39,465 bases of DNA from Desulforegula conservatrix Mb1Pa (GTDB taxonomy: Bacteria > Desulfobacterota > Desulfobacteria > Desulfobacterales > Desulforegulaceae). The stretch is from NCBI RefSeq assembly GCF_000426225.1, contig NZ_AUEY01000037.1:1-39465 (forward strand), in the 5' to 3' direction. This document shows, in pieces, positions 1 through 39,465 of this stretch. The notes below the pieces were generated by a model. That model worked only from the letters and a program-made list of their open reading frames with translations. It was not told the origin of the DNA and made no database searches. The translations under genes and the position numbers were made by a program. Positions within the stretch are counted from its first letter, which is position 1, and every line of letters begins with the position of its first letter.

Positions 1-2
1 AG

Positions 3-275
3 CACGAACCCCATGTTACTGGAGGTGGTAAAGCAGCTGTAGAGCATCCATCCTTCAAATGGGTCAATATAATACTTGGTAACTTAAAAAATGCGCTCAA
101 AGGTACTTATCATGCAATTAATCGCAAGCATGTTCCGCGGTACCTGGCAGAATTTCAGTACAGATTCAATCGCCGATATGATCTGCCGTCCATGATTCAC
201 AGACTGATTTATGTTGCTCTTAGGACTCCACCCATGCCATCAACCATGCTTTCTATGGCTGAAGCAGAGTGGTAA
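3..275 (+). CDS. IS1595-family transposase, C-terminal part (cut by window edge)
   Basis: An open frame runs in from the window edge and stops at 273-275, giving the last 90 residues of a protein. The visible part, with motifs HEPHVTGGGKA, GTYHAINRKH and RYLAEFQYRFNRRY, matches the end of ISXO2/IS1595-type DDE transposases, which cut and paste their own element. The N-terminal zinc ribbon and most catalytic residues lie outside the window, so intactness cannot be judged. I could not identify the right terminal inverted repeat of the element in the ~350 bases that follow. The family call is from memory of the conserved C-terminal motif and is fairly secure. Confidence 0.8.
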   Translation, partial: HEPHVTGGGKAAVEHPSFKWVNIILGNLKNALKGTYHAINRKHVPRYLAEFQYRFNRRYDLPSMIHRLIYVALRTPPMPSTMLSMAEAEW

Positions 276-625
276 TCAGAAAGATTTATTTTAGAAAGTA
301 AATATGATCAATGAACAAAGCTGATCAAAACAAGACCTTGAATCACCGTAAACAACAAATCTTCAAGTTTTTTTAAGAAGCGTATTGAATTTTTTTTAAT
401 ATTGGTTCATGAAAGATAAGTCCTTTTGGTGTGCAGCCTTTCATGCCGCTTGGCTTCGTACTTAAACGGAGTCAAAAGGGGCTCTAAAAAATAGTTTTTG
501 GCTTTACAGATTAAGGATGCGACTAATGACTATTTTTTCTTATTTTAAATTAAGGTTTCGAGATAGCTCTTAGGCTCTGCAATTATAAAAAAGTTATAGA
601 TATTCATAAGCAATTAAACAATATA
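276..625. other. Gene-free stretch after the transposase
   Basis: No plausible gene is visible on either strand. The stretch is AT-rich with several T and A runs, and it should contain the right end of the IS and the promoter of the LysM gene. Short GGCTCT-containing segments near 480 and 573 could be element ends, but I could not match them to a partner, so no boundary is claimed. Confidence 0.4.
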
Positions 626-1321
626 ATGGGGTTTGAATATAAAGAAATGAACTCAGAAAATGAAAACCAGGATAACTCGTTCAGCATGGAAAAAGAATAT
701 ATGGATGTCAGAAGAATGTCTTCTAAATCATCCCAGGATGTTCTTGGCAAGATCGAAAAACCGCTGATGGTGATGGGCGGGTTGATAATTCTTGGAGCCT
801 TGGCTTTTTTCGTTTGGACGCCATTTAAAAACAAGACCAACGCACCTGATCCAGCTCTTGAAGCGATCAAGGCACTTGAGGCCAGAGTTCTTCAGCTTGA
901 GCAGACCATTGTTACCATCAATGAAAAACTTCAGGTTTCTTCGTCTGATGAAATAAAAGCAAGGCTTGATAAAATAGAATCGTCCGCATTCCAGAGAATT
1001 GATGCTCTTGAGCAGAAGGCGGACCAGCTGTCCGCAAATATTTCATCTGCAAGAAAGCAGGTAGCTGCTGCAGAATCAAAGCCTGCGGCTGATAAACAGA
1101 AAGATTCCGCCAAAGCAAAGCAGGCTGTAAAAAAAGATGCCCCGGCTAAGCAGACTAATTCTGCTGCCAAAGCCAAGTCAGCGACACATCTTGTCAAGTC
1201 CGGTGAGACAGCGTATAGCGTAAGCAAGAAATATGGGATGACTGTGGATGAACTGAGAAAAATGAACAACCTAGGTGCATCAAATACAATAGTTCCGGGA
1301 CAAAAACTAAAAGTCAAATAA
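626..1321 (+). CDS. Membrane-anchored coiled-coil protein with C-terminal LysM domain
   Basis: The 231-residue protein has a short charged N-terminus and one hydrophobic segment at about residues 47-66 (PLMVMGGLIILGALAFFVW). A probable coiled coil follows at about 78-148, then a Lys/Ala/Gln-rich linker, and one LysM domain at about 187-231 (HLVKSGETAYSVSKKYGMT to PGQKLKVK). LysM domains bind the N-acetylglucosamine chains of peptidoglycan. The likely topology is a cytoplasmic N-terminus, one membrane anchor, a periplasmic stalk and a cell-wall-binding head. No enzymatic domain is present, so the role is probably structural or tethering. The start could instead be the ATG at 647, since neither has a strong ribosome site. 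It is a single-gene unit closed by a strong terminator. Confidence 0.75.
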   Translation: MGFEYKEMNSENENQDNSFSMEKEYMDVRRMSSKSSQDVLGKIEKPLMVMGGLIILGALAFFVWTPFKNKTNAPDPALEAIKALEARVLQLEQTIVTINEKLQVSSSDEIKARLDKIESSAFQRIDALEQKADQLSANISSARKQVAAAESKPAADKQKDSAKAKQAVKKDAPAKQTNSAAKAKSATHLVKSGETAYSVSKKYGMTVDELRKMNNLGASNTIVPGQKLKVK

Positions 1322-1343
1322 GTCCGAAAATATTGTTTACCAG

Positions 1344-1379
1344 AGCGCTTTCTGAATAGATCAGAAAGCGCTTTTTTTT
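1344..1379 (+). terminator. Rho-independent terminator of the LysM gene
   Basis: A perfect 12-bp stem (AGCGCTTTCTGA paired with TCAGAAAGCGCT) with a 5-base loop is followed by eight T residues, 23 bases after the stop codon. Confidence 0.95.
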
Positions 1380-1407
1380 GGCTATGTTTCCCTTAGATGT
1401 TAAAAAT

Positions 1408-1592
1408 CGAAATACTAAACCTTTTTGTAACACTGGATATTGTGGATTTTTTTGTAAAAAGATTCTTAAGTCCTCTCAAAACTTTATATCTTATAATTAT
1501 CAGACGCAAATGTCCTAAAATTGTGTACGCACTGCTTACTTACCTGAAAGTTTTTGAGGAGCTTTTTTTTTAAAGCGACTCGCCGCAAGGCA
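1408..1592 (+). repeat. Long intergenic repeat, copy A (~185 bp)
   Basis: This stretch matches the reverse complement of 5524-5709 at roughly 80% identity over its full length, judged by eye. Shared blocks include CGAAATACTAAACCTTTTTG, TTTTTTGTAAAAAG, CTTAAGTCC and CGCAAATG. The last ~45 bases (1548-1592) are a copy of the short dispersed core repeat found throughout the window. No coding frame is conserved. Most differences between the copies look like transitions. Confidence 0.85.
1548..1592 (+). repeat. Dispersed core repeat, copy inside long repeat A
   Basis: GAAAGTTTTTGAGGAGC followed by a T run and AAAGCGACTCGCCG. The consensus over the window is AGTTTTTTGCGGAGC, T6, a short spacer, A6, GCGACCCGCCGGAGGCA. 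Confidence 0.8.
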
Positions 1593-1708
1593 GCTTCTTT
1601 ATTAAAAGTCTTAGTTAGCTATTTGAATCATAAAGTATTCCATACTTGATGGAGTCGCAAAAGTCTAAAAATGGCTTAAGAATCATGTCGGGCTTGATCC
1701 GACATCCA

Positions 1709-1775
1709 GTGTTTTCAGATATTTCTGGATTCCGGCCTGCGCCGGAATGACACGGAAATCGGACTTTTTGCGACC
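1709..1775 (+). repeat. Palindromic dispersed repeat (family 2), copy 1
   Basis: The centre is the palindrome ATTCCGGCCTGCGCCGGAAT (8-bp stem, 4-base loop), followed by GACACGGAAATCGGACTTTTTG. The same unit occurs in the opposite orientation at 34936-35000 and in degraded form near 28649-28722. It sits in the gap downstream of two converging genes and could form a hairpin in either transcript. Confidence 0.8.
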
Positions 1776-1806
1776 TTGCCATACTTAACTGGAACAGAAC
1801 CTTTTT

Positions 1807-2541
1807 TTATTCATCAGGCCATGAATTCATTTTTTCTTTTCTAAGTCTTTTTTTTGAATTCTTCCAGTCACCTTTTTCCCTTTTCTTGCTATTTCCCTCA
1901 ACCGGCTTCATTAAGAAACTTCCTGGATTAGTAATTTCGGCTTTTGGGGAGGGTTTTGGAGCATCTTTTTTTGTCTGGGTTCCTATTATTTTTTCAAGAG
2001 GAGGGCCAATGATGCAGGAAGCCGGTATATGTCTTGAAGCATAGAGATTCTCACCTATCCTGCTCAGATCAACACCTTTATCAGAAGCGATTGTGGTCGG
2101 GATTGTCAAAAGAACAGGGTGTCTGTCTTTTCTTTTTCCGATTCTTAAGGCCATGCTCTGGTCGGAAGATAGGGCTATATGGCTGTTGCCATGGTCAGGG
2201 TAAATCCCCTTTTCAAGGATATGACCATAAGTTCTTTTTTTGACTGCATAATAAAGGAGTTTTGGAATTGTATTCTCAAATTTTTCAATGCCGCTTCTAT
2301 CAATGGCTCTTATTCTGTCATCTGATGTTTCAAAAAGTGATTCGTTAGATGATATTAAAACTTCTCTAATATGAGAATCCCTTATGAATCTGTAACCATC
2401 TTCCTCGCTGATGGCCCTGGCAAGGTCAGTGATTTTAATAAAACCATCAATATCAAGTAAAATTCCGAATTCATCAGGCCTTTTGCCCAGAACATAAAAA
2501 AGGAACTTTTCAATCTGTTTAACATTTTTGGAATGATTCAT
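1807..2541 (-). CDS. Tpt1/KptA-like RNA 2'-phosphotransferase family protein (divergent)
   Basis: The first ~180 of 244 residues follow the Tpt1/KptA plan. There is a winged-helix-like N-terminal half with VLGKRPDEFGILLD and an ADP-ribosyltransferase-like C-terminal half with GHILEKGIYP, HIALSSDQSMALRIGKRK, HPVLLTI and YASRHIPASCI. Tpt1 enzymes move a 2'-phosphate from spliced RNA to NAD; the bacterial role is uncertain. The usual Arg-His pair of the first motif (VLRHxP) reads Gly-Lys here (residues 19-20), so normal catalysis is doubtful. Residues ~185-244 form a Lys/Arg-rich tail not typical of the family, perhaps for nucleic-acid binding. It is transcribed divergently from hemL, and both lie inside an inverted repeat pair. 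The family call is fairly sure; the activity is unknown. Confidence 0.7.
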   Translation of the reverse strand: MNHSKNVKQIEKFLFYVLGKRPDEFGILLDIDGFIKITDLARAISEEDGYRFIRDSHIREVLISSNESLFETSDDRIRAIDRSGIEKFENTIPKLLYYAVKKRTYGHILEKGIYPDHGNSHIALSSDQSMALRIGKRKDRHPVLLTIPTTIASDKGVDLSRIGENLYASRHIPASCIIGPPLEKIIGTQTKKDAPKPSPKAEITNPGSFLMKPVEGNSKKREKGDWKNSKKRLRKEKMNSWPDE

Positions 2542-2659
2542 TGTCTTGCCTTGACCCTTGATTGCCTAACTTGTATTGTCTTGGCCTGTATTATCTTGTC
2601 ACTTACTATCAAGCAGAATAAAAGACTTTCTGTCAATGATTCTATGAAAGGTTACATTG

Positions 2660-3946
2660 ATGAAAACAGATGTTTCAAGAATATTATTTGATAAAGCCAG
2701 AAATCTGATTCCTGGTGGTGTAAACAGTCCTGTCAGGGCATGCAGATCAGTGGGCGCAGACCCTCTTTTCATATCAAAAGCTTCGGGCTCCAGAATTTTC
2801 GATGCTGATGGCAATTCATATATAGATTATGTCGGTTCATGGGGCCCCATGATTCTTGGTCATAATCATCCTGAAGTTGTTGATGCCATCCGAAATGCTC
2901 TTGAAAATGGAACCAGCTTTGGTGCTCCGTGTGAGTTTGAAGTGGAACTTGCATCCCTTGTTTCAGAAATTGTGCCTTCCCTTGAAATGGTGAGGATGGT
3001 TAATTCAGGGACCGAGGCAACAATGAGCGCCATCAGGCTTGCAAGGGCCTATACCGGAAGGGAGAGGGTTATCAAGTTTGATGGATGCTATCACGGTCAC
3101 GCAGATTCTTTTCTTGTTGAGGCTGGATCTGGGGTTGCCACATTGAATATCTCTGGAACTCCGGGCGTGCCTAAATGTCTTTCAGAGTTGACCATGTCTG
3201 TTTCCTATAATGATTCTGAATCGATCCAGAAACTAATGGAAACTGTTGGCAAAGAAGTAGCCTGCATAATAGTTGAGCCTGTGGCCGGCAATATGGGGCT
3301 GGTCAAGCCTTTGCCCGGATTTCTTGAATTCCTCAGAAAAATAACAGAGGAATATGGGGCGCTTCTAATTTTTGACGAGGTTATGACTGGATTTAGAGTG
3401 GCTCTTGGCGGCGCTCAGCAGCGTTATAACATAAAACCTGATTTAAGCTGTTTCGGTAAAATAATTGGAGGCGGCCTTCCAGTTGGTGCTTATGGTGGCA
3501 GACGCGACATAATGGGGATGATTGCGCCTGTTGGTTCTGTTTATCAGGCAGGAACCCTTTCCGGGAATCCTCTCGCCATGGCTGCTGGTGTAGCTACATT
3601 AAAACAGATCAAATCACCCGGATTTTATGAAAAACTTGAGAAGACCACATCTTCTCTTGTTGATGGTCTCAAGGCAGTTGCAAAGGACGCTGGAATTCCG
3701 GTTTTTGCTGATTATGTCGGATCAATGTTCGGGATGTTCTTCACCGAAGGACCTGTAAACAGTTTTGCTGATGCCAAAAAATCAGATACAGATTTGTTTT
3801 CAAGATTTTACCGTGAAATGAGGGATAGCGGCATTTATTTAGCTCCTTCTCAATTTGAGGCAGGTTTTGTGTCTTCTGCTCATACAGAGGAAGATATTAA
3901 GCTAACTGTTGAAACGGCAAAAAAAGTGCTTGCCAGAATAATATAA
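2660..3946 (+). CDS. hemL: Glutamate-1-semialdehyde 2,1-aminomutase
   Basis: This cytosolic PLP enzyme converts glutamate-1-semialdehyde to 5-aminolevulinate, the last step of the C5 route to tetrapyrroles. The 428-residue length is normal. Visible motifs are LIPGGVNSPVRA near the N-terminus, NSGTEATMSAIRLAR for cofactor binding, LLIFDEVMTGFR, the PLP lysine K267 in CFGKIIGGGLPVGAYGG, and AGTLSGNPLAMAAG. The frame can also begin with TTG three bases earlier, but the ATG at 2660 sits 8 bases after AAAGG and is preferred. mpl follows after 20 bases, so the two are probably co-transcribed. Nothing is odd in the sequence, and the call is secure. Confidence 0.97.
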   Translation: MKTDVSRILFDKARNLIPGGVNSPVRACRSVGADPLFISKASGSRIFDADGNSYIDYVGSWGPMILGHNHPEVVDAIRNALENGTSFGAPCEFEVELASLVSEIVPSLEMVRMVNSGTEATMSAIRLARAYTGRERVIKFDGCYHGHADSFLVEAGSGVATLNISGTPGVPKCLSELTMSVSYNDSESIQKLMETVGKEVACIIVEPVAGNMGLVKPLPGFLEFLRKITEEYGALLIFDEVMTGFRVALGGAQQRYNIKPDLSCFGKIIGGGLPVGAYGGRRDIMGMIAPVGSVYQAGTLSGNPLAMAAGVATLKQIKSPGFYEKLEKTTSSLVDGLKAVAKDAGIPVFADYVGSMFGMFFTEGPVNSFADAKKSDTDLFSRFYREMRDSGIYLAPSQFEAGFVSSAHTEEDIKLTVETAKKVLARII

Positions 3947-3966
3947 GAAAAGGCAACGAGGGAAAT

Positions 3967-5391
3967 ATGCTTGACCCCGTAAAAAACCAGATACCATCTG
4001 ACAGCAAGACAATTCATTTTACAGCAGTGTGCGGCACAGCCATGGGCGCTCTGGCTGGAATGCTCAAGGATATGGGATATTCTATAACCGGATCTGATCA
4101 GGATGTATATCCTCCAATGAGCGTGTTTCTGGAACAGAAGGGTATAAGAGTAAGTTCTCCGTTTGATGAAAAAAATCTTGATCATGAGCCTGATCTGGTT
4201 GTTGTTGGCAATGCTATAAGCAGAACAAATCCTGAAGCTAAGGCCGTACTTGAAAAAAAGCTAAATTACTGTTCCATGCCCCAGGCAGTAAATGCACTCG
4301 CTTCTAAAAATAAAAAACAGCTTGTTATAGCCGGAACCCATGGCAAAACCACGACATCTTCGCTCCTTGCCTGGGTTCTTATGCAGGCTGGCCTTGATCC
4401 TTCCTATATAATAGGAGGAATCATGAAGGGGATCGAGAGTAATTACCGTATTGGAGACGGTGAGTTTATCGTTATTGAAGGCGATGAATATGACACGGCT
4501 TTTTTTGATAAAGGCCCCAAATTTCTTCATTACAAGCCTTACAGAGCAATTCTTACAGGCGTTGAGTTCGATCATGCTGATATTTACAGGGATCTCGATC
4601 ATGTAAAAACATCATTCAGGGCTTTTGCCGGTATAATGCCTGAAAATTCAATTTTTTATTCCGGCGATATGTATCCTGAAACAGAAGATGTGCTTGCCAC
4701 GGTTTCCTGCAATCTTTCAAATTATGGTTTTTCTGAAAACTCTGCTTGGCAGGCGAGAGATATCATTATTAATCCGCCTTTCACAGATTTCAGTGCATTC
4801 AGGGATGGTAAACTGTACTCAAGATTCAGTCTGAATATGATGGGATATCATAATGTCTATAATGCGCTTTCTGTTATAGCCGTTGCAGAAAGTCTTGGTA
4901 TTGACGCTGATTCAATATCAGGTGGACTAAAAACGTTCCCTGGAGTCAAGAGAAGGCAGGAAATCAGAGGTGTAAAAAACGGAATTACAGTTATGGATGA
5001 TTTTGCCCATCATCCTTCTGCTGTGAAGGAAACACTCAGGGCTGTACAACCCTTCTTCATCCCAGGTCGTGTAATAGCGGTATTTGAACCAAGAACCAAT
5101 ACAAGCATGAGAAAAGTCTTTCAGGATATTTATCCTGATGTTTTCGGAGATGCGGATGCTGTCTTGATCAGAAAGCCCTCAAAGCTTGAAAAGGTTCCTG
5201 AAGCAGAAAGATTTTCTTCGGAAAAAATGGTTGCTGATCTGATTGAAAGGGGTAAAAACGCCCATCATTTTGATGACACAGACTCAATACTTGGTTTTCT
5301 AAAAGATTATGCTGTTTCAGGAGATTTGATCATTGTCATGTCAAACGGCGGATTTGACAACATTCATGAAAGGCTTCTGGAATTACTCTGA
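3967..5391 (+). CDS. mpl: UDP-N-acetylmuramate:L-alanyl-gamma-D-glutamyl-meso-diaminopimelate ligase
   Basis: Mpl is a cytoplasmic Mur-family ligase that joins recycled tripeptide to UDP-MurNAc with ATP, returning cell-wall material to peptidoglycan synthesis. The 474 residues include an N-terminal Rossmann-like region (HFTAVCGTAMGALAGML), the ATP loop IAGTHGKTTTSSLL with K127, the central-domain motif FIVIEGDEYDTAFFD, and DDFAHHPSAVKETLRA. The GDEYDTAFFD stretch and the start of the N-terminal domain favour Mpl over MurC. The ATG is preceded by GAGGGA. It lies just after hemL; the pairing has no obvious metabolic link. Presence of Mpl implies meso-diaminopimelate peptidoglycan. Confidence 0.93.
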   Translation: MLDPVKNQIPSDSKTIHFTAVCGTAMGALAGMLKDMGYSITGSDQDVYPPMSVFLEQKGIRVSSPFDEKNLDHEPDLVVVGNAISRTNPEAKAVLEKKLNYCSMPQAVNALASKNKKQLVIAGTHGKTTTSSLLAWVLMQAGLDPSYIIGGIMKGIESNYRIGDGEFIVIEGDEYDTAFFDKGPKFLHYKPYRAILTGVEFDHADIYRDLDHVKTSFRAFAGIMPENSIFYSGDMYPETEDVLATVSCNLSNYGFSENSAWQARDIIINPPFTDFSAFRDGKLYSRFSLNMMGYHNVYNALSVIAVAESLGIDADSISGGLKTFPGVKRRQEIRGVKNGITVMDDFAHHPSAVKETLRAVQPFFIPGRVIAVFEPRTNTSMRKVFQDIYPDVFGDADAVLIRKPSKLEKVPEAERFSSEKMVADLIERGKNAHHFDDTDSILGFLKDYAVSGDLIIVMSNGGFDNIHERLLELL

Positions 5392-5523
5392 TTTAAAAAG
5401 GCTCTATTCCTGTTAACTATTTAATATTTTTAATAAAAAAGTTGCTTTGTATGGTTAAATTGCCGTCAAAAAAGGCCGATTAGTAGGGTGCTCAAGCTCT
5501 AAGGCTTGCGCACCAGATGCGTG

Positions 5524-5709
5524 TGCCTTCGGCGAGTCGCTTTTTAGAAAAAGCTCCGCAAAAACTTTTAGGTAATAAGACGGAGCATATCCAAATTTAG
5601 GGCATTTGCGGCTAATCATAATAAAAGCATAAAGTTTTTGAGGGGACTTAAGGGACTTTTTACAAAAAATTCCCCAAGATCCGGAATTACAAAAAGGTTT
5701 AGTATTTCG
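5524..5709 (-). repeat. Long intergenic repeat, copy B (~186 bp, inverted relative to copy A)
   Basis: Read on the minus strand it begins CGAAATACTAAACCTTTTTG and ends GCGACTCGCCGAAGGCA, the same borders as copy A at 1408-1592. Together the copies enclose the Tpt1-like gene, hemL and mpl. Confidence 0.85.
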
Positions 5710-5716
5710 CTATCTA

Positions 5717-5745
5717 AAAAGGGCTTGGATTTACCAAGCCCTTTT
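5717..5745 (-). terminator. Terminator of the outer-membrane gene (usable from both sides)
   Basis: A 12-bp stem (AAAAGGGCTTGG paired with CCAAGCCCTTTT) closes a 5-base loop. On the minus strand the hairpin ends in a T run, fitting the gene that stops at 5810. A shorter T run on the plus strand could also stop transcription from mpl. Confidence 0.85.
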
Positions 5746-5809
5746 ATGAACTTAAAAGATGTCTTTTAGAAAACTATTTGCGATGAATAATTAGGTTTTC
5801 TTGCTTATC

Positions 5810-7006
5810 TTACCAGCGCATTTTGAAATCAAAAATAACAGACTGATCAGTAATGTCTTTCATCTCAAAGGACTGTTTATAGCCAATGGATGCTCTTATT
5901 TTATCAGTGGCGCTGAATGAAAATACTCCAAGCATTACTGTCTGGTTTTCATAATCAGATATTGCATCGCCCACGACCTGATGTATTCTGAAAACTTCTC
6001 CTCTGAACGAAAGCTTGTTTGGCATGATGGAATAGAAAACGCCCAGAGAAGGGGTTATGGAATGTTCCGGATCAAGATCGTTGAAAGAGTCTGATACCCA
6101 TCTGAGTTCTTTTGGAACAAGGTCAGAGGGGATATCTCTTTTGATGACCTGATAACCGAGACCGGCATTAAGGCTGAGTTGATCATTCAAAGCATAAGCG
6201 TATTTTGCGTTTGTTCCCATACCGTAATCGAGAAATCCGCCTCCATCAGGGAAAACTGATGATTCCATATAAGTCAGGCCAAGATTGACATGAAAAGTCA
6301 CTTCTGTGAGGGACTGGCTCATATACCAGCGTTTTTTGAAATGAGGGATAAAGGAAACATTCTGATATGTAGAATCCACCTGATCATCTACATCAAGCTG
6401 GCGGAAAGGTATTGTTATGCCGACCGACTTGTCGTTATCAGTACCGAATTTGTTGTCATAGGTAAGTAGTCCGCTTCCGCCTGTTGCGTCTGATTTGTCT
6501 ATTTCCATAAAATCATACTGGCCTTTGAGCACAATATCCCTGTTGGATACCGGAATAAATGAAATTCCGAAATTTTCAGGAGATCCGAGGGTGGCGCTGA
6601 ACAGCTGCTGGGTTGCCATTTGGCCGTTGGTCATGCCGCTTATTGCTGCGTCTGGAGCGTTACCGAATATAGCCTTCATGAGTGCATCTTTATTTTGCAT
6701 AGACCATGCAATTAGAGCTGGTTGGGTTCCATTAAAATTCAGATTAACTCCGTTGCCTTTAACACCGAGATTGATTGTGTCTGTTCCACCAAAGTCGTTA
6801 ACAACCCCGTTGTTATTTGTAATTACAAATTGAACACCCGAATTGTAAAGCGTTGCTTGCTGTGTTACTCCAGGAGTAATTGTGTTTCCTGAAGACAGGT
6901 CTCTGAAAATGTTTTCCCATTCATTCGCTGCATAGGCAGCTGGGCTGATAAAAAAAAGCGCAGAGAGAACCATTGGAATAAGTTTGAAATAGCGTCTTTT
7001 GATCAT
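5810..7006 (-). CDS. Probable outer-membrane beta-barrel protein, function unknown
   Basis: The 398-residue protein begins with a clear signal peptide (MIKRRYFKLIPMVLSALFF, then ISPAAYA with likely cleavage after A26). The mature part alternates polar and hydrophobic residues, is rich in Tyr, Gly, Asn and Asp, and ends in an aromatic residue (FDFKMRW), all typical of BAM-inserted barrels. Residues ~27-150 are Asn/Gly/Thr-rich and less barrel-like (for example NSGVQFVITNNNGVVNDFGG), possibly a plug or extracellular region. I do not recognise a named family or substrate. A good AAGGGGAT ribosome site lies 7 bases before ATG. It is a single-gene unit with its own terminator. Confidence 0.65.
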   Translation of the reverse strand: MIKRRYFKLIPMVLSALFFISPAAYAANEWENIFRDLSSGNTITPGVTQQATLYNSGVQFVITNNNGVVNDFGGTDTINLGVKGNGVNLNFNGTQPALIAWSMQNKDALMKAIFGNAPDAAISGMTNGQMATQQLFSATLGSPENFGISFIPVSNRDIVLKGQYDFMEIDKSDATGGSGLLTYDNKFGTDNDKSVGITIPFRQLDVDDQVDSTYQNVSFIPHFKKRWYMSQSLTEVTFHVNLGLTYMESSVFPDGGGFLDYGMGTNAKYAYALNDQLSLNAGLGYQVIKRDIPSDLVPKELRWVSDSFNDLDPEHSITPSLGVFYSIMPNKLSFRGEVFRIHQVVGDAISDYENQTVMLGVFSFSATDKIRASIGYKQSFEMKDITDQSVIFDFKMRW

Positions 7007-7245
7007 AATTATCCCCTTTGTCTGATGTAAAGTTATGGATTGTTAAAAGGCTTATAAATTAAATCAATGGACGGGACAACTTTTTTATTCCGCAATGCAC
7101 TCAAGTCGAGATCTGTATCTGAATATAAAAGTTTGCTTGGACGACGTTGTGCGTCCTTTGGGGTAGAAGAGCTTTGACGAAGCCAATTTTTTGTAATCAG
7201 TTGGATTCAGCTTGAGAGCTATTCGGTTATTTTTGTTGGGCCGCT

Positions 7246-9312
7246 TCAGCGGCGGTCTATAACCCATTTTTTGATCATCTCGTATAACTTTTCACGCTTT
7301 ACAGGCTTTATCAGATAATCATTTGCACCTGCATCATAGCAGGCAGTTTCATCTTCTTTCATAATGCTTGCCGTGAGCATTATAATGGGAACCAGTTTAA
7401 CTGTTAGCCCATTGCCCATTGAAGATATGGTCTTTTCCCAAAATCTTATTGATTTGACTGACTCAATGCCATTCATAACAGGCATCTTGAAATCCATTAG
7501 GATTATGTCAAATTCAGAAGGATTGGATGTATAGATTTCAAAAAGTGTTTTGCCGTCGCCTGCGCTAATGACGTGATAACCAGCTTTTTGGAGAACTGTG
7601 GAGGTGAGTCTCCTGTTGACTGGATTATCTTCTCCCAAAAGTACTGTTATGTTTCTTTTTATATCTTCTGAGATTGAATGTCTCGTTAAAATTTTATTTT
7701 TTGCAATTATTTTGGTTGATTCATCATCTCCATTACTCTGACTGATCAGCTTGCTGAGCATCTGGAGGAGATTTGTCTTTTTCACAGGCTTTGTCAAAAA
7801 ACCGTTGAAACCGGCATTTTCGCTTTCAGTTGCAGCTCCGGGTATTGGCGTGGAGAGAACAAGAAGAGGGATTTCTGAAAAAGGTGATGTCGAAATTCTG
7901 ATTGCTTTTGCAATTTCAAGACCGCTCAGTCCTGGCATGTCAGAGTCAAGTATGCAGATATCAAAAGGATCTGAAACTGAAGTCTCAAGCACAGGCAGGA
8001 CTGAATCGCCCTTGCTGAGGCATGTTACTCTCATTTCAGCCTTGGAAAGCTGATTGCTGATGAGTTCAAGTAGCGTCTGGTTATCATCAACAACAAGGAC
8101 TCTTCTGTCCTTGAGATTGAGCTGTATAGGTTTCGGATTGTGAATTTCTCTGACAGCTCCGACTCTTGATGAAAAATTGAAAACAGAGCCTATATTCGGT
8201 CCCTTTTCATACCAGACATGACCGTGCATCATTCCCGCTATTTTTCTGCATATTGAAAGACCAAGACCGGTACCTCCATACTTTCTTGTTGTTCCTGAAC
8301 TGACCTGTCTGAATGGTTCAAATATGCCTTCAGCAAGATCATCCGGTATTCCAATGCCTGTGTCTGCTATTGTGGCAAAAAGCATGACATTGAATTCATC
8401 TTCGTTTACGGCTGAAAGGCGAAGTTCGATCTGGCCGTTTTCGGTGAATTTTGCGGCATTACCCATTATATTCAACAGAACCTGACGAAATCTGTGAGGG
8501 TCTCCGCATACCATAGAAGGGACAGTATCGTCTATGCAGCATATCAGTTCTATTGTTTTGCCGGTCAGTCTCGGCCTTATCATGTCACAGACATCGTAGC
8601 AAAGGAGCTCTGGGTCGAAATCGATATTTTCAAGCTCCATGAGGCCCGCATCCATTTTGGTGAAATCCAGTATGTCATTGATCAGCGAAAGAAGGGTTTC
8701 ACCGCATTGTCTGATTATTCCGACATACTCATTCTGCTCAAGTGAAAGGCTTGTATCAAAAAGTATTTCCGTAAACCCGATTACACCGTTAAGTGGTGTC
8801 CTGATTTCATGACTCATATGTGCCAGAAATTCGCTTTTTGCTTCAGAGGCTTTCTGGGCTTTTTCAGCAAGCTGGCTTGCAAGGCCTAAAGCCTCTGTAA
8901 GCCTTGTGTTTGCTGCTTTAAGGTCAAGATAGGTTCTCTTTTCCCTGTCTATTCTCTCGATTCTGGCCCATAACTCCCTCATTTCAAAAGGTTTTGTGAC
9001 ATAGTCAGAAGCTCCTGCATTTATTATGTCTGTATATGCATAGTCTTCTGAGTAAGCTGTCATGATTATGAAAGAAATGTCAGGTCGGTCTGCAACCACC
9101 CTTTTCATGAGAGAGATGCCGTCCATATCAGGCATGACAATGTCTGATATTATGAGATCAAAATGCTGTTCCTCAAGTTTTTTCAGTGCCTCGCTTGCGT
9201 TATAAGCAATTTCGGCAAGATAATTCTTCCTTGAAAGAAAGCCCTCAATGACCTTGCACAAAGAGGTCTCATCATCAACTATAAGAATTTTTCTTATGTG
9301 GGATTCAGTCAT
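7246..9312 (-). CDS. Cytoplasmic hybrid histidine kinase with three receiver domains
   Basis: Domain order over 688 residues is REC1 (about 7-122, phospho-Asp D57 in IISDIVMPDMDG), a helical linker (~123-160), HisKA with H168 in EFLAHMSHEIRTPLNG, HATPase with N285, the DTGIGIPDD and GGTGLGLSI loops, REC2 (about 402-525, D456), and REC3 (about 553-685, D607 in ILMDFKMPVMNG). All phosphorylation residues are present. There is no transmembrane segment, PAS domain or HPt domain, so input probably comes through REC1 from another kinase, and output would need a separate HPt protein or regulator not in this window. A small stem (CCGCTTCAGCGG) overlaps the stop. It follows efp on the same strand after ~100 bases. 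Target process unknown. Confidence 0.92.
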   Translation of the reverse strand: MTESHIRKILIVDDETSLCKVIEGFLSRKNYLAEIAYNASEALKKLEEQHFDLIISDIVMPDMDGISLMKRVVADRPDISFIIMTAYSEDYAYTDIINAGASDYVTKPFEMRELWARIERIDREKRTYLDLKAANTRLTEALGLASQLAEKAQKASEAKSEFLAHMSHEIRTPLNGVIGFTEILFDTSLSLEQNEYVGIIRQCGETLLSLINDILDFTKMDAGLMELENIDFDPELLCYDVCDMIRPRLTGKTIELICCIDDTVPSMVCGDPHRFRQVLLNIMGNAAKFTENGQIELRLSAVNEDEFNVMLFATIADTGIGIPDDLAEGIFEPFRQVSSGTTRKYGGTGLGLSICRKIAGMMHGHVWYEKGPNIGSVFNFSSRVGAVREIHNPKPIQLNLKDRRVLVVDDNQTLLELISNQLSKAEMRVTCLSKGDSVLPVLETSVSDPFDICILDSDMPGLSGLEIAKAIRISTSPFSEIPLLVLSTPIPGAATESENAGFNGFLTKPVKKTNLLQMLSKLISQSNGDDESTKIIAKNKILTRHSISEDIKRNITVLLGEDNPVNRRLTSTVLQKAGYHVISAGDGKTLFEIYTSNPSEFDIILMDFKMPVMNGIESVKSIRFWEKTISSMGNGLTVKLVPIIMLTASIMKEDETACYDAGANDYLIKPVKREKLYEMIKKWVIDRR

Positions 9313-9408
9313 TTAGAAATTCCGATGAAAGGCAAGGGTTTACAGCCAAACCTGTCCTGTTTGAAGAACAGGTCAGGCATTGGCCATATTTTAGCTTTAA
9401 TAATACAA

Positions 9409-9972
9409 CTAACTTTTTACACGTTCAACGTATTCTTTTGTACGCGTATCTATTTTAAGAATTTCTCCCTCTTCAACAAAAGGAGGAACCTGAACCTGGA
9501 ATCCTGTTTCAAGAATTGCAGGCTTTGTGCTTCCTGTTGCAGTATCTCCCTTTGCCCAAGGATCTGATTTAACAACCTTGAGTTCCATGAAGTTAGGAAG
9601 AGTTACTCCTATTGGTTTGCCGTCAAAGAAGAGAACTGAGCATACTGTGTTGTCTTTGAGCAGATCAAGGGTGTCGCCCATCTGATCTTTTGAAACAAAT
9701 TCCTGCTCAAAGGTTTGGGAATTCATGAAGCAATAGTTATCACCTTCAGCGTAAAGATATTCCATGTTTCTTTCTTCAAGGTTTGCTTCTTCGAATTTTT
9801 CACCTGAACGGTAGGTCTTATCGAACTGAACTCCGGTGATCATGTTTTTGAGACGGCATTTATATAATGCCTGACCCTTGCCAGGCTTGACGAATTCAAA
9901 CTGGACAATAGCGAATGGGACCCCATCTATCTGTATTTTAAGGCCTTTTTTTAGATCTCCTGCTTCGTACAT
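9409..9972 (-). CDS. efp: Translation elongation factor P
   Basis: EF-P binds ribosomes stalled on polyproline stretches between the P and E sites and restores peptide-bond formation. The 187-residue length is standard. The N-terminal KOW-like domain carries the tip loop KPGKGQA with K32, the residue that is beta-lysylated or otherwise modified in some bacteria. The OB domains follow, with MEYLYAEGDNYCFMN and the C-terminal signature ETGFQVQVPPFVEEGE. A GAGAAAG stretch precedes the ATG. It lies 37 bases after the TrpF-like gene on the same strand and may share its transcript. No modification enzyme (EpmA/EpmB, EarP, YmfI) is recognisable in this window. Confidence 0.97.
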   Translation of the reverse strand: MYEAGDLKKGLKIQIDGVPFAIVQFEFVKPGKGQALYKCRLKNMITGVQFDKTYRSGEKFEEANLEERNMEYLYAEGDNYCFMNSQTFEQEFVSKDQMGDTLDLLKDNTVCSVLFFDGKPIGVTLPNFMELKVVKSDPWAKGDTATGSTKPAILETGFQVQVPPFVEEGEILKIDTRTKEYVERVKS

Positions 9973-10009
9973 CTTTCTCTGTGCTCCTGTTTATCATTAT
10001 ATTCAAAAA

Positions 10010-10777
10010 TTATTTGCTGTTGCATTTTATAGCAGCGCGTTTTGCTTCATTAACAAAAGCAGCCACCCTGTGTAAATCTTTTTTAAATCTCAATGGTTTT
10101 CCGTTGTTATCAACCGCATTGGTCAATGTGCAGCTGTCAACCCCATAAGGCCTGATATCCACTGCAAGATCATAAATATTTTCAGGTGAAAGGCCGCCTG
10201 CAAGTATTACTGGAATAACGCTTTTTTCAACAAGCTCCCTGGATTTTGAAGGAGAGCACAGTTTACCCGTTATCCCTACATATCCCGGGACTGGTTGAGC
10301 ATCTGAATGATCGTCACCTGATCCGGAAATGAACGTGTCTGTGAGAAAAAAATCAGAGTATGGTTCGAATAAGTCGGCAATTTCAAGAAATGGAACTTCT
10401 GTGGCAGATCCATCTACAGGTATCGGTATTGACCTCATGATCTTTATTTCAGGAAATCTTTCCCTGACCTGTTCCTGAAGCTTAATGAATCTTGAACATG
10501 TTTTTTCAATATTATCAAATGGAAAAAGAGCCTCACAGAAATGGACAATATCAGGGCCGTAATATTCGAGCGTTGCAAATACAGCGTCAGGCTCTGAGAA
10601 TAATGGAATGAGACTGCTTGTTGCTCCGAGGCTGCCAGCTGTTTTTACAGTGTCTTTTATTTCTGGAAATTTCCATGATGATGAAGACAAAATAACGCTT
10701 CCGATATTATTTACCCCAAGTTCAATAACTTTTTCGGCTTCCTGAGGAGTCTGTATTTCATAAATTTGAACAATCAT
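10010..10777 (-). CDS. TrpF-fold (phosphoribosylanthranilate isomerase-like) protein lacking the catalytic Cys
   Basis: The 255-residue protein resembles PRAI, a TIM barrel of the tryptophan pathway. VQIYEIQTPQEA fits the first strand (canonical VKICGIT), FFLTDTFISGSG fits the ILLDT strand, and VILAGGLSPENIYDL plus RPYGVDSC fit the C-terminal phosphate-binding strands. The usual catalytic Cys is Tyr here, and the C-terminal VDVSSGVE is VDSCTLTNAVD. Isomerase activity is therefore unlikely, although a phosphate-binding barrel is probable. No other trp genes are nearby; the neighbours are cca and efp. The frame extends upstream, but homology starts at MIVQIYEI, which has TGGA upstream. Function unknown. 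Confidence 0.7.
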   Translation of the reverse strand: MIVQIYEIQTPQEAEKVIELGVNNIGSVILSSSSWKFPEIKDTVKTAGSLGATSSLIPLFSEPDAVFATLEYYGPDIVHFCEALFPFDNIEKTCSRFIKLQEQVRERFPEIKIMRSIPIPVDGSATEVPFLEIADLFEPYSDFFLTDTFISGSGDDHSDAQPVPGYVGITGKLCSPSKSRELVEKSVIPVILAGGLSPENIYDLAVDIRPYGVDSCTLTNAVDNNGKPLRFKKDLHRVAAFVNEAKRAAIKCNSK

Positions 10778-11039
10778 TTTTTTCCATCTTTTCTTTAAAT
10801 TATACTCATCAATGTCACAGGTTGAATATTTGAAATCATTCAGGCCTTTTAAATGGCAAGCCTGTTGTTGCATTCTTACTGGGAAATCCTTTTGAAAAAG
10901 GGTTTCCCATATCTTTCCCAAAATTTTTATGGTTTTTATTACGGGTTGAGAATATGTGTTTTTCAAGCAAAAGAAACCATAACCGAAAAGTTTTTGCCAA
11001 GCTTTTTACAAGAAGCGGCCATTGCTCTTTCATAAGAGT
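10778..11039. other. Structured non-coding gap between cca and the TrpF-like gene
   Basis: Two inverted repeats can be seen. One is GGGAAATCCTTTT paired with AAAAGGGTTTCCC (10881-10908, one G-T pair), and the other is TTATGGTTT paired with AAACCATAA (10927-10982). A degraded copy of the dispersed core repeat occupies 10985-11020. Frames that cross this gap look spurious. Confidence 0.5.
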
Positions 11040-12152
11040 TCAAGTACCTTTACTGCCTGAAATAGCCTGACACCTTAGCTCACGTATCTTTGACGCTGAT
11101 TTCTCTCCAAGATCCCTGAATTCTTCGGGCAGTTTTACTTTCAGGATTGTTTCCATATCTTTTTTGGCAATTACAAAATAATCGTTTTGCTTATCTGCTG
11201 CACTTAGTTTGAATACTTCTTCAAAGAGTTCATCTTTTAAAAGTGATGTAAGCATATCAACCCTAGTCCCGGGTCTCAGATCTCCATAAGTTCCGGCTTT
11301 CATGTGCCAGAGAGAAGCGGTCTTCCCTGCTTTTATAAATGCCTTGGGAAGTCTTAATCTCTGACCGATTCTTTCAGCAAGCTGTACCCCTGTTTTTTCA
11401 TGGCCATAATGATGGGGCAAAATTTTTTCATCCGTAAGGGATTTGCCCAAATCATGGCAGAATCCCATCCATACAAGAAGCTTATCCCCTGCAAGCCTGT
11501 CCATGACATTATATGTATGCTCAAGTAAGGAACCATTATGATAGGGTTTAGGGCCAGCAGGTATTTGCGGAAAGTTTACAATTTCTTCCAGCCAGGGATT
11601 TAAACTGTCTGTTGAAAAGAGCAGTTTCAGGAACCTGGATGGCACAGGCGCGGCAAAGGCCTTAAGAACTTCCATTCCGACCCTCTCAGCTGTGATTGAG
11701 GAAAGTATTCCTTTTTCAGATGTTTTCTTCATTATTCCAGTAAGCTCATCAGAAATATAAAAATCAGGAAACTCTGCAGCGAATCGTGCTGCCCTGAAAA
11801 CCCTTAAAGGGTCATCAAAAAAATTCTTTTGATTTACTGGTCTAAGGATCTTGTTCTTGATATCTTCAAATGATTGAGGGTGGGAAAAAATTCTGCCTTC
11901 ATCATCTTCGGCAAGGGCATTTATTGTAAGATCCCTGGATCCGAGATCCTCTTCAATATTTTTTGAATGAGACAGGGTATATTCATTCCCATCAAGTATA
12001 TAGACAGCTTTTTTTTTGCCAACTGGTCTGGCTGACGGGAATCCGGCCAGAAAGCACTTTTCATCTGTTCCAATGACAACATAATCCGTATCATGGATAG
12101 CTCTGTTCAAGAATCTGTCTCGGATGCTTCCTCCTACCTTATACAATTTCAT
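11040..12152 (-). CDS. cca: CCA tRNA nucleotidyltransferase with HD domain
   Basis: The enzyme adds or repairs the 3'-terminal CCA of tRNAs. About 370 residues show the class II nucleotidyltransferase head (YKVGGSIRDRFL and the metal-binding HDTDYVVIG), then SRDLTINALAEDDEG, DDPLRVFRAARFAAEF for nucleotide selection, and an HD phosphohydrolase region (LEHTYNVMD and GFCHDLGKSLTDEK) as in the E. coli-type enzyme. All three tRNA genes in this window already encode CCA, so its job here is probably repair. A GTG three bases upstream could also start it; GAGAG lies upstream of the ATG. The preceding protease gene ends immediately upstream, suggesting co-transcription. The call is secure for family. 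Confidence 0.9.
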   Translation of the reverse strand: MKLYKVGGSIRDRFLNRAIHDTDYVVIGTDEKCFLAGFPSARPVGKKKAVYILDGNEYTLSHSKNIEEDLGSRDLTINALAEDDEGRIFSHPQSFEDIKNKILRPVNQKNFFDDPLRVFRAARFAAEFPDFYISDELTGIMKKTSEKGILSSITAERVGMEVLKAFAAPVPSRFLKLLFSTDSLNPWLEEIVNFPQIPAGPKPYHNGSLLEHTYNVMDRLAGDKLLVWMGFCHDLGKSLTDEKILPHHYGHEKTGVQLAERIGQRLRLPKAFIKAGKTASLWHMKAGTYGDLRPGTRVDMLTSLLKDELFEEVFKLSAADKQNDYFVIAKKDMETILKVKLPEEFRDLGEKSASKIRELRCQAISGSKGT

Positions 12153-12155
12153 CAC

Positions 12156-13070
12156 TTATCTCTCAAATACTGAAGATATGAAGCAAGAAGAAGGTGAAGA
12201 CGATCCCTTTGGCTTTGGTTCTGGTTCCGGCTGAGGAGTTGTATCCGGAACATATTTACGTATAAATGATTTTAATTCAGATACCCTTGCATAGACCCCG
12301 TAATATCCGGGTTTGGCACAACCTTCACCCCAGCTTGTAACACCTGCGAGCAGCCATTTTGAATTTTGATTTATAACAAGAGGCCCACCTGAATCTCCAC
12401 TGCATGTATCTTTGCCACCGGTAAGGTATCCGGCGCACATCATGGTTCCTGTTATTTCTTCATAAAAAGCAGCATTACACTCTTCATTCGTCACTATCGG
12501 AAGATTTACCTGTTGCCTTTTGTGTGCCGCTGAAAAAGAATCATTTGGTCTTGTGTATCCCCAGCCTATCGCTGTTGCTGTTATTCCTGCCAGATCTCCT
12601 CCGTTTTCATATAAAGGTAGCGTTTCCGTATCTGTCGGAGTTTCAAGTTCAATAAGGGCAATGTCATTATTATAGGTCAGGGGGATATAATCAGGATGCA
12701 TTATGATTCTTTTGACTTTGATTCTTTTGCCTTCATTTGATCTTAGGTCGTGGGCTCCAACAAGAACTTCAATGTCCTGGGGCAGAAGTTCTGCGGCAGA
12801 TCCTTCTTTTATGCAGTGGGCGGCCGTTAAAACCCAGCTCTTGTCAATTACGGATGCTCCGCAGAACTGGGCGTCATAATTTGAAGGCCGTGCTGAAAAA
12901 AGAATCCCTGCCATCCATGGCCAATCGGTAGCGCTCGATTCTGTTCCGCCCACTATTTTGGGTATTGCTTTCCCATTTGAATCAAAGCTTTTAACTTCTT
13001 CTGACCATGCCTTTAAAACCGGCAAAAAAATCAGTATTAATAGAAAAACTGTGTACTGTCTGATTTTCAT
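12156..13070 (-). CDS. Secreted trypsin-like serine protease (family S1A)
   Basis: The 304-residue precursor has a signal peptide (~1-22), a short propeptide and the activation site IVGG starting at I39. The catalytic triad is H85 (LTAAHC), D136 (YNNDIALIEL) and S227 (CSGDSGGPL). D221, six residues before the serine, is the trypsin S1-pocket Asp, so cleavage after Lys or Arg is expected. Cysteines are placed for three classical disulfides (C70-C86, C198-C212, C223-C251). The C-terminus is a Pro/Glu/Lys linker then SSSPSSCFISSVFER, with an extra Cys (C296) that resembles C-terminal tails on some secreted proteins; its meaning is unknown. Such chymotrypsin-fold proteases are patchy in bacteria, so transfer is possible. 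It is first gene of a unit with cca. Confidence 0.93.
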   Translation of the reverse strand: MKIRQYTVFLLILIFLPVLKAWSEEVKSFDSNGKAIPKIVGGTESSATDWPWMAGILFSARPSNYDAQFCGASVIDKSWVLTAAHCIKEGSAAELLPQDIEVLVGAHDLRSNEGKRIKVKRIIMHPDYIPLTYNNDIALIELETPTDTETLPLYENGGDLAGITATAIGWGYTRPNDSFSAAHKRQQVNLPIVTNEECNAAFYEEITGTMMCAGYLTGGKDTCSGDSGGPLVINQNSKWLLAGVTSWGEGCAKPGYYGVYARVSELKSFIRKYVPDTTPQPEPEPKPKGSSSPSSCFISSVFER

Positions 13071-13205
13071 GGGGTTCCTTATGAGTTGAAAGAGAAATAT
13101 TAAAAATATACCTTATCTTTTCTTAATTATTTGCTAAAGGATAAAAAGCATATAATTCTTCTTTGTTTTTGATTTTTCTGGTTTTATGGCTCGTTCGGAG
13201 GGTTC

Positions 13206-14402
13206 GTGGGATTACTTCAAAATAAGCTGATCGTAATTGGCGTATCAGGCGGAATTGCCGCATATAAAAGCGTTGAGATTCTAAGGCAGCTTCAGAAGGA
13301 AGGTGCTTCTGTAAGGGTTATAATGACCAGAAATGCTGCTGCATTTGTCGGCCCTTTAACCTTTGAGGCTCTTTCAGGCTATTCAGTATATATGGATGTG
13401 GTTGAAAAGGATGTCTCAGGGGAAATAAGACATATATCATGGGCTGACAAGGCCGATGCCGTAATAATTGCTCCTGCAACAGCAAACATGATTGGAAAAA
13501 TTGCAAACGGTATTGCAGATGACGCTCTTTCCACATTTATCATGGCTGTAAGAACTCCTGTTTTGATATGCCCGGCCATGAATTCCAATATGTATGAAAG
13601 CAGGGCTGTTCAGAGAAACTTAGACTGTCTTGAGGCTGACGGATTTCATGTGCTCGAACCTGATTCAGGCGAACTTGCCTGCGGTGTGACTGGTCCTGGG
13701 AGACTCCCTGATCCGCCTTTCATTGTTGACAGGCTTAAAAAAGTACTGAGTCCTTCGGATTTAAAGGGTAAAAGGGTGCTTGTCTCAGCTGGGCCGACAA
13801 TTGAGCCAATTGATCCTGTGAGATATATAAGCAATCATTCGTCCGGTAAAATGGGCTACGAGATAGCAAGGGCTGCGGAGTACAGAGGCGCGGAAGTTAA
13901 AATGGTAACTGGCAAAACATCTCTTCCTGTTCCTTTCAATGTATCTGCTGTAAATGTTTTAAGCGCCGCAGAAATGTATGAAGCCATGATCAGAAATATG
14001 GATGATGCGGATATAATAATAAAAGTGGCTGCTGTGGCTGATTACAGAGTCAAAGATGTTGCCGAGCATAAAATCAAGAAAACTTCTGATGATATGATCA
14101 TAAAACTTGAAAAGAATCCTGATATTCTAAAGGCTATCGGAGAGAAAAAGAAAAATCAGTTTCTTGTGGGTTTTGCTGCTGAAACAAGGGATCTCAGGGA
14201 AAATGCCCTTGCAAAGCTTAAATCCAAGAATCTTGATATGATTGTTGGAAATGTTGTTTCTGAAGAAGGATCAGGATTTGGCTCGGATACGAACAGGGTG
14301 ACGCTTTTTTATGCTGACGGGAATATTGATCATATGCCTGTAATGGGGAAAGATGCTGTGGCTAACGCGCTTATAGACAGGATTCTGGCCAGAATTATTT
14401 AG
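13206..14402 (+). CDS. coaBC: Bifunctional phosphopantothenoylcysteine decarboxylase / phosphopantothenate-cysteine ligase
   Basis: It catalyses two consecutive steps of coenzyme A synthesis. The CoaC part (about 1-185) is an FMN flavoprotein with VIGVSGGIAAYKS, active-site H76 in RHISWADKAD, PAMNSNMY and C159 in GELACGVTGPGRLPDP. The CoaB part (about 187-398) has VLVSAGPTIEPIDPVR, SNHSSGKMGYEIA, VAAVADYRV, the KIKK lysine motif and LVGFAAET. Length 398 is normal. The start is GTG at 13206, preceded closely by GGAGGG; no in-frame ATG gives a complete first strand. It is divergent from the protease gene and begins the plus-strand run that continues to the PAS gene. Confidence 0.96.
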   Translation: MGLLQNKLIVIGVSGGIAAYKSVEILRQLQKEGASVRVIMTRNAAAFVGPLTFEALSGYSVYMDVVEKDVSGEIRHISWADKADAVIIAPATANMIGKIANGIADDALSTFIMAVRTPVLICPAMNSNMYESRAVQRNLDCLEADGFHVLEPDSGELACGVTGPGRLPDPPFIVDRLKKVLSPSDLKGKRVLVSAGPTIEPIDPVRYISNHSSGKMGYEIARAAEYRGAEVKMVTGKTSLPVPFNVSAVNVLSAAEMYEAMIRNMDDADIIIKVAAVADYRVKDVAEHKIKKTSDDMIIKLEKNPDILKAIGEKKKNQFLVGFAAETRDLRENALAKLKSKNLDMIVGNVVSEEGSGFGSDTNRVTLFYADGNIDHMPVMGKDAVANALIDRILARII

Positions 14403-14440
14403 ATACGTGCCTCAAATAGACATCTTATGGGAAAAAGTCC

Positions 14441-15115
14441 ATGAATCCAGTAATCGAAATTTTTGATGATGTTGATAATCTGCTGAAAAGTCTTGAAAAA
14501 TCAGGCATAACGCTTCTTGAGAAGCCCGTCTTTACATCATCAAACCGTAATAATGATACTGGTTCAGCAAAATCCAATAGTGCGGCTGTTCATTGCCATG
14601 GTTGCAGTCTTTATAAAATGGGGTTGCCCCAAATAAAAGGGCAGGGAACAAGCATTCCAAGGGTTGTTTTTGTGTCTTCGTGGCCTGATGCAGGATGCCT
14701 GGAATCAGGCTCTCCTGTTTCAGGAGAATCTGGCGAGCTTCTGGAACGTATAATTAAGGCAATGAATCTTGAACCTGAGAATGTATATATTACCAATATT
14801 GTAAAATGCCTGCCACCCGGAGGCTTAATTCCTGTTGACTCTGATGTCTCATGCTGCATGAATTATCTTAAAAATGAGATTTCTGCCTTGAAACCAATTG
14901 CAATTATTCTTCTTGGCAGATTTGCAACTTTGGGATTTATAGGGAATTATCTGGCCTTTGAATCTATTGAAGGCAAGTTTCAAGAAAAGCATGGTTTAAG
15001 GCTTATGCCGACATATCATCCTGATGATCTGATCAAAGATGCATCGAAAAAACGAAACGTATGGGAGGCAATGAAAAAGGTCATGGCACTAATTTCATCA
15101 GGTGGTGAATCTTGA
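14441..15115 (+). CDS. Family-4-like uracil-DNA glycosylase with altered first motif
   Basis: The 224 residues match the Fe-S uracil-DNA glycosylase family (UDG family 4/SPO1-type). Four cysteines can bind a 4Fe-4S cluster: C52 and C55 (CHGC), C123 (NIVKCLPPGG) and C138 or C139. The C-terminal YHPDDLIKDASKKR to VWEAMKKV fits the family's HP motif. The first motif, usually GEAPG followed by a Glu used in catalysis, reads SSWPDAGCLESG here. The GRAGQLL-like helix remains as GESGELL. The protein may act on a different lesion or be less active. The N-terminal ~45 residues look like a flexible tether. Its stop overlaps the TTG start of the next gene by four bases. Confidence 0.8.
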   Translation: MNPVIEIFDDVDNLLKSLEKSGITLLEKPVFTSSNRNNDTGSAKSNSAAVHCHGCSLYKMGLPQIKGQGTSIPRVVFVSSWPDAGCLESGSPVSGESGELLERIIKAMNLEPENVYITNIVKCLPPGGLIPVDSDVSCCMNYLKNEISALKPIAIILLGRFATLGFIGNYLAFESIEGKFQEKHGLRLMPTYHPDDLIKDASKKRNVWEAMKKVMALISSGGES

Positions 15116-15723
15116 AAAAAAATGACCTTCTTATAGACTCTATTATAGATCAGGTTATAGATCCGGCTTTAACAGCTTTTGATTTTGACGGAGTCGTGGC
15201 AGACACAATGAATCTTTTTCTTGATATTGCAAGACATGATTTCGGAATAACCGGTCTGAAATACGAAGATTTCACGGAATACATGATTGAAGAGTGCCTG
15301 AATATTCCTCCGGACATTCTTGATGAGATATTTGATATGATCAATAATGGCTCATATAGTCATACGCTCAGGCAAATGCCAGGGGCTGTGGATGTATTGT
15401 GCCGCTTCGGCAGTTTTTCGTCTCCGCTTCTTGTTGTGACTGCAAGGCCGGATTCTGGTGTTGTCAAGGAGTGGTTTGCTAAAAATCTTGGTTCATGCCT
15501 TGATAAATGGGAAATTGTCGCAACAGGAACTTTTGAAGGGAAAAAGGATGTTCTTCTTGAAAAGGGAATCAGGTACTTTGTCGAAGATCGCCTTGAGACA
15601 TGTTTTCAGATAGAAAAGGCAGGTATTGTTCCAATTTTGTATACACAGCCTTGGAACAGGAAAGAGCATTTTTTTATTGAGGCAGGCTCCTGGTCCGAAA
15701 TTAAAAATCTTGCTGGTTTGTGA
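15112..15723 (+). CDS. HAD-superfamily hydrolase
   Basis: The 203-residue protein has the four HAD signatures: nucleophile D24 and D26 in FDFDGVVAD, T110 in LLVVTARPDS, a lysine around 144 and the acidic pair in RYFVEDRLET (E158, D159). A helical cap sits between motifs I and II (about 35-90), so it is a C1-capped phosphatase. The substrate is not evident; a small phosphoester is likely. The TTG start shares TTGA with the stop of the glycosylase gene and has GGTGG upstream, implying translational coupling. It lies between a DNA-repair gene and xerC, which suggests nothing definite about substrate. Confidence 0.85.
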   Translation: MKKNDLLIDSIIDQVIDPALTAFDFDGVVADTMNLFLDIARHDFGITGLKYEDFTEYMIEECLNIPPDILDEIFDMINNGSYSHTLRQMPGAVDVLCRFGSFSSPLLVVTARPDSGVVKEWFAKNLGSCLDKWEIVATGTFEGKKDVLLEKGIRYFVEDRLETCFQIEKAGIVPILYTQPWNRKEHFFIEAGSWSEIKNLAGL

Positions 15724-15729
15724 TAGCTT

Positions 15730-16665
15730 ATGGCTGACTCGAATATTAAAGACTTTCTTGATTTTCTTAAAAGTGAAAAGTCTTTTTCTGAAAACACATT
15801 CAGAGCATACAAAAGCGATCTTAACGAATTCATTGCTTTTGTTTGTCCTGTAAGTGATGAAATAAAAGAAGAAGAAAATGATGATTTGTTGTTAATAAGG
15901 AAGGTTAGTAGTGTAACTGCCCTTGAAATCAGGTCATACTTGGGGCATCTTTCAAAGAAAAAACTTAAAAAGACCTCGGTATCCAGAAAGCTTTCGACAA
16001 TCAGGTCTTTTTTTCATTTTTTTGTCAAAAAAGGCATCATAGAAGATGATCCCACAGCCTATATCAGCAGTCCGAAAACGGAAAAGACCATACCCAAATA
16101 CCTGACAGTTGACGATGCTTTCCGGGTTCTTGATTCAATTTGTGATGAAACGCTGAAAGGCTTAAGAAACAGGGCTGTTTTTGAAACAATTTATTCGTCA
16201 GGGCTCAGAGTATCAGAGGCTGCGGGTCTCAATTCTGAGAATATCGATTTTGATTCGAGGCTGATAAAGGTCATGGGCAAGGGATCTGTCGAAAGAATAA
16301 TTCCGGTCGGTCAGAAGGCACTTGACGCCATTAATAAATATCGAGAAGCATTGTGCTTAGCATTTGATACAGAAAAAAGAAAAGATGGAACTCCGCTTTT
16401 TCTTAATCTTCGTGGAGGAAGGATCACCACAAGATCAATCGCAAGGATACTTGATCAGATAATGATGGAATGCGGTCTTCTGTTTAAAATATCACCACAC
16501 TCATTGCGTCACTCCTTTGCGACTCACCTCCTTGATTCAGGTGCTGATTTAAGGGCTGTTCAGGAACTTCTTGGGCATAAGAGTCTGTCTACAACCCAGA
16601 AGTATACCCATGTTACTCTGGACAGACTGATGGAGGCATATGATAAGGCGCACCCTCGGAAATAA
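15730..16665 (+). CDS. xerC: Tyrosine recombinase XerC
   Basis: The 311-residue recombinase has an N-terminal SAM-like core-binding domain (about 6-112) and a catalytic domain with all six residues visible: R160 (SSGLRVSEAAGL), K184 (MGKGSVER), H257 and R260 (HSLRHSFATHL), H283 (LLGHKSLSTT) and nucleophile Y292 (YTHV). It resolves chromosome dimers at dif together with a partner during division. The position directly before hslV-hslU is a conserved arrangement in many bacteria and supports XerC rather than a phage integrase. An acidic insertion (about 42-55, IKEEENDD) lies in the N-terminal domain. The start is six bases after the preceding stop, with a weak ribosome site. Confidence 0.93.
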   Translation: MADSNIKDFLDFLKSEKSFSENTFRAYKSDLNEFIAFVCPVSDEIKEEENDDLLLIRKVSSVTALEIRSYLGHLSKKKLKKTSVSRKLSTIRSFFHFFVKKGIIEDDPTAYISSPKTEKTIPKYLTVDDAFRVLDSICDETLKGLRNRAVFETIYSSGLRVSEAAGLNSENIDFDSRLIKVMGKGSVERIIPVGQKALDAINKYREALCLAFDTEKRKDGTPLFLNLRGGRITTRSIARILDQIMMECGLLFKISPHSLRHSFATHLLDSGADLRAVQELLGHKSLSTTQKYTHVTLDRLMEAYDKAHPRK

Positions 16666-16705
16666 TTACATAATGGGAAACCGTTTTTAACTGGAGCACA
16701 TATTA

Positions 16706-17242
16706 ATGAAAGAATCATTCCACGGAACAACAATACTTGCTGTCATGAGAAATGGGCGTCTTGCTGTAGCAGGTGACGGCCAGGTGACTCTTGGTGACAG
16801 CATAATAAAGCACGGAGCCAGGAAGGTAAGGCGCATATACGACGGTAAAATAATCGTTGGCTTTGCGGGCTCCACAGCAGATGCAATGACGCTGTCTTCA
16901 AGACTTGAGGCAAAACTTGAACAGTACGGCGGAAATCTGACCAGAAGTGCTGTTGAGCTTGCCAAGGAATGGCGGACAGATAAATATATGAGACGGCTTG
17001 AAGCAATGATGATAGCTGCTGAAAAAGACAAAATGCTGCTTTTATCAGGAAATGGAGATGTAATAGAACCTGATGGCGGAGTTCTATCCATAGGTTCTGG
17101 CGCTCAATCTGCAAGATCAGCCGCAGAAGCCCTTTTCAGGCATACGGATATGGACGCAAGGAGCATTGTGGAAGCATCTATGGAAATAGCCGGCTCAATA
17201 TGTATTTACACAAATAACTCTGTCACTGTTGAGGAGTTCTGA
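16706..17242 (+). CDS. hslV: ATP-dependent protease subunit HslV (ClpQ)
   Basis: HslV is the peptidase of the HslUV (ClpYQ) cytosolic protease and resembles proteasome beta subunits. The 178 residues show [36 protein letters not shown] and [14 protein letters not shown]. The nucleophile is expected to be T8 of HGTT, which requires removal of a seven-residue prosequence (MKESFHG) rather than only the start Met. A GGAG site precedes ATG. The hslU start lies four bases beyond the stop, and the hslU ribosome site is inside the end of hslV. Confidence 0.97.
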
Positions 17243-17246
17243 TTAT

Positions 17247-18626
17247 ATGACTGATTTAAAACCCATAGAAATTGTTAGTGAACTTGATAAATACATAATA
17301 GGGCAGTCGAACGCCAAAAAGTCTGTTTCCATAGCACTCAGGAACAGATGGCGCAGAAAACAGGTGCCCGAAGATCTTAAGGATGAAATTGCTCCTAAGA
17401 ACATCATACTCATCGGTCCAACCGGAGTAGGGAAAACCGAAATAGCAAGGCGTCTTGCGAAACTAACAGGCTCACCATTCATAAAAGTAGAGGCTTCCAA
17501 ATTTACAGAAGTCGGTTATGTAGGGCGAGACGTGGAATCTATGGTCAGGGATCTCCTGGAGCTTACCATTAGTCAGGTAAAGGCATCAGAGCAGGAATCC
17601 ATGAGAGATAAGGCCAAGGTAATTGCAGAAGAAAAAATTCTTGATCTCATGCTTCCCAAATCAGGTAGCAAACCAGGTTTTGGTGAAGACGGTCAGAAAG
17701 AGGCACAGCTTGAAATTGTAGGAGAGAATTCAGGCCCTGAAACTGTTTCCACAAGGGAAAAACTCCGCAGAATGCTCAGGGAAGGCAAGCTTGACAGCAG
17801 ATATGTCGATCTTGAAACCCAGGATAAATCCACGCCTTTCATAGAGATTTTTTCAGGAACAGGCATGGAGGATTTAGGTTCCAATTTTAAGGAAATGCTG
17901 GGCGGAATGCTTCCTAAGAATACCAGAAGAAGAAAAATGAAAGTTCCAGAAGCTCTTGAAATTCTGACCAATGATGAAGCCCAGGGGCTTATTGATATGG
18001 AAAAGGTTGTAAAGGCAGCCATTCATACAGTCGAGAATTCAGGGATTATTTTTCTTGACGAGATTGACAAGATCGCTTCAAGAAGTGGAGGGACAACAGG
18101 CCCGGATGTATCAAGGGAAGGCGTACAAAGGGATCTTCTGCCGATTGTTGAAGGTACGACTGTCAGTACAAAGTATGGCGCAGTTAAAACTGATCATATT
18201 CTTTTTATCGCTGCCGGTGCCTTTCATGTTTCCAAGCCTTCGGATCTTATTCCTGAGCTCCAGGGACGATTTCCGATAAGGGTTGAGCTTGAGAGTCTTT
18301 CGAGGGATGATTTTGTTAAAATTCTCACCCAGCCGAAAAATGCGCTTATTCTTCAATACACATCTCTCCTTGCCACAGAAAATATTGAACTTGTCTTTAC
18401 TGAAGGGGCAATATCAGAGATTGCAAGGATAGCTGAAACGGTAAACGCCAGAACTGAAAATATAGGTGCCAGAAGGCTTCATACCATTCTTGAGAAGCTT
18501 TTAGAGGATATTTTATTCGAAGCGCCTGATATTGATAATAAAAAGGTTGTCATTGACACAGATTTTGTTATTGCAAAGCTCGAATCCATAAGTGTCAATG
18601 AGGATTTGAGCAGATTTATTCTATGA
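17247..18626 (+). CDS. hslU: ATP-dependent protease ATPase subunit HslU (ClpY)
   Basis: HslU is the AAA+ unfoldase that feeds substrates to HslV. The 459-residue protein has the IIGQ start region, Walker [15 protein letters not shown] (K63), pore loop GYVG (90-93), an inserted I domain (about 105-235) and Walker [12 protein letters not shown] (D271, E272). A sensor-2 region [15 protein letters not shown] is followed by the C-terminal tail LSRFIL that docks into HslV. The frame is open back to a TTG at 17229, but ATG 17247 lies 10 bases after GAGGAG and gives the standard N-terminus MTDLKP. Confidence 0.97.
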
Positions 18627-18639
18627 TACAGGTGAAGGC

Positions 18640-18972
18640 ATGTGGCAGAAAAAGGCAGATGTGGCTGTTACGGTCTGTGATCGTGATGGTTATATAATTG
18701 AAATGAACGAGGCATCATGTCGCATGTTTGAAAAGAGCGGTGGCGCCGGGCTGATGGGAAAGAACCTTCTGGACTGTCATCCTGGCAGTTCAAGACAGAA
18801 GCTCGAAAACATGCTCAAAACCAGAGAAAAAAATTGCTATACAATTGAAAAAAACGGAATCAGGAAACTGATTTATCAGATTCCGTGGTTTGATGAAAAA
18901 GGGGAGTATCAGGGATTTGCCGAAATGGTAATGGAACTTCCGAAAGATATGCCCCATTTTGTCAGAAAATAA
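18640..18972 (+). CDS. Small stand-alone PAS-domain protein
   Basis: The 110-residue protein is one PAS fold with little else. AVTVCDRDGYIIEMNEASCR is the typical first strands and helix, then MGKNLLDCHPGSSRQKLENM and IPWFDEKGEYQGFAEMV. The LLDCHP segment followed by a Y.G beta strand recalls the PAS-like domain of DUF438-type proteins. There is no output domain, so it may sense a ligand or redox state and act through a partner. AGGTGAAGG precedes the ATG and the gene starts 13 bases after hslU, so it probably belongs to that transcript. Function unknown. Confidence 0.7.
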   Translation: MWQKKADVAVTVCDRDGYIIEMNEASCRMFEKSGGAGLMGKNLLDCHPGSSRQKLENMLKTREKNCYTIEKNGIRKLIYQIPWFDEKGEYQGFAEMVMELPKDMPHFVRK

Positions 18973-19077
18973 ATGAAATTATTTGTGATATTTTAGTGTA
19001 TTTTGCTGCATCTATAAGAATTTTGAGGAGGCAGATAAAAGGCCGGATATTACAAATGAAATATACGGGAAAAAGTT

Positions 19078-19950
19078 ATGGACATCAATGTTGCTGATAT
19101 TCTAATCGAAGCATTGCCTTATATAAGAAAATTTACTGGAATGACCATTGTTGTCAAATATGGCGGTCACGCAATGGTTGATGAGCAACTTAAGGAAGAT
19201 TTTGCAAGGGACATAACCCTTCTGAAATTCATAGGACTTAACCCTGTCGTTGTTCACGGCGGAGGTCCGCAGATCAATTCCATGCTCGATACCATGGGCA
19301 TTGAAACAAGATTTGTGAGAGGGATGCGCTATACCTGTGAGAAGACAATGGATGTGGTTGAGATGGTTCTTGGCGGCAAGGTCAATAAATCTATTGTAGC
19401 CCAGATGAACCAGCACGGCGGGAAAGCTGTAGGGTTAACTGGCAAGGACGGTGGGCTTATTTTTGCTAAAAAAATGCAGATTATAAACCACAACGAAGCT
19501 GATCAGCCTGAGATAATAGATCCTGGTCTTGTCGGCGAGGTTGTAAGCGTTGATCCCCATCTCATAAACAGTCTATCATCCCAGGGATTCATTCCTGTAA
19601 TAGCTCCTGTTGGCGCAGGGGAAAATGGAGAGACATACAATATCAACGCAGATGTTGTTGCATCCAAGATCGCATCGGCACTCGGCGCAGGAAGGCTTAT
19701 TCTTCTTACTGATGTCGACGGTGTAAAAGGCGCTGATGGGAATCTTATTTCTTCAATAAAAACAGATGAGATTGTCAGGATGATTGAAACCGGAGTGATC
19801 AAGGGCGGCATGATTCCAAAGGTTGAGTTTGCGCTTAACGCTGTTCGTGAAGGCGTCGGCAAGGTGCATATAATAAACGGAGCAAGAAGACATACAGTGC
19901 TTCTTGAGCTTTTTACGGATCATGGTATTGGCACAGAGGTAACATTATAA
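19078..19950 (+). CDS. argB: N-acetylglutamate kinase
   Basis: ArgB phosphorylates N-acetylglutamate, the second step of arginine synthesis. The 290 residues show [59 protein letters not shown] and [17 protein letters not shown]. An extra N-terminal helix before the first strand ([13 protein letters not shown]) is of the type found in arginine-inhibited hexameric enzymes, so feedback inhibition is likely (inference). Upstream in frame the codons run quickly into a stop, so the ATG at 19078 is well fixed. It has only a weak GGGA ribosome site although a stronger GAGGAGG lies unused about 50 bases upstream. It is the first gene of the arginine cluster. Confidence 0.97.
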
Positions 19951-20079
19951 TTCTATTCCGCATTCAAGCCCTAAGCAATTCATGGCAAGGGTTGGCATCG
20001 TAGTCGGCTCCTCGACGTACAGAGGGCGTACGCCTGCGTAGCCCTTGTTATCATCTTGAATGCGAAATGGAATAAGAAT
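19950..20079. repeat. Hairpin-bounded intergenic element between argB and argD
   Basis: The outer arms ATTCTATTCCGCATTCAAG (19950-19968) and CTTGAATGCG plus ATGGAATAAGAAT (20055-20079) are imperfect inverted repeats. Inside is a GC-rich segment with TCGGCTCCTCGACGTACAG and GCGTACGCCTGCG. An inner pairing AAGGGTT with AGCCCTT is also possible. It has no coding frame and differs in composition from the flanking genes. It could be a small MITE-like element or a structured RNA. Confidence 0.55.
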
Positions 20080-20110
20080 AACTATTCAGCCTTCGCATTT
20101 TGGAAAAAAT

Positions 20111-20160
20111 GAAGAGTTTTTTGCGGAGCTTTTTTACAAAAAAGCGACCCGCCGGAGGCA
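20111..20160 (+). repeat. Dispersed core repeat copy upstream of argD
   Basis: The copy contains AGTTTTTTGCGGAGC, TTTTTTACAAAAAAGCGACC and CGCCGGAGGCA. It is nearly identical to 22810-22856 and lies 35 bases before the argD start. It is in frame with argD, so automatic callers would extend the protein through it. Confidence 0.85.
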
Positions 20161-20194
20161 AGGGCTGATAGATTACAAAATATATGGAAATAAA

Positions 20195-21385
20195 ATGAAC
20201 GATATAATCAAAAAGTCGGATTCTGTAATATTTCAGACTTACGCGCGTTTTCCGATTGTTCTTGAAAAGGGTAAGGGATGCCGTGTCTGGGATACTGATG
20301 GCAAGGAATATATAGATTTTGTGGCAGGAGTTGCAGTTGTAAATCTTGGGCATTGTCATCCTGGAATAACAAATGCGATCAAGGAACAGGCTGAAAAACT
20401 TTTCCATGTTTCCAATCTTTATTACACTGTTCCGCAGACAGAGCTTGCCGAATGGCTTGTAGAACGCAGCTTTGCCGACCGTGTGTTTTTCTGTAACAGC
20501 GGCGCTGAGGCAAATGAAGCTGCAATTAAACTTAGCCGCAAATATTTCTCTGAAAAAGGAGAAAAGGGCAGGTATACGATCCTGACAATGACCCAGTCTT
20601 TTCATGGACGAACAATGGGAGCAATGTCAGCGACAGGACAGGACAAGATAAAGTATGGATTTGATCCCATGCTTGAAGGCTTTGATTTTGTACCGTTCAA
20701 TGATATCGATGCTCTTTCCGCCAAGATGAGCGACAAGGTTTGTGCCGTCATGCTTGAACCTGTTCAGGGCGAAGGCGGAATAGTCTGTGCCGAGAAGGGC
20801 TTTCTTAAATCTGTGCGTGAGCTTTGCGACAAGCATGGCGCACTTCTTATTTATGATGAAATCCAGACAGGCATGGGCAGAACAGGTAAACTTTTTTGCC
20901 ATGACTATGATAATGTAGCTCCTGATATAATGACACTCGCCAAGGGGCTTGGGAATGGGCTTCCAATAGGCGCTATGCTTGCGACTGAAAAAGTTGGATC
21001 TGCTTTCAAAGCAGGGGCGCATGGATCGACATTCGGCGGAACGCCTTTTATAACTGCTGCGGCTCTCGAAGCTTCAAGAATAATTGAGAAGGAAAGCATA
21101 CTTGATAAATGCGTTGCCGCAGGTTCTTATTTCAGGTCAAAGCTTGACGGGCTGAAGAAAAAACATGATGTGATCGTGGATGTACGCGGAATCGGGCTTC
21201 TTCTCGGTGTTAAACTCAAAATTGAGGGGGCCCAGATTGTCAAGAAATGCATGGAAAAAGGTTTTCTTATCAATTGCGTTCAAAACGATACTTTAAGGTT
21301 CATTCCTCCTCTTGTTATTTCAAATGAGGAAATTAACCTTCTTATAAATTGTCTTGATGAAATACTGGCCGGTTTGTCAGCTTAA
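20195..21385 (+). CDS. argD: Acetylornithine aminotransferase
   Basis: ArgD is a PLP enzyme that makes N-acetylornithine from the semialdehyde and glutamate. From the ATG at 20195 it has 396 residues, the family norm. Motifs are TYARFPIVLEKGKGCRVWD, FCNSGAEANEAAIKLSRKY, FHGRTMGAMSATGQDKI, LLIYDEIQTGMGRTGK, the PLP lysine in MTLAKGLGNGLPIGAM, and GSTFGGTPF. The frame is open 45 codons farther upstream, but that part encodes the dispersed repeat and lacks homology. GGAAAT lies just before the chosen ATG. It may also serve lysine synthesis as succinyl-diaminopimelate aminotransferase, as in E. coli. Confidence 0.95.
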   Translation: MNDIIKKSDSVIFQTYARFPIVLEKGKGCRVWDTDGKEYIDFVAGVAVVNLGHCHPGITNAIKEQAEKLFHVSNLYYTVPQTELAEWLVERSFADRVFFCNSGAEANEAAIKLSRKYFSEKGEKGRYTILTMTQSFHGRTMGAMSATGQDKIKYGFDPMLEGFDFVPFNDIDALSAKMSDKVCAVMLEPVQGEGGIVCAEKGFLKSVRELCDKHGALLIYDEIQTGMGRTGKLFCHDYDNVAPDIMTLAKGLGNGLPIGAMLATEKVGSAFKAGAHGSTFGGTPFITAAALEASRIIEKESILDKCVAAGSYFRSKLDGLKKKHDVIVDVRGIGLLLGVKLKIEGAQIVKKCMEKGFLINCVQNDTLRFIPPLVISNEEINLLINCLDEILAGLSA

Positions 21386-21422
21386 ATAAAATTGTTTTGC
21401 ATTGGAAACGAAAGGTGATGTT

Positions 21423-22337
21423 TTGAAAAAGGATCTTTTAAAACTGATTGATCTTACGGAAGAAGATTTCGGGCTGTTCTTTGACAGGGCGCTTGAGCTT
21501 AAAAGAAGGTATAAAAAAGGCATAATAGACAGACCCATGATAGGCAAGACAATGGGCATGATCTTTGACAAGCCTTCGACACGAACCAGGATTTCATTTG
21601 AAGCAGGTTTTGCTCAGCTGGGCGGAACTCCTATTTTTCTTAACACCGCCGACACCCAGATGGGCAGAAGCGAGCCTATCAAGGACACCGCAAGGGTAAT
21701 GTCCAGATATCTTGATGCAATAGTCATAAGGACATTTTCCCAGGCCCTTATCGAGGAATTTGCAAAAGAGGCTTCAATACCGGTTGTTAACGCACTCAGC
21801 GACGATTACCATCCATGCCAGATTTTGAGTGATCTTCTGACTGTTATCGAATGCAAGGGCGGATGCAAAGGGCTTAAATACGCATGGGTAGGTGATGGCA
21901 ATAATGTCGCACACTCATGGATTAATGCTGCGGCTGTTCTTGGGCTTGATCTTGTACTTGCATGTCCTGAGGGCTATTTCCCGAACAAGACCATACTTGA
22001 CAGGGCTCTTTCCACAGGCAAAGGCAGTATCAGGATAGTAACTGATCCCAAAGAAGCGGTAAGAGATGCAGATGTAATATATACGGATGTCTGGGCAAGC
22101 ATGGGAATGGAAAAGGAACAGGAAAAACGCCTTAAGGCTTTTGCCGGATATCTTGTGGACAAGAAGCTTGTGGATCTTGCCAAAAAAGATGCGATTGTCA
22201 TGCATTGCCTTCCTGCCCACAGAGGCGAGGAAATTTCAGATGAAGTAATGGAGGGCCCTAACTCAGTGCTCTGGGATCAGGCTGAAAACAAGATGCATAT
22301 GCACAAGGCTATTATGGATGTCCTGATAAATAGGTAA
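21423..22337 (+). CDS. argF: Ornithine carbamoyltransferase
   Basis: ArgF makes citrulline from ornithine and carbamoyl phosphate. The protein has 304 residues with the carbamoyl-phosphate site DKPSTRTRISFEAGF, HPCQILSDLL, the ornithine-side motif DVWASMGME and MHCLPAHRGEEI. Two TTG codons are candidate starts: 21402, and 21423 which follows AAAGGTGA at a good distance and gives the normal N-terminus MKKDLLKLIDLT; the second is chosen. No in-frame ATG is available near the start. The last 24 codons are repeated downstream as part of a tandem duplication. The start lies 37 bases after argD, likely the same transcript. Confidence 0.96.
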   Translation: MKKDLLKLIDLTEEDFGLFFDRALELKRRYKKGIIDRPMIGKTMGMIFDKPSTRTRISFEAGFAQLGGTPIFLNTADTQMGRSEPIKDTARVMSRYLDAIVIRTFSQALIEEFAKEASIPVVNALSDDYHPCQILSDLLTVIECKGGCKGLKYAWVGDGNNVAHSWINAAAVLGLDLVLACPEGYFPNKTILDRALSTGKGSIRIVTDPKEAVRDADVIYTDVWASMGMEKEQEKRLKAFAGYLVDKKLVDLAKKDAIVMHCLPAHRGEEISDEVMEGPNSVLWDQAENKMHMHKAIMDVLINR

Positions 22338-22515
22338 AAACGTGGGGGATTTTTGAAAAAATTTCCCCTACCCCCTTAAACTTTCGTGTTTAGAGACGAT
22401 GATCCTTGAAATTTCTGAGGATCAAAAAAATGAGTTAATTTGCAAAATTATCAAAAACCCGACGCTTTTCAGCTATTTGTGTTTTTTTGATACTTTTGTA
22501 AGGTATTCAAAACAT

Positions 22516-22560
22516 GAAGTTTTTTGCGGAGCTTTTTTTCAAAAAAGCGACTCGCCGGAG
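22516..22560 (+). repeat. Dispersed core repeat, end of tandem unit 1
   Basis: GAAGTTTTTTGCGGAGC, T8, C, A6, GCGACTCGCCGGAG. The junction to tandem unit 2 falls within its last bases. Confidence 0.85.
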
Positions 22561-22631
22561 TGCTCTGGGATCAGGCTGAAAACAAGATGCATATGCATAA
22601 GGCTATTATGGATGTGCTGATAAATAGGTAA
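22561..22631 (+). pseudogene. Duplicated remnant of the argF 3' end
   Basis: A copy of the last 24 codons of argF including the TAG/TAA region (encoding the tail VLWDQAENKMHMHKAIMDVL) sits 290 bases downstream of the real gene end. Only two bases differ within the codons (CAC to CAT and GTC to GTG) and both are synonymous. It has no start signal in frame and is part of the tandem duplication. Confidence 0.85.
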
Positions 22632-22809
22632 AAAACGTGGGGGATTTTTGAAAAAATTCCCTATACCCCCTTAAACTTTCGTGTTTAGAGGCGATGATCC
22701 TTGAAACTACTTAGGATCAAAAAAATGAGTTAATTTCCAAAATCATCAAAAACTCGACGCTTTTCAGCTGTTTGTGTTTTTTGATACTTTTGTGAGTTAT
22801 TCAAAACAT

Positions 22810-22856
22810 GAAGTTTTTTGCGGAGCTTTTTTACAAAAAAGCGACCCGCCGGAGGC
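22810..22856 (+). repeat. Dispersed core repeat, end of tandem unit 2
   Basis: GAAGTTTTTTGCGGAGC, T6, AC, A6, GCGACCCGCCGGAGGCA; nearly identical to the copy upstream of argD. Confidence 0.87.
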
Positions 22857-22914
22857 AATTTTAGAATAAAGCATGATGGTTTGAACCGTGCTTAAACCAA
22901 TTATGAGGTGCAAA

Positions 22915-24114
22915 GTGTCTGATATAAAAAAAGTTGTTCTTGCCTATTCAGGCGGTCTTGATACGTCGGTTGTTCTTAAATGGCTCATTGAAACCTATGG
23001 TTGTGAGGTTATCACCTTTTCGGCAGACATAGGCCAGGAAGAAGAGCTTGATTTCATAAAACCCAAAGCTCTTAAAACAGGTGCTTCCAAGGTTTATGTG
23101 GATGATCTTACAGAAGAGTTTGTCCGTGATTATGTATTCCCCGCGTTCAGGGCAAACGCAATTTACGAGGGGCAGTACCTTCTTGGAACTTCCCTTGCAA
23201 GACCTCTTATAGCAAAGCGTCAGATGGAAATTGCCAAAATTGAAGGTGCTGATTCCGTAAGCCACGGCGCGACAGGAAAAGGAAACGATCAGGTAAGATT
23301 TGAGCTTACCTATTTTGCCTTTAATCCGAATATAAAAATAATCGCTCCCTGGAGAGAGTGGGATCTCAATTCACGAACATCCCTGATTGCCTTTGCTGAA
23401 AAACATGGTATTGAGGTTCCTGTAACAAGGGCAAAACCATACAGCACGGACAGAAATATTCTTCATATAAGCTATGAGGGCGGAGTTCTTGAAGATCCAT
23501 GGACTGCTGCTACAGATGATATGTATACTATGTCCGTTCCTCCTGAAAAAGCTCCTGATAAGGCGGAAATTATAGAAATAGGCTTTCTCGAGGGGAATCC
23601 GGTATCAATAGACGGAGAGGAACTCAGCCCAGCAAAGTTTCTCAAGAGGCTGAATACCATTGCAGGAAGAAACGGAATTGGCCGCATCGACCTTGTCGAA
23701 AACCGTTTTGTAGGTATGAAGTCAAGGGGAGTTTATGAAACGCCTGGCGGAACTGTTCTACGGCTTGCCCATCTTGCCATGGAATCGATAACGCTTGACA
23801 GGGAAGTCTGTCATATAAGAGATTCTCTGATCCCGAAATATGCCCAGCTTATATATAACGGTTTCTGGTTCTCCCCTGAGATGAAGATGCTACAGAATAT
23901 GATAGATGCTGCCCAGAAGCCAGTTTCAGGAGTTGTCAGGCTCAAGCTCTACAAAGGCAACTGTTATGTTCTTGGTAGAAAGGCCGAAAAATCACTCTAC
24001 AGCGAATCCTTTGCAACATTCGAAGGCGATTCCGTATACAGACAGAAGGACGCGGAAGGCTTTATTCGTCTGAATGCACTGAGGCTTAGAATCAGAAGCC
24101 TTATGGAAAAATAG
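22915..24114 (+). CDS. argG: Argininosuccinate synthase
   Basis: ArgG condenses citrulline and aspartate using ATP. The chosen GTG start (22915, preceded by GAGGTG) gives 399 residues starting [14 protein letters not shown], the standard length. Earlier GTG (22888) and ATG (22903) codons in frame would add up to nine residues. Motifs are [15 protein letters not shown] (ATP pyrophosphatase loop), [21 protein letters not shown]-equivalent [13 protein letters not shown], and YETPGGTVL. Its promoter, if separate, must lie in the tandem duplication upstream. Confidence 0.96.
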
Positions 24115-24125
24115 TCGGCTCATTT

Positions 24126-24208
24126 TAGGAGCTTATTTTTTAAAAAGCGACCAGCCAAAGACACTCGGTTTATTGTCGGATTACGAGCAAAGAACGCTCT
24201 AATCCGAC
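24126..24208. repeat. Truncated core repeat plus strong hairpin between argG and argH
   Basis: 24126-24160 is a shortened copy of the dispersed core (GGAGCTTATTTTTTAAAAAG). At 24175-24208 a strong hairpin follows: GTCGGATTA, one bulged C, GAGC, a 7-base loop, then GCTCTAATCCGAC. There is no T run after it, so it is not a standard terminator. The gap 24115-24317 has no gene. Confidence 0.7.
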
Positions 24209-24317
24209 CTACTCACTACTCACCGGTGTTTTTTTAAGGCCGATTGATCATAAAATGCATATAAACCTGTTTAAACAAACTTTAATTTGGCAAACTTTAC
24301 TTTGGGAATCTTGATAA

Positions 24318-25709
24318 ATGTCGGAAAAGCTCTGGAGCGGAAGATTCAGTGAAAAAACAGACAGGATGGTTGAGCGTTTTACCTCATCCATTCAGGTGGA
24401 TAAGCGTCTTTATCGTCATGACATTGCAGGGAGTATAGCCCATGCCAAAATGATGGCAAAGGTTGGAATGATTACCCCTGAAGAGTCTGAGCAGATTGCA
24501 AAGGGTCTTGAAGAGATAAGGATGGACATTGAGGCTGGAAGAATGGAGTATTCTGACAGCCTTGAAGATATTCACATGCACATTGAGAGCAGGCTTGTTG
24601 AGAAGATCGGTGAGGCAGGCCAGAAGCTCCACACCGGAAGAAGCAGGAATGATCAGGTGGCCCTTGATTCCAGGATGTACATGCGGGACGAGGTAAAAGA
24701 GATTATTCAGCTTCTTAGAGCCTTGAGACATGTTTTTGCGGAGCTTGCAAAAAAGCATATTGATGTGATTCTTCCAGGATATACCCATCTCCAGAGAGCG
24801 CAGCCCGTACTTTTTTCCCATCATATGATGGCTTACTATGAAATGTTCACAAGGGACGCAAGGCGATTCGAAGACTGTCTGAAAAGAATAAATGTAATGC
24901 CGCTCGGTAGCGCCGCTCTTGCTGGAACTACCTATCCCATAGACAGGGAATATGTGGCGCGTCTTCTCGATTTTCCTGAAATATCTGCAAACAGCATGGA
25001 TGCGGTATCTGATCGTGATCACATGCTCGAACTCGCTTCTTGCGCTAGCATATGCATGATGCACTTCAGCAGAATATCCGAGGAACTTATACTTTGGTCA
25101 ACATCTGAGTTTTCGTTTATCACGCTTTCCGATGCCTTCACTACCGGCAGCAGCATAATGCCTCAGAAAAAAAATCCCGATATTCCTGAGCTTGTCAGAG
25201 GCAAGACTGGTAGTGTTTACGGCGCTCTTTTTTCTCTTCTTACAATGATGAAATCTTTGCCGCTTGCTTACAACCGTGACATGCAGGAAGACAAGAAAAC
25301 GCTTTTCGAGATGATAGACACGCTTAAAGACTGCATAGATATTTATGTCCGTATGCTTCCTAATATGACTGTGAAGAAAGATGTAATGGAGGCTTCGGCA
25401 AGCAAGGGCTTTTTGAATGCAACAGATCTTGCGGATTATCTGGCAGCAAAGGGTATGCCTTTCAGGAAAGCTCATCACGTTGCCGGAAGGATGGTTTCCC
25501 ACGCTCTTGCCAAAGGAGTCGAGATAGATCACCTCGAGCTTGAAGTTCTCCGCCAGTTTGATGAGATGTTTGAAAAAGATGTTTACGAATATCTTGAAGT
25601 CAGAAGGATGGTTGACAGAAGAAAGTCCGCAGGAGGAACCTCGACTGAAAATGTTAACGAATCAATCAAAAAGGCTTTTGAATCAATAGAGTCAGAAACG
25701 ATTGCATAA
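24318..25709 (+). CDS. argH: Argininosuccinate lyase
   Basis: ArgH cleaves argininosuccinate to arginine and fumarate, completing the pathway. The 463 residues are normal length. Visible are KLWSGRFSEKTDRMVERF, THLQRAQPVLFSHH, the fumarase-superfamily signature TTGSSIMPQKKNPD with the catalytic serine of this loop, and SAGGTSTENV near the end. It is the last gene of the arg cluster and is followed after 27 bases by a lipoprotein gene. Confidence 0.97.
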   Translation: MSEKLWSGRFSEKTDRMVERFTSSIQVDKRLYRHDIAGSIAHAKMMAKVGMITPEESEQIAKGLEEIRMDIEAGRMEYSDSLEDIHMHIESRLVEKIGEAGQKLHTGRSRNDQVALDSRMYMRDEVKEIIQLLRALRHVFAELAKKHIDVILPGYTHLQRAQPVLFSHHMMAYYEMFTRDARRFEDCLKRINVMPLGSAALAGTTYPIDREYVARLLDFPEISANSMDAVSDRDHMLELASCASICMMHFSRISEELILWSTSEFSFITLSDAFTTGSSIMPQKKNPDIPELVRGKTGSVYGALFSLLTMMKSLPLAYNRDMQEDKKTLFEMIDTLKDCIDIYVRMLPNMTVKKDVMEASASKGFLNATDLADYLAAKGMPFRKAHHVAGRMVSHALAKGVEIDHLELEVLRQFDEMFEKDVYEYLEVRRMVDRRKSAGGTSTENVNESIKKAFESIESETIA

Positions 25710-25736
25710 TTTGGAAATATTGGGATAATATTTTTC

Positions 25737-26171
25737 ATGAAGAATTCACCTGGAAATATAAAAATTGAAAAGAGATTTTCATATCTGATATTTTCAGCTT
25801 GCTTTTTTATTCTGATCCTCCTTCTTGGAGGATGCGGAAGAAAAGCATTTCCTTCGGCTCCATCATCCATGGTTCCTGATCCTCCGAAAAAACTGGACGC
25901 AGTTTTTGAAAATGGCGAGATAAAAGTATCCTGGCAGCTGGCAAATTATGAGAATGTCAAAGCCATTCATATTTATAAGTCAAAGATTCCAAAGGCACGG
26001 TTTTGCCCAACATGCCCTTATACTTTTGAGCCTGTCGGGTCCGTGTCTTCAACGGAAAGGATTTACAGGGAAAAGGCTGTGTCAGGATATCATTATGCCT
26101 TTAAATTAGAGATAGAAAGTGCTGGTGGCGAGATGTCCTCTCCAAGAATTATCACTTTGGAGACACCTTAA
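25737..26171 (+). CDS. Lipoprotein with fibronectin-III-like domain
   Basis: The N-terminus is hydrophobic (about 14-30) and ends in the lipobox LLGGC with C33 as the lipidated residue. The next residues, CGRKAFPSAP, recall the short LptM/YifL lipoproteins (CGxKGPLYxP) that often follow argH. Residues ~50-142 (PDPPKKLDAVFENGEIKVSW to GYHYAFKLEIESAGGEMSSP) look like one fibronectin-III or similar beta-sandwich, with an unusual CPTCP loop. This is therefore either an LptM-type head fused to an extra domain or an unrelated lipoprotein. Its stop overlaps the folK start by one base (TAATG). Confidence 0.7.
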   Translation: MKNSPGNIKIEKRFSYLIFSACFFILILLLGGCGRKAFPSAPSSMVPDPPKKLDAVFENGEIKVSWQLANYENVKAIHIYKSKIPKARFCPTCPYTFEPVGSVSSTERIYREKAVSGYHYAFKLEIESAGGEMSSPRIITLETP

Positions 26172-26731
26172 TGGTAACATCCGTCTATTTTTCCATTGGC
26201 TCAAATATGGGAAATGCTCTTGAGAACTGCGCCTGTATTATGGAGAGATTCTCAAAAGAGATAAAAAAAGTCCGACTTATTGAAAAATCGGAATATTATA
26301 TTTCATCACCCCAGGATTATACTGATCAGCAGTGGTTTATAAATGCGGTTGGAAAGCTTGAAACATTATTAGACCCTTTTGAACTGCTTGATTATTTCAA
26401 GATGCTTGAGGCTGAATCAGGGCGTGATTTTTCAGTGCCAAGGTTTGGCCCAAGAGTCATTGATATTGATATCATTTTCTTTGATGATATTATTATTAAT
26501 ACCCCGAAGCTTACAATTCCCCATCAGAGAATGCATCAAAGAAGATTTGTTTTAAAACCTCTTTCTGCGCTTAATCCTTATTTTGTGCACCCTGTTTTGG
26601 GTAAAACAGTATCAATGCTTTTATCTGAAATAGATCCTACAGATCAGGATGTAATAGCTTTATCTGAATATAATGGATATGAGAAGTATTCAGCTAACTT
26701 AAGAACTGAAGTCTTAATAGAGGAAAAATGA
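26171..26731 (+). CDS. folK: 2-amino-4-hydroxy-6-hydroxymethyldihydropteridine pyrophosphokinase
   Basis: FolK transfers pyrophosphate from ATP to the pterin in folate synthesis. The 186 residues show FSIGSNMGNALENC, YYISSPQDYTDQQWFINAVG, and the signature RFGPRVIDIDIIFFDD with IPHQRMHQRRFVLKPL. The canonical R..PRxxDLDI motif is kept, with Ile in place of Leu. It overlaps the lipoprotein stop at its ATG and overlaps pgsA with ATGA, so the three are translationally coupled. Confidence 0.93.
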   Translation: MVTSVYFSIGSNMGNALENCACIMERFSKEIKKVRLIEKSEYYISSPQDYTDQQWFINAVGKLETLLDPFELLDYFKMLEAESGRDFSVPRFGPRVIDIDIIFFDDIIINTPKLTIPHQRMHQRRFVLKPLSALNPYFVHPVLGKTVSMLLSEIDPTDQDVIALSEYNGYEKYSANLRTEVLIEEK

Positions 26732-27297
26732 AAGATAAAATTAAAAAGCTGAAATCTTTACTGACAGATCCTAATTTTCTTACTCTCTCAAGAGTTGCCG
26801 TTGTTCCTGTTTTTATAGTCCTTATGATGCATGAAGGCCGCATATATACGTTTTTTGCGGCTCTTTTTTTCTGTATTGCGGCAGCAACAGATTATCTGGA
26901 CGGCTTTTTTGCGAGAAAAAAGGGGCTTGTTTCTGATCTCGGGAAAATGCTTGATCCTCTGGCCGATAAACTTCTTATGGCTTCAGCATTTATAATGCTT
27001 GTTGAAAGGGGATGGGCCCAGGCCTGGATAATCTGCCTCATCGTGGGCCGTGAAATGGCCGTGACTGGCCTTAGGTCAGTTGTTGCAGAAGTTGGTCAGG
27101 ACCCCGGTGCATCAAGCCTTGGCAAGCTTAAGACAGGATTTCAGATAGCAGCCGTGATACCGCTTGTGCTGCATTATCCGTATCTTGGACTGAACATGCA
27201 TGCAATCGGAACGATACTGCTATGGATTGCTCTTGTATTCACCATGTGGTCGGGTTTTGACTATTTTTACAGGTTAGGCAAAATTTTTAAAAATTAG
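26728..27297 (+). CDS. pgsA: CDP-diacylglycerol-glycerol-3-phosphate 3-phosphatidyltransferase
   Basis: PgsA is an inner-membrane enzyme that makes phosphatidylglycerophosphate. The 189-residue protein has several hydrophobic helices and the complete CDP-alcohol phosphotransferase motif: D58-G59-x2-A62-R63-x8-G72-x3-D76-x3-D80 (DYLDGFFARKKGLV, then DLGKMLDPLADKL). The length and NFLTLSRVAVVPVF start favour PgsA over phosphatidylserine or cardiolipin synthases. The tRNA promoter begins 10 bases after its stop. Confidence 0.93.
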   Translation: MKDKIKKLKSLLTDPNFLTLSRVAVVPVFIVLMMHEGRIYTFFAALFFCIAAATDYLDGFFARKKGLVSDLGKMLDPLADKLLMASAFIMLVERGWAQAWIICLIVGREMAVTGLRSVVAEVGQDPGASSLGKLKTGFQIAAVIPLVLHYPYLGLNMHAIGTILLWIALVFTMWSGFDYFYRLGKIFKN

Positions 27298-27307
27298 TTT
27301 TTTTTAA

Positions 27308-27335
27308 TTGACAAAGTCGGGGCAAAAAGTTTAAA
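27308..27335 (+). promoter_or_regulatory. Probable sigma-70 promoter of the tRNA cluster
   Basis: A perfect -35 box TTGACA lies at 27308-27313 and a weaker -10 box TTTAAA at 27330-27335, 16 bases apart and about 19 bases before the first tRNA. Confidence 0.55.
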
Positions 27336-27353
27336 AGCTTGCTCACGAACTGA

Positions 27354-27428
<75 letters not shown>

Positions 27429-27441
27429 ATTTCTTTTATGA

Positions 27442-27515
27442 GGCGGCATGGCCAAGCGGTAAGGCAGAGGCCTGCAAAGCCTTTATCTCCGGTTCAAATC
27501 CGGATGCCGCCTCCA
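27442..27515 (+). tRNA. tRNA-Cys (anticodon GCA)
   Basis: Acceptor stem GGCGGCA pairs with TGCCGCC, then discriminator T (usual U73 of tRNA-Cys) and encoded CCA. The anticodon loop CTGCAAA gives GCA. It lies 13 bases after the first tRNA-Gly. Confidence 0.96.
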
Positions 27516-27588
27516 ATAAAAGAAATATGATTTCGGGCCTGAAAAACGGCTACAATATCCAGCTTTAAACTCATGGTGTAATGATAGA

Positions 27589-27663
<75 letters not shown>

Positions 27664-27955
27664 CTATCATGATTCAAAAATCCACATACCTTTTCAGATC
27701 CGCTACTCTTAAAAAACAGTAAAAATAAGTTACTATAATCTTTGTTTAAGGTCTTTATTAAATCACTCTGATACAAATAATTTCAGAATTGATTTCCGGA
27801 ATATCCTTTCCCAAGAACATCATGGCTTTAACAAGCAGTAAATATTCCTGTGGGTTATTGTTGCTGAATTCCATACAATGAGGGGTAGGGGGGCGAGCTT
27901 TTTTAAAAAAGCGACCCTCCTGGAGCATAGCAAGGCAACTGTCTTAACCTGATTT
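27664..27955. other. Gene-free stretch after the tRNAs
   Basis: No gene and no convincing tRNA terminator are seen. A core-repeat copy lies at 27892-27925, built around the perfect palindrome GCTTTTTTAAAAAAGC and followed by GACCCTCCTGGAG. Confidence 0.5.
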
Positions 27956-28579
27956 TTAACCTTGTTTTTTCTTTCTGATAATATTCTCGTCAAGAATTGG
28001 GATATCAAGTGTTTCTGGCGGCTGGTACGGTTCTCTTGAATCTTTCCATCTGCGGTACCCCCAGTATATTAAGCCCAGAATAAGAACAATGACAATGAGT
28101 ACCCAGCTGTATCCTTTTCCAAGGGCTCGCTCATGTGCCTCACCAAGAAGAAAACCAAGCGAGGCGAATGAGATTGACCATATACCGGCACCTATGAGAT
28201 TCAGAATGACAAAACGGGGTACGCGCACATGACTTATTCCGAGAACAAATGGGGTGACATTGCGCAGGCCGTAGAAAAATCGGAAACATAGGATAATGAA
28301 ATTCTGATGACGTTTAACGTGTTTGCTGACTTTGGCCGCTGCCCGGCTCCAGCGGGGAAAGCGCAAAAGCAGTGCTCTTCCCTGCCAGCGACCGATGAAA
28401 TAGTATAGCTGATCACCGCACGAGCTTCCAGCAAAGGCTGAAAGCATTACGAATGCAAGCTCCAGAGAACCACTTTGTGCAGCTACTCCTCCGAGGATCA
28501 GAATGGTTTCACCTTCAAGAAATGTTCCAATCAGCACGGCCCAATAGCCATAGTCACGAATCAAAGCATGAAAATCCAC
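27956..28579 (-). CDS. DedA-family membrane protein
   Basis: The 207-residue inner-membrane protein has the DedA pattern: GTFLEGETILILGGVAAQSG near the N-terminus, GSSCGDQLYYFIGRWQGR, the FRFFYGLRNVTPFVLGIS motif, and C-terminal hydrophobic helices. DedA proteins support membrane homeostasis, and some move undecaprenyl phosphate across the membrane. The frame opens at a TTG at 28585, but GGAGA touches it directly; the GTG at 28579 has GGAGA six bases upstream and is preferred. It stands alone in opposite orientation to its neighbours. By eye its codon use is richer in CGG/CGC/GCC than nearby genes, so a different origin is possible. Confidence 0.88.
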   Translation of the reverse strand: MDFHALIRDYGYWAVLIGTFLEGETILILGGVAAQSGSLELAFVMLSAFAGSSCGDQLYYFIGRWQGRALLLRFPRWSRAAAKVSKHVKRHQNFIILCFRFFYGLRNVTPFVLGISHVRVPRFVILNLIGAGIWSISFASLGFLLGEAHERALGKGYSWVLIVIVLILGLIYWGYRRWKDSREPYQPPETLDIPILDENIIRKKKQG

Positions 28580-28585
28580 AAACAA

Positions 28586-29033
28586 TCTCCAGTCGTCATT
28601 GACAGATGACGGAAGTCACTATCTTGATAATATTTTATAAAAGTTCTGACAAAGTCGCAAAAAGTGTGATTCCAGGCCTTCACCGGAATTACTGGAATCT
28701 GACTTTTTGACTCAGGTCGGCCATATTATGCCTGAACCGTGTTTTATATCTTTTTTATTGTCACACACACTCAAAAGCAATTCAAAAATGCAGGAATAAT
28801 TGTTAATGACAAGATTATGAAAACACATACCGGCTATTTTGAAAATATACTCCTTAATTTATGATCAATCCCTTTACACCAGATTTTTGAATAGCTCTAT
28901 TTAAATTTACCTACCCAGGTTTTTATTCGGGTTTTTTAACCGGATGATATTGAAAAAAATTGGACAGTTATAATTATATGTGATTAATATGCTTTTTTTT
29001 GATTAAGTAACAAAAGGTTCTTAAAGGTTGTAT
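28586..29033. other. Gene-free divergent stretch between dedA and ribF
   Basis: A degraded family-2 repeat lies at about 28649-28722 (GTCGCAAAAAGTGTGATTCC and CACCGGAATTACTGGAATC). The rest is AT-rich with TATAAT at 28969-28974, a possible -10 box for ribF, but a matching -35 at normal spacing is not evident. Confidence 0.45.
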
Positions 29034-29987
29034 ATGGCGGGTGTAATGAAGGTTATTGAAAGTCTTGCGGAAATTGAAATTCCTTTTGAAAATGCTGTAG
29101 TTACAATAGGTAATTTTGACGGTGTTCACAAAGGCCATCATTCTCTTATGGATGCGGTGATAAAGAAGGCAGGAGAAATTGGTGGTACAGCTATTGTCAT
29201 GACTTTTGAACCCCATCCGCTTAAAGTTCTGAGAAACGGATCAAGCCCCCCACTTATAACTCTTTACGAGCAGAAGAAAGAGCGAATAGAAGCTTCGGGT
29301 ATTGATGTTCTCATCTGCATTAATTTTACTGAAGAATTTGCAGCCCTTGATCCTGAGTATTTTCTCGAGAAAATTCTTGTGGAAAAAATCGGCATGAAAG
29401 CCATTGTTGCGGGAAGGGATTACGCTTTTGGTAAAAACCGCAAGGGTAATATAGATTTTCTTAAGGCAATGGGGGGCAAGCTTGGATATCAGGTAGTGCT
29501 TCCTGACTGGATAGAATGCCTTCAAGAGGGTGACCGAATAAGCAGCACAAGGATTAGAGAGACAATTCTTTCAGGCGATGTCGGACGTGCGGCATCAATG
29601 CTCGGAAGATATTATCAGATACGAGGCGAGGTCGTAAGGGGAAGGAACCGAGGCGGGAAACTTTTGGGATTTCCCACAGCAAATATATTGTTTCAGGATG
29701 AGCTTTGTCCCAAGTATGGAGTTTATGCGGTAACCGCAGAAATTGATGGAAAAAGATTTGACGGAGTTGCCAATATGGGTGTCAGTCCAACCTTTGGCGA
29801 TGATATGTTTACCGCAGAAGTCCATCTTTTTGACTTCTCGTCGGATATTTATGGTAAGAAAATAAAAGTTGATTTTATTGCCAGACTCAGGGAAGAGAAA
29901 AAATTCTCGGGTCTTGACGAACTTTCTGCCCAGATCAAAAAGGATGCAGAGACCGCAAGGGAAATCCTTAGGGAATTAAAAAGATAA
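29034..29987 (+). CDS. ribF: Bifunctional riboflavin kinase / FAD synthetase
   Basis: RibF converts riboflavin to FMN and then FAD. The N-terminal adenylyltransferase domain has VVTIGNFDGVHKGHHSLM, MTFEPHPLKVL, AGRDYAFGKNRKG and SSTRIRETI. The C-terminal kinase domain has RGRNRGGKLLGFPTANI, YGVYAVTAEIDGKRFDGVAN and GVSPTFG, with the usual end AEVHLFDFSSDIYGKKI. Three starts are possible: TTG 29028, ATG 29034 and ATG 29046; AAAGG lies six bases before 29034, which is chosen (317 residues). Confidence 0.95.
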   Translation: MAGVMKVIESLAEIEIPFENAVVTIGNFDGVHKGHHSLMDAVIKKAGEIGGTAIVMTFEPHPLKVLRNGSSPPLITLYEQKKERIEASGIDVLICINFTEEFAALDPEYFLEKILVEKIGMKAIVAGRDYAFGKNRKGNIDFLKAMGGKLGYQVVLPDWIECLQEGDRISSTRIRETILSGDVGRAASMLGRYYQIRGEVVRGRNRGGKLLGFPTANILFQDELCPKYGVYAVTAEIDGKRFDGVANMGVSPTFGDDMFTAEVHLFDFSSDIYGKKIKVDFIARLREEKKFSGLDELSAQIKKDAETAREILRELKR

Positions 29988-29990
29988 AAT

Positions 29991-31082
29991 ATGTTTCATA
30001 TGAATAAGAAAATGGCCGTTTCTCTGATGATTGGATTAGCCATATCAGGGGTGGCCATGTATTTTTCCTTCAGGAATATTCCTTTTTCTGATCTTGTGAT
30101 GTATTTGAAGACTATTGAATATCTGTGGATTATTCCAACCACTTTGCTGATTTTGTTAAGCTATATGGCAAGGGCCGTTAGATGGAGGATTATTGTAGGG
30201 CCTCTTGCAGAGATTGGTTTTTGGGAAGCCTTCAATCTGACAATGACCGGTTTTATGCTTAACTGTATCCTGCCTGCAAGAATTGGGGAGATAGTGAGAC
30301 CTGCTGCTATCAAGAAAAAATATGGGGTCCCTTTTACTTCAGCTTTTGCAACAGTCGTCGTTGAACGCATTTTTGACATGATCTTTCTGATTATACTCAT
30401 GACCGTTTGTCTTTTAACGGTAGATATCAGTCCTGAAATAAAATTTTCCTATAAAACATACACAATAAACAAAGCCACGCTTGAAGCTCTGGCTTCTGGC
30501 ATGGTCAAGATCTGTGTCGTTTTTATTGCTGTTATAATATCTGTCTGCTTTGAAAAGAGCAGAAGCTACATCTCAAGAGTGATACATTTTTTGCCTAAAA
30601 TGGCAGGCTTGGCCGGAGCCGGTATTTCTGAAAATGTCCGAAAATACATAAGCAATCCCATTGACAATATACTTCAAAATATTGCCTCTGGATTTCAGGC
30701 AATTAAAAAGGTATATCAGATGCTTATGTGCCTTTTTTTATCATTTATAGTATGGCTGCTTTTGGCTCTGTCATATTTTGCTTTTGCTAAGGGTTGCCCA
30801 GGAATAGATCTATCATTGTTCGAAATTTCTGCGGTAATGATTATCATAAGTTTTGTAATTGCGCTCCCTTCGGCTCCGGGTTTCTGGGGTATTTGGGAAG
30901 CTGGCAGTATCTTTGCCGTTACAATTTTTGGAGTTAAAATGGAGTATGCTGCGGGTTATTCCCTTGCAAACCATGCTCTCCAGATATTTCCAGTTATAAT
31001 TGTCGGCATATTTTCAGCTCTCAGCATCGGTTTCGGGGCAAAGCTTCTTGAAGAAGTCGAAGTCCTGGCTGAAGAGGTCTAA
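29991..31082 (+). CDS. UPF0104 / LPG-synthase-like integral membrane protein
   Basis: The 363-residue polytopic protein has about eight hydrophobic helices and matches the family of the flippase domain of MprF (LPG_synthase_TM, UPF0104, YbhN). Typical signs are YMARAVRWRIIVGP, GFMLNCILPARIGEIVRPA with the RxGE motif, VVVERIFDMIFL, and LPSAPGFWGIWEAG toward the C-terminus. No soluble aminoacyltransferase domain follows, so it is not a full MprF. It may move or bind a lipid; the substrate is unknown. It starts three bases after the ribF stop without a clear ribosome site (a second ATG lies at 30000) and def follows after 15 bases. Confidence 0.85.
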   Translation: MFHMNKKMAVSLMIGLAISGVAMYFSFRNIPFSDLVMYLKTIEYLWIIPTTLLILLSYMARAVRWRIIVGPLAEIGFWEAFNLTMTGFMLNCILPARIGEIVRPAAIKKKYGVPFTSAFATVVVERIFDMIFLIILMTVCLLTVDISPEIKFSYKTYTINKATLEALASGMVKICVVFIAVIISVCFEKSRSYISRVIHFLPKMAGLAGAGISENVRKYISNPIDNILQNIASGFQAIKKVYQMLMCLFLSFIVWLLLALSYFAFAKGCPGIDLSLFEISAVMIIISFVIALPSAPGFWGIWEAGSIFAVTIFGVKMEYAAGYSLANHALQIFPVIIVGIFSALSIGFGAKLLEEVEVLAEEV

Positions 31083-31097
31083 TTTTCGGATGGAACA

Positions 31098-31613
31098 ATG
31101 ACTGTTTTAAATATTTTGACGTACCCGGACAAATTTCTTGCTCAACCTACCGTACCTGTACAGGAAGTAACAGAAGAGCTTAAGCAATTAATCGAGGACA
31201 TGGCCGATACCATGTATAAAGCCCCTGGCATAGGTCTTGCCGCTAACCAGGTCGGATCTGACAAAAGATTTCTGATAGCAGATCCTTTGGGGGATCCTGA
31301 AAAAAGGGAGTTTAAGGTCTTTATTAATCCTGAGATTGTTAAAATGACGGGTGAGGTCATTTCTGAAGAAGAAGGATGCCTGAGTGTCCCTGATTTCAGG
31401 GCTGATGTTAAAAGAGCCGAGAAGATAATCATAAATTACACTGACCTTGATATGAACTCGTTCACCTTAGAGGCCGAAGGAATGCTGGCAATAATTCTTC
31501 AGCATGAAATTGATCATCTTAACGGGATTCTTTTCATTGACCGGCTCAGCGCACTTAAAAAGCAGCTCTATAAACGTAAGGTCAAAAAACAGATGAAATT
31601 TGAAGACGATTAA
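31098..31613 (+). CDS. def: Peptide deformylase
   Basis: Def removes the formyl group from nascent peptides. The 171 residues include all three motifs: GIGLAANQVG, EEGCLSVP with metal ligand C94, and QHEIDHLNGILF with H136, catalytic E137 and H140. A GGATGGA stretch precedes the ATG. It is last in the ribF-UPF0104-def unit and is closed by a terminator, so it is separated from fmt with which it is often co-transcribed. Confidence 0.97.
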   Translation: MTVLNILTYPDKFLAQPTVPVQEVTEELKQLIEDMADTMYKAPGIGLAANQVGSDKRFLIADPLGDPEKREFKVFINPEIVKMTGEVISEEEGCLSVPDFRADVKRAEKIIINYTDLDMNSFTLEAEGMLAIILQHEIDHLNGILFIDRLSALKKQLYKRKVKKQMKFEDD

Positions 31614-31623
31614 CCAATCAGTG

Positions 31624-31663
31624 AAAACTTAATCCTCAGTATCTTTGAGGATTAAGTTTTTTT
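31624..31663 (+). terminator. Rho-independent terminator after def
   Basis: A 15-bp stem (AAAACTTAATCCTCA paired with TGAGGATTAAGTTTT) with a 7-base loop runs into seven T residues, 10 bases after the def stop. Confidence 0.95.
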
Positions 31664-31759
31664 ATTTGGAAAACGCTAATTTCAATACGCTTTTTAGGGC
31701 CTGGTTATTTTGCCTTGTATCCATTTTTTTTGCCTCTAAGTTTTTAAAAGACAATAATA

Positions 31760-32704
31760 ATGACAAATAAATTGAAAATAGTATTCATGGGAACCCCTGA
31801 TTTCGCTGTTCCGGCCCTCGAATCCCTTGTCAGGGCAGGCCATGAAATACAGCTTGTTATAACTCAGCCAGACAGACCAAAGGGCAGGGGAAAGAAACTT
31901 TCGCCTCCTCCTGTAAAAGTAAAGGCCGAAGAATATGGCCTCAATGTTTATCAGCCAGAAAATATGAAGGGCGATGAGCAGTTTGAAACCCTTATGGCTC
32001 TTTCTCCTGATGCTTATGTTGTTGTCGCGTACGGTCATATTCTGCCAGTTAGGATTCTTGAAATCCCAAGGCTTGGGCCAGTAAATATTCATGCTTCACT
32101 TCTTCCAAAATACAGAGGGGCGGCTCCGATTCAGTGGTCCATAATAAATGGAGATGAAAAGACCGGCATAACCACAATGTTCATGGAAAGGGGCATGGAT
32201 ACAGGAGCGATACTTCTTCAGGAAGAGACTCCAATTCATCCCGAGGATACTTCAGAATCTCTTCATGACAGGCTTTCTCTAATCGGAGCCGGTCTTATTC
32301 TGAAAACCCTTGAAGGTCTTGAAAATGGCAACGTTGTTCCTGTACCGCAGGATCATGAAAAGGCTACGCTTGCGCCAATGCTGAGAAAAGAACTTGGCAG
32401 GATTATATGGAGTGACAGTGCAGCCAGGATTGATTTCCTTATCCGCGGAGTTACGCCATGGCCTGGAGCATTCACAGAACTCGGCGGAACTTTTTACAAA
32501 GTAATCCGGGCAATTCCTGTTGCTTTGGATGTTACTGGAGCAACACCGGGACAAGTTTTATCAGAATCAAAGTCCGAGCTTATTATAGCCGCAGCTGATG
32601 GCGCTATTTCCATAATGGAAATCCAGGGTGCTTCGGGCAAGAGACTTGGAATAAGGGACTTTCTGGCAGGCAACAAGATTTCAAAGGGTTCTGTTTTTAC
32701 TTGA
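31760..32704 (+). CDS. fmt: Methionyl-tRNA formyltransferase
   Basis: Fmt formylates initiator Met-tRNA. The 314-residue protein shows IVFMGTPDFAVPALESL, ITQPDRPKGRGKKL, the formyl-tetrahydrofolate motif NIHASLLPKYRGAAPIQW, and TTMFMERGMDTGAIL. The C-terminal OB-type domain (about 208-314) is present with GVTPWPGAFT. It works with def, the next gene upstream, but a terminator and ~145 bases separate them, so fmt should have its own promoter. Confidence 0.97.
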   Translation: MTNKLKIVFMGTPDFAVPALESLVRAGHEIQLVITQPDRPKGRGKKLSPPPVKVKAEEYGLNVYQPENMKGDEQFETLMALSPDAYVVVAYGHILPVRILEIPRLGPVNIHASLLPKYRGAAPIQWSIINGDEKTGITTMFMERGMDTGAILLQEETPIHPEDTSESLHDRLSLIGAGLILKTLEGLENGNVVPVPQDHEKATLAPMLRKELGRIIWSDSAARIDFLIRGVTPWPGAFTELGGTFYKVIRAIPVALDVTGATPGQVLSESKSELIIAAADGAISIMEIQGASGKRLGIRDFLAGNKISKGSVFT

Positions 32705-32760
32705 ACCATGTGAATCGGCTCGTTTTTTACTGGATAAGCCCTTAAACCAAATGAAGTAAT

Positions 32761-34212
32761 ATGATCAATTCAGAAAATAAAAGACGTACAAAGAATACTC
32801 AGAATCATAACAACTCAAGCCCTTCTTCATATGATCCAAGGCTTCTTGCACTTGAAGTACTCGATTATATATCCATATCAGGAGTAACAATTGATATCGC
32901 CCTTGAAAAAAAAATGACGGGTAAAAATTTATCAAGACCTGATCAGGGTTTAGCCAATGCCATTATATATGGAGTACTCAGGCACAGAGGAATGCTTGAC
33001 TGGATAGTATCATGCGCATCCACTACTGAAATTGTCAAAATCGAACCATCGGTTCTTAATATTCTTAGAATCGGTATTTTTCAGATTAAATATCTTGATC
33101 GAATTCCTGTTTCAGCCTCTGTTAACACTTCTGTTGAGCTTGCCAAAAAAATAAGAAAAAAACCTTTTATTTCTAAATTCATTAATGCTGTTTTAAGGAA
33201 ATCTGTATCCATACATGAAGGAATGCCATTTCCTGACCCTGCATTAGATGAAACAGATTATTTTTATGCAAGACATTCAATCCCCGGATGGCTGTCTTCA
33301 AGGTGGATTGCAAGGTTTGGCATTGAACAGGCTGAGGCCCTTGCTGAACATGTTAACTCCATTCCGCCATTGTCTCTTAGGGTGAATACCTTAAAAGGAG
33401 ATAGAGACAGCCTGGCTGAAAAGCTGAAAGTCGATTCAGACACAGTTGAGCTTCATAATTATTCTGAAAATGGATTAAACATTACCGGCCTTAAACAGAA
33501 TATTCAGAATCTTTTAGATTTAAATGAGGGCGTTTTTCAGGTTCAGGACGAGGCAGCCCAGATGATTGCCATTCTTCTTGATCCAAAGCCAGGAGAAAGA
33601 GTTCTCGATGCATGCTGTGGTCTTGGCGGAAAAACCGGTCATATAGGTCAAATAATGAAAAATGACGGGATCATCATTGCTTCTGATAATGATCCCAGAA
33701 AGCTTATTGAGCTTAATCAGGAAATGAAAAGACTTGGAATTACAAATGTCAGTACAATTGTTCAGGATTTTGAAAATCCTTTGGAAAATTCAAATTCAGA
33801 GTTGTTTGACAGGATACTTGTTGATGCTCCGTGCTCTGGGCTTGGAGTTTTAAGAAGAAATCCCGATGCAAAATGGACAGAAAGCAAAAAGGATCTTTCA
33901 AGATATTCAAAAAGACAAAGTCTTATACTGATAAATGCGGCAGATGCAGTAAAGCCGGGCGGCAGACTTGTATATGCTGTATGTTCATTCGAACCTGAAG
34001 AGAATCAGGACGTTGTAAGCACTTTTCTTCAAAAAAGACCTGATTATATTCTTGATGAGAATATACCGGAAATATTAAAAAAACATCCATTTAATTTGAA
34101 GGATACAGAATATGGGGATAAGTCTGGAATGATCAGGATTCTGCCACATATCGCAGGTATGGACGGTTTTTTTGCAGCGTGTTTTAAGAAGATCGATATC
34201 AAACGGAGTTAA
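32761..34212 (+). CDS. rsmB: 16S rRNA (cytosine-967-C5)-methyltransferase
   Basis: RsmB methylates C967 of 16S rRNA. The 483 residues comprise a NusB-like RNA-binding N-domain (about 24-160, with LANAIIYGVLRHRGMLDWIV and ILRIGIFQI) and a Rossmann methyltransferase. The SAM motif is VLDACCGLGGKTGHI, the catalytic block is LVDAPCSGLGVLRRNPDAKW, and the second cysteine lies in YAVCSFEPEENQ. The protein is longer than E. coli RsmB mainly through N-terminal and linker residues. fmt-rsmB is a very common gene pair, and rpe follows three bases after the stop. Confidence 0.94.
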   Translation: MINSENKRRTKNTQNHNNSSPSSYDPRLLALEVLDYISISGVTIDIALEKKMTGKNLSRPDQGLANAIIYGVLRHRGMLDWIVSCASTTEIVKIEPSVLNILRIGIFQIKYLDRIPVSASVNTSVELAKKIRKKPFISKFINAVLRKSVSIHEGMPFPDPALDETDYFYARHSIPGWLSSRWIARFGIEQAEALAEHVNSIPPLSLRVNTLKGDRDSLAEKLKVDSDTVELHNYSENGLNITGLKQNIQNLLDLNEGVFQVQDEAAQMIAILLDPKPGERVLDACCGLGGKTGHIGQIMKNDGIIIASDNDPRKLIELNQEMKRLGITNVSTIVQDFENPLENSNSELFDRILVDAPCSGLGVLRRNPDAKWTESKKDLSRYSKRQSLILINAADAVKPGGRLVYAVCSFEPEENQDVVSTFLQKRPDYILDENIPEILKKHPFNLKDTEYGDKSGMIRILPHIAGMDGFFAACFKKIDIKRS

Positions 34213-34215
34213 TAA

Positions 34216-34872
34216 ATGAAAAAGCTAATAGCACCATCAATTCTGTCTGCGGATTTTACGCGTCTTGGAGATGATATTAAGGCTGTGGACAATGCAGGAG
34301 CCGACTGGATACATATAGATGTTATGGATGGCCAGTTTGTCCCCAATATCAGTTATGGGCCAATAATTGTCGAAGCCGCCAAAAAGGTTACGAATCTTCC
34401 CCTTGATGTTCATCTCATGATTGTTAAGCCTGATCTGAGGATCCCTGATTTTGTTAGTGCTGGAGCTGATCTCATATCTGTCCACGCTGAAGCTTGTATT
34501 CATTTGAACAGGACTCTTCAGCTTATTAAAGAATCAGGTGTAAAGGCAGGCGTTGCCCTGAATCCTGCGACATCACTTTCAACAATAGAGTGGTCCCTCG
34601 ACTATCTTGATTTTGTTCTGATAATGAGTGTGAACCCTGGCTTCGGCGGGCAGAAATTCATCAAGTCAAGCATAGAGAAAATAAGTGCTCTTAAAAAAAT
34701 GATAGATGACCGTGGTCTTGATATAAGAATTCAGGTTGACGGCGGAGTCAATAATTCAACCATCAAGGAAATAAGCTCTGCCGGAGCCGATGTCTTTGTT
34801 GCAGGATCCGCTATTTTCGGAACTTCCAATTATACCCAAACCATTTCAGAAATGAGAAAAAATGCAGGTTAG
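34216..34872 (+). CDS. rpe: Ribulose-phosphate 3-epimerase
   Basis: Rpe interconverts ribulose-5-phosphate and xylulose-5-phosphate in the pentose phosphate pathway. The 218 residues form a TIM barrel with APSILSADFTRLGDDI, the metal-binding HIDVMDGQFVPNISYG, LPLDVHLMI, VMSVNPGFGGQKFI-type segment (IMSVNPGFGGQ), and QVDGGVNNSTI. It is the last gene of the fmt-rsmB-rpe unit; no clear terminator is seen after it. Confidence 0.97.
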   Translation: MKKLIAPSILSADFTRLGDDIKAVDNAGADWIHIDVMDGQFVPNISYGPIIVEAAKKVTNLPLDVHLMIVKPDLRIPDFVSAGADLISVHAEACIHLNRTLQLIKESGVKAGVALNPATSLSTIEWSLDYLDFVLIMSVNPGFGGQKFIKSSIEKISALKKMIDDRGLDIRIQVDGGVNNSTIKEISSAGADVFVAGSAIFGTSNYTQTISEMRKNAG

Positions 34873-34935
34873 TTTTTTAAAAAAGTCTGAGAGATCATAA
34901 AATTGACGTCGCTGTTTATCTGGTGAGTGTCAAAT

Positions 34936-35000
34936 TGCCGCAAAAAGTCCGATTTCTGTCATTCCGGCGCAGGCCGGAATCCAGAAACGTCTGAAAATAC
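34936..35000 (-). repeat. Palindromic dispersed repeat (family 2), copy 2
   Basis: Read on the minus strand it matches 1709-1775 almost base for base: TTTTCAGACGTTTCTGG, then the ATTCCGGCCTGCGCCGGAAT palindrome, then GACAGAAATCGGACTTTTTG. Confidence 0.85.
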
Positions 35001-35135
35001 AATAATGCCTATCCTTGTATGGTCAATTTCCCATCAAAAAAACAGAATTTTTGATTTTAGAATTTAGATTGATGATTGATGCAACCAGACCAATAGTTCA
35101 AAATTCATCGATCAAAAATCGAAAATCATGAACCT

Positions 35136-35175
35136 ACGGCGGGCCGCTTTTTGAAAAAAGCTCCGCAAAACCTTT
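35136..35175 (-). repeat. Dispersed core repeat, minus-strand copy near the alkyltransferase
   Basis: Read on the minus strand: AAAGGTTTTGCGGAGC, T6, C, A5, GCGGCCCGCCGTAGG. It lies 20 bases beyond the stop of the alkyltransferase gene. Confidence 0.8.
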
Positions 35176-35196
35176 CTCTTTAAAAAAAGGTTTAGC

Positions 35197-35979
35197 TTAC
35201 GCCCCAGTAATGGCGGTTTCGTAAACAAGCATTGCAAGTTTTTTTGCGGGGCCTCCGTTAAAACCGCCTAATGCACCTGATTTTGGCATGACTCTGTGGC
35301 AGGGCACAAGGTAGCCAAGAGGGTTGTCTCCCACGGCATTGCCAACGGCCCTTGAGGCCTTTGGCCTGTCTATCTCTGACGCGATCTGGCCGTATGAGAT
35401 TTTCCCTCTTAAAGGGATTCTTGCGATGGTTTTCCACACCATAATCTGGAAATCAGTTCCGATCAGATGTACTTTTATACTGTTTTTTTCGTCATTTGGA
35501 ATAATTCCAAAGATCTGATTTCTTGTTTCAAGAACCATTGCATCTGATTTTACAGGAGTGCAACCGGGCCATTTTCTGGTTTTTTCTGAAATAGTCTTTT
35601 CTTCATCTTCTGAAAAATCTATGGAGCAGAGCCCTATATCGGTTAGTGTGCACACGCACCTGCCGAATTGGGTGTCGTAGGATGAATAAAAAATTCTGCC
35701 CGAATATGATCTGCTTTCAGCAATAATTTCTATGCGTTCAGGGGACTTGGAAATACCTGAAACAAATGAGGCTGGTATGCCATGGCAGATATCGAAAAAT
35801 GATTCAGGCTCAAGACCGCACCAATCGCCCATGATTTCTCGATGGGAAATCCCATTTTCATCAAGGCCTTCAGCCATAATTTTTGCTTCTCCAACCCTGT
35901 TATTGCACATAAGATCAGTCAGCTTTTCCATGCTTTGATAGCACGAAGACAAAATCCTGAAATCTTTTTTTATTTTCAT
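35197..35979 (-). CDS. Ada/Ogt-type O6-alkylguanine-DNA alkyltransferase
   Basis: This is a suicide DNA-repair protein that takes alkyl groups from guanine or thymine onto its own Cys. Of 260 residues, the C-terminal ~85 are the DNA-binding domain with IPLRGKISYGQIASEI, the arginine finger region KASRAVGNAVGDNPLG, and the acceptor C227 in PCHRVMP. The middle (about 95-165, SYDTQFGRCVCTLTDIGL) is the usual Ada/Ogt ribonuclease-like domain. Residues ~15-90 could be a degenerate AraC-like helix-turn-helix as in Ada, but I see only weak resemblance. The metal-binding Ada N-domain is absent. The start is one base after the ABC permease stop, with AAGGA upstream. Confidence 0.87.
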   Translation of the reverse strand: MKIKKDFRILSSCYQSMEKLTDLMCNNRVGEAKIMAEGLDENGISHREIMGDWCGLEPESFFDICHGIPASFVSGISKSPERIEIIAESRSYSGRIFYSSYDTQFGRCVCTLTDIGLCSIDFSEDEEKTISEKTRKWPGCTPVKSDAMVLETRNQIFGIIPNDEKNSIKVHLIGTDFQIMVWKTIARIPLRGKISYGQIASEIDRPKASRAVGNAVGDNPLGYLVPCHRVMPKSGALGGFNGGPAKKLAMLVYETAITGA

Positions 35980-35980
35980 G

Positions 35981-37018
35981 TCATTCCTTGCCCCATTTGA
36001 AGAGCAGTGATCCTATGGTCAAAAAAACAAGACTCATAAGCGCAAGTGATATCAGTTCGTATCTTATTTCATATAAACCAGAGCCATCATTCATTATTTT
36101 TCTGGCGGCTGAAATAAGGTGGTACAAGGGAAGAAATTTTGACATTGTTATAACCCATGGCTTTGCTCCCTCAAGTGAAAACCATACTCCGGAAAGGAAC
36201 ATCATGGGCCATGTTATAAAATTAAGAAGACCTTCTGCCAGCTCTTCGCTGCTAGTTTTGGAGGCGATGACAAGTCCTAGGGAAATCATTGAAAAGCCTC
36301 CGAGGGCAACAGTTATCAGAAGATCCACAAAAGATCCTCTGCATTTGAAGCCGTAGAGAAGCGAACATCCTGTATAAACTATTGATGTGGAAAATATAAT
36401 GAGAAACATTCTTGATAGCATTTGGGCTGTCAGAAACTCCCACGGTTTAAGAGGGGTGACGCTGAGTCTCTTAAGAACCCCGTTTTTTCTGTATCTGACC
36501 ACCACATAACCAACCCCGAAAAGGGCACTAAACATCATGTTCATGCCGAGGATGCCCGGGAAAAGCCATTCCTGATAAGGGATTTCCTTGCCTTCAATCT
36601 CTATTTTTATAAGCTTTTTATCCTGGTGCTGATCGGTTGATGCTGCCTCGAGAATCTTTTCGGCAATATAACCTTTGGGCGATGTTTTGCTTATCCAGTA
36701 CTTGCCGGTTGAAGGTTCAAAAATCATGTCGACTTTGTGATGGCTCAGTTTTGCAGAGGCAGAATCAAATGTTTCATAATTTAAAAACTGAAGCATTTTC
36801 ATTGATCTGAAATTTTCATAGAGTGAAGATATTTCCTGGGTATTTGGAGCAGGGCCGGTGATAGCAATTTTATAGATATCCCTTGAATTGCCTGTGAAAA
36901 TGACACCAAAACCAGCGATTATAAGAAAAGGAAATATGAAGTTCCAGCCGAGAGCCGACTTGTCCCTGAAATATTCCTTGTTCCTTGCCATAAAAAGGGT
37001 GAAAATTCTTGTAAACAT
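35981..37018 (-). CDS. ABC-2-type transporter permease
   Basis: The 345-residue protein has one N-terminal transmembrane helix (about 25-45), a large extracytoplasmic domain (about 46-150), then five helices toward the C-terminus (for example LLITVALGGFSMISLGLVIA and LLNFITWPMMFLSGVWFSLE). This is the layout of ABC-2 exporters of the YhgE/NatB/DrrB type. The pattern ITWPMMFLSGVWF before the last helices is typical. It pairs with the ATPase encoded just upstream. Cargo is unknown; drugs, lipids or ions are possible. Start and stop are each one base from neighbouring genes. Confidence 0.87.
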   Translation of the reverse strand: MFTRIFTLFMARNKEYFRDKSALGWNFIFPFLIIAGFGVIFTGNSRDIYKIAITGPAPNTQEISSLYENFRSMKMLQFLNYETFDSASAKLSHHKVDMIFEPSTGKYWISKTSPKGYIAEKILEAASTDQHQDKKLIKIEIEGKEIPYQEWLFPGILGMNMMFSALFGVGYVVVRYRKNGVLKRLSVTPLKPWEFLTAQMLSRMFLIIFSTSIVYTGCSLLYGFKCRGSFVDLLITVALGGFSMISLGLVIASKTSSEELAEGLLNFITWPMMFLSGVWFSLEGAKPWVITMSKFLPLYHLISAARKIMNDGSGLYEIRYELISLALMSLVFLTIGSLLFKWGKE

Positions 37019-37019
37019 T

Positions 37020-37904
37020 TTAGTCCCTCAATGATCTGCCGGTGAGTTTCAGGAACAGGTCTTCAAGATTCATTGACCTTACTGTAAGGGATGATAGGTT
37101 GATGTTCCTTTGCACAAGCTCCCTGATGCAGACGTCTATGTCGTTTGTGAGTATTTCTGCAAGCCCGCCTGATGATGCCCATGCAAAAGGGAAATCGTCC
37201 ATTTTGCCCCTGCTTGCACCAAGACTTATTTCAATAACTGAAGACTGACCGCATGAACTGAGAAGTTCCTTGGGGGATCCGAAAGCAATTATTTTACCCA
37301 TATCCATTATTGCGATGAGGTCACAGAGAATTTCGGCTTCTTCCATATAATGGGTCGTTAAGACCAATGTTTTGCCTTTTTTTCTGATGTCATCCACAAG
37401 ATCCCATAAATTACGTCTTGCCTGGGGATCAAGACCGGTTGTTGGCTCATCTAGAAAAACAAGCTCAGGATCGTTTGCAAGAGCCATCGCAAGGAGCAGT
37501 CTCTGTTTCTGGCCTCCTGATATTTCTCTGTTGTCCCTGTCAAGAATATCCTCAAGATGGCAGAGCTTAATGAGCTCTTCGAAGGGAGCTTTTCTCGTAT
37601 AAAGATTTCTGAATGTCCCGAGACTTTCTTTAACAGTCAGGAATGCCGGAAGGTCTGTATTCTGGAACTGAATTCCAACCTCCTGTCTGAACATTTTGCC
37701 CCTTGGTCTACCCTTATAATGGATTTCACCTGAATCAGGGGCCAGAACTCCTTCTATAACCTCAATGGATGTGGTTTTGCCTGCGCCGTTAGGGCCTAAA
37801 AGCCCGAAACATGACCCGGCAGGGATGGAGAAACTTATGCCGTTTACGGCCTTTACCCCAGGGTAGGTTTTGACCAGATTTCTGACCTCAAGAATGTCTG
37901 CCAT
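37020..37904 (-). CDS. ABC transporter ATP-binding protein
   Basis: The 294-residue ATPase carries Walker A GPNGAGKTTSIE, Q loop IQFQNTDLPAFLT, signature ISGGQKQRLLLAMAL, Walker B LVFLDEPTTGLDP and H loop LTTHYMEEAE. The region after ~220 is a C-terminal extension as in CcmA/NatA/DrrA-type exporters (DrrA-like ATPases). It energises the permease encoded next. It starts one base after the cinA stop (TAAGATG). Confidence 0.95.
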   Translation of the reverse strand: MADILEVRNLVKTYPGVKAVNGISFSIPAGSCFGLLGPNGAGKTTSIEVIEGVLAPDSGEIHYKGRPRGKMFRQEVGIQFQNTDLPAFLTVKESLGTFRNLYTRKAPFEELIKLCHLEDILDRDNREISGGQKQRLLLAMALANDPELVFLDEPTTGLDPQARRNLWDLVDDIRKKGKTLVLTTHYMEEAEILCDLIAIMDMGKIIAFGSPKELLSSCGQSSVIEISLGASRGKMDDFPFAWASSGGLAEILTNDIDVCIRELVQRNINLSSLTVRSMNLEDLFLKLTGRSLRD

Positions 37905-37905
37905 C

Positions 37906-39147
37906 TTAATTTTTTAAAACCTCTTTTCTTAACATATCAAGAGCCTGATAAGCGAATCTACGCTTGGTCATAGCCCTGTCAAAACCTGGTACGAGGAATT
38001 TTGTAGCCCTTGTTCCTGACGGGCCTGAAATCCCAATGCACACTGTCCCAACAGGTTTATCAGGTGTTCCTCCTCCAGGGCCTGCAACGCCTGTCAAAGA
38101 AAGCCCGTAGCCTGCTCCTGAAATACGTCTCACGCCTTCGGCCATTTCCATGGCAATTTTTTCATGGACAGCGCCGTATTTTTTTAATGTTTCAGGATCG
38201 ACTCCCAATACGGCAATTTTTGAAGCATTAGCATAAGTAACGGCAGAAAGGAGGAAATAATCCGAACTGCCTGGTACGCTGGTTAGCATATGACCTATGA
38301 GGCCTCCTGTACAGCTTTCAGCGACAGCGATTTTTATTTTTTTGGATTTGAGCAGATCTCCAAGAGATTCTTCCATGGATTGCCCTGATACTGAAATAAT
38401 ACTTGATCCGAATTTGTCAGATATCCATGAAAGGGCTTTTTTTGATAAAAGTTCATCATTTTTGTCTTTTTCTTCCATTGAAATTTTAATGATCACGCCA
38501 GGGGAAAGCGCCCTGAAACCGAGGCTGATTGAAGGGAAAGCTCTTTTGAACCCGGAAAGAAGCTCGTTTGCCAGGGCTTCAGCAATTCCGTGCAAGGTGA
38601 TCTTGTGTTCTATGAACCTGCTGCTGATTCCCCTTAAATTGGAAATTGTAGGTATCACACTGTTATCCATCATTTTTTTCATTTCTGATGGAACTCCGGG
38701 CAGAAAGAAAAAACGGCAGTTGTTGATCATTATTGTAAAACCAGGAGCAATGCCCGCTGTGTTCTCAATGCATGTCGCAGTTGCCGGAATATTAGCCTGC
38801 TTTCTGTTTGAAGTATTAAGCCTTGATCCGATTGTATTCAGTTTCTTAACTATAATTTCAAGTGCATCAGCACTTTCTATTAGGTCAACTCCAGCTGCTT
38901 TTGCCGCAGCTGATGCCGTGACGTCATCGGATGTGGGACCAAGGCCGCCTGTGACTATCGCTATTTCGGCCCTTGCCGCTATTTCGGTTATTACCTGTGA
39001 TATTTCAGATTCATCATCACCTGTTATACTGAATCTTGATGGTCTTATTCCTGTTTCAAGTAGTCTGCCTGAAATGTATGAAGAATTTGTGTCAGAAATA
39101 TCTCCTTTGAGTATCTCATCGCCTGTAATAAGAATTTCTGTTTTCAT
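37906..39147 (-). CDS. cinA: CinA-like protein: MoaB/MogA-like domain plus nicotinamide-nucleotide amidase domain
   Basis: The 413 residues have the CinA layout. The N-terminal molybdopterin-binding-like domain (about 1-170: EILITGDEILKGDISDTNS, IVTGGLGPTSDDVTA) hydrolyses ADP-ribose or NAD-type pyrophosphates in characterised homologues. A middle KH-like part follows, then the C-terminal PncC-type domain (about 255-410: VAESCTGGLIGHMLTSVPGS, SYANxxK-equivalent VTYANASK, and GVAGPGGGTPDKPVGTV) that deamidates NMN in pyridine-nucleotide salvage. It is the first gene of a four-gene unit with one-base spacers. No promoter is obvious upstream. Confidence 0.93.
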   Translation of the reverse strand: MKTEILITGDEILKGDISDTNSSYISGRLLETGIRPSRFSITGDDESEISQVITEIAARAEIAIVTGGLGPTSDDVTASAAAKAAGVDLIESADALEIIVKKLNTIGSRLNTSNRKQANIPATATCIENTAGIAPGFTIMINNCRFFFLPGVPSEMKKMMDNSVIPTISNLRGISSRFIEHKITLHGIAEALANELLSGFKRAFPSISLGFRALSPGVIIKISMEEKDKNDELLSKKALSWISDKFGSSIISVSGQSMEESLGDLLKSKKIKIAVAESCTGGLIGHMLTSVPGSSDYFLLSAVTYANASKIAVLGVDPETLKKYGAVHEKIAMEMAEGVRRISGAGYGLSLTGVAGPGGGTPDKPVGTVCIGISGPSGTRATKFLVPGFDRAMTKRRFAYQALDMLRKEVLKN

Positions 39148-39465
39148 GACTTTAATCCGGTAAAAACCATAAAATGTAAATTTATTGATGCAGAGCGCTC
39201 ATCCATCAATTTATTTCAAAGTAATCACTATATATGATGAAAAATATTTTTATATGATCAGAGTCTTATTGCTGCAAGATTATTCTATTTGGCAATTAAA
39301 ATAGACGCCAAGGAAAGTCTCTTTGAGAGGCCATGTTCCAGTTGAATGCTGAAATTGGAATAATTAATCATAAGTAAACCCCCGGCTCTGCCGGTGGACT
39401 CACAGAGTTTGACAGATCCTGGAATAAGAAGAAGTCTCCAATAACTGAACCGCCTAAAGTTCAAG
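39148..39465. other. Gene-free right end of the window
   Basis: No complete gene is visible. The minus strand has a frame open from the window edge to about 39290 (roughly 58 codons) that I do not recognise and that has no supporting motif. The cinA promoter should lie in the left part. A GC-rich hairpin lies near 39379-39397. Confidence 0.4.
39379..39397. repeat. GC-rich hairpin, possible mobile-element end
   Basis: CCCCCGGC, loop TCT, GCCGGTGG forms an 8-bp stem with one mismatch in otherwise AT-rich DNA. Subterminal hairpins of this kind are found at ends of IS200/IS605-like elements, but no transposase is visible before the window stops, so the assignment is a guess. Confidence 0.3.

Follow-up and report, generated by a model that had tools for sequence, protein, structure and literature searches.

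A Tpt1/KptA-like gene with a basic tail

The window, i.e., the whole stretch of DNA analysed here, comprises 39,465 nucleotides of contig NZ_AUEY01000037.1 from Desulforegula conservatrix Mb1Pa. An open reading frame on the minus strand (1807..2541) encodes a protein of 244 amino acids, and the plus strand across the same span is stop-rich. The features considered are listed below; "degenerate rows" are aligned relatives from the order and from a phylum sample that have lost the Tpt1 active site.

1807..2541, minus strand: CDS of the tailed Tpt1/KptA-like protein, a putative pseudoenzyme of 244 aa; stop codon at 1807-1809
2278..2541, minus strand: N-terminal winged-helix (RNA) lobe, residues 1-88, as delimited on the structure model; lobe naming after excerpts of PMC6333775
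2476..2493, minus strand: VLGKRP in place of VLRHxP, residues 17-22; catalytic R18 and H19 gone
1993..2277, minus strand: C-terminal ART-fold (NAD) lobe, residues 89-183, as delimited on the structure model
2242..2250, minus strand: YAV, residues 98-100, where the enzymes have HGT, the motif gripping the NAD adenosine ribose
2131..2139, minus strand: GKR, residues 135-137, in which the alignment places the retained arch arginine (CthTpt1 R139)
1810..1992, minus strand: basic tail, residues 184-244, modelled with low confidence; predicted helix at 228-237
1915..1926, minus strand: PGSF tail motif, residues 206-209; G207 in 143/161 degenerate rows
1861..1866, minus strand: WK tail motif, residues 226-227; W in 131/161 and K in 134/161 degenerate rows
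2660..3946, plus strand: presumed hemL-like neighbour, divergently transcribed and outside the proposed mechanism; ATG at 2660, start in the ORF list TTG at 2657

Membership of the Tpt1/KptA family, as proposed by the first-pass annotation, is by descent and not by chance. The Pfam profile PF01885 matches the protein with 45.6 bits (E 1e-11, gathering cut-off 26), Tpt1 chains in the PDB match its sequence with a best E of 9.7e-19, and the best fold match of its model has a Z of 16.2. The gene is the sole PF01885 match in the host genome, which is 96.41% complete. The tail, put at about 60 residues on first reading, comprises 61 residues, with 14 Lys and 3 Arg versus 3 Asp and 5 Glu (net charge +9); the 183-residue core has a net charge of +1.

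The upstream neighbour, which we take to be hemL-like, is divergent and the downstream neighbour, presumably a LysM-type gene, is convergent, so the tailed Tpt1 gene stands alone. A hemL relative is close by in 44 of 80 pattern-picked loci (described below), and what we assume to be the rpsF-rplI-dnaB group comes next in a subset of loci. One tally of neighbours left out seven of the 80 loci, where the ORF caller had missed the target gene; the cluster counts that follow cover all 180 loci. The widest conserved neighbour cluster reaches 13 of 180 loci and 8 of 35 family labels, and none of the clusters points to RNA work; given that spread, we rejected the neighbourhood as a clue to role.

The catalytic and NAD-contacting residues are replaced

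According to excerpts of PMC6333775, the essential tetrad of CthTpt1 consists of R18, H19, R68, and R121; within the HGT motif, H101 and T103 contact the NAD adenosine ribose, and R121, R139, and R140 surround the NAD phosphates. In our alignment, the tetrad reads G, K, L, and N in the window protein, HGT reads Y-A-V, and K66 and H125 are likewise absent. The Arg-His pair is thus gone, as the first-pass annotation had seen, but its further statement that the NAD-binding half is retained does not hold: H101, T103, and R121 are lost too, and the six checked positions (the tetrad plus H101 and T103) all differ from CthTpt1. Matched residues are K11, R77, and R139. Of the arch pair over the NAD phosphates, R139 is present and R140 has become Lys; a His is found at the R140 position in the active enzyme RslTpt1, and a H/T double mutant of the same enzyme yielded 4% product and proved lethal to yeast (both from excerpts of PMC6333775). 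Two options had been raised for the protein, a changed reaction or a binding-only role. Because H101, T103, and R121 are lost, and given the behaviour of the RslTpt1 mutant, the binding-only role comes out stronger and the changed reaction weaker.

The window protein thus shares the two-lobe fold, sequence kinship, and R77 and R139 with Tpt1/KptA enzymes (CthTpt1, 6E3A; TkoKptA, 9LD4; E. coli KptA), but unlike these it is without the tetrad, K66, HGT, and H125 and carries the added tail. Judged by its sequence, it is a Tpt1 by descent that, as an enzyme, fails the defining residues tested. The best NCBIfam equivalog score of 75.7 bits is below the cut-offs of 231-279, a weak criterion, since the five intact tailed proteins that were scanned also fail (178-194) and E. 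coli KptA passes with 427. The label "RNA 2'-phosphotransferase" calls for caution here, as Pfam and PDB matches are strong despite the missing catalytic residues.

Loss of the site is general among relatives in the order

An order-wide protein search found relatives in 81 of 96 genomes, the host's own included, and in 61 of 70 among the better genomes. The residue counts rest on all 81 relatives, which were chosen by protein search and not by motif. R18 is kept in none of them (one gap), H19 in 5, R68 in 1, R121 in 7, H101 in 1, and T103 in 1; 66 rows have none of the six residues, 15 have one, and no row has two or more. R139 is retained in 80 of the 81, and the K11 position is Lys in 66 of them and in 59 of 97 other rows (14 gaps). 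Position 18 is G in 65, E in 8, A in 4, another residue in 3, and a gap in one, and position 19 is R in 66, H in 5, K in 2, another residue in 7, and a gap in one; the intact relatives of the degenerate tailed lineage retain RH at both. The suspected variant lineage therefore exists, as degenerate tailed forms across the order and the phylum sample, but it is not a Gly-Lys clade: positions 18 and 19 vary inside the larger degenerate tailed lineage. A column-by-column check of the 161 degenerate rows for an Arg-His relocated within the pocket turned up no His column, and no Arg column missing from intact forms, at 70% or more.

In genome contigs, the window protein as lone query confirmed none of 105 pattern matches, and an alignment of 29 relatives as query confirmed 165 of 218, the best 80 of the 165 being used; of 21 pattern matches in viral contigs, none was confirmed. 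The 80 relatives were chosen by the pattern Y[IVM]L[GE][RHY]xP[DY]EF, which fixes position 18 as Gly or Glu, so that they are left out of the R18 count; they are labelled mostly as Desulfobacterales, families of that order, or Deltaproteobacteria. Recounting on the 81 motif-unbiased rows left the outcome unchanged relative to the pattern-picked set. Most relatives come from metagenome-assembled genomes, among others; lone residues in lone rows may err, and the pattern spans many rows. One row of the order (G036) is partial and has gaps. One genome (G083) has a second match of 68 residues, and at one locus (L027) there is an in-frame stop close to the end of the gene, within the tail.

Short Tpt1s served as a yardstick. 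In a motif-unbiased set of 16 (9 from plasmids or phages, 6 second copies, and one from family f144), all six key residues are present in every protein; the nine plasmid and phage proteins that were read are 176-214 aa long. A larger phage set was gathered by a pattern ending in LRH, which presets R18 and H19, and was therefore used for the other four positions: R68, R121, and H101 are present in 37 of 37 and T103 in 36 of 37 (37 of 40 loci, three near-duplicates by score being omitted).

These counts bear on the reading that the tailed protein is a normal, active Tpt1 whose key residues are misaligned or relocated. The fold is intact and those 15 rows of the order do retain one residue, as that reading would have it, but retention of two or more is never seen, while short Tpt1s retain all. 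In addition, the tailed form coexists in six of the 96 genomes with a further, short Tpt1 in which all six residues are present. We consider a normal Tpt1 very improbable. The six genomes concerned (L270-L275) are natural short/tailed pairs for comparing function.

Intact tailed relatives and the loss of the active site

The whole-genome search for tailed forms covered, among bacteria, the host phylum, in a sample of which 118 of 345 genomes have a match. We fetched 99 places outside the order, of which 97 tailed rows remained; f131_G226 (partial, and also absent from the trees) and f144_G287 (short, intact, and untailed) were dropped. Fifteen of the 97 have all six residues, one has five, one has four, and 80 have two or fewer; in one row (f145_G336), the chosen start lies past position 19, and the residues there were scored as lost. 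The 15 intact rows fall in 5 of 31 families (f76, f82, f109, f110, and f146). These proteins have lineage, similar length, and tail in common with the window protein, but differ in having all six catalytic and NAD-binding residues, and are presumably active. Records covering 80% of an intact tailed query numbered 0 of 93 for phages and 2 of 57 for plasmids, one of the two (H22) ending at residue 201.

Trees were computed without the trait columns, a careful one with 57 rows picked from 128. Tailed rows separate from 18 short Tpt1s with support of 100/100 in the tree with 39 tailed rows and of 100 in that with 110. The intact tailed forms lie near the base of the trees, with a weakly supported branching order, and the plain reading would be that the ancestor was tailed and active and that loss came later. 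Among the f82 proteins, the degenerate members G234 (1/6 residues), G283 (4/6), and G346 (5/6) have 5 to 7 neighbour clusters in common with intact members, which argues that the site was lost in place there. Placing all lost rows in one clade gives an AU p of 0.049, or 0.179 without the three f82 rows, so at least two losses are likely, short of proven. The fewest changes required are 3 on the tree with 110 tailed rows and 4 on that with 39. Two or more losses, one of them in place, thus appear likely. The degenerate G227 of f109 groups with its family in the careful tree (96/96) and apart from it in the quick tree.

Three f82 loci (L197, L189, and L199) have tetrads reading VHKK, QHRH, and LHRR, partway to loss, in a gene neighbourhood that they share with intact members. 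Family f100 (L259-L264) contains strongly diverged tailed members, and the arch arginine R139 is gone in 6 of 7 rows of this family.

The degenerate forms are under purifying selection

The tailed copies are under purifying selection. Whole-gene Nei-Gojobori omega is 0.075-0.475 in 91 of 103 pairs, with values of up to 0.55 for the core; omega could not be computed in the other 12 (3 identical, 6 with G206 because of a frame overrun, and 3 saturated). In genome pairs where both proteins have none of the six residues, omega is 0.10-0.31 (e.g., 0.11 for G274/G415 and 0.10 for G100/G171). The degenerate protein, with at least two NAD-binding residues gone, is yet kept under selection.

Across the 161 degenerate rows, G32 is present in 155, G115 in 156, and P180 in 157; R77 is Arg in 146 and Lys in 9, and R139 is present in 148. 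The net charge of their tails is +11 at the median (n = 159), and W[KR] is found close to the tail end in 131 of 159. Of the 15 intact forms, 10 carry PGS in the tail and 9 carry W[KR].

A functionless gene decaying to loss would fit the longer branches among degenerate rows and the lack of a match in 15 of the order's 96 genomes. However, the low omega of the pairs without any of the six residues, together with conserved fold positions and tail motifs that are conserved between families, is unlike a gene in decay, and we find this explanation scarcely credible.

Predicted structure

The AlphaFold2 model of the window protein, built on an alignment of 81 sequences drawn from the pattern-picked set (Gly/Glu at position 18), has a mean pLDDT of 87 and a pTM of 0.73; the core is mostly above 95, and the tail, with one helix, is at 54-75. 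Tpt1 chains account for all of its 14 best fold matches (Z 14.9-16.2 over 159-176 residues). With both lobes taken together, the rmsd to these chains is 8.8-10.6 Å. By itself, the ART lobe fits the RslTpt1 NMR model with 2.4 Å over 88 residues, and the RNA lobe by itself resembles the N-terminal domain of human La (Z 8.4, rmsd 3.1 Å over 82 residues). A control model of a phage Tpt1 is within 1.8-2.5 Å of 15 chains, 7.6 Å from two open TkoKptA structures, and 11.0 Å from the RslTpt1 NMR model. The models thus weakly suggest that the closed NAD cleft predicted for the control is absent from the window protein; real Tpt1s are also seen open, and the models carry no estimate of inter-lobe error.

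The remaining NAD-site residues raise the alternative of a changed enzyme, which would still bind NAD or another nucleotide and carry out a new transfer via substitute residues. It draws on the arch arginine, R139, kept in nearly all rows of the order and most degenerate rows, on G115, which lies beside the adenine, and on a basic residue directly after the HGT position (Cth 104), which is Arg in 118 and Lys in 23 of the 161 degenerate rows. Yet in these rows no column of His, or of an Arg, Glu, or Asp missing from intact forms, reaches 70% as a substitute. H101 and T103 are gone, R139 itself is absent from most f100 proteins, and the open cleft of the window model, for what a model can tell, counts weakly in the same direction. 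A changed enzyme is in our judgement distinctly unlikely.

A putative RNA-binding pseudoenzyme

A non-catalytic RNA-binding protein is favoured by the combination of lost chemistry, selection, the La-like RNA lobe, and the conserved basic tail. We infer that the tailed Tpt1 has probably lost NAD-dependent removal of RNA 2'-phosphates, binds RNA, and is retained as a pseudoenzyme in that role. The winged-helix lobe would grip structured RNA, such as tRNA or rRNA, without turnover, helped by what is left of the basic face of the ART lobe (near R77, R133, and R139) and by the Lys/Arg-rich tail, including the WK helix; a partner might dock on the PGSF segment. As a first guess the ligand would be tRNA: according to excerpts of PMC9095486, a 2'-phosphate at tRNA position 47 can be removed by the KptA proteins of T. 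kodakarensis and E. coli and by yeast Tpt1. In Tpt1, R139 holds NAD phosphates; as this arginine is so widely kept among degenerate rows, a nucleotide or phosphate may still bind. Against RNA binding, the K11 position, which contacts RNA in CthTpt1, is Lys in only part of the rows, the core of the window protein is near-neutral, and no operon partner points to RNA. A tail of this charge would also be suited to DNA, membranes, or acidic proteins.

The tail also bears on a reading in which the protein is a scaffold or regulator whose PGSF and WK motifs contact another protein, with RNA not being the ligand. Two short conserved motifs (G207 and W226) in a tail modelled with low confidence would be expected of such a protein, and TASOR, a eukaryotic ART pseudoenzyme, directs complex assembly according to excerpts of PMC7532188. 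However, the strong tail charge and the La-like lobe favour nucleic acid first, and a nearby conserved partner gene is absent from the 180 loci, so we rate a protein scaffold as unlikely.

Among known systems, the RNA-binding pseudoenzyme that we favour would resemble ZAP/PARP13, RCD1, and TASOR, eukaryotic ART pseudoenzymes that likewise have a degenerate NAD site and are retained for non-catalytic work. These are larger proteins and belong to the PARP branch of the ART fold. For the TASOR domain, weak binding of ssRNA is reported (excerpts of PMC7532188). The likeness of the N-terminal lobe to La/LARP winged-helix domains is structural only, with the middling Z given above. Among the matches listed from open-licence PMC papers, no title or abstract describes the degenerate tailed form. 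To our knowledge, bacterial Tpt1 has no universal substrate.

In this lineage, selection maintains the protein although its active site is being lost, in place in at least one family, which suggests that the kept trait may be binding and not chemistry. The paired intact and degenerate orthologues offer a route to the RNA target. The tailed factor could be a reader of RNA 2'-phosphates or ADP-ribosylated RNA ends, or a tRNA or ribosome factor. On a broader scale, it is possible, although on balance doubtful, that in a large part of the phylum an RNA 2'-phosphate eraser was turned into a core non-catalytic RNA-binding factor, with the enzyme being lost more than once, the tail being kept, and the intact relatives representing the prior step.

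Other features of the window

Downstream of the tailed Tpt1 gene, an intergenic palindrome-like sequence, GGATTCCGGCCTGCGCCGGAATGAC, is visible by eye at 1727-1752. A dispersed repeat around GCGGAGCTTTTTT...AAAAAAGCGACCCGCCGGAG is present at 20080-20157, 22483-22560, 22777-22854, 5526-5568, and 35133-35175, and a weaker likeness to it, again by eye, lies near 1552-1598, just downstream of the tailed Tpt1 gene. Positions 22265-22854 contain two tandem copies, 85-95% alike, of a repeat unit of approximately 294 bases. Three consecutive tRNA genes, Gly(GCC)-Cys(GCA)-Gly(GCC), occupy 27354-27663, the two Gly genes being 94% alike over 82 bases.
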